Shown here one piece after another: positions 1 through 50,431 of a DNA stretch of 50,431 bases (position 1 is its first letter; the number at the start of each line of letters is the position of its first letter). Position numbers and translations under genes: made by a program. The stretch is taken from positions 1 through 50,431 of the forward strand of contig JAPLFL010000033.1 in NCBI GenBank assembly GCA_026390695.1, read 5' to 3'. This DNA is from Candidatus Kapaibacterium sp. Its GTDB lineage: Bacteria; Bacteroidota; Ignavibacteria; Kapaibacteriales; UBA2268. The notes under the pieces are model-generated. The model did not search any database, was not told the DNA's origin, and saw only the letters and a list, made by a program, of their open reading frames with translations.

Positions 1-2
1 AC

Positions 3-116
3 ACCAATGCAAATGCTGAATCTTTTAACGCGAAGGTAAAACTATTTAGAGCTAATCTCAGAGGGGTGATTGATACTAAGTTTTTCCTCTTTAGATTAGC
101 TAAACTTTTTGCTTAA
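3..116 (+). CDS. C-terminal end of an ISAon1-like transposase (cut by window edge)
   Basis: An open frame enters from the left edge and stops at a TAA at 114-116. The 37 residues contain AESFNAKVKLFRA, then RGV and FFLFRLAKLFA, which I recognise as the usual C-terminus of ISAon1/ISL3-type DDE transposases of Bacteroidota. About 20 bases after the stop comes tttgacatgaccc, which resembles the terminal inverted repeat of such elements, so the IS probably ends near 140. Whether the transposase is intact cannot be judged from this window. Family assignment rests on a short tail and is moderately sure. Confidence 0.6.
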   Translation, partial: TNANAESFNAKVKLFRANLRGVIDTKFFLFRLAKLFA

Positions 117-145
117 TCCCCAAAAATTTGACATGACCCGTTATT

Positions 146-433
146 ATGCTTATAATTTACGGACTCTTCACAATTCTTGAGCGCTACCCGCATATCTACA
201 ATTATGTCGTCGAAATAATCGATGAAAATGCAGAAGCACAATACACAGCCGCAGTCAGATTTTTGAGAATCTTGAAACTGGAAATTTGTTTATTGTTTAG
301 TTTCGTGATACAACAAATAATAGCTTCAAGTGGAGTACATAGTTTAAAGATCAGCTTTTGGTTTATTCCTGTATTTATTCTTGCAATATTTATAAGTATT
401 GCAATTTATATTCGCCAGTCACTAAAACTTTGA
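146..433 (+). pseudogene. 3' remnant of an integral membrane protein gene, probably truncated by the IS
   Basis: The 95 residues contain two hydrophobic segments (about residues 45-63 and 70-88) and a soluble stretch with YPHIYNYVVEI and ENAEAQYTAAVRFLR. I associate this stretch with the C-terminal half of a small uncharacterised membrane protein family in Bacteroidota, usually preceded by further membrane segments. The frame is closed just upstream by TGA at 134-136, inside the putative IS end, and the ATG at 146 has no ribosome binding site. The simplest reading is that the IS removed the 5' part and only the 3' part remains. It could also be a short real gene. The stop codon overlaps a second IS-end-like motif at 429-442. 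Confidence 0.5.
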
Positions 434-515
434 CGTGACCCCTAATAACCAAGTTCAACAAGTTATAAGGTTTAAATAATCATAAGATTATTGACATAAT
501 ATTATTTCATATTGG

Positions 516-880
516 CTATTCAAGTAAGTCCCGCTGCTGTTGCTATTATTAAAGCCTTTTGCATAATTTGTTGTTTAAATTTGCACATATTTGCACAGTG
601 GAGTATGCAAGCAAGTTCCGCTGCTGTTGCAATTATTAATGCCTTTTGCATAGTTTTGCATAATTTTTAACCATTTTCAGTAACAATAATCATTAACTAT
701 TGATAATTGATAATTTGCATACCCATATATGCAAGCATATTGCGCTGCTGTTCTACTTTCTAATGCCTTTTGCATAATTTGTTGTTTAAATTTGCATATA
801 TTTGCATAGTGGAATATGCAAGTAAGTCCCGCTGCTGTTGCAATTATTAATGCCTTTTGCATAGTTTTGCATAATTTTTT
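516..880. repeat. Cluster of four 87-bp-period repeats
   Basis: A core reading caagtaagtcccgctgctg (with variants) followed by a ttgcaattattaatgccttttgcata-type tail recurs at 521, 608, 732 and 819, with a decayed fifth copy near 1030. Two of the intervals are exactly 87 bp and one is 87 plus a 37-bp insertion. Linkers between cores are rich in tttgcata/tatgcaaa octamers and share the segment gttgtttaaatttgcatat. All copies have the same orientation. On the minus strand each unit reads as a short open peptide, but this is periodic repeat sequence and I do not call it coding. The function is unknown. Confidence 0.75.
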
Positions 881-895
881 AACCATTAACAATTT

Positions 896-1002
896 AGTCT
901 GTCTCAAAATATAATATTTGCCATAATTGTCAATCCCGCGCATGCGGGAATCCCCTACCAGTACCACTTTAGGAGATTTCTGCATGAGCATCAATGACAG
1001 AA
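896..1002. repeat. Degenerate MITE-like palindromic element
   Basis: The left side starts with gtctgtctcaaaa, matching the terminal repeat of the better copies. The inner part has the palindrome atcccgcgcatgcgggaat and the shared cctaccagtaccacttta bridge. The right side has decayed to tcaatgacagaaac. It belongs to the same family as the elements at 1591-1721, 16415-16501, 48691-48886 and 50150-50322. Confidence 0.6.
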
Positions 1003-1545
1003 ACGGAACTATTAAGAGAGCTTCTTGTAAGTAAGCAAATTGCGCTGTATTCGACTTTTTAAAACCTTTTGAATATTTTTTACCAATTTTCATTGATCAT
1101 CAACCTTTAACTTTACAAACTATAAATGAACAAGAACGCAAAACTATTAGTTCAGATTTAAATATCAAGAAAACCGCTCACAAACTACACACCAAATAGT
1201 TTGTGAAATATGTGGGATATACTTTGAATAAAATTGACATATATTTAAATTTTTGAGTTGTATTCGGACTCCGGAGTTATGTACACCACAAGAATTAATT
1301 GAGTATTAAATTTAATATGGAAATTATTGATGAATACGTGTAGGTCTTATTTTTCAACTGTAAGAACTTATTAAAAATCGAATAAATTATTTGGTTTTTC
1401 AGTAATAAAAAGTTAATAAGATTTGTATCTAACATGTTGAATATATTCTACTAAGTCCCCATGTAAAAATTTACATGCAAATTACAGCTAACTTTATTAA
1501 ATCAATAGCTTATATCATTTTCTTAATAAAATAGGAATTATTGTC

Positions 1546-1721
1546 ATTCCCGCACATGCGGGAATCCCCTTCTAGTACCAATCATGAGATGAGGTTGTTT
1601 CAAAAGCCACATATTTAACAAAAATGTCATTCCTGCGTATGCAGGAATCTCCTTCCAGTGCCACTTTAAGGGATTCCTGCATTCGCAGGAATGACATAAA
1701 TGAGGCTTTTGAGACAGCCTT
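1546..1721. mobile_element. MITE-like element with terminal inverted repeats plus adjacent half copy
   Basis: A 131-bp element at 1591-1721 is bounded by gaggttgtttcaaaagcc and its near-perfect inverse ggcttttgagacagcctt. Inside are two palindromes of the attcctgcgtatgcaggaat type, joined by a shared bridge containing ccagtgccacttta. A solitary palindrome (attcccgcacatgcgggaat, 1546-1565) with part of the bridge lies directly upstream. There is no coding capacity. The terminal repeats and small size fit a non-autonomous element; the parent IS is not in the window. Confidence 0.65.
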
Positions 1722-1928
1722 CAAGTAGGAAACGATATTAGACATTCTTGTCTGAGCATAATAAGCAACAAACAGACAGGGATTTCTGTTCTACCAAAAA
1801 ACAAGTTAGATGAGAGGTTTTTAATCAATTACTCTGTGAATATTTAAAAGATGTGTATAATTGTTAGCTTTAAAAAATTGGGTTAGGGGGTTTTTCCAAT
1901 TTAGTCAAACCAAACCTTCGATAGCCGC

Positions 1929-1948
1929 TTCTCTACTCAAGTAGAGAA
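1929..1948. promoter_or_regulatory. Perfect 9-bp inverted repeat upstream of moaA
   Basis: The arms ttctctact and agtagagaa are separated by two bases. The tiny loop argues against a terminator and fits a dimeric repressor operator. It sits about 140 bp before the moaA start and no other gene is nearby. The regulatory role is inferred only from symmetry and position. Confidence 0.3.
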
Positions 1949-2086
1949 AATGTAAATAACTCAATCAAGATTACGTGAACAATGACCAAGCCCAAAATTG
2001 TTGCTTTTTTACGTAATTTTGTAAAAGCTATACCTGTTAGAATAAAAATCAGACAGTTGTGAAATTAGAATTAAATTGAATTCCGA

Positions 2087-3082
2087 ATGACCGAACTCAC
2101 CGATAGATTTAACCGCAAACACGAGTACCTTAGAATATCTCTCACCGATAATTGTAACTTAAACTGCATCTATTGCAGTCCAATCGGCTCTTGTATCCCA
2201 AAAACAGAAAAAAAAGATATATTAACTTATGAGGAAATAATAAGAATTGTCAATCTTTTTGCAGTGGCAGGTTTTAAAAAATTCCGCTTTACCGGCGGGG
2301 AACCATTACTTCGGAGAGATGTTCTTGCCCTTTTTGAAAAGTTATCGGAACTAAGAAAAAAATATAAGTTTGAGCTATTAATTACTACAAACGGAATTTT
2401 ACTTCATGATAAAATTGATAAATTAATGGAATATGGCGTTGAAAGGCTCAATATCAGCCTTGATTCACTTAAATCGGATAATTTTATTAAAATTAACGGC
2501 AGTAAAGATTATCTACAGATTGTAATTGACAACATAGAACAAGCCATAGCAGCAGATATCAAAATAAAAATCAATACTGTAATCATACGTGGAATAAATG
2601 AAACTGAGCTTATAGATTTTTGTGATTTTTCAATAAAATATTCAGTGAATGTACGTTTTATAGAGTTCATGCCATTCAGCTCAAATAATTGGAATAAGGA
2701 GCAATTCATAAGTTCGGCTGAAATGAGAGAAATTATTAGCGCAAAATACCTACTAAAGCGATTAGATCAAGATTTATCCACATCCGACAATTATCTGATC
2801 GAAGGTACAGGAGGCATGATTGGATTTATAAACCCAATATCCGATCATTTCTGTTCTTCATGCAATAGGCTCAGGATTAGCTCTGACTCAAATTTGAAGC
2901 TTTGTCTGTTTTCAGAATCATCCGGTTCGATTAATTTTAAAAAAATGATAAATCAAAACTATACTGATTCGCAAATGCTTGATATAATAAGTGCAGCACT
3001 GCAAAATAAAGAATCTGAACACAGTGCTATTACCAACTCAAAACTACTATTAAATAATGAAATGTTAAATATTGGCGGCTAA
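2087..3082 (+). CDS. moaA: GTP 3',8-cyclase MoaA (molybdenum cofactor biosynthesis)
   Basis: MoaA is a radical SAM enzyme that converts GTP to 3',8-cyclo-7,8-dihydro-GTP, the first step of molybdopterin synthesis. The N-terminal radical SAM cluster motif CNLNCIYC (Cys23, Cys27, Cys30) is present, followed by the FTGGEPLLR SAM-binding loop near residue 68. The second [4Fe-4S] cluster that binds GTP is represented by Cys256, Cys259 and Cys273 (CSSCNRLR, then LKLCLF). The protein ends in the Gly-Gly pair that MoaA inserts into its own active site, so it should be active. Its 331 residues match the family. It is first in a co-directional run with a MOSC gene (14 bp apart) and a TauE-like exporter (21 bp further). 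No moaC, moaE or moeA is in the window. Confidence 0.96.
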   Translation: MTELTDRFNRKHEYLRISLTDNCNLNCIYCSPIGSCIPKTEKKDILTYEEIIRIVNLFAVAGFKKFRFTGGEPLLRRDVLALFEKLSELRKKYKFELLITTNGILLHDKIDKLMEYGVERLNISLDSLKSDNFIKINGSKDYLQIVIDNIEQAIAADIKIKINTVIIRGINETELIDFCDFSIKYSVNVRFIEFMPFSSNNWNKEQFISSAEMREIISAKYLLKRLDQDLSTSDNYLIEGTGGMIGFINPISDHFCSSCNRLRISSDSNLKLCLFSESSGSINFKKMINQNYTDSQMLDIISAALQNKESEHSAITNSKLLLNNEMLNIGG

Positions 3083-3096
3083 TAAAAAGTAAAATT

Positions 3097-3531
3097 ATGG
3101 GAAAAATAATTGCAATTTCAATAAGTACAATAAGAGGTATTCCAAAAACCAATGTCGTTGAAGCAAATTTAATTGAGAACTTCGGAATTGAGCAAGATGC
3201 TCATGCCGGTGATTGGCACCGACAAATCTCACTATTAGCCGACGAATCCATCGATAAAATCAGAAATGCAGGTATGCCAGAAGTTTCTGCAGGTGACTTT
3301 GCCGAGAATCTAACAACCAAGGGCATTGACTTCTCAAAAATACAGGTTGGAACACGGCTCAGTCTAAGTAGTAGCATTTTATTGGAAATTACACAAATTG
3401 GTAAGGAATGCCATACCAGATGCAAAATTTATCAGAAAGTTGGAAATTGTGTCATGCCGACCGATGGGCTATTTGCAAAAGTACTTAAAGGTGGAAAACT
3501 TACCATAGACGATGATATTGAGATATTATAA
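3097..3531 (+). CDS. MOSC domain protein
   Basis: This 144-residue stand-alone MOSC domain resembles the C-terminal region of molybdenum cofactor sulfurases. MOSC proteins are thought to handle sulfur or to bind the molybdenum cofactor. Family features are the DAHAGDWHRQISLL segment (residues about 34-47), the AGDFAENLTT segment (about 66-75), and GKECHTRC with a further Cys in GNCVMP, which carry the conserved cysteines. It lies 14 bp after moaA and is surely co-transcribed with it. In some genomes this domain is fused to a MogA/MoaB-type protein; here it is alone. The substrate is unknown. Confidence 0.9.
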   Translation: MGKIIAISISTIRGIPKTNVVEANLIENFGIEQDAHAGDWHRQISLLADESIDKIRNAGMPEVSAGDFAENLTTKGIDFSKIQVGTRLSLSSSILLEITQIGKECHTRCKIYQKVGNCVMPTDGLFAKVLKGGKLTIDDDIEIL

Positions 3532-3552
3532 ACAACTTGAAATTATATTTTT

Positions 3553-4371
3553 ATGGAAAATAACTTAATAATATATTCATTAATTGGAATAATGGCGGGA
3601 GTGCTCTCAGGAATGTTTGGCATTGGTGGCGGAGTTGTGATTGTACCTGCTTTAATGCTCCTAATGGGATTTACGCTCCCTCAAGCATCAGGGACATCTC
3701 TTATGGCGCTACTATTGCCAGTTGGCATATTTGCAGTAGTGTCATATCACAAAGCAAAGCTGCTTAATATTAAAATTTCATTGATTATTGCACTTGGAAT
3801 AATCATAGGTAATTTTTTCGGTTCAATCACTGCAGTAAATATTGATGTTCAGCTCCTGAAGCTATTCTACGCACTATTCCTTCTATGGGTAGCATTAAAT
3901 TTTATAAACTTAAAAGATATAATTAAGAAATTGAGTTTTAAATCAGAGCTTTCATCAAATGTAACGGCAACAAATATTATTACTAATAACAATTCAACAT
4001 TTGATAACTTTTATTTTCTGCTTCCAGTTGGATTAGCGGCAGGCTACTTGTCCGGGCTATTCGGCATTGGTGGCGGACTGGTGATTGTCCCTGTACTGAT
4101 AAAGTTCTTAAAATTTGATACAAAAAAAGCAATTGGAACTTCTCTTGGATCATTATTGTTACCAGTTGGTTTGCCCGGAGTATTGGTATATAATCATGCT
4201 GGCGTTTTAATTTGGGCTGCTGCTATTCCTGTTGCAGCAGGATTATTTGTCGGTTCGATTTTTGGTGCAAAAATAACAATATCACTTCCCTCTCTGCTTA
4301 TAAAGCGTATCTATGGCGCTTTTCTCCTTATAATGAGTTTCTACTTCACATATCAGTCTTTAGTTCATTAA
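3553..4371 (+). CDS. TauE/SafE family anion exporter
   Basis: This is a 272-residue integral membrane protein of the sulfite/anion exporter family. The two halves carry the same signature, GMFGIGGGVVIVPAL near residue 24 and GLFGIGGGLVIVPVL near residue 173, each starting a bundle of about four membrane helices. That internal duplication is typical of TauE/SafE proteins. Members move sulfite, sulfoacetate or other sulfur-containing anions. Being 21 bp behind the moaA-MOSC pair suggests a link to molybdoenzyme-related sulfur metabolism, but the actual substrate cannot be read from sequence. Its 3' end overlaps the convergent MFS gene by 26 bp. Confidence 0.88.
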   Translation: MENNLIIYSLIGIMAGVLSGMFGIGGGVVIVPALMLLMGFTLPQASGTSLMALLLPVGIFAVVSYHKAKLLNIKISLIIALGIIIGNFFGSITAVNIDVQLLKLFYALFLLWVALNFINLKDIIKKLSFKSELSSNVTATNIITNNNSTFDNFYFLLPVGLAAGYLSGLFGIGGGLVIVPVLIKFLKFDTKKAIGTSLGSLLLPVGLPGVLVYNHAGVLIWAAAIPVAAGLFVGSIFGAKITISLPSLLIKRIYGAFLLIMSFYFTYQSLVH

Positions 4372-5662
4372 TCTTTGTAAAAAATAGAATTACAGCACCA
4401 GATATAAGAAGAATTAATAAAGATAAAATAGCAATCCGGTATGATCCGCTTAACTGTAAGGATAAACCAAAAATCAGCGGCCCAAGCCAGCTTGTGCCCT
4501 TGTCGCTAATTTCATAAAAAGCAAAATATTCTGATGTTTTTCCTGTTGGAATAAGATTAGAAAATAATGATCTGCTCAGAGCCTGAATACCTCCGAGAAC
4601 CAGTCCTATAACGAAGGATAAGAGCCAGAATCCGGCTGTATCTTTTAAAAACATATAGGCATAAAATATCGCTACTGACCAGATTAACAAATTAATAAGA
4701 ATCACTGTTTTAGTCTTCATTAACTTTGCCAGATAATTAAAAAGATATGAACCTAAAAATCCAACAAATTGTACCATAAGAATTATTTGAGTAAGTGTGG
4801 AGATTTCGATTCCAAGCTCATCTTTGCCGAATTGTGAAGCAATTACAATAACAGATTGAACACCATCATTGTAAAGTAAATATGCAATTAGAAAAAGTAA
4901 TGTCGATTTATATCTCAACATGTCCTTGAATGTGAGTGATAGCTGCTTATACCCAACTGAAATAATATTTAACGTTGCACTATTTGAACTTTCTGATTTA
5001 CGAAGAAATTTCATCGGGATTAATGAAAATAATCCCCACCAAACACCTGCTAAAGCAAGATTGATTCTAACTGCAAGGCTTTTATCAATTTTAAGATTGT
5101 CAGAATATGCAAATATAACAAGATTTATAGCAAGGCATAAGCCGCCACCAATGTAGCCAATTGCCCATCCGGTCGAAGATACCTCATCTCTTTGATGCTC
5201 GTAAGCTATGTCTGACAAAAATGAATTGTATATCACAGAAGCAGCACCAAAGCAAAGATTTGCCAAAATAAATAAGAGTCCACCAAAGATAAATCCTGAT
5301 TCTTTTAAAAAATACAATCCCATCGTAGAGAATGCACCTAAGTAGGTAAATATTCCAAGTAATAATTTCTTCTTATTTGTAAAATCAGCTATAGCTCCAA
5401 TTAGCGGTAAAATTAAAACTTGTAAAATTACTGATAGAGATACAAGATATGGGAAAAAGGAACCGTAAAAGATATGTAGTCCTATTATATTTATCATTCC
5501 GTCGGAATTGGCTGCTGCTTTGGTTATTCCAGTAAGATATGGACCAAGAAACACAGTTATTACAGTAGTATAAAAAGCTGAATTTGCCCAGTCATAAAAA
5601 TACCAGGATACGCGCTCCTTTCGGGTTGATGGAAATATTTTCTTGATTTTATGATTAGCCAT
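4346..5662 (-). CDS. MFS transporter, UMF1/Atg22-like family
   Basis: This 438-residue membrane protein has about twelve hydrophobic segments. The N-terminal RKERVSWYFYDWANSAFYTTV and the later GGIQALSRSLFSNLIP stretch are hallmarks of the UMF1 family (vacuole effluxer Atg22-like MFS proteins). Yeast Atg22 exports amino acids from the vacuole; bacterial substrates are generally unknown. The gene overlaps the TauE/SafE gene tail to tail by 26 bp and is divergent from the glycosyltransferase gene, with which it probably shares a short promoter region. Confidence 0.9.
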   Translation of the reverse strand: MANHKIKKIFPSTRKERVSWYFYDWANSAFYTTVITVFLGPYLTGITKAAANSDGMINIIGLHIFYGSFFPYLVSLSVILQVLILPLIGAIADFTNKKKLLLGIFTYLGAFSTMGLYFLKESGFIFGGLLFILANLCFGAASVIYNSFLSDIAYEHQRDEVSSTGWAIGYIGGGLCLAINLVIFAYSDNLKIDKSLAVRINLALAGVWWGLFSLIPMKFLRKSESSNSATLNIISVGYKQLSLTFKDMLRYKSTLLFLIAYLLYNDGVQSVIVIASQFGKDELGIEISTLTQIILMVQFVGFLGSYLFNYLAKLMKTKTVILINLLIWSVAIFYAYMFLKDTAGFWLLSFVIGLVLGGIQALSRSLFSNLIPTGKTSEYFAFYEISDKGTSWLGPLIFGLSLQLSGSYRIAILSLLILLISGAVILFFTKINELKTDM

Positions 5663-5725
5663 AATTCTTAGCTTTATTTTATAATTTTGAATAAGTACAA
5701 AGATAAACCGAATATTAGAAAGCTA

Positions 5726-6823
5726 ATGAAGAAAAATATTCTTAAAATTTTTGAAATGAAAATAAAAGGATTGTTTGATACATTTTTGTTCGCCAAACCA
5801 AGCAATGTTTCTGTAATTGAGCAAAATCAGAGAATATTCTCATCATTAAATATATCTAAAATTTTAATTCTTCGTCATGATAGAATAGGTGATGTTCTAA
5901 TTAGTATTCCTTTGTTTAAAATTATTAGAAATTTTATGCCTGATGCTGAGATTGATATAATTCTCGGTAAAAGAAATCAGGAAATTCAAAGCAGTATAAA
6001 AAGCTATTTTAATAATATTTTTGTATTTGATCAAACACTATTCAAAGCCATCATACTCATTATCCAGCTAAGAAGAAGGAAATATGATTTAATAATTGAT
6101 CCGTTTGATAAACCTTCCAGCACATCTTCGTTGATTATTAAATTATCAGGTATTGGCAATTCATTGGGATTCCGCACCCATAGCTCAGTGTGTACACATC
6201 AGGTAGTCGCTCTTGATAAAAATAAATATCATATCATTGAACGTACTGCACAATTAGCCTTGGCATTCGGCATCTGTCCTAACTCATCCAATATTATTCC
6301 GGAGTTTATAATTGATGATGAGGAGAAAATTAGAGCACAAAGTAGAATTGGTAAATTTTCCAAAGATACGAGAGTAGCTATAGTTCTATTCGGGTCCTCG
6401 GATTCAAAATTTTGGGGTATTAATAACCATATTGAGTTTATTAATAAAATAAAAACTCAAAAATCTGAAATTGAATTTATTCTTTTTGCAACTAAAGATC
6501 ATAATGATATTCTTCATAATATAGCAGATCAGACTGGTGCTTTAGCCGCACCTATAGCGAATAATATCATCGAATATGCTTTTTTACTTTATCAATGTGA
6601 TATGATATTTACACCTGATACTTCTGCAGTTCATTTTGCAACTGCTTGGAAAAAGCCTGTAATAGCGCTTTTTCCTTATGATCTCGGAAATAATGGAATG
6701 CCATGGTATCCTTATAAAACGCCAAATCGTACTTTAGTTGCTGAGAATGGAAATATTGAGACAATAAATGTTAATTCTGTGATCGAAGCTTTTGATAGTC
6801 TATTTAGAGAAATTGGATGTTGA
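5726..6823 (+). CDS. Glycosyltransferase family 9 (heptosyltransferase-like)
   Basis: The protein has the GT9 layout. An N-terminal Rossmann-like half starts with ILILRHDRIGDVLISIPLF. The C-terminal half has VAIVLFGSS and the nucleotide-sugar signature CDMIFTPDTSAVHFATAWKKP. GT9 enzymes such as WaaF and WaaC add heptose to the LPS core, so a role in outer-membrane glycan assembly is likely; the sugar is unknown. I chose the ATG at 5726 because a longer version would begin at a TTG (5687) without any ribosome binding site, only 24 bp from the divergent MFS start. The 3' end overlaps the convergent DUF3160 gene by 24 bp. Confidence 0.85.
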   Translation: MKKNILKIFEMKIKGLFDTFLFAKPSNVSVIEQNQRIFSSLNISKILILRHDRIGDVLISIPLFKIIRNFMPDAEIDIILGKRNQEIQSSIKSYFNNIFVFDQTLFKAIILIIQLRRRKYDLIIDPFDKPSSTSSLIIKLSGIGNSLGFRTHSSVCTHQVVALDKNKYHIIERTAQLALAFGICPNSSNIIPEFIIDDEEKIRAQSRIGKFSKDTRVAIVLFGSSDSKFWGINNHIEFINKIKTQKSEIEFILFATKDHNDILHNIADQTGALAAPIANNIIEYAFLLYQCDMIFTPDTSAVHFATAWKKPVIALFPYDLGNNGMPWYPYKTPNRTLVAENGNIETINVNSVIEAFDSLFREIGC

Positions 6824-9124
6824 CATAATATCCTTCATCCAAATGTAATTAGATGATCTAATATTATTATTTAAAACTGGCTGCCAATCAATCTCTAAAG
6901 GCACATTAAATTCTTGGTAACTAAAAGCCATTCCTCGAGTCAAATAAAAATATCCACCTATTTCAACAACTGCTAAAAGCTCATTAGTTCCTGATATAAC
7001 ATTTTTTACACATTCAGCACGTCCACTTAATTTATTTATATAATGAAATAAATCCGAAGACTTCGTTGATAATAGCGGCTTTTCAGTAACATTCGGAATT
7101 AAATGATTAAATGTTTTACCCAATGAATCGGCTTCCACAGCAATATTAGCTATTCTCTTGAATTCATCATCATTTAATAATTGGTGATCTAATTCCTTTT
7201 TTGAAACAGCTATAAAAAACTTTAATAAATCTCTGATCCATACATCAGAGCTGTCAATGCTTATGTTACTAATGCCATTATTTTTGAATGTACTTTTGAA
7301 AAGATCAATGAAATGAACCATATTGTTCCAGAATTTAATATTTGGTTCGATGTAACCTACGATACGTGGCTGTGGATCAGACATTTTATTAACAGATTCC
7401 ATTTCATAATTCAAAATTTTAGAATTTTCAAAATCATATATATATGTTAAACCGGCTAAAGCAGTGTTTAAATTCTTTTTAATCCACCCGGCATGCTTCA
7501 TAAAATTAGGATAGAAGCGCTCTTGAGCCATTAAGATGTTAAAAAGATCAAGCCATCTTGTATAAAATGTCTTATTCACGTCATATTGAGAAAATTTCTT
7601 TTTTAATATATTTAATTTCTTTTGATAGCCGCTCCAATTCATATTCACTTTATGATAATTAATTAGTATGCTATCTGCGTATCTGTTTCCAAAAACAGCT
7701 AAAATATCCAATGCCCGCGGTGATTGCCTAAAATCAGGATTCTCGGAATTTCCGGGATGAACTAACTGATATAAAATATATTTATCAGGGTTGGCTCTCC
7801 TTGGGAAAAAATAGACTGAAAGCGATGAATCAACAGCATTAATTTTATTATCATTTCTGGGGTCAAGCTTAAAAAGTGAAATAAATATTTTCTCATAATT
7901 AGCATTATTCATAATCTCTGCTAAATTAGATTCAATTTGTAAATTCCAGAATATTCTGCTCAAATTATGCAGTGAAAGCTCAGTTCCGTCCCCATACATA
8001 AATTCATTTATATTAAATAAAGAATCGTATAAATCTTTTAACTTTGAAATATTCAAGAGATATGCCATGAAAGAGGCTCTTTTAACTGAATTAGTGTCAT
8101 AAACATTGAAGGAATAGCTCTGAAGCCACTCCATAGCTCTATGAAGTCGTTCATTTTTACTCTTATATATATTAATATCAGGAGTTTTATTAAAATCATT
8201 AATATACTTATCTGGCTCTGAAAGCTTCTCTCCGGTTAATAAGTAATATGAAAAGGAAAAATATGATCTATTAAACTCGATTGCATCTTGAAAAACAAAT
8301 TTATCATGACTTAATGAAAATTTATTTGCTTCATCAAACAAATTTTTCAATAATAATTTAAGTTTCGGGTATAACAAATCATTCTCAATATAATTATAAC
8401 AATTGCTGAAATAGCTGTGTAGTAGCTGAATACCAAAATCCGTACTAATAAATTTATTTACTTGTTTTATAGGTTTCTGAAAATTACTATTTTGATTTAA
8501 AGCTTCCTTCAAACAAAATCCATTATTCCGTATAATAGCTGCTGTTGCAGAATCCAAAATACATTTCGTGTCAATATATTTTGAAACACTGAATAACTGC
8601 TGGTTGACGATGTTTTCAAAAAAAGAATTATAACTTTTATCAATTTCAAGGAATGAAGATTTTCTTTTTTTATTTAATTCTGATTTTACTCTCTGATAGA
8701 ACTGCTCTTCGTTATTGTTAAGTTTAATATTAAAATTATTGTCCCAAAAAATGGGTTGATACCAATTAAAGTTCTTATAATAATCAAGAATTTCGGAAGA
8801 AGAAAAGTAGTATCCTTTTTTTGCATATGGTTCAAATAATTTAGCTCTTAAATCTGATATAGATAGAGTATCTAAAATTTGATTAAAATTTATTATTGGT
8901 GCTTCTATTCTGCTTTTATAAGCCTCTTTAAATAATTTAGATTTGTAGATTGCTTTGCTTAGAGGCTCTGATTGACTATAAGAATTATTTATTATTCTTA
9001 TCAGATTTGCTTCATAATCATCTTCTGGTGTTCTATTTGATGTTGAATCAATAGAAGCCGCATTGGCTGCCGTGGCAGGTAATAGAAATAATGATAATAG
9101 AAATAATTTTGTGAGATATATCAT
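6800..9124 (-). CDS. Secreted DUF3160 protein with YARHG-like domain
   Basis: The 774-residue protein starts with a signal peptide (about residues 1-22, ending TAANA). Residues about 95-150 resemble a YARHG domain (KGYYFSSSEILDYY, then NFNWYQP and a following LNNNEEQF stretch). The long C-terminal part matches DUF3160: KKLNTALAGL, the RIVGYIEP segment and the final RGMAFSYQEF. DUF3160 has no known biochemical activity. The gene is the last of a six-gene operon, 9 bp after the response-regulator gene. Its link to NAD synthesis is unexplained. A periplasmic or surface location is inferred from the signal peptide. Confidence 0.8.
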   Translation of the reverse strand: MIYLTKLFLLSLFLLPATAANAASIDSTSNRTPEDDYEANLIRIINNSYSQSEPLSKAIYKSKLFKEAYKSRIEAPIINFNQILDTLSISDLRAKLFEPYAKKGYYFSSSEILDYYKNFNWYQPIFWDNNFNIKLNNNEEQFYQRVKSELNKKRKSSFLEIDKSYNSFFENIVNQQLFSVSKYIDTKCILDSATAAIIRNNGFCLKEALNQNSNFQKPIKQVNKFISTDFGIQLLHSYFSNCYNYIENDLLYPKLKLLLKNLFDEANKFSLSHDKFVFQDAIEFNRSYFSFSYYLLTGEKLSEPDKYINDFNKTPDINIYKSKNERLHRAMEWLQSYSFNVYDTNSVKRASFMAYLLNISKLKDLYDSLFNINEFMYGDGTELSLHNLSRIFWNLQIESNLAEIMNNANYEKIFISLFKLDPRNDNKINAVDSSLSVYFFPRRANPDKYILYQLVHPGNSENPDFRQSPRALDILAVFGNRYADSILINYHKVNMNWSGYQKKLNILKKKFSQYDVNKTFYTRWLDLFNILMAQERFYPNFMKHAGWIKKNLNTALAGLTYIYDFENSKILNYEMESVNKMSDPQPRIVGYIEPNIKFWNNMVHFIDLFKSTFKNNGISNISIDSSDVWIRDLLKFFIAVSKKELDHQLLNDDEFKRIANIAVEADSLGKTFNHLIPNVTEKPLLSTKSSDLFHYINKLSGRAECVKNVISGTNELLAVVEIGGYFYLTRGMAFSYQEFNVPLEIDWQPVLNNNIRSSNYIWMKDIMSTSNFSK

Positions 9125-9133
9125 TTTAAGATT

Positions 9134-9805
9134 TTATTGAATACCAAATTTATAGCCAACGCCGCGAATGGTCTGAATCAGAGCCTGATCGAAGTCTTTA
9201 TCTATTTTTGCACGGAGAAATCGGACAAAGGAATCTATAACATTAGATTGTGGATCAAAATTCATGTCCCAGACGTGTTCTGTGATCATTTGTCTGGTTA
9301 AAACTTTATTTTTATTAAGGATAAAATATTCTAACAATGCAAATTCTTTAGAAGATAGATTAATCTTTTTTCCAGCCCTTTTCACCTCACGATTTGCAGT
9401 ATCCATTTCAAGATCATGGATAATGATAACTGAGGTTTTAGATTCGCTCTGACGGCGGACTAAAGAGCGTATTCGAGCAAGAAGTTCACCAAGATGAAAG
9501 GGTTTTGTCAAGTAATCGTCTGCACCAAAATCCAATCCCTTTATTTTATTGTCAACAGAATCAAGAGCAGTAAGCATTAGAATAGGAGTCAATATACCTT
9601 CATTTCTGATTGATTTGCAAACATCGAATCCATTACGTTTAGGCAACATTATATCAAGAATAATAAGGTCATAGTCATTGGTCTTAGCCATAAACTCGCC
9701 TTCACTGCCATCATCAGTCATATCAACAGAGTAATGCTGATCGGTCAGTCCACGTGAAATGGCATTTGCAATTTTATCATCATCTTCAATTATTAAAATT
9801 CTCAT
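9134..9805 (-). CDS. OmpR/PhoB-type response regulator
   Basis: A receiver domain (residues 1-120) has the acidic pair in IIEDDD, phospho-acceptor Asp51 in LIILDIMLP, a Thr in LMLTALD and the conserved Lys in LTKPFHLGEL. A winged-helix DNA-binding domain follows (about 128-222) with the typical SSKEFALLEYFILN and RGVGYKF ends. It should be a phosphorylation-controlled transcription factor. No histidine kinase is adjacent: its neighbours, 9 bp on either side, are nadB and the DUF3160 gene. Its partner kinase and targets are unknown; it may regulate its own operon. Confidence 0.93.
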   Translation of the reverse strand: MRILIIEDDDKIANAISRGLTDQHYSVDMTDDGSEGEFMAKTNDYDLIILDIMLPKRNGFDVCKSIRNEGILTPILMLTALDSVDNKIKGLDFGADDYLTKPFHLGELLARIRSLVRRQSESKTSVIIIHDLEMDTANREVKRAGKKINLSSKEFALLEYFILNKNKVLTRQMITEHVWDMNFDPQSNVIDSFVRFLRAKIDKDFDQALIQTIRGVGYKFGIQ

Positions 9806-9814
9806 AAATAAATT

Positions 9815-11362
9815 CTAATCTATTAAAAAATGCGTACCACAGCTAACTCTGGCCTCATAAGTAGCTGAAGCTACTGCTATTGCAGTTTGAACGCTATTTC
9901 GCAATTCTATTACATCTCTCGTCATTTTAGCTTTGAGATAGAACTGCTCAATCTCTGTTTGTAAATGGCGTAAAATCGTTCTTGCTCGTAAGAGTCTGCC
10001 TCTGGTGCGAATTAAGCCGACATAATTCCACATTGTATTTTTTATTGTTGTCCAATCTTGCGCTATCAGTGCCGGATCAGCGTCTTCAGTAGCGTCAATC
10101 CAAGGATAAATTTCCGGGAAATACGAATCCGATCGACAATGTTTTGATGCGTCCAATCCTGCATAATAAGCCCAGACCACATTTTCAAGCAATGATGTTG
10201 ATGCAAGACGGTTTGCTCCATGAACGCCAGTACATGCTACCTCACCAACAGCATACAGCCGCTGAAGCGATGTCCTGCCTCGTAAATTTACACCGATTCC
10301 ACCGCAAAAATAATGCTCTGCAGGTACTACTGGTATAGGTTCTGAGGTTATATCAATACCGGAAGCTATACAATGTTCATAAATCGTCGGGAATCTATCT
10401 TTTATCCAAATTGAATTTTTATGTGAAATATTTAAATATACACAAGGGTGGCCATTATCGAGCATGGTTTGATGAATACCGCGGGCAACAATATCACGTG
10501 GGGCTAAAGAACCGAGTTTATGGTATTTATTCATAAACTGCATACCATTCTGATCAATCAGTTCTGCACCTTCTCCACGCATAGCCTCTGAGATAAGGAA
10601 TCGCTCGCTTCTCTCGGTATAAAGAGTAGTTGGATGGAATTGTACGTATTGCAAATTGAAACATCTTGCACCAGCTCTCCAAGCAAGTGCTATACCATCA
10701 CCAGTGGTTTCCTTTGGATTTGTTGTATGTTGATAGATCTGCCCGAGCCCACCAGTGGCTAATATTGTCTCATTTGCATAAATCGGGAATATTGTTCCAC
10801 TAAGATTATCGAGTACCAGTGCGCCAAAACAAGCAGGTTTTTCATAAATATCATTCAGATTAGTTGAATGATGAGATAAAGTGAGCAAATCAAACGCCGA
10901 ATGATTTGTAAGTACCCTGATGTTAGGATGGTTCTGCAGTTCTTTAGTTACTGAAGTTTGTATTGTTTCACCGGTTTTATCTTTAGAATGGATGATACGA
11001 CGCTCTGAGTGAGCTCCTTCGGAAGTAAGCTCTAATTCGTTATATTCATTTCTATCAAAATCTACTTTAAATCTTTCAATTAGTAATTTTTCAACTAAAT
11101 TTGATCCTTTCTGACAGAGCTGATCCACTGCAGGTTCCCAGCAATTTCCTGCTCCAGCCTGAATAATATCTTTTTTAAGTTTTTCAGGAGAATCTTTCAA
11201 TCCTTTATAAATGATCCCACCCTGAGCATGAGCTGTAGAGCCACTAATAACATTTTCAGTTTTTGTTATTACAATAACTTTACATCCGTTATCAGCAGCA
11301 GTAATTGCTGCAATAGCCCCAGCAAGACCAGTACCTATTACCAAAATATCAATTTTTACCAT
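9815..11362 (-). CDS. nadB: L-aspartate oxidase NadB
   Basis: NadB oxidises L-aspartate to iminoaspartate with FAD, using oxygen or fumarate as acceptor, as the first step of de novo NAD synthesis. The FAD-binding GTGLAGAIAAITAADNG motif is at residues 10-26. The succinate dehydrogenase/fumarate reductase-like active-site segments YVQFHPTTLY, RGEGAELID and GANRLASTSLLENVVWA follow in order. The length of 515 residues is normal, and the C-terminal helical region (after about 420) is present. It lies 9 bp after nadC in an operon whose NAD genes run nadA-nadC-nadB. Confidence 0.96.
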   Translation of the reverse strand: MVKIDILVIGTGLAGAIAAITAADNGCKVIVITKTENVISGSTAHAQGGIIYKGLKDSPEKLKKDIIQAGAGNCWEPAVDQLCQKGSNLVEKLLIERFKVDFDRNEYNELELTSEGAHSERRIIHSKDKTGETIQTSVTKELQNHPNIRVLTNHSAFDLLTLSHHSTNLNDIYEKPACFGALVLDNLSGTIFPIYANETILATGGLGQIYQHTTNPKETTGDGIALAWRAGARCFNLQYVQFHPTTLYTERSERFLISEAMRGEGAELIDQNGMQFMNKYHKLGSLAPRDIVARGIHQTMLDNGHPCVYLNISHKNSIWIKDRFPTIYEHCIASGIDITSEPIPVVPAEHYFCGGIGVNLRGRTSLQRLYAVGEVACTGVHGANRLASTSLLENVVWAYYAGLDASKHCRSDSYFPEIYPWIDATEDADPALIAQDWTTIKNTMWNYVGLIRTRGRLLRARTILRHLQTEIEQFYLKAKMTRDVIELRNSVQTAIAVASATYEARVSCGTHFLID

Positions 11363-11371
11363 TTTTGCATT

Positions 11372-12235
11372 CTATTTAATAAATTCCAAGTGGATTGACG
11401 AGCATTTTACGCTGTGAGTAAGCCCACCTATAGATATTCCATCGATTCCACTTGCAATATAATCTTCAACGTTATTCAAATTAATACCACCAGATGTTTC
11501 GATAAATATCTTATCACCTTTTGGATAATTTCTTATTATTTTGACAGCTTTTTCAGTATCATCCGGCGATAAATTATCTAAAAGAATACCATCCACACCG
11601 GCTTTTAGTGCTTCTTTTAATTCAGTGAAATTGGATATTTCAACTTCTATTCCGTAATTTATTTCAGAAATTCGCATTTTTTCAACCGCTTGCTTTATCC
11701 CACCACTTGCGAAAATATGATTATCCTTAATTAAAATCCCAGACGATAGATCCAGTCGGTGATTACTACCTCCACCAACTGCAACTGCATATTTCTCGAA
11801 TAGCCTCAATCCGGGCGTGGTCTTACGAGTATCAAGAATTTTTACTCCATAAGGTTTGGCGATATCAACATAATTTCTGGTTAATGTTGCAATCCCACAG
11901 AGGCGCTGCAGTAGGTTTAAAAGTATCCTTTCACGTATTAAAATATGTGATGAAACCGCAGATATTCGAGCAATTGCTTCATTATTTTCTATGTAAGATC
12001 CATCCTTAAAAAAAACTTCTACTTCAGCATTTTCATTAAGAAAATGCCTTATTATTTTTTCTCCTGCAAATACCATAGACTCTTCAGCCTGAATTTCAGC
12101 GGTAGAAATCTGTACTTTATCTATAGTGCCCATTGTAGTGATGTCACCAAACGGTGCATCCTCAAGAATAAATTCTGATACTTTGGATTTTATATAATAT
12201 TCTGGTAAATCTAAAAAACTTGGATATTTTATCAA
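11372..12235 (-). CDS. nadC: Nicotinate-nucleotide diphosphorylase (quinolinate phosphoribosyltransferase) NadC
   Basis: NadC converts quinolinate and PRPP to nicotinate mononucleotide. The type-II PRTase barrel signatures are visible: LLNLLQRLCGIATLT, DTRKTTPGLR, GGGSNHRLDLSSGILIKDNH and, near the end, IFIETSGGINLNNV. The 287-residue length is normal. The ATG overlaps the nadA stop by 4 bp, indicating translational coupling, and nadB follows after 9 bp. Confidence 0.96.
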   Translation of the reverse strand: MIKYPSFLDLPEYYIKSKVSEFILEDAPFGDITTMGTIDKVQISTAEIQAEESMVFAGEKIIRHFLNENAEVEVFFKDGSYIENNEAIARISAVSSHILIRERILLNLLQRLCGIATLTRNYVDIAKPYGVKILDTRKTTPGLRLFEKYAVAVGGGSNHRLDLSSGILIKDNHIFASGGIKQAVEKMRISEINYGIEVEISNFTELKEALKAGVDGILLDNLSPDDTEKAVKIIRNYPKGDKIFIETSGGINLNNVEDYIASGIDGISIGGLTHSVKCSSIHLEFIK

Positions 12236-13152
12236 CTCAGCTCCAACATTGTTAATAATGGTTTTAATGCCTGCAATCTTAAATTATCATCCAAAATTAT
12301 CTCTGGTTGCAGGGTTTCAAGAGATACGATCATTTTTTCTAATGTATTTAATTTCATATATGGGCATTCATTGCAAGAACAGCCATTAGCATGTGGAACT
12401 GGTATAAATCGCTTGCTCGAGGCATTTTTTTCAAGCTGATGGATTATTCCCGGTTCGGTTAGAATAATAAATTCCATATTATCATTGTTTAAAGCAAATT
12501 CAAGAATCCCTGTAGTAGAGCCTACGTAATCCGCATAATTCAATAAATTTTCTGGGCATTCAGGATGAGCAAGAATTAGTGCAGTTGGATGCTCTTTTGA
12601 TAATTTCATTAATCCAATTTCGGAAAAATATTCATGAACCTGGCATGAGCCTTCCCAGAGCTCCATTTCGCGTCCAGTTTGCTTTATTATATGTCGTCCT
12701 AAAAACTTATCCGGTGCAAAACAAATCTTCTTATCAGCAGGAACTGAACGAACTATTTTTTCTGCATTTGATGAAGTACAAATAATGTCAGAAAGCGCTT
12801 TTACGGCGGTTGAGCAATTAATGTAAGTTATAAATATATGTTCAGGATGTTCGAGCTTCCACTTGAGAAACTTCTCTGCAGGAGCGCTGTCAGCTAATGA
12901 GCAGCCTGCATTCATATCAGGAATAATAACTTTTTTAGAAGGATTTAATATTTTTGCGGTTTCAGCCATAAAATGAACTCCGCAAAACAGAATAACATCA
13001 GCCTCTGTATTTTGTGCAGCACGAGCCAGAGCCAGTGAATCCCCTAAAAAATCAGCAAGATCCTGTATTACTCCATCCTGATAATAATGTGCCAAAACAA
13101 TTGCATTACGTTGTTTTTTCAACTCAAGAAATCTATTTATTTGTGCATCCAT
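12232..13152 (-). CDS. nadA: Quinolinate synthase NadA
   Basis: NadA condenses iminoaspartate with dihydroxyacetone phosphate to quinolinate using an oxygen-sensitive [4Fe-4S] cluster. The three expected ligand regions are present: Cys84 in AGCSLAD, Cys170 in WEGSCQVHE and the CSCNECPYM segment at residues 258-266. The first substrate motif, AHYYQDGVIQDLADFLGDS, is near the N-terminus. The length of 306 residues fits the short form common outside enterobacteria. The start lies 9 bp after the DUF58 gene stop. Confidence 0.96.
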   Translation of the reverse strand: MDAQINRFLELKKQRNAIVLAHYYQDGVIQDLADFLGDSLALARAAQNTEADVILFCGVHFMAETAKILNPSKKVIIPDMNAGCSLADSAPAEKFLKWKLEHPEHIFITYINCSTAVKALSDIICTSSNAEKIVRSVPADKKICFAPDKFLGRHIIKQTGREMELWEGSCQVHEYFSEIGLMKLSKEHPTALILAHPECPENLLNYADYVGSTTGILEFALNNDNMEFIILTEPGIIHQLEKNASSKRFIPVPHANGCSCNECPYMKLNTLEKMIVSLETLQPEIILDDNLRLQALKPLLTMLELS

Positions 13153-13161
13153 AATTCCCTT

Positions 13162-14055
13162 TTACATTTTTTCTCTTTTTCCAAGATATGCTGTCAGAGC
13201 CTTATCAAAAGACATTGAAGTATCAATAAGAGTATAATCAATTTGCCTGTTAAAGCACTCCCTTTTAATATGTCCAAGAAAATCATTAACAGCGTGTGAG
13301 TAAGAATTTTGAATATGATAAGGTTGAGTAATCATTTCTTCACCAGTTTCCATATCTTTAAAATTTGCGCCATCGCCAAATTTGAAATCAATTTCTCGTG
13401 GATCTAATATTTGAAATGCCAGAACTTCTGATTTAGAGTGCCTGAAATGGCTTAAAGCATTTAAAACGGAAACAGGATCATCAAAAAAATCACTGATAAC
13501 AATTACTAATCCGCGTTTCTTAATTTTCTCTGCTAATATATCCAATGCACTGGCAGTATGAGTGTCACTTTTGGGACTTGCCATTTCTAACATTTTTAGA
13601 ATTTCCCTGATTTGCGACTGCCGTGAACGAGCAGGCAAATATGAGTTCACTTCTTTATCATAAAGAGCAAGACCAACTGCATCTCGTTGTTTAATCATCA
13701 GGTAAGCAAGTGCAGCGGCTAAGTATGAAGCATATTCAAATTTAGTGATATATCCGCCGGATTTAAAATTCATGGAAGCACTGGAATCAAGGGCTATGAT
13801 TGATCGTAGATTAGTCTCTTCTTCAAATTGCTTAACATAATATTTGTTGGTTCTTCCGAAAACCTTCCAGTCAATATGTCGTATTTCATCACCTGTCCGA
13901 TATTGACGATGTTCTGCAAATTCAACACTGAAGCCATGATAAGGAGATCTGTGAAGTCCTGTAATAAATCCTTCGACAACAAGCCGTGCTTTAAGCTCAA
14001 TATTTTTTAATTTAGCAATAGTTTCCGGCTGAAGATATTTTATATAATCGTTCAT
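13162..14055 (-). CDS. DUF58 domain protein (VWA-like)
   Basis: This is a 297-residue cytoplasmic protein. The DUF58 core, HRQYRTGDEIRHIDWKVFGR, is at residues about 69-88, followed by a von Willebrand A-like metal site (ALDSSASM). DUF58 proteins are commonly encoded with MoxR-type AAA+ ATPases and membrane VWA proteins, where they may act in assembly or chaperoning of cofactor-containing complexes; that is family knowledge, not proof here. No MoxR gene is adjacent. It is instead the first gene of the nadA-nadC-nadB operon, which is unusual. Confidence 0.88.
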   Translation of the reverse strand: MNDYIKYLQPETIAKLKNIELKARLVVEGFITGLHRSPYHGFSVEFAEHRQYRTGDEIRHIDWKVFGRTNKYYVKQFEEETNLRSIIALDSSASMNFKSGGYITKFEYASYLAAALAYLMIKQRDAVGLALYDKEVNSYLPARSRQSQIREILKMLEMASPKSDTHTASALDILAEKIKKRGLVIVISDFFDDPVSVLNALSHFRHSKSEVLAFQILDPREIDFKFGDGANFKDMETGEEMITQPYHIQNSYSHAVNDFLGHIKRECFNRQIDYTLIDTSMSFDKALTAYLGKREKM

Positions 14056-14189
14056 TCTTTGATATACAAGCGTTAATATAGCATAGACGATAGGAGCCGG
14101 ATTTTGTTTTTTCTCTGGAATTAAAATAAAAGAAAAACAAGATGGGAACTTGTTTCTAAATACTTGTAGATTATTAAATTAAACCGATA

Positions 14190-14756
14190 TTAAAAACTTA
14201 ACCCAAGGTTAATACCATAAACCAAGTAAAGTTTGCTTTCTATAATATCTGCTGAAATAGCAGGGCTAATGCTGTATCTGCGAAGATGAAAGTCATAGCT
14301 TAAACCTAATCTGATAAACGCTTTTTTTGTTGAAGTTTCGACAGAATCATCGGTGGCAGCCTGTATCTGGCGTTGCACTTTAATAATGCCTGATTTTGCA
14401 CTTTTAATAGGCTCTGCTGTTTGCAAAATCATAGAAGGTGCAATGAAAGCCTTTAATCCCTTCCATGGATGGAATATTATCGGCAACCCAAAAACGTATT
14501 CAATGTCATTACCGAAAGTTGATTCTGCAAATAACCCCAATCCCATAAGCGGTTTCGTTGACCATAGCCGCAGTTCATAGTCTAATCCTACCGACGGACG
14601 AGTCCAGCCTCCTGCTGAAGTATTGGAAGTAGCTCCGATAAACATTGCAAGATGATTACTATATTTCTTTTCATTTTCCTCAGCATAACTGAGAGATTTG
14701 GCTAATATTAGCACGGCTATGACAAATATTATTCTTTTCATTAGGTTTTGGTTCAA
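14190..14756 (-). CDS. Small outer-membrane beta-barrel-like protein, unknown function
   Basis: The 188-residue product has a signal peptide (about residues 1-25, ending LSYA). The remainder shows alternating polar and hydrophobic strands (for example LGLGLF-, YVFGLP- and FIRLGLSYDF-type segments). It ends in GINLGLSF, whose terminal Phe is typical of outer-membrane barrels. I do not recognise a named family. A stretch between residues about 120 and 145 (KVQRQIQAATDDSVETSTKK) looks like a long extracellular loop. It lies 134 bp upstream of the DUF58 operon and may have its own promoter. Confidence 0.65.
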   Translation of the reverse strand: MNQNLMKRIIFVIAVLILAKSLSYAEENEKKYSNHLAMFIGATSNTSAGGWTRPSVGLDYELRLWSTKPLMGLGLFAESTFGNDIEYVFGLPIIFHPWKGLKAFIAPSMILQTAEPIKSAKSGIIKVQRQIQAATDDSVETSTKKAFIRLGLSYDFHLRRYSISPAISADIIESKLYLVYGINLGLSF

Positions 14757-14999
14757 AAATTATCAAAATTAAGTCATAAAATATTCTGAGCAAAGTTAAT
14801 GCCAAAAATAATGAAATAAAAATCTATCTCTGTGATATTATCGTCCTGAATATTTTGTAATTTTGTTTGAAATGTAGTGGTAATTCGCTGAGAAGTAAAA
14901 ATCGAAACTCTGAATTTAACTATTAATTATAATAGTTCGGATAAAATCAAATACGATATAAGAACTGCTAAGACTGAGGGTAAGCTGCCACTGGTTTTA

Positions 15000-15749
15000 G
15001 TGGTTCATGGATTTAAGGGATTTAAGGACTGGGGCTTCATTCCGGTATTGTGCTCAGAAATGGCGGATAGTGGCTGTATATGTATTTCTCTTGATTTTTC
15101 TTTAAACGGAATTAAGGAAATACATAAACCAATTTATGATGTTGAAAATTTTGCAAAGAATACTATCAGTCGCGAGATTGAAGAACTTTGCTTTTTTATT
15201 CGTAATATAAACGAAGGAAATGTTTTCAAGAATACCGAAATCACAAGAATTTGGAATGGTGAAATTCATATCATAGGATTCTCATTAGGTGGTACCATTG
15301 CACTTAATGTGGCATCCAAATTTTTAAATATTTCTAAACTGGCACTCTGGGCAACTATTGCAAGGTTAGACCGGTACACTGACCGTCAGAAAGAAGATTG
15401 GTTGAACAAAGGTTCGCTTGATTTTGAAAATTCAGCCACAGGTCAAATGCTTAGGTTAAACTCTGAATATCTTTCTGATATTTTAACAAACCATGAATCA
15501 TTTTCTCCAATAAAAAATATTTCAAAATTGGATATTCCTGTATTAATTGTGCATGGCAGCCAGGATATTACAGTAGCACTTAGTGAAGCCACTGCACTAT
15601 ATGAAGCATCAAACAAATACCAAACAAACTTTGAAATAATTGAACGCACCGGTCATACTTTTGGATGCGGACATCCGCTCAAAAATCCACCGAGTGCCTT
15701 TTCCCAAGCATTGAACTTTACAAAGGACTTTTTTATCGATCATGAATAG
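15000..15749 (+). CDS. Alpha/beta hydrolase (serine hydrolase), start codon uncertain
   Basis: This is a dienelactone-hydrolase-like alpha/beta fold enzyme. It has an oxyanion-side HGFKGFKDWGF segment, nucleophile Ser in IGFSLGGTIAL, an Asp in VHGSQDITV and a catalytic His in ERTGHTFG. The first canonical start is GTG at 15000, but that begins inside the first conserved strand. The same frame is open back to 14892 and reads VKIETLNLTINY then KIKYDIRT and LPLVLVVHGF, as expected for the N-terminus of this family. No ATG, GTG or TTG exists in that extension; GTA at 14895 stands where a start would be expected. Substrate unknown. The 3' end overlaps the next gene by 8 bp. Confidence 0.8.
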   Translation: MVHGFKGFKDWGFIPVLCSEMADSGCICISLDFSLNGIKEIHKPIYDVENFAKNTISREIEELCFFIRNINEGNVFKNTEITRIWNGEIHIIGFSLGGTIALNVASKFLNISKLALWATIARLDRYTDRQKEDWLNKGSLDFENSATGQMLRLNSEYLSDILTNHESFSPIKNISKLDIPVLIVHGSQDITVALSEATALYEASNKYQTNFEIIERTGHTFGCGHPLKNPPSAFSQALNFTKDFFIDHE

Positions 15750-16149
15750 ATTTCTGATATTAGTTTTAATTATCATCTTAAATAGTTGCCAGTTATTAGT
15801 AATTGGCGGATCGCATAAACCCAAACCAATTGATTTAGATCAAAAATCTGCTATTGGAGCCGTTTTACTCTTTAAACTTGAACTTGACAGTAATAATATT
15901 CCAGCTGCGACCGGACTTTTGGCAAGTCCGCAAGGGAGGCGCTATCTGGCTATTGAAAAGTATGAACTTTATGATGAAGTTGCAAGGTTGGGGAGGAAAA
16001 TTGCCAAAAGAAATATTACTTTTTTCAAAACTGACACTCTCTCCATATCGACTTGCAATATAGTTTTGGAATTAAATTATTCCAAATCCATGTCGTTTAC
16101 AACCTCAAAAATCAACGAAGAGTGGTATATAGTTTCTTATAGAGATTAA
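15742..16149 (+). CDS. Small lipoprotein, unknown function
   Basis: The 135-residue protein starts with a lipoprotein signal ending in the lipobox-like LNSC (Cys16). The mature part has a charged helix with LLASPQGRRYLAIEKYELYDEVARLG, followed by strands ending in INEEWYIVSYRD. That layout resembles NTF2-like/DUF4878 lipoproteins, where a C-terminal sheet ends in a W.I/V motif; this is a weak inference. It overlaps the upstream hydrolase gene by 8 bp and is surely translated from the same message. Confidence 0.7.
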   Translation: MNRFLILVLIIILNSCQLLVIGGSHKPKPIDLDQKSAIGAVLLFKLELDSNNIPAATGLLASPQGRRYLAIEKYELYDEVARLGRKIAKRNITFFKTDTLSISTCNIVLELNYSKSMSFTTSKINEEWYIVSYRD

Positions 16150-16414
16150 TAAAATCGTCCCAATGGGAAAAACAATGAATGCTTTATTTGGACTTGAAGG
16201 TGTAATAAAAAATCTTTCGAAAGATAATTTACATTATTTCAGAAATTGTTACGTAGAATTTGCTTCAAATCAATAGGATAAACAAAAAGAATGTGATATA
16301 AGATCTAATAAATTATTAATTTAGGTAAAAAAGCAAAAGAAGATTTTAATTCAAATTGAAAATCTAATATATAATTATATCATATTTTTCATAAGACTTA
16401 AAAAAATCACTGTA

Positions 16415-16501
16415 GAGGCTGTCTCAAAAGCCACATATTCAACAAAAATGTCATTCCTGCGTATGCAGGAATGACAGAAATGAGACTTTAGAGACAGCCT
16501 C
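16415..16501. mobile_element. Short MITE copy with one palindrome deleted
   Basis: The element begins gaggctgtctcaaaagcc and ends ctttagagacagcctc, the inverted-repeat ends seen at 1591-1721. Only one central palindrome (attcctgcgtatgcaggaat) remains, so the element is 87 bp instead of 131 bp. The loss can be explained by recombination between the two internal palindromes of the full-length form. Confidence 0.65.
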
Positions 16502-16830
16502 GATTTAATTAATTTCCCATCTTTGCAAAAGAGGGGTAGGGAATATTTAAGTAAGTTCCTTATTTGCAAATAATATTTCAATTGCATCAATACTTAATTA
16601 AAAATCAGTGTTTATTCTACTAAGAATTTTGATCCATTACTTAGTGAATATTAAAAATATGTGAATAATTGTCAGCTTTGGAAAGGAGGGAAAAAGTGGA
16701 ACAGTCATTATCAAACCATTAAAAGCGAAGCGTTTATAGAAACCTCAGAATGACATATTTCATGCTATTCTTGTTAGTGTTTTGTATTAAAAGAACAAAT
16801 GGCAAAAAAAAAGCCTGTGTTAACAGACCA

Positions 16831-16915
16831 TCTTCTTTCTTCTTCTTCTTCTTTCTTCTTCTTCTTTCTTCTTCTTCTACCTTCTACTTTTCTACCTCCT
16901 ACCTTCTACCTTCTA
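16831..16915. repeat. Pyrimidine-rich microsatellite
   Basis: A run of ttc/ttctt units passes into ctaccttcta units, all pyrimidine-rich on the plus strand, directly next to the 3' end of the tRNA gene. It is likely to be slippage-prone. No function is evident. Confidence 0.7.
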
Positions 16916-16921
16916 TAACCG

Positions 16922-16995
16922 TACCGGGAGAGGGATTTGAACCCCCGACACATGGATTATGATTCCATTGCTCTAACCAACTGAGCTACCCCGGC
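16922..16995 (-). tRNA. tRNA with CAT anticodon (tRNA-Met, or tRNA-Ile2)
   Basis: The minus strand folds as a 74-nt cloverleaf. Its parts are the acceptor stem gccgggg/tcccggt (one G-T pair at each end), D-arm gctc-agttggtta-gagc, anticodon arm atgga-atcataa-tccat, a five-base variable loop, and the T-arm with ttcaaat in the loop. The anticodon is CAT and the discriminator base is A. CCA is not encoded. Elongator Met is my first choice; a lysidine-modified Ile tRNA also carries CAT in its gene and cannot be excluded. It lacks the initiator-type C-A mismatch at positions 1-72. Confidence 0.9.
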
Positions 16996-17091
16996 AAAAA
17001 AAAAGTCAAAGTACAAATTCCCATCAAGGGGACAGCAAAAATAAGATTTTTTTACAAGACATGCAAGGAAAAAATAAAATCCAAAAAGCTG

Positions 17092-17110
17092 GGGGGCTAA
17101 AAAAGCCCCC
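17092..17110 (-). terminator. GC-rich hairpin after ftsZ
   Basis: Perfect 7-bp arms gggggct/agccccc surround an A5 loop. It lies about 40 bp past the ftsZ stop, and a T-rich stretch (ctttttggattttattt) follows in the minus direction after four bases. It probably ends the ftsQ-ftsA-ftsZ transcript. Confidence 0.65.
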
Positions 17111-17150
17111 ACAAAATTCAGCTAAAAACAATTCACTTTAGAAATTCAAA

Positions 17151-18458
17151 TTAATTCATCATCCTACGAATCAAAGCAGAGCGCTCATAATCTGTTTTAC
17201 CTTCCTCTTTCATTTCACTAAAAGTACGGAGATTAGCCTGATCATCAGCAACATTATTCGGCTTCAATCCGTTTTGATTGTTCATACGAGATACAGCAGG
17301 CGGATCAAATTTTTTCAATTGCACAGTCCCCTTAGGTTTCATCTGGGATGAGTCCTGATTATAATAATTTTGGAAACTACGTTGCCTGTTATCCTTAGGC
17401 ATATCGATAATATTTGAACGATTTGCAGCATTTTCAAATTCTTTATTAAATGGCAAATTTGGAGTAACTGCACCCTTTCTGGCAGCAGATGTTTCCTTTT
17501 CAAGATCGACATCATTTTTCCGAAAACCGGTAGCAATCACAGTAACCATAATTTCTTCTTCAAATTCTTCGCTATTGCGGAAACCATAAATACAATTAGC
17601 TTCTTCAATACCCTGATCTTCAAGATAGCAGCCGATTGCATCCATTTCCTTAAGACCGACATTCCTGCCGGCAATATTAACAAGAACGCCTTTAGAGCCA
17701 CGGATAGAAATTCCATCAAGCAAAGGCGAATTTAATGCAGCCTGAACAGCTTCAATTGCTCTGTGATCACCAACAGCATATCCAATACCCATCAAAGTAT
17801 CACCAGCATTTGCCATAATAGCCCGAACATCGGCAAAATCAACATTGATCTTACCCGGTTTGGTGATAATATCTGCAATACCGCGCACAGCATTATATAA
17901 AACGTCATTAACACGCTCAAAAGCCTTGTCAACAGACATTTCTTCTTCAGTCATGTCAACTAATTTCTGATTCGGAATCACAATCAGACCATCAACATTT
18001 TTACGCAATTCCTTAATCCCTGAATCAGCGTTCTGATGACGTCTGCCCTTTTCCCAACGGAAAGGTTTGGTGACAATTCCAACCACTAAAGCACCGGCTT
18101 CACGGCTAATACGAGCAATTTCAGGAGCACCTCCGGTACCGGTACCACCGCCCATACCAGCAGTAACAAAAATCATATCGCTGCCCAGAATGTGCTGCCG
18201 AATTTCTTTTTCAGATTCTAAGACGGATTCTTTCCCTTTCTCAGGATCAGCACCTGCACCAAGACCATTTGTTTTATTTTCTCCGATTTGAATCAGAGTA
18301 GGTGCAATACTTTGGGCTAATGCCTGTTTATCAGTATTTGCAACCATGAAATCAACCTCCGGAATACCTCTGGTAATCATACTATTGACAGCATTTCCCC
18401 CACCGCCGCCAACACCGATAACCCGAATTTTCGCAAAAGAGCGTTCAATATTAATCAT
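17151..18458 (-). CDS. ftsZ: Cell division protein FtsZ
   Basis: FtsZ is the tubulin-like GTPase that forms the division ring. The N-terminal GVGGGGGNAVNSM and the tubulin signature GGGTGTG (residues 103-109) bind GTP; the T7 catalytic loop region INVDFADVRAIM follows. After the globular part (about residue 315) comes a Lys/Asn/Gln-rich linker, ending in a conserved tail DYERSALIRRMMN likely to bind FtsA. I chose ATG at 18458 because AGAGG lies five bases upstream; a GTG two codons earlier overlaps that site. It follows ftsA after 82 bp. Confidence 0.97.
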   Translation of the reverse strand: MINIERSFAKIRVIGVGGGGGNAVNSMITRGIPEVDFMVANTDKQALAQSIAPTLIQIGENKTNGLGAGADPEKGKESVLESEKEIRQHILGSDMIFVTAGMGGGTGTGGAPEIARISREAGALVVGIVTKPFRWEKGRRHQNADSGIKELRKNVDGLIVIPNQKLVDMTEEEMSVDKAFERVNDVLYNAVRGIADIITKPGKINVDFADVRAIMANAGDTLMGIGYAVGDHRAIEAVQAALNSPLLDGISIRGSKGVLVNIAGRNVGLKEMDAIGCYLEDQGIEEANCIYGFRNSEEFEEEIMVTVIATGFRKNDVDLEKETSAARKGAVTPNLPFNKEFENAANRSNIIDMPKDNRQRSFQNYYNQDSSQMKPKGTVQLKKFDPPAVSRMNNQNGLKPNNVADDQANLRTFSEMKEEGKTDYERSALIRRMMN

Positions 18459-18540
18459 AACCACCTCTTTATGAATAAAAAACTGTATAAAATCCTTATT
18501 AAGTACTTATTTATCATATATATTATAACAGAAAATCAAT

Positions 18541-19929
18541 TTACAAATTGTCTAAAAAACTTTTAACTTTATAAAGTAAAGAGCCTTTTTCCTTTGGTTT
18601 TTCCGCATGAACCGGCTCCTGAACAGGAATTACTTCTTCAACAATAGGTTCAGCAACTACTTCCTCTTCAGGAGTAATTACTTCAGGAACTACTTCTTCC
18701 TTTTTCATTTTGTTTAAATTTAAATGGTGCAAAGTAAGTCCCACAGCAGTCGCATAGACAGGGCTTTCAATTTCAGGCGCAAGCCCGGAATATGAAATAC
18801 CTGATGGAATACCAATTTTAACAGGTAGTCCAAAAATAATATTTGCTAATTCTTCAGTACCGCGCAGTAGAGATGTTCCACCGGTCACTACTACACCTGC
18901 TCCAAGTCTGTGAGCATAACCCGAACGTCGGATTTCAGCCAATGCAAACTGGAAAATTTCTTCCATTCTCGGCTGGATTATCTGACAGAGCTGACTTTTA
19001 GAAACTTCCATTGGCTGACGGCCACCAATGCCGGGAATCATAAATATTTCATCGTCAAGTATAGATTCAAGATAAGCATGACCATAATCTCTTTTTATTT
19101 TTTCGGCTTGCGAAGCAATTATTCCGAGTAATTGCCTAATATCACTGGTTACTTGACGGCCACCAATGCCGAACACTGAAGTATATCGAATAATATTTTC
19201 CTCAAATATTGCTATATCAGTAGTGCCACCGCCAATGTCAATCAATGCAACTCCAACTTCCTTCTCTTCTTCGGTAAGAACTGAATAACTGCTCGCAAGA
19301 GGCTCTAACATTATATCTCGCACGACCAGACCATTTCTTTCAACACATTTATATATATTTTGAATTGCTGTGATTAGACCAGTTACAACGTGTACATTGG
19401 CTTCCATTCTTACTCCGCTCATGCCTACCGGATCGGTAATTCCATCTTGTCCGTCAATAATGTAATCCTGAGGAATCAGGTGCATGATCTTTCTGTCAGC
19501 AGGAATCACAATCTTTCCAGCTTCTTCGATTAAACGATCAACTTCAGACTGACTGATTTCTTTAGTAGGATTTGAATTACTGACAATACTATGCGTTTGA
19601 AATGATTCAACATGGTCGCCAGCAATTCCAACCACGACATCTGTAATTTTAACACCCGACTGCTGTTCAGCCTGAGCAATAACGTTTTCAATTGTTTTAA
19701 CAGTTTTATCTATATTAACAACTACTCCACGATTCAGACCTTCGCTTTCGGCGATACCCAAGCCAAGAATCCTCATTGTATTCGGTAAATAATCAGGTGC
19801 TGCAACGAGTGCACAAACCTTTGTAGTCCCAATATCAAGGCCCACAGCAATTTGATTTTTCAATTGTAGTGTTGAACCGTTTAATTCATGCATTTTCATG
19901 TCAGTTGCATAATTAGATTTACTTTTCAT
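18541..19929 (-). CDS. ftsA: Cell division protein FtsA
   Basis: FtsA is an actin-like ATPase that tethers FtsZ filaments to the membrane. The phosphate-1 motif VGLDIGTTKVCAL is at residues about 29-41, the phosphate-2 motif LIDIGGGTTDIAIF near 210 and the adenosine motif VVTGGTSLLRG near 340. The last 15 residues (SLLYKVKSFLDNL) form the amphipathic membrane-targeting helix. Between core and helix lies an acidic, Pro/Glu/Val-rich linker (about 402-445), a common variable feature in this group. It starts 35 bp after ftsQ. Confidence 0.96.
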   Translation of the reverse strand: MKSKSNYATDMKMHELNGSTLQLKNQIAVGLDIGTTKVCALVAAPDYLPNTMRILGLGIAESEGLNRGVVVNIDKTVKTIENVIAQAEQQSGVKITDVVVGIAGDHVESFQTHSIVSNSNPTKEISQSEVDRLIEEAGKIVIPADRKIMHLIPQDYIIDGQDGITDPVGMSGVRMEANVHVVTGLITAIQNIYKCVERNGLVVRDIMLEPLASSYSVLTEEEKEVGVALIDIGGGTTDIAIFEENIIRYTSVFGIGGRQVTSDIRQLLGIIASQAEKIKRDYGHAYLESILDDEIFMIPGIGGRQPMEVSKSQLCQIIQPRMEEIFQFALAEIRRSGYAHRLGAGVVVTGGTSLLRGTEELANIIFGLPVKIGIPSGISYSGLAPEIESPVYATAVGLTLHHLNLNKMKKEEVVPEVITPEEEVVAEPIVEEVIPVQEPVHAEKPKEKGSLLYKVKSFLDNL

Positions 19930-19964
19930 TTTTAAATATTTATTTATTATTAAATTATTCTATT

Positions 19965-20711
19965 TTATCCGATAATCGCTCTATCAGCCCATCTGAGGTC
20001 TATGTATTTAATTTTTCCTGCATCTTGATTCACCATTTTCATAAACCAAAATATTTTTAATCTCTTAATTTTATCTTCAATATTTTCTGCTTTACCCATG
20101 ACTACAGCTATATTTCCGGCGCTTGTCATTAATTTGAAACTATTGTTGATACCATTATAAATAATTTCAGAAATAACACAACTCAGCGCATCTGAAGCAG
20201 TGTTTAGAGCATCTATAATTTTAACACAGCCTGAGAGAGCGCTTGAATCAAGAAATTTGCCATTTTGGATATTCCTTAAAATGATCAGGTCATGCATTCC
20301 AGGAAAAAGATTTTTAGGAAGAATATATCCTGATTTATCAATGTAAAGAGTATTTCTATCATCTGCAACAACAATAGCAAACAAAGAACGCTCCTGAACT
20401 TTGATTTCAAGGATATCATCATTTTTTCTTGAAATAATGGCTTGATAAATTAATGGGATATTCTCCAATTTCCGCTTTAGGTCTGAGAGTTTTAATTGGC
20501 CAATAGAAACCTTGGAAAGAACTGGAGCAACCAGAGCCATGATTTCCTCTTTCGTAACCAAATTATTACCACTAATATTGACTTTTGCAATCTGACGATC
20601 TATACTCCAGTTGTTGGAATAATAGCCCAAAGAAATAATAAAAACAAGCAATAAAATAAGTATTAAAACCCAGTATTTACTTTTTGTTCGATTCATTATT
20701 ATTTCGGTCAT
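19965..20711 (-). CDS. ftsQ: Cell division protein FtsQ/DivIB
   Basis: The 248-residue bitopic protein has a short cytoplasmic N-terminus and one membrane helix (about residues 14-31). A POTRA-like domain follows (about 38-105, starting IAKVNISGNNLVTKEEI), then the FtsQ beta domain, ending KIKYIDLRWADRAIIG. FtsQ bridges the cytoplasmic ring and periplasmic septal synthases. Its place directly before ftsA and ftsZ supports the call. Upstream dcw genes (mur, mraY, ftsW) are absent here, so this is a detached piece of the division cluster. Confidence 0.92.
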   Translation of the reverse strand: MTEIIMNRTKSKYWVLILILLLVFIISLGYYSNNWSIDRQIAKVNISGNNLVTKEEIMALVAPVLSKVSIGQLKLSDLKRKLENIPLIYQAIISRKNDDILEIKVQERSLFAIVVADDRNTLYIDKSGYILPKNLFPGMHDLIILRNIQNGKFLDSSALSGCVKIIDALNTASDALSCVISEIIYNGINNSFKLMTSAGNIAVVMGKAENIEDKIKRLKIFWFMKMVNQDAGKIKYIDLRWADRAIIG

Positions 20712-21090
20712 AAGTTTACAATCATTTCAATCTTTACAAACCAAAACGAATTATCATAACCTAAAGGAATAAGATGCTGCAAACAGGCTTCTGATCGAAT
20801 TTATCAAACCTTAAGCCTTAAAATTGATTTTATTTAGTATTCAAGTACAAAATAAAATAAAACCTTCAATTTTTTATTAAAATTCGCCACAAAACTCAGC
20901 CCCCCGGCGAGATAAAACAGTTCCTAAACAGGCAAAACTAAACATTTGCTATAAAGCAAAATAAAAAAAAATAAAGTCTAAAAATAAATCATAAATTTTG
21001 CCCCCTACCAAAATTTAAATTACAATAAATCAAATCAAAATCCAAATATTTTTTTGCTTTCACCAAAATATTTATGATAAATTATTAATT
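20712..21090. other. AT-rich intergenic region upstream of ftsQ
   Basis: I see no gene or RNA fold in these 380 bp. The region should contain the ftsQ promoter and the end of the carbonic anhydrase transcript, but I cannot place either with confidence. Confidence 0.6.
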
Positions 21091-21804
21091 CTAATCATGA
21101 GAATCGCCTTTTTGCTTGTCCGGCTGTTCATTTGATTCAATAAATTCAACTTGTCCGCTGGCAATATTGTATATAGCACCCCAGATTGAAATTTCACCGC
21201 TTTCAAGTGCCTCGCTAATTATTTTACTCTTATGCATGATTTTTATTTGATTGATGACATTTTGCTTAATGGCATACATCAGAGCTTCGGAATCGCTATG
21301 GCACTTCTCCTTGGCTTCTGTAGCAGCAGGTTTAATTATTTTGATAATTGAATTAATGTAAGGAGATTCCGTTTCACCTTTAAGTGAGGCAGTGACAGCT
21401 CCGCATGCACTGTGGCCCATTACCACTATTTGTTTTGCCTTCAAATGCTCTACTGCATATTCGATTGATCCTAATGCAACATCATCAACAACATTTCCAG
21501 CCACTCGTATAACGAAAAGTTCACCCAGTCCGGTGTTATAAATATACTCTGGTGCAACTCTTGAATCAGAGCAGGTTACGATAATAGTTTCAGGATGTTG
21601 CCCTTTTGACAAAACTTCACGCTGTTCGAGAAAGTCAAATTTTGCAAGATCATTTTTTACAAAATTATGGTTCCCTACCTTGAGTTTGTTTAATAGATTA
21701 GCTTTAGGAACCCTAATCGACTGAGAATAACTGGTACTCAGTGACAAAGTAAAAATAATAAATACTAATAATTTGTAATTCAAAACTTTGTTAATCTTCT
21801 TCAT
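21091..21804 (-). CDS. Secreted beta-class carbonic anhydrase
   Basis: This enzyme interconverts CO2 and bicarbonate with a zinc ion. The beta-class ligand motifs are intact: CSDSR (Cys78, Asp80, Arg82) and GHSACGAV (His131, Cys134). The N-terminus is a signal peptide (residues 1-28, hydrophobic YKLLVFIIFTLSLSTSYSQ), so the enzyme should act in the periplasm. The ATG at 21804 is preferred because GGTGG lies upstream and the signal peptide then has a normal length; a start nine codons earlier is possible. The gene stands alone, divergent from the TPR lipoprotein. Confidence 0.93.
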   Translation of the reverse strand: MKKINKVLNYKLLVFIIFTLSLSTSYSQSIRVPKANLLNKLKVGNHNFVKNDLAKFDFLEQREVLSKGQHPETIIVTCSDSRVAPEYIYNTGLGELFVIRVAGNVVDDVALGSIEYAVEHLKAKQIVVMGHSACGAVTASLKGETESPYINSIIKIIKPAATEAKEKCHSDSEALMYAIKQNVINQIKIMHKSKIISEALESGEISIWGAIYNIASGQVEFIESNEQPDKQKGDSHD

Positions 21805-22056
21805 AATTCCACCAAAAAGTTCAAAAAACAAATATAAGCCATTTATTTATCAAATAAAATATTGGTCAATAATAATCATTGTAATTTTTTTAGCCATGAG
21901 AAACAGCATATTTCCATACTTGCACCTTTTAGGGAATAAATTATGTAATCCTTTATAATAATAAATTTAACGCACTCAATTCTTATTATTTTTTAAATTT
22001 AATTAACAGTAAAAAATTGGCTTCATTTTTGCTTTATTTAATTTTGAGGATATAAG

Positions 22057-22662
22057 ATGAAATTTAAATATATAATAGTTATAGCTACAATTACTTTTTT
22101 GATCTCTTGCAGACCAGTAAGAAACGGGATGAATTACTCAGTTTCAAAAAATATTGTAGATCAAAATAGCAATAAAGTTGTGGAATCAGAACCAGCAGTA
22201 AAAAACGAATCAAATTCTGCTAACAAACTGCAACCCGGGAGATTTTCGGACACTACAATAATAAGATTACCAGAAACTTTGCCCGGTAAATACAACTTTC
22301 TTGATGAAACATTAAAATTAGCTTATACCGACTACTACGGCGGCTCTTACCAGAGTAGCTATGATAAATTCAAATTGTTTAGTGAAACAATAATAACAGG
22401 ATTTCCAGTTTTCTATGAATCAATTTTCTATCAAGCAGAATGCAGTTTGAAATTAAACAAAATTGAGGATGCTGAGGCTATATATATGCAACTAATCAAT
22501 TCAAATAATATTCCTTCAGATTTTATTGAACAATCATTAGTAGAACTTGGGAAAATTAATTGTAGTAAAGGGCAAGCAACAAGAGCCACTGAGTATTTTG
22601 AACGATTAAAGAAGAATTATCCTAATTCGCAGTATTTGAAAATTGCAAAATGTGATAATTGA
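22057..22662 (+). CDS. TPR-like lipoprotein
   Basis: The 201-residue protein has a lipoprotein signal with lipobox LISC (Cys18). After a Ser/Asn-rich spacer (about 25-65), the C-terminal half forms paired helices typical of tetratricopeptide repeats: YQSSYDKFKLFSETI, then SIFYQAECSLKLNKIEDAEAIYMQLI and the RATEYFERLKKNYPNSQYL segment. It resembles the YbgF/BamD-type outer-membrane scaffolds in general layout only. It is followed by two giant secreted proteins, but a 95-bp gap leaves the operon relation open. Confidence 0.75.
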   Translation: MKFKYIIVIATITFLISCRPVRNGMNYSVSKNIVDQNSNKVVESEPAVKNESNSANKLQPGRFSDTTIIRLPETLPGKYNFLDETLKLAYTDYYGGSYQSSYDKFKLFSETIITGFPVFYESIFYQAECSLKLNKIEDAEAIYMQLINSNNIPSDFIEQSLVELGKINCSKGQATRATEYFERLKKNYPNSQYLKIAKCDN

Positions 22663-22757
22663 TCTTTACTTCGTGAGTTAAGGTAGATGCGATTCTACCG
22701 ATAATTATATTAACAACAACAGCCGATATTCCATGATAAATATGGACTTTTTTTTCT

Positions 22758-25700
22758 ATGGCAAAAGCGAAAGATTATTTGCTTGCAATTATTTTGATTG
22801 TAATTAACTGTTCCTTGCAGTACGCTGCCAGAGCAGATTCTTTAGTTTCTGGTGAAATTTATGGAAAAAATTTCTGGACACTATCACAAAGTCCTTATAT
22901 AATCACAAAAGACCTGACAATAGCTTCAGGAGCAGAATTAACAATAGAAGCAGGATGCGAAATAAAATTAAATGATAAAGTAAATATCATTGTCAATGGA
23001 GCAATATATTCGATTGGAAGCGGCATTAGACCGATTACATTTTCTGCTAATTCAAATATTCAAAAAATCGGTTTCTGGGGCTCAATTAAATTTATAAATA
23101 ATTTTAACCTTGACGCGCATATATTTGAAAATTGCATTTTTAAAAGTTCTGGCTACGGCGACCAATCAGTATTTACAAGCGATGGGAAAGGATTCCCCAA
23201 TATTATTAATTGTACTTTTAGTTTAAATAAGTTCAGTGCAATAGGTTTGAAAAACCTTACTTTTGATGACAATATCACGCTAAAGCCTCTCCCATTACCA
23301 TATTTTATAAATAGTAATATTCTAATACCAGAGAATAAAAAACTAATAATAAAACGTGGCTCTATTATTAAAATGGCAAATCATGTGGATATAACAGTAA
23401 ATGGTGCCATAGAGGCTATTGGAACTTTCGATAATCTTATTTACTTTACTTCTTTTCGCGATGATGCTTCCGATGAGAAAGATTGTGATGGTACAGCTTC
23501 ATCAACTGGCATTCCGGGCGATTGGGGAGCTATTATTATAAATCAAAAACAGAATACCGATCATTCAACTTTTAGATATGTTAGATTTTTATACGGCGGA
23601 GGAAACCAATCAAGTTGTTACTCTATGCTTTATGCAGCTTCAGGAGCGGCATTGGTTGAATTTTGCAAATTTGAAGCCTCAATGTATTATGGAATAAGTT
23701 GCACTGGCTCTGGCATTATAGATGCGGGCAGAGGAAGCCTTGATAGTAAGGGATTTAATATATTTTCAGGCTTCACTGCAAAAAAATATGCTTTCACATT
23801 AAAGTACAGTTCTGATATCAGCGCAATCAATAACTGCTGGGATAGCCAAGATACAAGTATTATTTCAAAAATGATTTATGATGGTTCCGATATATCACTA
23901 ACAGGTAAAGTGCATTTTCTTCCGCTTGCGAGCTCTTGTATTCCTGAAAAACCTAAAATTCCAATACTGGCTTTCCCTCCGAATGGTACAATAGATGTAC
24001 CTGTTAATTTTTATATGAGCTGGAAACCATGTATCTGGGCTAATCTATATAATCTCTCTATAGCTGAAGATACAGCTTTTACATTAAATGTCAACAAATT
24101 CAATACTGAAGATACAAATTTCTTTGCGCCTAATCTGAAATTTAAATCGAAATACTTTTGGAAGGTTTCTGCAATAAATTCAGTTGGAACAAGCAACTGG
24201 TCGCAGGTATTTAGTTTTATTACAGATGATACGACAAAGCCTGAAATACCAAGATTAATATTTCCAGCAAATAATTCTCAAGATAAACTATGCAAACTTC
24301 AATTCTTATGGAATTCTGCTTTGGCAGCTATTTCGTATGAATTGGACATCTCAATTGATAATAAATTTAAAATTTTATCATTGCATGTGTCCAATATTAA
24401 TGATACAATTAAAACGATAACCGGATTAATAAATAATTCAAAGTACTACTGGAGGCTGCGTTCGGTTAATCGAAACGGCCAGAGCAGTTGGTCTGAGGTT
24501 TATAGTTTTTCAACTACATTAGATAAATGTCGAAATGCGCCACCTTCAACATGGAATCACAGCATCCAGACCGGCTCAAACACAACATTGCTGCTTCGTA
24601 AAAATGTAGTTAATGATTTTCAGAACTACCAGATTAAATCAGGAGATGCTATTGGCGCATTTTATAATTCTGATTCCAATCTTTATTGCGCTGGATACGG
24701 TATTTGGGAGGATTCGGAAAATCTTGCAGTAACTATTTGGGGAGATAATGCACTGACAGGCAATATCAAGGAAGGATTTAATTCTAATGAAGTATTAAGA
24801 TATAAAATTTGGGATGGTGAGAATGAGAATGAGTTCCCCACTGAAATTATGCTTGAACAAGGAGAAAACAGATATATACAAGATAATTTATCAATAGTAG
24901 CAAGCATAAATGATTTAAATTCTCAGCATATTCCGCTGAAAGCTGGCATCTGGAACTATATATCATCAAATATAATCCCATATTTCCCTTCTGTAAATAA
25001 AATAATAGAATCAAAGAATTTGACTTTTTGTGGCAATAGATTTTTAAATTCAGATTATTCATCGGATAACATCAATAACTGGGACTACAGGCAAGGTTAT
25101 TCTGTTTTTACAGAACAAAATGACGAACTGATTATTAAAGGGACTTCAGTTGATAACAAGACAAGTATTCCTTTAGAGTCTCGGCAGTGGCTTCTATTAC
25201 CCTATTATAGCAGTAGCTCTATGTTTTGCGAGGATGTGTTTTCGAGCATCAAGAATAATCTTTTGATTCTAATGAATACATTTGGAGATTTATATTTTCC
25301 CCAATATGGCTTGAATGAAATATCACAAATAAGTCCTGCTGAGGGCTATCTTGCATTTTTAAGCAATCCTGATACTTTAAATTTCCCTATCAAATCAAAT
25401 AATTCCGCTTATAATTTGCACCCAAGGCCATCACACTTTCCCAGACATAGTTTCGGTACGGGTAATATAAATATTTTTATCATTGAGTCAAACAAATTTG
25501 CAAAAGGTGATGAAATAGCCATAGCAGACGTTAAAGGGAATATTTATGGTAGTTCTGTTTGTATCGAAGGAAAAGCCGTCGTTTGTGTTTATGGCGATAA
25601 TCGTAAAACGTCGATGAACGTTGAAGGGCCAACAGAAAATTCCTTACTCAAAATTATACACTTTAATAAAAAAACTGGCAAAGAGCAAGTCCTGCTCCCA

Positions 25701-26078
25701 ATGAGTATAATAGATTTAAATGATGCTACCAATTTCGGAAAAACTCTTAAATTTAATTCAGGCAAGATTGATTTTATCACAATAAATACGCCTTCTGACA
25801 TAGAGGAAAACACTCAGAGCTCACATTTAAAATTTTATAATACTAATCTAAATGTTAATCATATTCTGTCGATAAATTATTTATCGGAAGGCAGTGCTAT
25901 TGCTGATATTTCAATTTATGACATTTATGGAAATTTAATTATAAGTAAAACTGAATTTTCAAATAGTGGCTTAAATAGAATTAATATAGATTTTAACGAT
26001 TTTTCCAGTGGAATATATATTATAAAGCTCGCTGTAGGAGAGCAGTGTCAAATTAACAAAGTAAATATTATCAAGTAA
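22758..26078 (+). CDS. Giant secreted protein: beta-helix, FN3-like domains, paired WGDN modules, T9SS sorting domain
   Basis: The product is 1106 residues with a signal peptide (to about residue 26). Residues about 30-390 look like a parallel beta-helix (DLTIASGAELTIEAGCEIKL). Two fibronectin type III-like domains follow (about 395-590), with similar YWRLRSVN/FWKVSAIN strands. Residues about 600-730 hold a module with GDAIGAFY, YCAGYGIW and TIWGDNALTG, and a weaker copy follows near 910-1010 (GDEIAIAD, CVYGDN). About 780-900 has W-YISSN and W-LLPYY segments. The last 80 residues are a T9SS type A sorting domain (SIYDIYGNLI, SSGIYIIKLAVG). It is probably exported through the T9SS to the surface; its ligand is unknown. 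Confidence 0.8.
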   Translation: MAKAKDYLLAIILIVINCSLQYAARADSLVSGEIYGKNFWTLSQSPYIITKDLTIASGAELTIEAGCEIKLNDKVNIIVNGAIYSIGSGIRPITFSANSNIQKIGFWGSIKFINNFNLDAHIFENCIFKSSGYGDQSVFTSDGKGFPNIINCTFSLNKFSAIGLKNLTFDDNITLKPLPLPYFINSNILIPENKKLIIKRGSIIKMANHVDITVNGAIEAIGTFDNLIYFTSFRDDASDEKDCDGTASSTGIPGDWGAIIINQKQNTDHSTFRYVRFLYGGGNQSSCYSMLYAASGAALVEFCKFEASMYYGISCTGSGIIDAGRGSLDSKGFNIFSGFTAKKYAFTLKYSSDISAINNCWDSQDTSIISKMIYDGSDISLTGKVHFLPLASSCIPEKPKIPILAFPPNGTIDVPVNFYMSWKPCIWANLYNLSIAEDTAFTLNVNKFNTEDTNFFAPNLKFKSKYFWKVSAINSVGTSNWSQVFSFITDDTTKPEIPRLIFPANNSQDKLCKLQFLWNSALAAISYELDISIDNKFKILSLHVSNINDTIKTITGLINNSKYYWRLRSVNRNGQSSWSEVYSFSTTLDKCRNAPPSTWNHSIQTGSNTTLLLRKNVVNDFQNYQIKSGDAIGAFYNSDSNLYCAGYGIWEDSENLAVTIWGDNALTGNIKEGFNSNEVLRYKIWDGENENEFPTEIMLEQGENRYIQDNLSIVASINDLNSQHIPLKAGIWNYISSNIIPYFPSVNKIIESKNLTFCGNRFLNSDYSSDNINNWDYRQGYSVFTEQNDELIIKGTSVDNKTSIPLESRQWLLLPYYSSSSMFCEDVFSSIKNNLLILMNTFGDLYFPQYGLNEISQISPAEGYLAFLSNPDTLNFPIKSNNSAYNLHPRPSHFPRHSFGTGNINIFIIESNKFAKGDEIAIADVKGNIYGSSVCIEGKAVVCVYGDNRKTSMNVEGPTENSLLKIIHFNKKTGKEQVLLPMSIIDLNDATNFGKTLKFNSGKIDFITINTPSDIEENTQSSHLKFYNTNLNVNHILSINYLSEGSAIADISIYDIYGNLIISKTEFSNSGLNRINIDFNDFSSGIYIIKLAVGEQCQINKVNIIK

Positions 26079-26103
26079 TTTAAAAAAATATATAGAGGTC
26101 AAA

Positions 26104-29100
26104 ATGAACAATATTATGAAAAAATTAATCTTTAGTATGATAATGTTTTTATTATCATCATTGACAGGAATCGCAGGATGGGTCGGGTTATCTACGGGCA
26201 CGACTGCTGATATTACAGGACAGTATTATAATGGCAATACCGGCTATGCATGTGCCAGTGCGGGTATGATAATTAAGACAACTAATGGTTTGACCTGGAG
26301 CACTCTCAGCACCAATGTGTGGAATAATCTGAACTCAGTTTATTTTTTTAATTACTCTTTAGGTTTAGCCGTCGGTGAACGTGGGAAAACCCTTATGACT
26401 AATGATGGAGGCTCCTCTTGGACTTTAGTAGATCAGTTCGGGCCGACCAACGATCTGTATTCAATTTCATTTTCTCCAAATATATCTTCAGTAGGAGTTT
26501 CAGTCGGTGACAGAGGACTTATTAAAACTACGCGTGACGGTGGCTTTGGGTGGGACATTGTTTATAACTTCAGTCCGTCAACAAATGATGATTTTTTCTG
26601 TTGTGTGGCAGCCGGTTCTTACGTTGGTTATGCTGTCGGTGCAAATGGTAAAATTTATAAAACAACAGCGATCGGCACCAATAGCATTCCTTGGACTATC
26701 CAAAATTCAGGAACTACCAGAAATCTGCACTCAGCCTACTTTTGGGATGAAAATAATGGTATGGTAGTCGGTGATAACGGAACAATATTAAAAACAACTA
26801 ATGGTGGTAGTTCATGGAACACAAAAAACCAGTTAACTGCTGAAAACTTACTATCAGTCCACTTTGCAAACTCCAATGTCGGATTTATTTCAGGTACAAA
26901 TGGGACGATTCTAAAGAGTAATGATGCTGGCGAAACTTGGTTTAGTGTTGTTTCTGGTGTAAATGCTCACTTAAGATCAATATATTCAGTCAGCTCAGGT
27001 GTTATTTATACTGCTGGTACTGGTGGAGTTATACTCAAATCTACTGATGGCGGCGATACTCCAGCTATTTCAACAAACGTGTTTAGCGGTACTTATTGCA
27101 GTGGTACAACTATTAACATTAGCTTTATTGTTTCCGGTGCATATTTTAATAACGGGAATAAATTTATTGCCCAATTATCCGATCAGAACGGCAGTTTCAC
27201 TAATCCAAGGAATCTTGATTCTATTTATGGAACAAGTTCTTCAAGTATTAATGTAGTGATTCCATATAATATACAAAGTGGGTCAAGATATAGAATAAGA
27301 GTTATTTCTTCATTACCTGCTATCAATGGCAGTGACAACGGTCAGGACTTATCAATATTCACAAATATAACATCCTCTATTAGTGGCAGTCAGACAGTTT
27401 GTGAAAATCAGATTATTACTTACTCTATAAATCAACCAATAAATGGTGCAAATAATTTATGGTCACAAACAGGTGGCACTACTCTTAGTTCAGCAACTTC
27501 TACAAACTTCATAGTGCAATGGAGTAATGTATCTCGCGGAAACCTGACTTTAACTCAGAGTTTAGGATCATGCCAATCCTCAAGTTCAAACACAATAATT
27601 ATAAATCCAATTCCTAAAGGTATCATTTCTTATACTTCTAATACAGTTTGCGGTTTTAATTCTTATGTCTATTCAACTCAGGCTCAGAGCAATATTACAA
27701 ATACATGGACTGTGAACGCGGGAACAATTATTGGTTCCAATAATGGTAATAATGTTCAGGTTCTTTGGTCGAATTTATCGTCAGGAACTTTAACATTAAC
27801 ACAGTTGAATACTGTGACGGGCTGTAGTTCATCAACCTTTGTGAGCTTTACAATCTTATCATCTCCTAATCCTATTATTTCGAATATTACGGATATTTGC
27901 CAGAATACTCAGGTTACTTATGCAACCACTTTAAATGCTAATTCCACTTATCAGTGGACAATCAATGGCGGAACTCTTCTAACAAGCACTGCAAGCAATT
28001 CTATTTCTGTTGTGTGGTCAAATTCGGGTATAGGCACTGTTTCCGTTGTCGAATCCTTCACAAATGGCTGTTCAAATATTAATAGTGCAACATTTGCAAT
28101 CTTCCCTGTTTTACGCCCATCCATCACTCCCAATGCAGCTATTTGCAACGAATCAAGTGCAACTTATACCAGCCCGCTACACACAGGCTCTGTCTATAAT
28201 TGGTCAGTTACAGGCGGAAATTTTATCAGTGTCAGTGAAAATCAATGCGTGATCAACTGGACTAATGAAGGTAATGGATTGGTCAATTTAATAGAAAATA
28301 ATAGCTATGGCTGCCAGACCACCACTTCAAATACCATTCAAGTTAATCCTATTCCTGCAACTTTTTCGATAAGTTCCGAATATCTATCTGCATTTCCAGG
28401 TATGGTTTATAAATATTCTACTAATTTAGCTACAAGTGCAAATGTTAAATGGTTATTAACAGGTGGCTCTATATTAGGCTCTGATGCTACATCTTCGATA
28501 AAAGTAAGATGGAATTCGCCTGGCGTATCTACTATTCAATGTATTCAGTCATATCCAAATACTGGCTGCAGAAGAGCTAATTCAGCAAATTATATAGTTA
28601 GTTCAGCTTCACAGACGATAACGCTAACCTCTCCAAATGGCGGTGAAAACTGGTATCAGGGCGAGAATCACAATATTTCATATAATATTTATCCATCGGG
28701 TTCAACCATTGATCTGAATTTTTATTACAGTAGTGACAATGGGAATTCATGGAATTTAATCAATAAAACAGGTGCTATACACTCAACTGGTTCTGCTGGT
28801 CAATATAATTGGGTTTTGCCCAATACACCTACATTAATAGCTAAAATTAGAATCACAAATGCTGCCAATGAAGCTTTATACGGTGAAAGCCAAAATAGCT
28901 TCGTCATAAATGCTCTTACAATTAATGATTATTCTTCACAAAAATATTTAGTGAATACAAAGCAAACCGTAAAATGGTCTTCAATTGGCGTTGATTTTAT
29001 CAGAATTGAGTTTTCTAGTGATAATGGAAACTCGTGGAATATCCTTTCTAAATCAACATCGGCTACCATTGGGAGCTTTGAATGGACAACTCCACGAATT

Positions 29101-31383
29101 GTGGCTGAAAATTGTTTTTATAAAATTACGGATATTTCCAGATCACAAATCTTTGATTTAAGTGGGCCATTCTCAATTAAAGGACTTTTGCTGCTTTCAC
29201 CGGTCAATGGAAATAAGTTTCAAGTTGGTTCAACCCAAAACATTGTTTGGGACTGCGGAAACGATATTTCTAATGTAAAACTTGAATTTACATTAAATGA
29301 TAAAGATTACACAAGTATTGTGAACTATACCGGCTCTTCGAAAACTTTTTCATGGATAATTCCAAAAATATCTTCGTCAACATGCAAGGTGAAAATTTCA
29401 AATCAAGACGATTTAACACAAAGTGATATTAGTAGTGGCTACTTTTCAATTTATGGGAATGGTATGCTGCTTGTATCACCAAAGGGCGGCGAAAATATCG
29501 CTAATAATAGCAATTATAGTGTTTCTTGGGCAAGTTCAGGTGTTAAAAAAGTAAATATTGATTTTGCATTAAATGGTAGAAGTATCAACCCTACTTGGAA
29601 TACAATAGTAAAAGACATTGATGCCAGCCTTGGTAGCTATTCATGGTCAGTTTCTATACCATCTAACCAATCTTCCTCAGAATGTTTATTACGAATTTAT
29701 GATAATGAGAACACTTATATTTCTGCTGTCAGTGCTAATTTCTTTAAAATTTCAGATCGCGGGTTTTCAGTTCCATCCGATTGGTCAGACTTAACAAAGA
29801 ATACCGGTTCAAATTCTACTATCATTGTACCTTTTAATATTAATCCTAAAATAGGTTCAAGAAATATGCAAACAGGTGATGCAGTCGGAGTTTTTTATCA
29901 AAACAATGGTAAGTCTTACTGTGCAGGATATTCTGTTTTCACAAGTGGGTCAAATATGGGAATTACCGTTTGGGGCGATAATGAAAAAACTACAAATAAG
30001 GATGGTTTCGCTACCGGTGAGAGCTATATGATAAAAGTATGGGATGCACTTAACGGAAAAGAAATGAATGCCTCTATAAAATTTGATGCTAAAAGCTCCT
30101 CAACATTTTCCGCAGATGACATTTCAGTTTTAACAATGCTTAAAACTTATGATTCACTCTTAATTCCTCTGAAAGCCAATGAATGGACTTACATTTCCTC
30201 GAATGTCAAACCTTTTGATCTGAGGATGGAATCTATTTTTTCAATTATTAAAAGCAATGTTGGAATAATTAAAAACGATAGCGGACTTATTTATATTCCT
30301 GCAGTTAATGAGTATATAAATACTATTAAAAACTGGAGAATGACATCAGGTTATCAAATATATATGAATAATGATGACACTCTATATATCGAAGGAGACT
30401 TGGTGAATCCGAAATTACCGGAATTTTATATTACTATGCAGGCCCTGCGGTGGCACATACTGCCTGTCCTTTGTGCATCACCAAACAAATTGAGCGATAT
30501 TTTGGCTTCAATAAGCTCTACACTCATTATGGCCAAAAATTCTGCAGGAAAAATTTATTATCCTGCTTATAATATTGAGCAAACCGGAATGATTAGTCCA
30601 GGCGAAGGGTTTAAAGCTATTTCAAGCAGCAGTACCGGATTCTATTCTCCTACAACTATTAATCAAAAGGATGACAAAAAGAATATTATCATGGATCAAA
30701 CTTCAAATAATTCCGATATTTTTTCTGAAACAATAAGATATAAAACCGATTTAAATACAGGATATAATGCAACTATGCTTATTTCTTCAAATAATTTCAA
30801 AGATGGAGATGAAATTGCCGTATGGGATAAACGCTCCAAATTAATAGGCTGTGGCTTGGTTTCAGATCATAAATCTGTTTTAACTGTATGGGGCGACAAT
30901 CCTTTGACAAACAAAGTTATTGAAGCAGCAGCATTAGGTGAGGATATACGATTGAGCTACTGGAATAAATCAAATGGTAAGGACTATAATTTAATCTCTA
31001 ATAAAATAATCGATGAAATTACCCGACAAAATGTCCAAAGGCTAACATATAATAATGACGAGATTTATTCGATACAAGCAGAAATCGGTACAGTTAGCGA
31101 AATTAATGATGGATCCGAAAATTCTGAAAATATGCTGAATATTGAGCCCAATCCTTCTTTTTCGGATATTTCTTTTAAATACAATTTAAAATCTGCAGCA
31201 AATGTGAAGTTGATTATTTGTAATTCAATAGGTTCTGAACTTTTGAATCTTGATTTAGGCATGCTAAATCAAGGTCAGCACTGCTTTGTACCTGATATTT
31301 CAGGATTCACATCTGATGTTTATTTCGTTAAATTAATAACTAATAGGGAAACCATATTTAAACAATTTGTAATTATCAAATAA
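26104..31383 (+). CDS. Giant secreted protein: Ycf48-like propeller, PKD-like repeats, WGDN modules, T9SS sorting domain
   Basis: The product is 1759 residues. After the signal peptide (to about 22), residues 23-320 contain about seven beta-propeller blades of the Ycf48/BNR type (GxxGxxLKTTNGGSSW). About 325-830 is a series of PKD/Ig-like repeats (TYQWTINGG, WSNSGIGTVSV). About 835-1210 holds three or more Ser/Thr-rich immunoglobulin-like domains (SPNGGENWYQG, YSSDNGNSW). Residues about 1230-1640 carry the same module pair as the upstream gene (GDAVGVFY, CAGYSVF, TVWGDN twice). A T9SS type A domain closes the protein. The gene is 25 bp downstream and forms an operon. Both are likely surface adhesins or matrix proteins; no enzyme site is visible. 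Confidence 0.82.
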   Translation: MNNIMKKLIFSMIMFLLSSLTGIAGWVGLSTGTTADITGQYYNGNTGYACASAGMIIKTTNGLTWSTLSTNVWNNLNSVYFFNYSLGLAVGERGKTLMTNDGGSSWTLVDQFGPTNDLYSISFSPNISSVGVSVGDRGLIKTTRDGGFGWDIVYNFSPSTNDDFFCCVAAGSYVGYAVGANGKIYKTTAIGTNSIPWTIQNSGTTRNLHSAYFWDENNGMVVGDNGTILKTTNGGSSWNTKNQLTAENLLSVHFANSNVGFISGTNGTILKSNDAGETWFSVVSGVNAHLRSIYSVSSGVIYTAGTGGVILKSTDGGDTPAISTNVFSGTYCSGTTINISFIVSGAYFNNGNKFIAQLSDQNGSFTNPRNLDSIYGTSSSSINVVIPYNIQSGSRYRIRVISSLPAINGSDNGQDLSIFTNITSSISGSQTVCENQIITYSINQPINGANNLWSQTGGTTLSSATSTNFIVQWSNVSRGNLTLTQSLGSCQSSSSNTIIINPIPKGIISYTSNTVCGFNSYVYSTQAQSNITNTWTVNAGTIIGSNNGNNVQVLWSNLSSGTLTLTQLNTVTGCSSSTFVSFTILSSPNPIISNITDICQNTQVTYATTLNANSTYQWTINGGTLLTSTASNSISVVWSNSGIGTVSVVESFTNGCSNINSATFAIFPVLRPSITPNAAICNESSATYTSPLHTGSVYNWSVTGGNFISVSENQCVINWTNEGNGLVNLIENNSYGCQTTTSNTIQVNPIPATFSISSEYLSAFPGMVYKYSTNLATSANVKWLLTGGSILGSDATSSIKVRWNSPGVSTIQCIQSYPNTGCRRANSANYIVSSASQTITLTSPNGGENWYQGENHNISYNIYPSGSTIDLNFYYSSDNGNSWNLINKTGAIHSTGSAGQYNWVLPNTPTLIAKIRITNAANEALYGESQNSFVINALTINDYSSQKYLVNTKQTVKWSSIGVDFIRIEFSSDNGNSWNILSKSTSATIGSFEWTTPRIVAENCFYKITDISRSQIFDLSGPFSIKGLLLLSPVNGNKFQVGSTQNIVWDCGNDISNVKLEFTLNDKDYTSIVNYTGSSKTFSWIIPKISSSTCKVKISNQDDLTQSDISSGYFSIYGNGMLLVSPKGGENIANNSNYSVSWASSGVKKVNIDFALNGRSINPTWNTIVKDIDASLGSYSWSVSIPSNQSSSECLLRIYDNENTYISAVSANFFKISDRGFSVPSDWSDLTKNTGSNSTIIVPFNINPKIGSRNMQTGDAVGVFYQNNGKSYCAGYSVFTSGSNMGITVWGDNEKTTNKDGFATGESYMIKVWDALNGKEMNASIKFDAKSSSTFSADDISVLTMLKTYDSLLIPLKANEWTYISSNVKPFDLRMESIFSIIKSNVGIIKNDSGLIYIPAVNEYINTIKNWRMTSGYQIYMNNDDTLYIEGDLVNPKLPEFYITMQALRWHILPVLCASPNKLSDILASISSTLIMAKNSAGKIYYPAYNIEQTGMISPGEGFKAISSSSTGFYSPTTINQKDDKKNIIMDQTSNNSDIFSETIRYKTDLNTGYNATMLISSNNFKDGDEIAVWDKRSKLIGCGLVSDHKSVLTVWGDNPLTNKVIEAAALGEDIRLSYWNKSNGKDYNLISNKIIDEITRQNVQRLTYNNDEIYSIQAEIGTVSEINDGSENSENMLNIEPNPSFSDISFKYNLKSAANVKLIICNSIGSELLNLDLGMLNQGQHCFVPDISGFTSDVYFVKLITNRETIFKQFVIIK

Positions 31384-31538
31384 TTTTAATGTTAATTCTT
31401 CTTTGGATATATATTTGAAAAATTAGTTCTTTAATAAATTTAGCAATCTAATTCATCATTAAATGAGATTACTTTTCAGATTTTCATATAAGAACTTATA
31501 CAATTACAAATATGAACAGGATTTAGAACAAAAGATAC

Positions 31539-32819
31539 ATGGCAGATTCATCGGACATATCGGTTTATGACAAGATGCCCCCGGCAATGTTTGGTGGATC
31601 CGGTAATAACTATTTTTCTAATTCAAGGAAGAAGAGCGATCTTAAAAATCGTTTCAGAAATGGAGAAATCGTATTAGGGAAGATCGTTGGTATTGCCTCT
31701 TCTCGTGAGGTTTACATTGAACTTCCGATTGGAACGCTTTTAGCAGAACTAACGGGTAAACTGAAAATAGATGATTCACTTTATTTCAAAATTATTGAAA
31801 CCGAACCATCGCTAATTCTAAAAATTTACTCTGTACCGGTTAGAAATTCTGGTATTGAAATTAATTCGGTTGATATTCAACGAATGCTGGATTTGCCAAA
31901 TATAATGTTCTACAGCGATTATATCAATTTCTTCCGCACTCAACGAAGCCAGATAGTTCGTGATGATGCAATGCTTTTATTTAAAACATATTCTAATCTC
32001 AATGATCAGGATACTAAGAATAAACGCCCGGAAGATATTATCAGAATTTTATATTATATGCAGGAAAACTCCATTGGGACTGATTCTGTAGTCTTCCATA
32101 AGTTATTACCTTTATTTTTTGGTTCGAAATATCTTCTTGGAATTCTTAAACAATTGGAAGCCAAGGTCGATCTACTGTCAGATTCTTTAGGTTCTGATTT
32201 AAAATACTGCTTTAATATATTAAAAAGTTCAAAATCAACAGCATCAGATTTGATCATATTTTTTTCGTTACGTGAAGAGTTTTCTACTGATCATCCATCC
32301 TTCACAAAAATTCTCCGTGATATTGCCGATAAGCTAAATAATGAAAATCTGCCTGATATGTATCATTTCAGAACTCTTGCTATTCGTATTCTCAATACAA
32401 TAGAAGCCCAAAAGCTCTGGAATGCTTATGCTTCAAAGAATAACGGACTTATTCAGCTCTTTATTCCTGTTCCGGTCGAACAGGATTATATTATTACTAA
32501 AGTTAACCTTTTTAAACCGGCTAAGTCAGGAATAAATGAAAAGAATATCAAATTTTCTTTCTCTTCTGATATTAACAATCTTGGTGAAATTTTAGCACAA
32601 GGTATTTTAAAAGATAAAAATTTAAATCTAAATCTTAGTAATGAAAATGCTAAAATAAAAAATAGAATTTTGGCTTTTCTTGGTGAACTTAAATTTGAAC
32701 TCGAAGCAAAAGGTTATATAGTTGAGTCTGTTACAGCGAGCAATTCATTTCGCCAGGAGTTAGAAACCGCTTATGAACATCTGCACACCCAACCAAATAA
32801 ATTATCCGTAGTTGTTTGA
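31539..32819 (+). CDS. FliK-like (flagellar hook-length control C-terminal domain) protein, tentative
   Basis: This is a 426-residue soluble protein without a signal peptide. Residues about 42-105 form a small beta domain (EIVLGKIVG, VYIELPIGTLLAELTGKL). A helical middle follows. Residues about 300-400 resemble the Flg_hook domain of FliK: LIQLFIPVPV, then LGEILAQGILKDKNLNLNL and the following IKNRILAFLGELKFELEAKGY segment. Such FliK-like proteins also occur in bacteria without recognisable flagella, and no flagellar gene is in this window. The assignment is by pattern only. A domain search against PF02120 would decide it. Confidence 0.45.
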   Translation: MADSSDISVYDKMPPAMFGGSGNNYFSNSRKKSDLKNRFRNGEIVLGKIVGIASSREVYIELPIGTLLAELTGKLKIDDSLYFKIIETEPSLILKIYSVPVRNSGIEINSVDIQRMLDLPNIMFYSDYINFFRTQRSQIVRDDAMLLFKTYSNLNDQDTKNKRPEDIIRILYYMQENSIGTDSVVFHKLLPLFFGSKYLLGILKQLEAKVDLLSDSLGSDLKYCFNILKSSKSTASDLIIFFSLREEFSTDHPSFTKILRDIADKLNNENLPDMYHFRTLAIRILNTIEAQKLWNAYASKNNGLIQLFIPVPVEQDYIITKVNLFKPAKSGINEKNIKFSFSSDINNLGEILAQGILKDKNLNLNLSNENAKIKNRILAFLGELKFELEAKGYIVESVTASNSFRQELETAYEHLHTQPNKLSVVV

Positions 32820-32888
32820 GCTTTCTGTTTCGAATTATTATTCTTAATTTTGCAAAAGTTATTTTACATTTTCAATGAAATTAAGAGT

Positions 32889-33749
32889 ATGGCCAAATAT
32901 AAAAAAATATACACATTAAGAGTATTGTATATTATATTTTCATTTTTTATACTTTCCTGCAGCAGTATTGAGCTGCCTTCAATTGAAAAATCTACCGAAT
33001 CCCAAAAGGCTTATAAAGCTAAATTTGATGATATCAGCTTAAAAATCGACCAAATCTCAAATTTTCCAAAAATTGAGACAGATATTTTACTTAAACTCAA
33101 ACAGGAACCTATAAATAAACTTCTGAATTTATTAGCTTATAACCGTATAGATGATATAAATCTCTATTTCACTCCCACAAAATCTTTTATTGAAGAAAAG
33201 AAAAGCACATTGGGTATAAGCTATACTAATTACCTCAATATTGATACAGGATTTGTCAGTATAAATCTCAAATCATTGAAATTTAACAGTATTTCCGCTA
33301 ATAAAATTGATGCGTTGATTGAGCTTGAAGGTAAGGGTATAATAAGTATTTCAGGTAAATATTTCGGTATCCCGGCAGCTGTTAAAAGTGACGTTACTAT
33401 GTATCTTATCGAACCAATAACATTCGAGCTTAATATAGGGAATCCCGGATTTGCAGTCCTTAAGCCCATCCCGAAACAAATTAAACTTAAAACAAAATTT
33501 GAGATAAAATTATTGGAATGGAAAATTCCATGGTATCAGGAAATACCTCTGGAACTTGTTCAAGTTGTTCAACCAATCAATTTCCCTTTAAGTATTAATT
33601 CTGAGATTCAATTTCCTTTGCCAACCGATCAGAGTGGAGCAGGACAAATCCAAATGGTTCCATATCTTCTTTTACTTTCAAAAACAAAGATAAACGGTGA
33701 AGCTAATAAAATCAGCTATCAATGTAATATGGATTTTAAAAGAAAATAA
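32889..33749 (+). CDS. Lipoprotein of unknown function
   Basis: The start at 32889 gives a clean lipoprotein signal (hydrophobic stretch, lipobox ILSC). A longer frame starts 13 codons earlier without a good signal peptide. The mature part has a helix-rich beginning (residues about 25-75) and then a long run of beta strands with repeated GxxxINLKSLKF-type segments, ending FKRK. I do not recognise the family; the fold may be an extended lipid- or ligand-binding beta structure. It is 69 bp downstream of the FliK-like gene. Confidence 0.65.
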   Translation: MAKYKKIYTLRVLYIIFSFFILSCSSIELPSIEKSTESQKAYKAKFDDISLKIDQISNFPKIETDILLKLKQEPINKLLNLLAYNRIDDINLYFTPTKSFIEEKKSTLGISYTNYLNIDTGFVSINLKSLKFNSISANKIDALIELEGKGIISISGKYFGIPAAVKSDVTMYLIEPITFELNIGNPGFAVLKPIPKQIKLKTKFEIKLLEWKIPWYQEIPLELVQVVQPINFPLSINSEIQFPLPTDQSGAGQIQMVPYLLLLSKTKINGEANKISYQCNMDFKRK

Positions 33750-33762
33750 CTTTATATCAAGT

Positions 33763-33823
33763 CTAATAATAAATTACAATTTTGTCAGACGAGAACATCT
33801 GTTTAATTGTAAATATTTATTAG
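33763..33823. terminator. AT-rich inverted repeat between convergent genes (tentative)
   Basis: Arms at 33763-33779 and 33807-33823 (ctaataataaattacaa and ttgtaaatatttattag) pair at 15 of 17 positions around a 27-base loop. The position between two convergent genes suggests a bidirectional terminator, but the low GC content makes this weak. Confidence 0.3.
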
Positions 33824-33840
33824 TTATTATTTAAATACTC

Positions 33841-34761
33841 TTATTCCATTATTACATTCAGCCAAATTTTTATTGGTTCATAGCTTGGCTTAGACTCGGA
33901 ATAGTTAGAAAAAGAACCACGGCCACCTCTACCACGGCCACCTCCCATGCTGCCTCCCATTCCTCCGCCAGGATACATGCCTCCTGCTCCTCCACCCATT
34001 GGCACGCCTACTGAAGGACCGCCTTCAGCAATTTCTCCCATATTCTGATGTTTTCGGGAATCTTCTTCATCATGTTTAACAGTACCAGTCTCTATTCCGA
34101 TAGTTATTGGTTTTTTTTCAATCGCATTATATTTTAAATATTCGGATTTCAACGGTATCGACAATTCATAAACCAAGGCTTCTTCATCGATTTTTAAAAA
34201 CGCTCTGATGTTATTGTTTTCTTCGGCTTCTTTGCATGTCAAACGACGCTTGTCAGCTCCCTCAGTGAATACAAATTCTAATTCATCAGCACCAATATCC
34301 CTAAAACTGAGAGCATGTTTCCGATTGTTTGAATCTTGCGGCAATGATTTCTTATCTTTCTGTAAATCCGGATTATTAGGCATGAGTCTATTTCTACTAT
34401 CATTTTTATTCAGCCCGGGATTTTTAACTCCTTTCATCCCTATTGGATAATGGAGACCGAATGGTTTTGAATCATCGCTCTTATTATTTATCCAGAGAGT
34501 CATCCCATTGGACATGATTTTCCTTATTGTTGTGGCATCCGAAGCTTTAATACAGACATAAAGATTATCCTTATCTTTTATAAAACCGGCAAGCAGTTTT
34601 TCATCCTGAAAATAAATCAGTGCATTCTCCCATTCAGAGCTATTTCCATCAATAATTATTTCCATTGATTTAGGAATTGCCTTAACGTTTGATATACTCG
34701 TACAAGCAGATAAACCTATCAATGCTGTAAAAAGTATTCCAATAAACATAATTTTTTTCAT
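33841..34761 (-). CDS. Lipoprotein with DOMON/CBM9-like domain and Gly-rich tail
   Basis: The ATG at 34761 (AGGA upstream) gives a lipoprotein signal with lipobox LSAC at about residue 19. Residues about 32-250 start with MEIIIDGNSSEWENA, typical of the DOMON-like/CBM9 beta-sandwich (a domain that begins with I-DG-..-EW and ends in a conserved acidic strand). The region near residue 255 onward is extremely Gly/Met-rich (GGGAGGMYPGGGMGG and an RGRGGRG stretch). The C-terminus (PIKIWLNVIME) closes the sandwich. Ligand unknown; heme or sugar binding is only a family possibility. It is divergent from the TonB-dependent receptor gene, with 191 bp between. Confidence 0.65.
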   Translation of the reverse strand: MKKIMFIGILFTALIGLSACTSISNVKAIPKSMEIIIDGNSSEWENALIYFQDEKLLAGFIKDKDNLYVCIKASDATTIRKIMSNGMTLWINNKSDDSKPFGLHYPIGMKGVKNPGLNKNDSRNRLMPNNPDLQKDKKSLPQDSNNRKHALSFRDIGADELEFVFTEGADKRRLTCKEAEENNNIRAFLKIDEEALVYELSIPLKSEYLKYNAIEKKPITIGIETGTVKHDEEDSRKHQNMGEIAEGGPSVGVPMGGGAGGMYPGGGMGGSMGGGRGRGGRGSFSNYSESKPSYEPIKIWLNVIME

Positions 34762-34952
34762 AATCAAAGTCCTATTTTTAATTATTAATTTCGTCAATTT
34801 GGAGATAAACACTTCAAACTCCATTTTGTTATATTGACGAGCCAATTGATGAAATAATTTATTTAAAACTTTAAAACTACCCCAAATATTCAATCTCAAA
34901 ATATTCTCGATAAAGATACGTTCTTGCACATTTAATTTACTTAGATATATCA

Positions 34953-37382
34953 GTGCTTAAAAATTATATTTACTCATACTTATCTTTTTTTATTTTCATC
35001 ATAAGTATTGCAAACAAAGCCCTTGCTTTAAATACTAACTCTACCGTCGATTATTATCTCTATGTTTATGATTCCGAGACCAAACTTCCCCTCCGATCAG
35101 CTAAGGTGATTCTGAAAAAACATGATACAAGGATTGGATTTGCTTATAGTGATGCTTTCGGTAAAGTTTATATTCATAATCTTCAAATAGATGATTATGA
35201 GTTAAACGTAAATCACTCTGAATATCGCGATTTTAGTGATATAATAAACATTAACAATCATCATATTTACGATTCAGTGGCTTTGCATCCCGAAATTAAA
35301 AGTTTTACTGCAAATGAATTCGTGGTAGAAGCTGACCGGAATATTGATATTCAGCAAGTTCAGTTCAAATCCGGTGTTCAGGTCTATGATAAAGATCATA
35401 ATAATCCTTCACCCGATCATGGATTAATTTCAATTATTCAAGAGAATCTTCTGGGAGCTGTTAAAGCTCCAACAGGTGAAATTCATATTCGTGGACAGCA
35501 CGGCGAAATGACTTATTATCTGGACGGCATTCCTGTGCCTCTCGGTGCGTTTGGTGCTTTAAACGAAATTGTCGATCCTAAAGTGATTGATCGCATGTCT
35601 ATGATGACTGGCGGCTTTCCTGCCGAATACGGTGGTCAGCAAGCTGCCGTAATGGACATTGCAACAAAGATTCCATCGGAACATTTTCATCTCGATTTCT
35701 CTACTTACGCCGCTTCTTATCTTATTTTCAATGGAACCAAGCCTTTTTCGCCGGGGAAAGATGTTTATCTCGGTAATTCTTCTTCTCTAAACGCAGATAC
35801 TTTGGGTGCAAGGGTTGGCCCTTTTCGAGCATTGAACTCCAACGGTCAAACTTTGGCATTTAGCAGCAGTCATGCTAATCTCGGCTATTATCTTTCTGCT
35901 ACAAGACAAGAAAATGATCGCAGGGTTGACCTTCCTACTCATTCTCTTTTTAATGATCATGGAACTGATTACTTTCTATTCGGTAATCTTAATTATTTAG
36001 CAAGTATTTCCGATTTTCTAACACTAAACGTTAATTATAGTTTAACCGATAATCAGGTTCCTTTCGATAGTTCTGCCGGAAAAGGAATGCAAATCAATAA
36101 TCAATCAAGTTTTAACGCTTTTCAGACCGTTTCTTATTTCCATACTTTTGCTTCTAATACCGATAATGAAGCTAAATTGTTCGTTGGGGCTTACGCTCGA
36201 GAAGGAAATTTGATTCATACTCCCGGAAAAGATAGTCCTGCTTTGAATAAATTCGCTGACGATTCGACTAAAAGTTATGCAATCAGCGAAAATAGGAGTT
36301 TTTTCACTTATGGAATAAGAACTAAGTATAATAATGAACTTACTAAAGATCTCGGTATCGCCGCCGGAGTTGAATTAAACACTACTCTTTGTAATGAAAG
36401 CTTTACCTCTCGTGATAGTAGCGGGATAACCGGCCCGCAAATCAATACAAAGGTCAAAGGATCGGATTTCGGTCTGTTTCTGCAATCGGAATATCACATT
36501 CTTAATTGGTTTCGCATCGATGCAGGTATTCGTTATGATCAGCATATTGCTCCTTTTTCTCATCTGCAGAATCAAATTAGCCCGCGGTTGAAGTTTAATT
36601 TCTTTCTAAACGATCATAATTCATTTTATTTGTATTACGGTAGATTATTTATGCCTACAAACATCGAAGGATTGCGCAGTATTTCTAATTTATTAGAAAA
36701 TAATTCTAATCAAACTGCCACAAACCCGGAAAAAGATGATTTTTTTGAAGTTTCATATATAAATTTGTTCAATAATGGCTTATCTTTTAAAGCTGCATAC
36801 TTCTTTAAATCAGCTTCTCCTGGTCTTGATGATCAAACAATCGGTTCCAGTTCTATTAAATCTCCCGTTAATATTCAAAATATCAATATTAATGGTCTTG
36901 AATTTGGTATTTCTTACAATCATTCTAAAATTCCTCTTAGTTTTAAGCTAAATTCCTCGCTAATACATGCTTTTGGCTCCGGTCTGATCTCCGGCGGCTT
37001 TCTTCCAATTGAATCTGTTAAAGGAATTGACCTCGATCACGATCAAAGATTGTCGATAAATGGTGATCTAACTTATCATCCCAAGTATTGGTTTGCTAAT
37101 CTTTCTTTTATTTATGGTTCCGGCTTGCGAAACGGCAACGAAACCGCGGTTTTTAATCCCGGATTATTTGATTTTAACAGTGCCGGTCATGTTCATCCTT
37201 ATTTTATTGTTGATTTATCTGCCGGACACAGTTTTCGCTACGGTCAGGAATCGGTTATAGAGCCTTCTATTTATATAAATAATGTATTTGATAATAATTA
37301 TATCTTGAAAGGTGCTTATTTTAGTGCCGCAAGCTGGGGTGAAAGAAGAAAAGTCGTTCTTAAATTAGCTTTTCATTTATAA
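34953..37382 (+). CDS. TonB-dependent outer membrane receptor
   Basis: The 809-residue protein has a signal peptide (about 1-25, ending NKALA). A carboxypeptidase-regulatory-like domain follows (about 30-115: YLYVYDSETKLPLRSAKVIL), then a plug domain (about 140-235: GEIHIRGQHGEMTYYLDGIP and the MMTGGFPAEYGGQQAAVMDI segment). The long beta-barrel ends in the hydrophobic strand RRKVVLKLAFHL. Such receptors import siderophores, oligosaccharides or peptides using TonB; no specificity is visible. The start is a GTG without an obvious ribosome binding site, chosen because it gives a full signal peptide. No SusD-like partner is next to it, but a DOMON-like lipoprotein is encoded divergently. Confidence 0.9.
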   Translation: MLKNYIYSYLSFFIFIISIANKALALNTNSTVDYYLYVYDSETKLPLRSAKVILKKHDTRIGFAYSDAFGKVYIHNLQIDDYELNVNHSEYRDFSDIININNHHIYDSVALHPEIKSFTANEFVVEADRNIDIQQVQFKSGVQVYDKDHNNPSPDHGLISIIQENLLGAVKAPTGEIHIRGQHGEMTYYLDGIPVPLGAFGALNEIVDPKVIDRMSMMTGGFPAEYGGQQAAVMDIATKIPSEHFHLDFSTYAASYLIFNGTKPFSPGKDVYLGNSSSLNADTLGARVGPFRALNSNGQTLAFSSSHANLGYYLSATRQENDRRVDLPTHSLFNDHGTDYFLFGNLNYLASISDFLTLNVNYSLTDNQVPFDSSAGKGMQINNQSSFNAFQTVSYFHTFASNTDNEAKLFVGAYAREGNLIHTPGKDSPALNKFADDSTKSYAISENRSFFTYGIRTKYNNELTKDLGIAAGVELNTTLCNESFTSRDSSGITGPQINTKVKGSDFGLFLQSEYHILNWFRIDAGIRYDQHIAPFSHLQNQISPRLKFNFFLNDHNSFYLYYGRLFMPTNIEGLRSISNLLENNSNQTATNPEKDDFFEVSYINLFNNGLSFKAAYFFKSASPGLDDQTIGSSSIKSPVNIQNININGLEFGISYNHSKIPLSFKLNSSLIHAFGSGLISGGFLPIESVKGIDLDHDQRLSINGDLTYHPKYWFANLSFIYGSGLRNGNETAVFNPGLFDFNSAGHVHPYFIVDLSAGHSFRYGQESVIEPSIYINNVFDNNYILKGAYFSAASWGERRKVVLKLAFHL

Positions 37383-37410
37383 CAATCGGTTTCTCACTAT
37401 TTTACAAGCT

Positions 37411-38466
37411 CTACAATCTCCCAATACTCGATAATTTAAAGTGTTCCGAATCCCCACGAACGCCCAACACCGTGTTCAAACCCGCTAACTTCACTTTATT
37501 AATCGTACACATAGCACACATCTCCGCATTCTCATCAATACAAGGCTTATCCTGATAAAGCAAATACTTTTTACGGTACATCGAAGGCGTAACCACCGGC
37601 ATTATTATATTAGCGCCCACACGCAAAGCCTCAGTCCTGCCCTTCGGATTGAAAACGTCCAATGCAGTAGCCGCAGCAATATTGCACGTAGGCATTAATA
37701 TCCTCAGCACAGCTATAAAATTCAATGTTTTATTATAAATTATCTGCCGATTCTCCTCCCACCACCGCTTTATCTCCCGATTTACCAGCGGAGTATCCTC
37801 ATGTATCACATACGGCCCAAGTCCAAACATGTCCGCATCTATTTCCTGAAAGAATCGAAGATCAGCCAATAAATCATCAGTCGTTTGCCCCGGTATTCCA
37901 ATCATATTGCCCGTCCCGACCTGATAATCTAAACGCTTCATATTCCTTAAACACTCCATTCTGTTCTCAAAAGAATGATCCGAAGGATGTAATTTCGAGT
38001 ATAAACTTCTAACTGACGTTTCTATACGCAATAAATACCGTGTCGCACCTGCTTCTTTCAATGATTTCAAGTAATCATAATCCAATTCACCGCAAGAAAT
38101 AGTAATTCCATATTCAGGATAAGTCAGATGAATATAATCTACCAATTGCAATAAATAATCCTTCGCTCCATTAGAAGTCATCTCGCCCGATTGCAACACT
38201 ACCGAACCAAAATTAGCTTGTTTTATAAATCTCAAACACTCTTTTATCTCATCATAATCCATTCTAAAGCGTTCTACATTCTCATTATCATGCCGAATAC
38301 CGCAATAAAAACAATTCTTCTCGCAAATATTAGAAAATTCAATTATACCTCTAAAATACACATTGCGTCCAATATGTTTCTCACGAATATTATTCGACAA
38401 TGCAAAAAGTTCCTGCTGCTCCTCAGCATTAGAAAGAAGATACTTTTTTATTTCAATCGGATTCAT
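37411..38466 (-). CDS. hydE: [FeFe]-hydrogenase H-cluster maturase HydE
   Basis: HydE is a radical SAM enzyme that acts in assembling the two-iron subcluster of the H-cluster. The radical SAM motif CEKNCFYC (Cys48, Cys52, Cys55) lies after EFSNI. The HydE-type C-terminal CX7CX2C motif is present at Cys309, Cys317 and Cys320. The long TIM-barrel segments with ISCGELDYDYLKSLKEAGA and TGNMIGIPGQT match HydE rather than BioB or PylB. The length of 351 residues is normal. It is last of the hydrogenase-related minus-strand set, 105 bp after the FN3-containing gene and behind a hairpin (38518-38550). Confidence 0.93.
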   Translation of the reverse strand: MNPIEIKKYLLSNAEEQQELFALSNNIREKHIGRNVYFRGIIEFSNICEKNCFYCGIRHDNENVERFRMDYDEIKECLRFIKQANFGSVVLQSGEMTSNGAKDYLLQLVDYIHLTYPEYGITISCGELDYDYLKSLKEAGATRYLLRIETSVRSLYSKLHPSDHSFENRMECLRNMKRLDYQVGTGNMIGIPGQTTDDLLADLRFFQEIDADMFGLGPYVIHEDTPLVNREIKRWWEENRQIIYNKTLNFIAVLRILMPTCNIAAATALDVFNPKGRTEALRVGANIIMPVVTPSMYRKKYLLYQDKPCIDENAEMCAMCTINKVKLAGLNTVLGVRGDSEHFKLSSIGRL

Positions 38467-38517
38467 ATTTATTTTTATTAAATACTAAGTAATTTATAAT
38501 TGAATTATATTTCGATT

Positions 38518-38550
38518 AATCTTCCGAAAGCTCTAAACCTTCGGAAGATT
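38518..38550 (-). terminator. 11-bp perfect hairpin between the FN3 gene and hydE
   Basis: Arms aatcttccgaa and ttcggaagatt flank an 11-base loop, 20 bp after the FN3 gene stop and 50 bp before hydE. There is no good T-tract in the minus direction, so it could be an attenuator, processing site or mRNA-stabilising stem rather than a full terminator. Confidence 0.5.
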
Positions 38551-38571
38551 ATCATCATTTTACATCCATCC

Positions 38572-39792
38572 TTACGCAGGATTCACCGGTACATCTATAA
38601 ACATCGATGAACAAGCCGCAGATTCCAAATACGAATTGATTGCTATCACATAATAATAGTATCTTTTATCGTCAATCGTTAGTTCAGAATATGTATTAGA
38701 AGCAACTGTATCAACTAAAGAGTAAGTGCCAGACGACGCACCAGTATTAACAATACTCCGATATACTTTATAATTCGTTGCACCTGTAACCGTATCCCAA
38801 TCTGCATTAACAGTAAGTGGATATACTGCTCCGGTCAATCCCAAAATCAATCCTGATGGCTGTGAAAGCGAATCATAATAAGTAAAGAGCAATTCTGTCG
38901 CAAATTCACCGAATCCGGACGAATTACGAGCGCGAACACGATAATGCTTTTCCACACCGGAACTCGGTATATAGTTAAATGTCAACGCTACATCCGCATA
39001 TATCTCCGCCCAATCAGTTCCATTGTCACTTGCTTCTATTTGATAACTCGTTGCATTTGCAACTGCATCCCAGGAGAATACATTTGTATTGAAATTATAA
39101 GCGAAGTTAGTCGGAGAAGTCATAGCGCCCCCACCACCACTGGTATCATAAATCTTATAATCATTATATTTTGATGGATTAGTATTAGCATAAATCCGCT
39201 TCCCCATTTCACAATAACGCACAACAAAACCATACAACTCATTACCACTGGCAATACGTTCACTCGTCTTTTCGTCCCGGATACTAATCGCATTTGACAA
39301 ATCATTAAGCGCGTCCTCAAATGAATTATTCAAGGCTGAATAATCAGAAAGCATACCGGACGTCAATCCAAGCGAAGCCAAATCCGTCAACCAGCCATTG
39401 CACTTCGTATAAACGTTTCTTGCCGTAAACAGAAGTACAGAATCTGACATTTTAGTCAAGCCGGACACATTCAAACTCTTATACTTTGGCGAATCAATAC
39501 CCCATTTCATCTCTACACGCATAGCCATCGTCCGAATCGTCTCACGCACCTGCGCGGCAATGTCATTTTTAGCTTGCGTAGCTTCCATTTGATCAGCCAA
39601 ATAGGTTTCATCAGCCGGCAGAATCTCAAACGCATCACACAAAGCATCAAGATTGGTCACGGCAAGGGAGGTTATCCCAAAAACAGCGAGATCTGACAGA
39701 TCCCGAGTCATAAAATTGCAAAGATTCGAGGTAAACATGCAAAGATCAGCATCAAGCATGCTATACATTCTTTTGTCTTTAGAAATAGCCAT
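38572..39792 (-). CDS. Helical-repeat plus two FN3 domains, no signal peptide; unknown function
   Basis: The start at 39792 has AAGGGA seven bases upstream. The 406-residue protein has a helical N-terminal half (about 1-210) that seems duplicated: DLSDLAVFGITSLAVTNLDAL aligns with DLASLGLTSGMLSDYSAL, each followed by long amphipathic helices. After a Gly-rich hinge (TSGGGGAMTSP) come two fibronectin type III domains (about 225-310 and 315-400; FSWDAVANATSYQIEAS and VNADWDTVTGATNYKVYRS). There is no signal peptide and no T9SS sorting domain, which is odd for FN3 proteins. It lies between hydG and hydE. I do not recognise the family as a whole. Confidence 0.75.
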   Translation of the reverse strand: MAISKDKRMYSMLDADLCMFTSNLCNFMTRDLSDLAVFGITSLAVTNLDALCDAFEILPADETYLADQMEATQAKNDIAAQVRETIRTMAMRVEMKWGIDSPKYKSLNVSGLTKMSDSVLLFTARNVYTKCNGWLTDLASLGLTSGMLSDYSALNNSFEDALNDLSNAISIRDEKTSERIASGNELYGFVVRYCEMGKRIYANTNPSKYNDYKIYDTSGGGGAMTSPTNFAYNFNTNVFSWDAVANATSYQIEASDNGTDWAEIYADVALTFNYIPSSGVEKHYRVRARNSSGFGEFATELLFTYYDSLSQPSGLILGLTGAVYPLTVNADWDTVTGATNYKVYRSIVNTGASSGTYSLVDTVASNTYSELTIDDKRYYYYVIAINSYLESAACSSMFIDVPVNPA

Positions 39793-39875
39793 TGTAAAAT
39801 CCCTTAAAATATGAATAAACAATAAATATTAAATAATCTATAAAGATATATTTTATCTTTCATAATTAAATATAA

Positions 39876-41618
39876 CTATATCAGAGAACATTGAAACCAT
39901 ATTGTTTCTGTCAGATGACATTTTTCCTCTGTCAGATGACATTTTTCCTCTGCCAGATGACATTTTTCCTCTGTCAGATGACATTTTTCCTCTGTCAGAT
40001 GACATTTTTCCTCTGTCAGATGGCATTTTTCCTCTGTCAGATGGCATTTTTCCTCTGTCAGATGGCATTTTTCCTCTGTCAGATGGCATTTTTCCTCTGT
40101 CAGATGGCATTTTTCCTCTGTCAGATGGCATTTTTCCTCTGTGCCGGCTTCTATTTTCTGATAGTAATTATCTAATAGCTTTACTAACTGAGGCGAATAA
40201 GTTCCGTTGGCATTATTTTTTATCTCTTTAATCTCTTTCTGAAGTATATTATCAGCAATAGCTTTAGTTTCATCGCTTGCGAAGTCATCTAACCACTCCT
40301 TATAAGTCAGAATAGCATTAATTTTACAAAAAGATGATTCCTTACCGCATCGAAGCATGTCCATAATCTTCCCACCGGTTCGGCTGCAACGATAACCAGC
40401 AGTACAGAAGGATGTTATCGTTTCATTTTTGGCTAAATCGCGAACTAATTCATCCAGACTGCGGGTATCGCCCAATATAAACTGCTGTTCATCGGGATTT
40501 TGCTCCTTTTCCTCAGCTGAATACCCTCCAATACCGATATGAGGCGAAGCATCGGTCTGTGTACAGCCTAATTCGAGCGCCCGATTGCGAATTGCGACCG
40601 ATTCACGCGCCGTTACGATCATTCCGGTATAAGGAACGGCCAACCGAATGACGGTAATCAGCTTTAGAAAGTCTTCGTCGGAAACCTTATACTTCGATTC
40701 CTGAATATAAGGAGCGTTGGAAGCATTCTGAAGCCGAGGAAAGGAGATTGTATGCGGCCCGACGCCGTTAAAACGCTTTTCCAATTCTATTGAATGATAA
40801 AGCAAACCCATCACTTCAAAGCGCCAATCGTACAGACCGACGAGAATACCGAGCGCAACATCATCGATACCTGCTTCAAACGCTCGATGAGTGCATGTAA
40901 GCCTCCAAAGATAATTATTTTTAAGAGTTCCTTTGGGATGAACGTAATTATAAGTGTCGTGATGATAGGTTTCCTGAAACACCTGATAAGTGCCAATGCC
41001 TGCATCTTTAATTTTACGGTAATCTTCAACGGTCATAGGCGCTGCATTGACGTTAACGCGCCTTATTTGCTGAAATTTGTCACCTTTTTGCACCTTAACG
41101 TTATAAATTGCGCGTATAGTTTCGGCAATATAGTCTGCATTTGTTTCAGCGCTTTCTCCATAGACGGCAATTATGCGTTTGTGACCGATTTTTCCGGCTA
41201 AAACTTCAGTTTCCTTAATTACTTCGTCGATGGAAAGGGTTTTGCGGATTTCATCTTTGTTATCGGTTCGGAAGCCACAGTATTGGCAGTTGTTTACACA
41301 GACGGAACTGCAATAAAGAGGAGCAAAAGTAACTATGCGGTTATCATAAACCTTTCTTTTGACTTCTCCTGCCGCTTTGAACATTTGTTGCCAGAGATTA
41401 TCATCATCGACATGCAACAGAGTGGAGACTTCATCGGGCAGAAGCGTTTCAATGTTTAAAGATTTTTGGATAATTCTATTTACTTCAAAAGGAGTAGGAA
41501 TTTTATGGTTATTTAATTGTTCCCAAATTTTGGCATCGTCGATAAAATCATAATAATCGCCAACTATTCGCTGTTTAATAGGTGTTAATTTATGAAGATC
41601 GTGTTTTGTTTGGTTCAT
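39876..41618 (-). CDS. hydG: [FeFe]-hydrogenase H-cluster maturase HydG with a Cys-His heptad-repeat tail
   Basis: HydG cleaves tyrosine with radical SAM chemistry to give CO and cyanide on iron for the H-cluster. The radical SAM motif CVNNCQYC is at Cys107, Cys111 and Cys114. The sequence through GTYQVFQETYHHDTY and GIGGYSAEE matches HydG rather than ThiH. The C-terminal auxiliary cluster motif, normally CX2CX22C, reads C405-T-A-G408 and Cys431. The second cysteine is thus glycine, while extra cysteines stand at 411 and 424. Family members end near residue 480; here residues 494-570 are eleven EEKCHLT heptads followed by a ten-residue end. It is 159 bp downstream of a REC-kinase gene. Confidence 0.9.
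   Translation of the reverse strand: MNQTKHDLHKLTPIKQRIVGDYYDFIDDAKIWEQLNNHKIPTPFEVNRIIQKSLNIETLLPDEVSTLLHVDDDNLWQQMFKAAGEVKRKVYDNRIVTFAPLYCSSVCVNNCQYCGFRTDNKDEIRKTLSIDEVIKETEVLAGKIGHKRIIAVYGESAETNADYIAETIRAIYNVKVQKGDKFQQIRRVNVNAAPMTVEDYRKIKDAGIGTYQVFQETYHHDTYNYVHPKGTLKNNYLWRLTCTHRAFEAGIDDVALGILVGLYDWRFEVMGLLYHSIELEKRFNGVGPHTISFPRLQNASNAPYIQESKYKVSDEDFLKLITVIRLAVPYTGMIVTARESVAIRNRALELGCTQTDASPHIGIGGYSAEEKEQNPDEQQFILGDTRSLDELVRDLAKNETITSFCTAGYRCSRTGGKIMDMLRCGKESSFCKINAILTYKEWLDDFASDETKAIADNILQKEIKEIKNNANGTYSPQLVKLLDNYYQKIEAGTEEKCHLTEEKCHLTEEKCHLTEEKCHLTEEKCHLTEEKCHLTEEKCHLTEEKCHLTEEKCHLAEEKCHLTEEKCHLTETIWFQCSLI
39910..40140. repeat. 21-bp tandem repeat, 11 units, inside hydG
   Basis: Eleven contiguous units of exactly 21 bp fill 231 bp. 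Each encodes EEKCHLT on the minus strand, except one with a Thr-to-Ala change. Six units nearer the gene start use tgc for Cys, and five nearer the end use tgt, so the array has two sequence subtypes that arose by block duplication. There are no spacers. Because 21 is a multiple of three, several other frames stay open across it and look like genes; they are not. Confidence 0.97.
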
Positions 41619-41777
41619 AAAAGTATAAGTAAATAAGATATTAATAATAAAAAAATAAGAAATATGTTAAATTTGATCAATTTCATCGATGTTTTAAGTC
41701 ATCGAGAGAATAATATCTTCGTCAATTTGATAAAAATCGAAAACGAAGAGCAAAAGAAACAAAGTTGCATCCGATAA

Positions 41778-42926
41778 TTATAAATGAGTTAAAGATTTAT
41801 AAAAAACAAGCTGCACAATTGCACCGCCTTCATCTGCATTAAAAGCCTTAATTTCAAAATTGTGCATTTCCATGATTACCTTAGCAGCTGCCAGACTTAA
41901 TCCGGTTCCCTCGGAATGTGCCATAAGGTCATCGGTTGATTCAAAAAACTGGAATATATTTTCAAGAGTTTTTTCAGAAAAACCTGTTCCTTGATCTTGG
42001 ATATTCAGAATAAGAGAATTATCTTTCAGAATTGTCGATATTAGTATCTGTTTATTATTACTTGAGTATTTAATTGAATTATCAATAACGAAATAAAATA
42101 CTTTAGTTATCAGATTTGAATCAGCAGAAATAAGAAAATCAGTTTCGGGGAAATTGTTAATAATATTTATATTTTTAGCTAAAAGTTTATGTTGTGCGCT
42201 ATAGATTGATGATTCAACAATTTCTTTAAGACTTTCATCTTCGAATGTAGAATGATATTTATCAGTTTGAATACGAGTAATTAGGAGTGAAAGTTCGGCA
42301 AATTTTCTAAGTTTGGCTTCTGAAGTTAAAATTGAATCGGTGCATTCAATAATTTCCTGATCATCGGTTAATTGAGCAATTAATTTAGCATTTCCATTTA
42401 TTCCAATTAACGGAGTATTAAGTTCATGAGATAATAATCCGAGGAAATAATTTTTAGCTGAGTCGAGTTTAAGTAATTTAGCATTAGCTTCTTCCAATTC
42501 AATCCGTCTTTTTTCAAGAGCAATGTCTTTCTGGTAACTTAACAAAGCTTCGTTTATCGTTAAATTCAAATCTCCTGATTCCCATGGTTTTCCGATAAAT
42601 CTATATAATCCAGCTTTATTGATTGCATTAATCACACCGGCTAAGGTAGCCATTCCAGTTAACATAATACAATATGAACCCGGAGAAATTAATTTAATTT
42701 CCCGTAAAACATCATCGCCTTTCATAACCGGCATCAGGTAATCACAAATAACCAAAGGTATTTCGTAGTTCCTCTCTAATAAAGAATGAAATATTTCGAG
42801 TGCTTCTGCGCCACTTTCAGTAATTTCAATAATATAATCATTCCCTAAGAATTCCTTAATATCGCTTTTCAAGCTATCGAGGACAATTTTTTCATCATCA
42901 ATGCAAAATATAATTTTTTTTTTCAT
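41778..42926 (-). CDS. REC-histidine kinase protein (second)
   Basis: A receiver domain (residues about 4-125) has Asp62 in VICDYLMP and the KPW ending (YRFIGKPW). A short coiled coil follows (about 132-160), then a HisKA domain with His167 in LLSHELNTPL and a HATPase domain with NSIKYSS, DQGTGF and GTGLSLAAAKVI. There is no membrane segment, sensor domain or DNA-binding domain. It should receive a phosphoryl group on REC and control its own kinase. It lies 61 bp behind the other REC-kinase gene and upstream of hydG. The 159 bp before hydG show no gene. Confidence 0.9.
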   Translation of the reverse strand: MKKKIIFCIDDEKIVLDSLKSDIKEFLGNDYIIEITESGAEALEIFHSLLERNYEIPLVICDYLMPVMKGDDVLREIKLISPGSYCIMLTGMATLAGVINAINKAGLYRFIGKPWESGDLNLTINEALLSYQKDIALEKRRIELEEANAKLLKLDSAKNYFLGLLSHELNTPLIGINGNAKLIAQLTDDQEIIECTDSILTSEAKLRKFAELSLLITRIQTDKYHSTFEDESLKEIVESSIYSAQHKLLAKNINIINNFPETDFLISADSNLITKVFYFVIDNSIKYSSNNKQILISTILKDNSLILNIQDQGTGFSEKTLENIFQFFESTDDLMAHSEGTGLSLAAAKVIMEMHNFEIKAFNADEGGAIVQLVFYKSLTHL

Positions 42927-42987
42927 TTTTTTAATTAACTTCTTTAAACTTTAATAAACAACTTTATGATTACAGATATTTTCAAAA

Positions 42988-44412
42988 TCATTCACTTGCC
43001 TCCAAAGGCAAAGAAACTTTAAATGTTGTACCAGTTCCAAGCTCACTTTCAACCTCAATTTTGCCATTATGGTTGTTCAATATTTTTCTGACTATATCTA
43101 ATCCTAAACCAGTACCTTCTCCCTGAGGTTTAGTAGTGAAGAATGGCTCGAATATTCTGTCAAGTTTATCCTTGCTGATTCCATAGCCGGTATCAGTAAA
43201 TTGAATTACTGCATAGTCGCCAAGGACTTCGGTTTTGATTGTCAATTTACCTTTATTTTCCATTGCATACAGAGCATTTTGGACGATATTCATCCAAACT
43301 TGATTTATTTGATCCGGCAAAAATGGAATTACGCGGTCAATATTAAAATCTCGCACAACTTCAACTCCGTATTTCAACTTATTATAATAAATAGTTAGAA
43401 TGGTTTCGATACTTTCATGAATATCGCCGTTTGTTTTTTTGCCTTCTCCGTCGAATCTGGCAAAATTTTTCAGGCTGAAAACTATTTTTGAAACTTTATC
43501 TATGGCCGATGCAATAATATCATTCCGGAATTTTATTCTTGATAATTTCTGTGCAGTTGTCAAGTATTCTTCCGCTAAATCGGATTTTATTATTTCAATA
43601 AATGGATCTATATTTTCATAGACTCCTAAACTAACCAATAAATCGGCAATGTCCTCACTTTTGGCAATATTCTGACTGCTAAGTAAGGATTCAAGATTAG
43701 TTCTATACTGTCTCTCTTCTCTTGATGAAATTGTTGTACTTTTCTTAAATGTAACTTCAAGTAATTGACGAAAGAGTATTTCAAAATCAGGAGTAAATGA
43801 CCTATAAATATCCGGTGCTTCCAATAAGATATAATTCAGATCCGTTGCTATTGCTCTATTTGATGAATTAATTGCCCCAATCGGAGTATTTATCTCATGG
43901 GCAATACCAGCAACAAGCTGACCTAATGCCGACATCTTTTCGGAAATAATCAGTTGATTCTGAGTATCCTTCAATTCTCTTAAAGTTTTTGCTAATTCTT
44001 TATTTTTTGTTTCAATTTTTTCTCTTGCACTTTTGAGTTCAAGGTGATTTTTAACCCTTGCAAGCACGATAGGCGGACTGATTGGTTTTGCAATAAAATC
44101 AACAGCACCAAGCTCCAAACCTCTCACTTCATCTTCAATTTGATTCTTTGCAGTTATAAAAATGACAGGAATATCTCTTGTAACTCCATCGGCTTTAAGT
44201 CTTTCACAAACCTCGAATCCATCCATTCCGGGCATCATGATATCGAGAAGAATAAGGTCGGGCAACTTCTCTTTTGCAAGCTTTAAAGCTCTTTCACCAT
44301 TAATGGCTATAAATTTTTTATATTCCGATAGTATTTCACCGAGAATATCAATATTTTCCGGAGTATCATCAACAATTAAAATTTTTTGTTTTTCATTAAC
44401 TTGTTCACTCAT
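42988..44412 (-). CDS. REC-histidine kinase protein (first)
   Basis: The receiver domain (residues about 8-125) has Asp57 in LILLDIMMP. A coiled coil follows (about 128-160), then a HisKA domain with His172 in AGIAHEINTP, a long helical insertion, and a HATPase domain (NALYAMENKG, DTGYGISKDKLDRIFEPFFTTKP, GTGLGLDIV). It is cytoplasmic with no input domain of its own. The gene starts 8 bp after the hydrogenase-like sensor kinase gene, so the two are almost certainly one translational unit. The Hpt domain that ends the sensor is a natural phosphodonor for this receiver; that is inference. Confidence 0.92.
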   Translation of the reverse strand: MSEQVNEKQKILIVDDTPENIDILGEILSEYKKFIAINGERALKLAKEKLPDLILLDIMMPGMDGFEVCERLKADGVTRDIPVIFITAKNQIEDEVRGLELGAVDFIAKPISPPIVLARVKNHLELKSAREKIETKNKELAKTLRELKDTQNQLIISEKMSALGQLVAGIAHEINTPIGAINSSNRAIATDLNYILLEAPDIYRSFTPDFEILFRQLLEVTFKKSTTISSREERQYRTNLESLLSSQNIAKSEDIADLLVSLGVYENIDPFIEIIKSDLAEEYLTTAQKLSRIKFRNDIIASAIDKVSKIVFSLKNFARFDGEGKKTNGDIHESIETILTIYYNKLKYGVEVVRDFNIDRVIPFLPDQINQVWMNIVQNALYAMENKGKLTIKTEVLGDYAVIQFTDTGYGISKDKLDRIFEPFFTTKPQGEGTGLGLDIVRKILNNHNGKIEVESELGTGTTFKVSLPLEASE

Positions 44413-44420
44413 AATTTTTC

Positions 44421-47400
44421 CTAATTAATATTTTTTAAAAGTTCTTTAGATAACTCCAATGCTTCATCAAATTCGTATTTTTGAATTTTTGAGGAAATCT
44501 TATTTAAATTCTCAATATATATTCCTATTCCAGGAATAGTTATTAATTCATTTATTTTGGAAGAAGCATCAAAATCATCATCTTCAAGTAATTCAATAGA
44601 TTCATTAAGTAACTTAATGAAAAAATCTTTATCAAATTTAATATCCTCAACCGGAGCCAGAGTTTCATCTTTTTCGGAAATTGCTTCTAAGGACTTCAAG
44701 ACGGCATTTAATTTTAAGTTCAATTCATCCAAAGCCGAGCCGAAGGTTTCCATATAATGATCGGATTTTAGCAAATGTTCCATACGTTCGGCACTTTTTT
44801 GAAGATCAGTAGCTCCGATATTTCCCGATACTCCTTTTAAAGTATGGGCAGCCCTTACAGATTCTTCAATATTTTTCCGTTTAACCATTTTGCTTAAACT
44901 TTCGATAAACTGGGAGTAGTTCTTTTTGAAATCTCTCAATAATTTCAAGTATAGCTTTTTATTATTAGCTACTCTTCTTATACCTTCGTAAATATTAATA
45001 AATTCCAATTCAGGAATAAAGACATCTTCTTTTGGAGCCGGTTCCTGTACTTTTTTTGTATATTTTCTAATCTTCTTAGGATTTATCCATTTGATTAAAG
45101 TTGCAAAAACTTCATCTGGATCAATTGGCTTGGAGACAAAGTCCATCATTCCTACTTCCAGGCAGTCTTCTTTCACGCCGATCATAGCATCTGCTGTCAT
45201 GGCAACAATTGGAAGGAGTTTATAATTTTCAAATTTCCTTATTTCACGTGTTGCTGTATAACCATCCATTACTGGCATTTGTAAATCCATCAGAACAACA
45301 TCAAAACGCGAGGGATTACCTGAATTTTTTACCATTTCAACTGATTCGGCTCCGTTGTTTGCTATTTCGACTTCAAATCCGGCAGCTTCCAAAAGTTCAG
45401 TTGCGACTTGCTGATTAATTTCATTATCTTCGGTTAGTAATATCCTTGCTCCCATTATTGCTTTTAATTGCTCAAGATGTTTTGTCCCTTTTCTATCACT
45501 CTTATGTGCTCGTTTAACATCCTTACCAAATACTTTCATAATCGAATCAAAGAGTAAAGAATCATTTACCGGTTTGACTAAAAATCCATTAAATCCAGCC
45601 TCTTCTGCTCTTTTCAGAACTTCCTCACGTCCATAAGCTGTTACCATAATAATTGCCGGAGTATGCGGTATCCTATCGTCTTGTTTTATTTGCTCAACGG
45701 TTTGAATACCATCCATCTCAGGCATTTTCCAATCCATCAAAACAAGTTCAAAAGGATGATCAATACTATTTTCCAATATTTTTATAGCTTCTTTACCAGA
45801 ACTTGTAGTTGTTACATTAAAACTAAACGATGTCAAAGTATTTTTTAGCATTTCAAGTGATGTTTCATTATCGTCACAGATAAGAACATTCATTCCTCTC
45901 AGATCAATGCTCGGTTTAAATTCTTTTTTTCTTTCGAGTAAAGGAATTCCCAATTCAGCAGTGAAAATAAATGTACTACCAACACCGATTTCGCTTTCTA
46001 CCCAAATTTCACCGTTCATCATTTCAACAAGTCTCTTACTTATTGTCAGACCTAATCCTGTTCCACCATATTTCCTTGTAGTAGAGGCATCTGCCTGAGA
46101 AAATGCTTTGAATAATTTATTTCTTTGCTCATCTGTCAGTCCAATTCCAGTATCTTTAACGGAAAACTGCAATTTATAAATATTTTCACGGGTTTCAAGA
46201 AGTTTAGCTGAAATAACAATTTCACCGAAATGTGTGAATTTAATGGCATTACCGGATAAATTTGTTAAAATCTGACCAATTCTTAAAGGATCACCCACCA
46301 GATTAAACGGTAAATTAGGATCAATATCAAATATAAGCTCCAAACCTTTTTCCTGTGCTTTTAAAGTAATTAAATTAGATATAGTATCAAAAACACCGTC
46401 AAGTTCAAATTCAATATTTTCGATATTAAGTTTGCCTGCCTCAATTTTTGAAAAATCAAGAATATCATTAATTATACCTAAAAGCGCCAGTGATGATCTT
46501 TCAATTTTTATCAAATAATCTTTTTGTTTAGGAGTTAGTTCAGTTTTTAAAGCTAAATGCGAAAGTCCGATAATTGCATTCATAGGAGTACGGATTTCAT
46601 GACTCATATTAGCAAGAAATGATGATTTTGCCTGAGTTGCTGCTTCGGCCACTTCTTTTGCTATTTTTAATTCCCTTTGAGCTTCTAATCTTTCGGTTAT
46701 ATTATAAGCCGTTATCAGAACCGAAAGCTTCTTTTCGTAATCAATTAATGCAACATTGAAATTAAACCACGCCAAATCACCATTCTTCTTGATTACCTGC
46801 AATTCATATTGCGAAACTTCCTGTTCACCAGTTAAACGACGAATATATCTGTCTCTTACCATAGCTCGAAAATCTGGTGCAACAAGTAAAAGGAAATTAT
46901 CCAAATGATAAAATTCATTCTCAGAATAACCGATGGCATTTGAACAATAAGGATTTACATATTTTATCTTAGCATCCTGAAGAATGAGGATTGCAACGGA
47001 TGTTGTTTCTGCAAGGACTCTGAACTTTGCTTCACTCTCAAGGAGATTGGTTTCTATAATTTTGCGTTCCTCAACTTCGTCCTGAAGCATTTCATTTGTA
47101 CTTTCAAGAGCAACCGTTCTTTCAGTAACAAGATTTTCAAGATTTTCGCTATATTCACCGATTTTATTAACTAAATAGAAATGGCAATTATCTTCTTTAT
47201 TCAATCCATTAAAAATAGCTTTTGCCATACCTTCACAATTATTATATCCACAGCTGGCACAGTTTTTAATATCCGTATCTGTGAATTTTCTCATTTTTTT
47301 GTAAATCGCTTCAAGTTCTTGATCATTAGGTGTTTTAATGCACTCATGCAGTAATTCCGAATGATTAACGTAAGATCGGTCGTATAACCCAGTTTTCCAG

Positions 47401-48449
47401 TATTTATTTAAAACTTCATGAAGATTCTCAACCGATGCAGTATCCCCGTTGTTTGTCTTATAAATTTCCTGCATTTTTTTACGTCTTTGATTTACGTGAA
47501 ATTCAAGTTCGTCAGCAGTTTTATTATGATTATTTGTACCCGTACCGCCATTGCAGCCAAGTTCGCAATTAAGGCAATCAATAAGTAATGGATTATATCC
47601 TTTTTCTATTAAATCAGGAATCTTATCAAAATAGTCATAAATGATTTTAGACCCCTCGATTTTTCTTGTTTTCGTTCCGATTCCCGGCACAACCCTCTCT
47701 GCTGTTGTAAGTAAGCCACCAGGACTTGAAAAGAGCACTGCACGTTCTGCCGGATCATTATCAAAATCTACTTCAGGAAAATTGGATATTTGGATATTAT
47801 TGACATCAATATATTTTTGAATTTTACTAATGATTACATTATAATCGCCAATACCGACTTCTTCAAATTCCCGTTTCTTTGCTACACATGGCGAAATCAC
47901 CAATATTTTATGTTCATTAAATGCCGGATAATATTCTCTTATCATTTTCATTGTGTGCATCATTGGACTGTCGCAAGGAGCGAGATGTGGCAGTAGTTCC
48001 GGCTTATACATTTCAACATAAGAAACAAGTGCCGGACATGGCTGAGCGATTACTAATTCCGGATTTTTATCTTTAATATGTTCAATATAAGATTTTACAG
48101 TTAATTCGGCACCGAAACTGACATCGAAAACTGCGTCCACTCCCATTGATTTGAGCCAACCATTAAAATTCAGATATTTATCAGGAAATGATGAAGCTAT
48201 TGCCGGAGCAACAATTGCGACAACTTTAACTCCATCAACTAATGCTTTCACCGCAATATCAAAATCATCAACCGCTATTCTTGCATTATGTGTACAGGCA
48301 TTGACACAATTTCCACAACCGATACAAAACTCATCAAGAAGATGAATCACGCTCTGGCTGCCATCATTGCAGTATTTAACCGGACAAACCGATATACACT
48401 GGTGACAATTTACACACCTTTCTTCATCAACACTTACAACTTTAATCAT
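44421..48449 (-). CDS. [FeFe]-hydrogenase-like sensor fused to hybrid histidine kinase (Fd-Hyd-FeS-PAS-HK-REC-REC-Hpt)
   Basis: The ATG at 48449 has AAGGA eight bases upstream; a TTG lies six codons earlier. Residues 12-52 hold two [4Fe-4S] motifs (Cys12/15/18/22 and Cys42/45/48/52). About 75-330 is an H-cluster domain with Cys138, Cys188, Cys295 and Cys299 in the three family loops. The loop residues that normally give a proton-relay Cys and an active-site Met are Pro137 and Ser186. CASCGYNNC (397-405) plus Cys422 form another Fe-S motif. PAS is at about 475-590, HisKA has His617, HATPase spans about 715-835, receivers have Asp906 and Asp1055, and Hpt has His1202. There are no membrane segments. 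It most resembles sensory group C [FeFe]-hydrogenases, here joined to a full phosphorelay. Likely signal H2 or redox state. Confidence 0.9.
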   Translation of the reverse strand: MIKVVSVDEERCVNCHQCISVCPVKYCNDGSQSVIHLLDEFCIGCGNCVNACTHNARIAVDDFDIAVKALVDGVKVVAIVAPAIASSFPDKYLNFNGWLKSMGVDAVFDVSFGAELTVKSYIEHIKDKNPELVIAQPCPALVSYVEMYKPELLPHLAPCDSPMMHTMKMIREYYPAFNEHKILVISPCVAKKREFEEVGIGDYNVIISKIQKYIDVNNIQISNFPEVDFDNDPAERAVLFSSPGGLLTTAERVVPGIGTKTRKIEGSKIIYDYFDKIPDLIEKGYNPLLIDCLNCELGCNGGTGTNNHNKTADELEFHVNQRRKKMQEIYKTNNGDTASVENLHEVLNKYWKTGLYDRSYVNHSELLHECIKTPNDQELEAIYKKMRKFTDTDIKNCASCGYNNCEGMAKAIFNGLNKEDNCHFYLVNKIGEYSENLENLVTERTVALESTNEMLQDEVEERKIIETNLLESEAKFRVLAETTSVAILILQDAKIKYVNPYCSNAIGYSENEFYHLDNFLLLVAPDFRAMVRDRYIRRLTGEQEVSQYELQVIKKNGDLAWFNFNVALIDYEKKLSVLITAYNITERLEAQRELKIAKEVAEAATQAKSSFLANMSHEIRTPMNAIIGLSHLALKTELTPKQKDYLIKIERSSLALLGIINDILDFSKIEAGKLNIENIEFELDGVFDTISNLITLKAQEKGLELIFDIDPNLPFNLVGDPLRIGQILTNLSGNAIKFTHFGEIVISAKLLETRENIYKLQFSVKDTGIGLTDEQRNKLFKAFSQADASTTRKYGGTGLGLTISKRLVEMMNGEIWVESEIGVGSTFIFTAELGIPLLERKKEFKPSIDLRGMNVLICDDNETSLEMLKNTLTSFSFNVTTTSSGKEAIKILENSIDHPFELVLMDWKMPEMDGIQTVEQIKQDDRIPHTPAIIMVTAYGREEVLKRAEEAGFNGFLVKPVNDSLLFDSIMKVFGKDVKRAHKSDRKGTKHLEQLKAIMGARILLTEDNEINQQVATELLEAAGFEVEIANNGAESVEMVKNSGNPSRFDVVLMDLQMPVMDGYTATREIRKFENYKLLPIVAMTADAMIGVKEDCLEVGMMDFVSKPIDPDEVFATLIKWINPKKIRKYTKKVQEPAPKEDVFIPELEFINIYEGIRRVANNKKLYLKLLRDFKKNYSQFIESLSKMVKRKNIEESVRAAHTLKGVSGNIGATDLQKSAERMEHLLKSDHYMETFGSALDELNLKLNAVLKSLEAISEKDETLAPVEDIKFDKDFFIKLLNESIELLEDDDFDASSKINELITIPGIGIYIENLNKISSKIQKYEFDEALELSKELLKNIN

Positions 48450-49082
48450 TTGATTTCCTTTCAACAAAATCTAAGAAACAATGTGTCATAGTGATAAATT
48501 AAAAGGATTTTTGAACTCTCAATTTCACATTATTTCTTTTATAATTCATGTTTTTTAATTATCAATTTTGAAATTTCACAATTTTATAAATTAATGATGT
48601 TTCTATTAATGATTATCATAAAAAATATATTTTTGCTAAATTTTTATCAATAAAGTACAATCAAGGAATAAGTTATATCGTTTCCTACTTGAAGGCTGTC
48701 ATTTGTGCGTATGCAGAAATCTCCTGATTTGTATTGGAAGGGGATTCCCGCATGCGAGACTGTGTAAAAACTCACAACATCTACTGAATTGTCATTCCCG
48801 CGCATGCGGGAATCCCCATCCAGTGCCACTTTAGGAAATTCCTGCATTCGCAGGAATGACAGAAATGAGGCTTTTGAGACAGCCTCATGCTCGGGAACTG
48901 TCATGATTTAAAAAAATCACAAATTAGAATGAAAATATTATTCATCCAATGACTCCCAAGTCATCGGATGAATTGATTATTTTCGGAAGAATGACAATAA
49001 TTCCTAATTCATTAAGGAAATGATATTATAAGTTGAAAGGAATCAAGTTATATTAACCCAAATTCTTCATAAGTCAATAAAA
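48450..49082. other. Intergenic region with a long palindromic repeat
   Basis: There is no credible gene. The stretch includes the upstream region of the sensor kinase gene (AT-rich, 48450-48670) and a composite repeat (48674-48886). A minus-strand frame across 48647-48904 is repeat sequence. I could not place a promoter for the hydrogenase-sensor operon with confidence. Confidence 0.65.
48674..48886. mobile_element. Composite palindromic/MITE-like repeat
   Basis: This long copy starts with tatatcgtttcctacttgaa and aggctgtcatttgtgcgtat. It contains degraded and intact palindromes (attcccgcgcatgcgggaat and attcctgcattcgcaggaat) and ends ggcttttgagacagcctc, the MITE terminal repeat. The first 90 bp recur at 50137-50220. 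The inverse of its start (ttcaagtaggaaacgatat) follows directly after the element at 1591-1721, so these modules are joined in different orders. Confidence 0.65.
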
Positions 49083-49108
49083 AAAGGCTCTCTTTTCGGA
49101 GAGCCTTT
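49083..49108 (-). terminator. Rho-independent terminator
   Basis: Perfect 10-bp arms aaaggctctc/gagagccttt enclose a six-base loop. On the minus strand it is followed by a run of seven T residues. It sits 35 bp past the stop of the lipoprotein gene at 49143-49913 and is the clearest terminator in the window. Confidence 0.9.
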
Positions 49109-49142
49109 GATGCAGTATGTACTTAGGCAGAGAAGATTTATT

Positions 49143-49913
49143 TTAGTTGGTTGTGAAGCAGAAACCCTTCAAAGTTGCAATGTATGCGTCCCATGCAGTT
49201 TGCTGATCAGGTGTAAGTGCCGAACGAACTGCATCGAGGTAGGTTTTTAAGCATACACAAAGTGCTGGGTCCTGGCTTATGGTTTTCAATTGATCGTGTG
49301 TTGCTTTATCTAAAGCTATCAACTCGGTATGTGCGGTTTTCCGGTCTAATAATCCTTTGCGTAATGAGTCAATAATTGCTTTGCGAGAGTCATTTGCTAC
49401 TTTTAATATAGCTTCCATTTGTGGGCGGTCAGCGTCCATAACTGCCTTTACGCAATCGAAATATACTTTTGCAAATCCTGAAATTACTAAAACTTCATTG
49501 CTGTCCAAACCGAAGTTACGTGGAATAAAAGGAAGTGGCATCGGGCGTTTGTGAGGGCCAACATTAATGCTGTCTCTGACTCTTCTTGTAGTGTCACCTT
49601 TATTCAAAGAATCCATTCCGTGACCACTATGTCCGGGGCCACCTAATCCACCATGTTCATCATGGCCGAAACCTTGATCCGGAGGGAAGAAATCACCTAA
49701 ACCACTTGGATTAAAGCTTGCAGGATTGTCAAGAGAAATTCCCGAATAAGTTGCTAACTGTATATCATAGTTAGGGTGAATAATCATTGCAGTAGTTGTT
49801 GAATTCGTGGCTCCGCTATTTGAAGTCGAGAGACCGGTTGATAGATCATTGCATGCGTAGAAAGCAAGTGCGAAAGTCAATGCAAAAAATGCGATAGCTG
49901 TTAGCTTTTTCAT
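49143..49913 (-). CDS. Lipoprotein with His/Gly-rich segment, unknown function
   Basis: The ATG at 49913 has AGGAG eight bases upstream; a longer frame starts 19 codons earlier without one. The signal peptide ends in the lipobox-like FYAC at about residue 21. A low-complexity region (about 75-105) is rich in Gly and His (GFGHDEHGGLGGPGHSGHG), a possible metal-binding patch. The C-terminal half (about 130-256) is helical with paired cysteines (CVCLKTYLDAVRSALTPDQQTAWDAYI), reminiscent of Spy/CpxP-like helical periplasmic proteins in pattern only. The gene is monocistronic, with its own terminator. Confidence 0.7.
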   Translation of the reverse strand: MKKLTAIAFFALTFALAFYACNDLSTGLSTSNSGATNSTTTAMIIHPNYDIQLATYSGISLDNPASFNPSGLGDFFPPDQGFGHDEHGGLGGPGHSGHGMDSLNKGDTTRRVRDSINVGPHKRPMPLPFIPRNFGLDSNEVLVISGFAKVYFDCVKAVMDADRPQMEAILKVANDSRKAIIDSLRKGLLDRKTAHTELIALDKATHDQLKTISQDPALCVCLKTYLDAVRSALTPDQQTAWDAYIATLKGFCFTTN

Positions 49914-50422
49914 AAGAAAAACTCCTATAAATGTTATATAAATTTGGTACTTATTTTTAACCTTACTCAAGAAGCATATACACCTAAAAAAATTGTTTGT
50001 TAGGTAGGATTGAAAAAAAAATAAATAAAATTGAATTATTACTTTTAAGACTTTTAATCTTGGCTTTAGGAGCCAGCTCTGTGAGTTTATAAAATTTTAA
50101 AGGTTGTTAAGTTGCAGTAGGCAGAGAAATGGAAATTATATCGTTTCCTACTTGAAGGCTGTCATTTGTGCGTATGCAGGAATCTCCTGATTGGTACTGG
50201 AAGGGGATTCCTGCATTCGAGCTTGTGTGAAAACTGCAATTTCTTGTCATTCCTGCGTATGCAGGAATCTCCTAAAGTGGCACTGGAATGGGATTCCTGC
50301 ATTCGCAGGAATGACAGAAACGAAACTTATGAGTTTGTATGTTTGAAAAGCAGGCTTAACCAAAAATTGATTAATTTAGTTTTTGGTAAAAATAAAATTT
50401 ATAAACAATTAATGGAGAAGCC
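49914..50422. other. Intergenic region with a second composite palindromic repeat
   Basis: No gene is visible in this 500-bp stretch. The composite repeat occupies about 50137-50322. An AT-rich 100-bp segment then leads to a probable ribosome binding site at 50414-50417. Confidence 0.6.
50137..50322. mobile_element. Composite palindromic/MITE-like repeat, second long copy
   Basis: It begins with the same atatcgtttcctacttgaag and ctgtcatttgtgcgtatgc sequence as the copy at 48674 and has the same order of palindromes. The bridge between the last two palindromes is inverted relative to other copies (aaagtggcactgga instead of ccagtgccacttt). The right terminal repeat is lost (gacagaaacgaaact). 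Confidence 0.65.
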
Positions 50423-50431
50423 ATGCTTAGA
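50423..50431 (+). CDS. Possible start of a gene cut by the window edge
   Basis: An ATG at 50423 is preceded by GGAG at 50414-50417 with five bases between, the spacing of a good ribosome binding site. Only three codons (Met-Leu-Arg) are visible, so nothing can be said about the product. Confidence 0.35.

Follow-up and report, generated by a model that had tools for sequence, protein, structure and literature searches.

Short tandem duplications are usually ascribed to slippage, a process that leaves unit lengths free, and the VNTR minisatellites that are used for strain typing have units whose length varies from locus to locus. Borg tandem repeats consist of perfect units with an A-rich bias, with 14-38% of the intergenic unit lengths divisible by three, and the Borg peptide repeats contain no cysteine (PMC9879509). 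The heptanucleotide TAACTGA and other repeats of this length are reported from Beggiatoaceae, Cyanobacteria and some Bacteroidetes (PMC4679880).

The stretch of DNA analysed here (the window, 50,431 nucleotides) is the whole of contig C107 of a draft genome of 4.63 Mb in 129 contigs, all of which were searched. The surprise in this genome is that it holds many unrelated tandem repeats whose unit length is in most cases 21 bases or a multiple thereof (hereafter 21n). A literature search by title and start of the abstract did not find, among the matches listed, a published account of a bacterium with 21-bp-quantised arrays. The Borg repeats are the nearest in their spread and in the addition of peptide repeats: they too are scattered over one genome and nearly absent from another, lie in both spacers and ORFs, have mostly unique units and give rise to peptide repeats (PMC9879509). 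However, the present genome shows an excess of 21n units with arrays mostly outside ORFs, whereas most Borg intergenic unit lengths are no multiple of three; the units here are imperfect (98% matches in hydG, often 88-96% elsewhere), whereas those of Borgs are perfect; and every hydG unit encodes a cysteine, a residue absent from the Borg peptide repeats (PMC9879509). The heptanucleotide repeats similarly form many intergenic direct-repeat sets within one genome, but TAACTGA is one fixed heptamer, while the units found here are mostly unrelated and those of 21 bp have no internal 7-bp similarity (PMC4679880). REP elements with their Y1 transposases (RAYT) are resembled in that some of the 42- and 84-bp units have a REP-like palindrome and the genome has four Y1 matches; the hydG unit, in contrast, is a weak palindrome without a Y1 match on its contig and does not qualify as a REP/RAYT element. 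With VNTR minisatellites the arrays share their tandem arrangement and their potential for copy-number change, inside and outside genes.

The locus comprises the following features, all on the minus strand:

39876-41618, minus strand: hydG, 580 aa, which reads through the array (ORF list, translation, TIGR03955)
40203-41549, minus strand: the stretch of hydG that the HydG model covers, residues 24-472 (TIGR03955)
40140-40154, minus strand: the IEAG-T junction, at which relatives go on with an ERDLYF-like end and a stop (translation, C-terminus comparison)
39909-40139, minus strand: eleven 21-bp units (GAGGAAAAATGYCATCTGRCA), ten EEKCHLT and one EEKCHLA (TRF, unit search, translation)
39876-39908, minus strand: ETIWFQCSLI, the ten residues past the last unit, and the stop codon (sequence, translation)
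38572-39822, minus strand: next downstream ORF (416 aa), which matches the PQLLE family weakly at 20.9 bits, under the cut-off of 80 (profile search)
37411-38466, minus strand: hydE, the partner maturase (profile search, TIGR03956, 316.5 bits versus 254.6)
44421-48467, minus strand: ferredoxin-hydrogenase-PAS-histidine kinase-receiver-Hpt fusion (domain search)

The original prediction had placed eleven Cys-His heptads at the end of HydG, and these are real: both the translation and a single TRF call (39907-40142, 11.2 copies, 98% matches, score 430) recover them, with the array at 39909-40139, one base off the earlier coordinates. The eleven units run head-to-tail from 40139 down to 39909. 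Ten of them read EEKCHLT as had been claimed for the whole array, the eleventh being EEKCHLA. They encode a tail of 77 residues (494-570 of 580) with 11 Cys and 11 His, and vary at two positions, namely TGC/TGT (6 and 5 units) and a single ACA to GCA change. Such an array is far beyond chance, and its recent expansion and variation in copy number appear plausible from the near-identity of the units. It does not resemble a CRISPR array, in which repeats are parted by unique spacers, as its units are head-to-tail. In a single-sequence AlphaFold run the tail was modelled as coil with a pLDDT of about 27-30, the mean over the whole run being 35.4, values that tell nothing about its structure. Residues 506-571 gave a weak PDB sequence match to a streptococcal M protein (E 1.8e-4), which probably reflects composition only.

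The remainder of the protein is that of a HydG. It scores 424.8 bits against a cut-off of 312.15 with the equivalog model TIGR03955, the tail lying outside the matched portion, and it contains the radical SAM motif CX3CX2C as CVNNCQYC. The auxiliary-cluster motif, in which CTAC (CX2C) is joined by a third Cys that follows the first by 26 residues, was not found in the window HydG, which at this site (residues about 408-434) has CTAGYRC, as does the relative L106; CTAC was present in the 22 other proteins recognised, with a pattern that failed to recognise 6 of 30. We read CTAGYRC as a variant, the model score still placing the protein in the family. With regard to the C-terminus, 34 of 80 genomes, including the genome itself, gave a HydG match at E ≤1e-60, and the end of the protein could be compared in 29 of the 33 relatives. 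An RDLYF-like end, written [RHK]D[LIVQ][YF][FLV], closes 27 of these 29 proteins, while L117 ends in RDIYI and L128 lacks the motif; the pattern was drawn from the relatives compared here and is not a published criterion known to us. The window HydG has no such end, and the array sits where the conserved C-terminus belongs: L122 reads ...LQRIEAGERDLYF, and the window at the equivalent place ...QKIEAGTEEKCHLT. None of the 29 relatives, all from other genera, carries a tail, so that a metal-binding tail kept in orthologues was not found among them. Tail-free relatives with an ordinary end had been named in advance as grounds for dropping the prediction, and the absence of the tail from all 29 makes it lineage-specific rather than false.

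The gene for the partner maturase HydE lies two genes downstream of hydG, and a HydF match on contig C55 is barely above the cut-off (326.7 versus 325.55 bits). Genome-wide, the sole match to the hydrogenase domain PF02906 is the sensor-kinase fusion at 44421-48467, which is a possible client of the maturases. HydE, HydF and HydG are all present, yet they may serve a sensor only, and because this fusion is the sole PF02906 match, selection on HydG may be special or relaxed. Elsewhere in the window, positions 16831-16919 hold a low-complexity tract rich in TCT and, after it, a heptamer array of CTTCTAC (TRF).

The hydG unit is not confined to hydG. A search of the whole genome with two mismatches allowed found 20 units, of which hydG holds 11 and contig C115 the other 9; on C115, an array of 10.1 copies by TRF (L037 6695-6906) occupies the spacer between a 630-aa and a 413-aa ORF. 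The type IX secretion-like C-terminus of an ORF on L037 suggests Bacteroidota. Two mostly-repeat ORFs, of 76 and 205 aa, overlap the C115 array; in its EEKCHLT frame, read by eye, there is a TGA a little upstream and no ATG, GTG or TTG before or in the units. The best six alignments between the two loci extend at most 43 bp beyond the hydG array, so the arrays are alike and the flanks unlike. Most of the variants across both arrays leave the peptide of the EEKCHLT frame unchanged (GAG/GAA, TGC/TGT, ACA/ACT, with ACA/GCA the only exception), a weak hint of coding that would by our estimate arise by chance in about one case in nine. The inverted repeat TTTAAAGA/TCTTTAAA, which was noticed before the flank test described below was made, surrounds the C115 array. 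Beyond this genome, the exact pattern of the unit was present in 1 of 60 genomes, its own, and blastn with the hydG array found, among 198 genomes, its own and a 25-base match in G007, with no such array in the other 197. Searches of genome_contigs, from which own-genome records may be omitted, gave nine places with a single unit each and no array, a few of which are expected by chance on our estimate. Two places were found in viral_contigs, one plasmid record matched at 75.3% over 29% of the query, and no match was found among phages.

A weak heptad-peptide search matched many further places in the genome, at which TRF reported unrelated units with a like period. Since this route is biased, further samples were taken. 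Counting TRF arrays with a score of at least 80 and a period of at least 10, the period was 21n (21, 42, 63, 84 or 210 bp) in 53 of 66 arrays over 916,759 bases, about a fifth of the genome. The share was 22 of 26 on a set of 20 contigs selected by number (253,832 bases), 23 of 25 in stretches of C41, C61, C110 and C115 that were chosen for their hits (396,041 bases), 1 of 2 in the window and 7 of 13 in the rest of contig C15 (216,455 bases), a later sample taken as a test. The six exceptions on C15, with periods of 31, 43, 44, 50, 86 and 216 bp, count against a strict 21-bp rule, which is not absolute. The 29 arrays of 21n period found in 470 kb of the two samples that were not chosen for hits extrapolate to roughly 285 21n arrays genome-wide. 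Many 21n arrays consist of two to three copies only, and periods of 15, 18, 24 and 27 bp, the other codon multiples, are nearly absent. Ordinary duplication takes place as well, as is seen from three two-copy repeats that are near-identical but have other periods or a gap (79, 41). Among relatives, 2 of 9 arrays were 21n at score 80 (589,634 bases): 14 genomes (400,000 bases) yielded 4 arrays, two of them of 42 bp on one locus, and seven more (189,634 bases) yielded 11 arrays at a score of at least 60, five of these at 80 or above, none 21n. No arrays were found at the 29 HydG loci of relatives (121,295 bases, partly overlapping the other relative samples).

The same period emerges without TRF. 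In 700,304 bases of the genome, a sample that includes the hit-chosen stretches, exact 13-base repeats occurred at lags of 21, 42, 63, 84, 105 and 126 in 30, 35, 22, 28, 16 and 14 loci, respectively, compared with a mean of 0.29 loci at the other lags between 15 and 440, of which the highest were 5 (lag 15), 4 (lag 85) and 3 (lag 101). The adjacent lags of 20, 22, 41, 43, 62 and 64 gave 1, 0, 1, 0, 2 and 0 loci in this sample, and lags of 31, 32, 52, 53, 73 and 74 gave none. With the arrays masked, lags of 42, 63 and 84 still had 5, 3 and 3 loci against a mean of 0.17. In the relatives the 21n lags reached 0-3 loci in the 400,000 bases and 0 in the 189,634 bases. The 21n period is a property of the genome.

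At the level of sequence, the 72 21n arrays with a score of at least 60 fall by blastn into 53 families, 43 single and ten shared, hydG/C115 being one of the latter; the units are thus mostly unrelated, and common ancestry does not account for the period. A heptamer origin of the 21-bp units was rejected, the lag-7 self-match being 0.268 versus 0.264 in shuffled units (n=35). Among the 42-bp units (n=23), internal 21-bp similarity was present in 11 (shuffle P ≤0.05) and absent from 12. By our reading, seven of these 12 have a REP-like palindrome and three an inverted repeat of another kind; the other two have neither. The REP-like palindrome is carried by some 84-bp as well as 42-bp units. Pairs of this palindrome spaced 33-53 bp apart number six in the whole genome, at five loci, five pairs being spaced at 42 bp and one at 41, with a spacer that differs at each locus and unrelated flanks; one other genome of 296 searched had such pairs, at spacings of 34 and 40. 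A hairpin in every unit was not supported for the 21-bp units (mean z -0.15, n=35). Taken as a group, the 42-bp units did support one (9 of 23 at p ≤0.05, mean z -1.1), and the 63-bp units gave a weak signal (n=7, mean z -0.58). In hydG, the unit is no clear palindrome (z -1.7, p 0.05). By raw count, A4/T4 tracts occur in 19 of 39 units.

Inverted repeats of at least 8 bp flank 5 of 56 arrays, compared with 1.0 when flanks were re-paired and 0.9 when they were shifted as controls, and the longest flanking inverted repeat has a mean of 5.02 versus 4.79; this excess, which includes the C115 case noticed beforehand, is suggestive only. Inverted repeats of 8-10 bp flank L084 694-905, L077 11733-11883, L189 13356-13550, L072 9271-9521 and L038 212-298, as if these arrays were hairpin-grown. 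With our own simple ORF caller, 32 of 46 21n arrays (three at contig edges) lie outside ORFs, in a genome in which spacers make up 15% of the DNA, and 14 of 46, including hydG, were called coding, several in doubtful ORFs. Over 56 arrays, the mean number of open frames, by our own averaging, was 3.2 of six, no more than chance for short units, and four arrays, two of them 21n, have stops in all six frames. The four Y1 transposase matches are on C52, C19, C22 and C15, and none on the hydG contig. On C15, the arrays with periods of 43 and 44 bp, which contain a long palindrome (C15:210111-211232, L189 10111-11232), flank the Y1 match at C15:210307-210645, an arrangement that looks like a RAYT with its REP elements. 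An ordinary-looking CRISPR array, with a spacing of ~66 bp and a constant 30-base part, lies near a Cas1 gene (L192 11255-17396, C102). Cas1, one reverse transcriptase and the four Y1 transposases were located, and no tie to the arrays was found.

Taken together, the tail of HydG is probably a DNA-level tandem array read in frame, which either originated at the 3' end of the gene or reached it by copying, and not a purpose-built domain. The array would have taken the place of the last codons and the stop, and the frame would have been kept since 21 bp amount to seven codons. The original prediction offered two readings of the tail, of which the fallback, a neutral minisatellite, fits best, as the unit also forms a spacer array on C115 and 21n arrays occur at many loci, mostly outside ORFs. 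Its other reading, a tail for metal binding or oligomerisation, gained no support, since unrelated non-coding arrays have an equal period and the conserved C-terminal motif is displaced. That the tail is a selected strip of this kind, aiding iron handling, seems unlikely: the regularly placed Cys and His residues (11 of each) on an iron-sulfur enzyme, the preserved frame and the mostly synonymous hydG/C115 variants speak for it, but the unit is also repeated in the C115 spacer without a usual start codon, 0 of 29 relatives have the tail, the conserved end is missing from the window HydG, and the genome-wide period is left unaccounted for. The Cys-His tail is most likely incidental, although it could later have been put to use, or be harmful to the enzyme. 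Codon selection, by which arrays encoding heptad peptides would have a seven-codon unit, is very improbable; 21 is divisible by three and 14 of 46 arrays were called coding, but the other codon multiples are nearly absent, 32 of 46 arrays lie outside ORFs, and the open frames (mean 3.2 of six over 56 arrays) are at chance level, with four arrays stopped in all six. An array made or miscounted by the assembler is hardly credible. The assembly is a draft of 129 contigs in which 21-bp arrays reach the contig end on C76 (L046 3158-3285) and C67 (L047 2944-3307), and a 42-bp REP-like array inside an ORF on C41 (L067 10049-10336) is broken by a run of N, so the number of copies is uncertain and longer arrays may break the assembly. 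However, the units differ by substitutions (98% matches in hydG, often 88-96% elsewhere) that assembler copying would not yield, and draft assemblies of relatives have no 21n peak.

As to the cause of the period, 21 bp correspond to two turns of B-DNA, and steps of two turns point to helical phase because only multiples of 21 hold exact phase at 10.5 bp per turn. We tentatively propose for this lineage a mutational process, largely independent of sequence, by which DNA is duplicated in two-turn quanta (21 bp, and 42 at palindromes); it would seed arrays genome-wide and at times rewrite protein ends in frame, as in HydG. Arrays would start as duplications whose length is set by helical phase, through misaligned re-copying in two-turn steps in which hairpins might assist, and would later grow by ordinary slippage or unequal exchange. 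Blocks of array may also be copyable between loci; some were copied, as in hydG/C115 and the composite arrays on C73 and C61. No enzyme was linked to the duplication process; fill-in of staggered breaks joined by Ku was rejected, Ku not being found in this genome. It is also possible, short of probable, that the period reflects survival and not birth, phased arrays being kept as platforms for a DNA-binding or architectural protein. The exact phasing of 21 multiples, the empty three- and five-turn lags (31, 32, 52, 53) and the location of arrays mostly in spacers would agree with this, but since the units are for the most part unrelated, one sequence-specific protein could not bind every one of them, and many 21n arrays have two to three copies, where phasing counts little. 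Survival bears on what causes the period and does not conflict with an incidental tail; birth of arrays in two-turn steps is slightly favoured as the origin of the 21-bp rule.

If unrelated loci share a 21-bp quantum, the helical phase of DNA would be linked to how arrays are born or to how they survive. Furthermore, non-coding repeats can turn into odd new protein tails on conserved enzymes, and chemistry such as that of Cys-His metal strips should not be inferred straight from a repeat.
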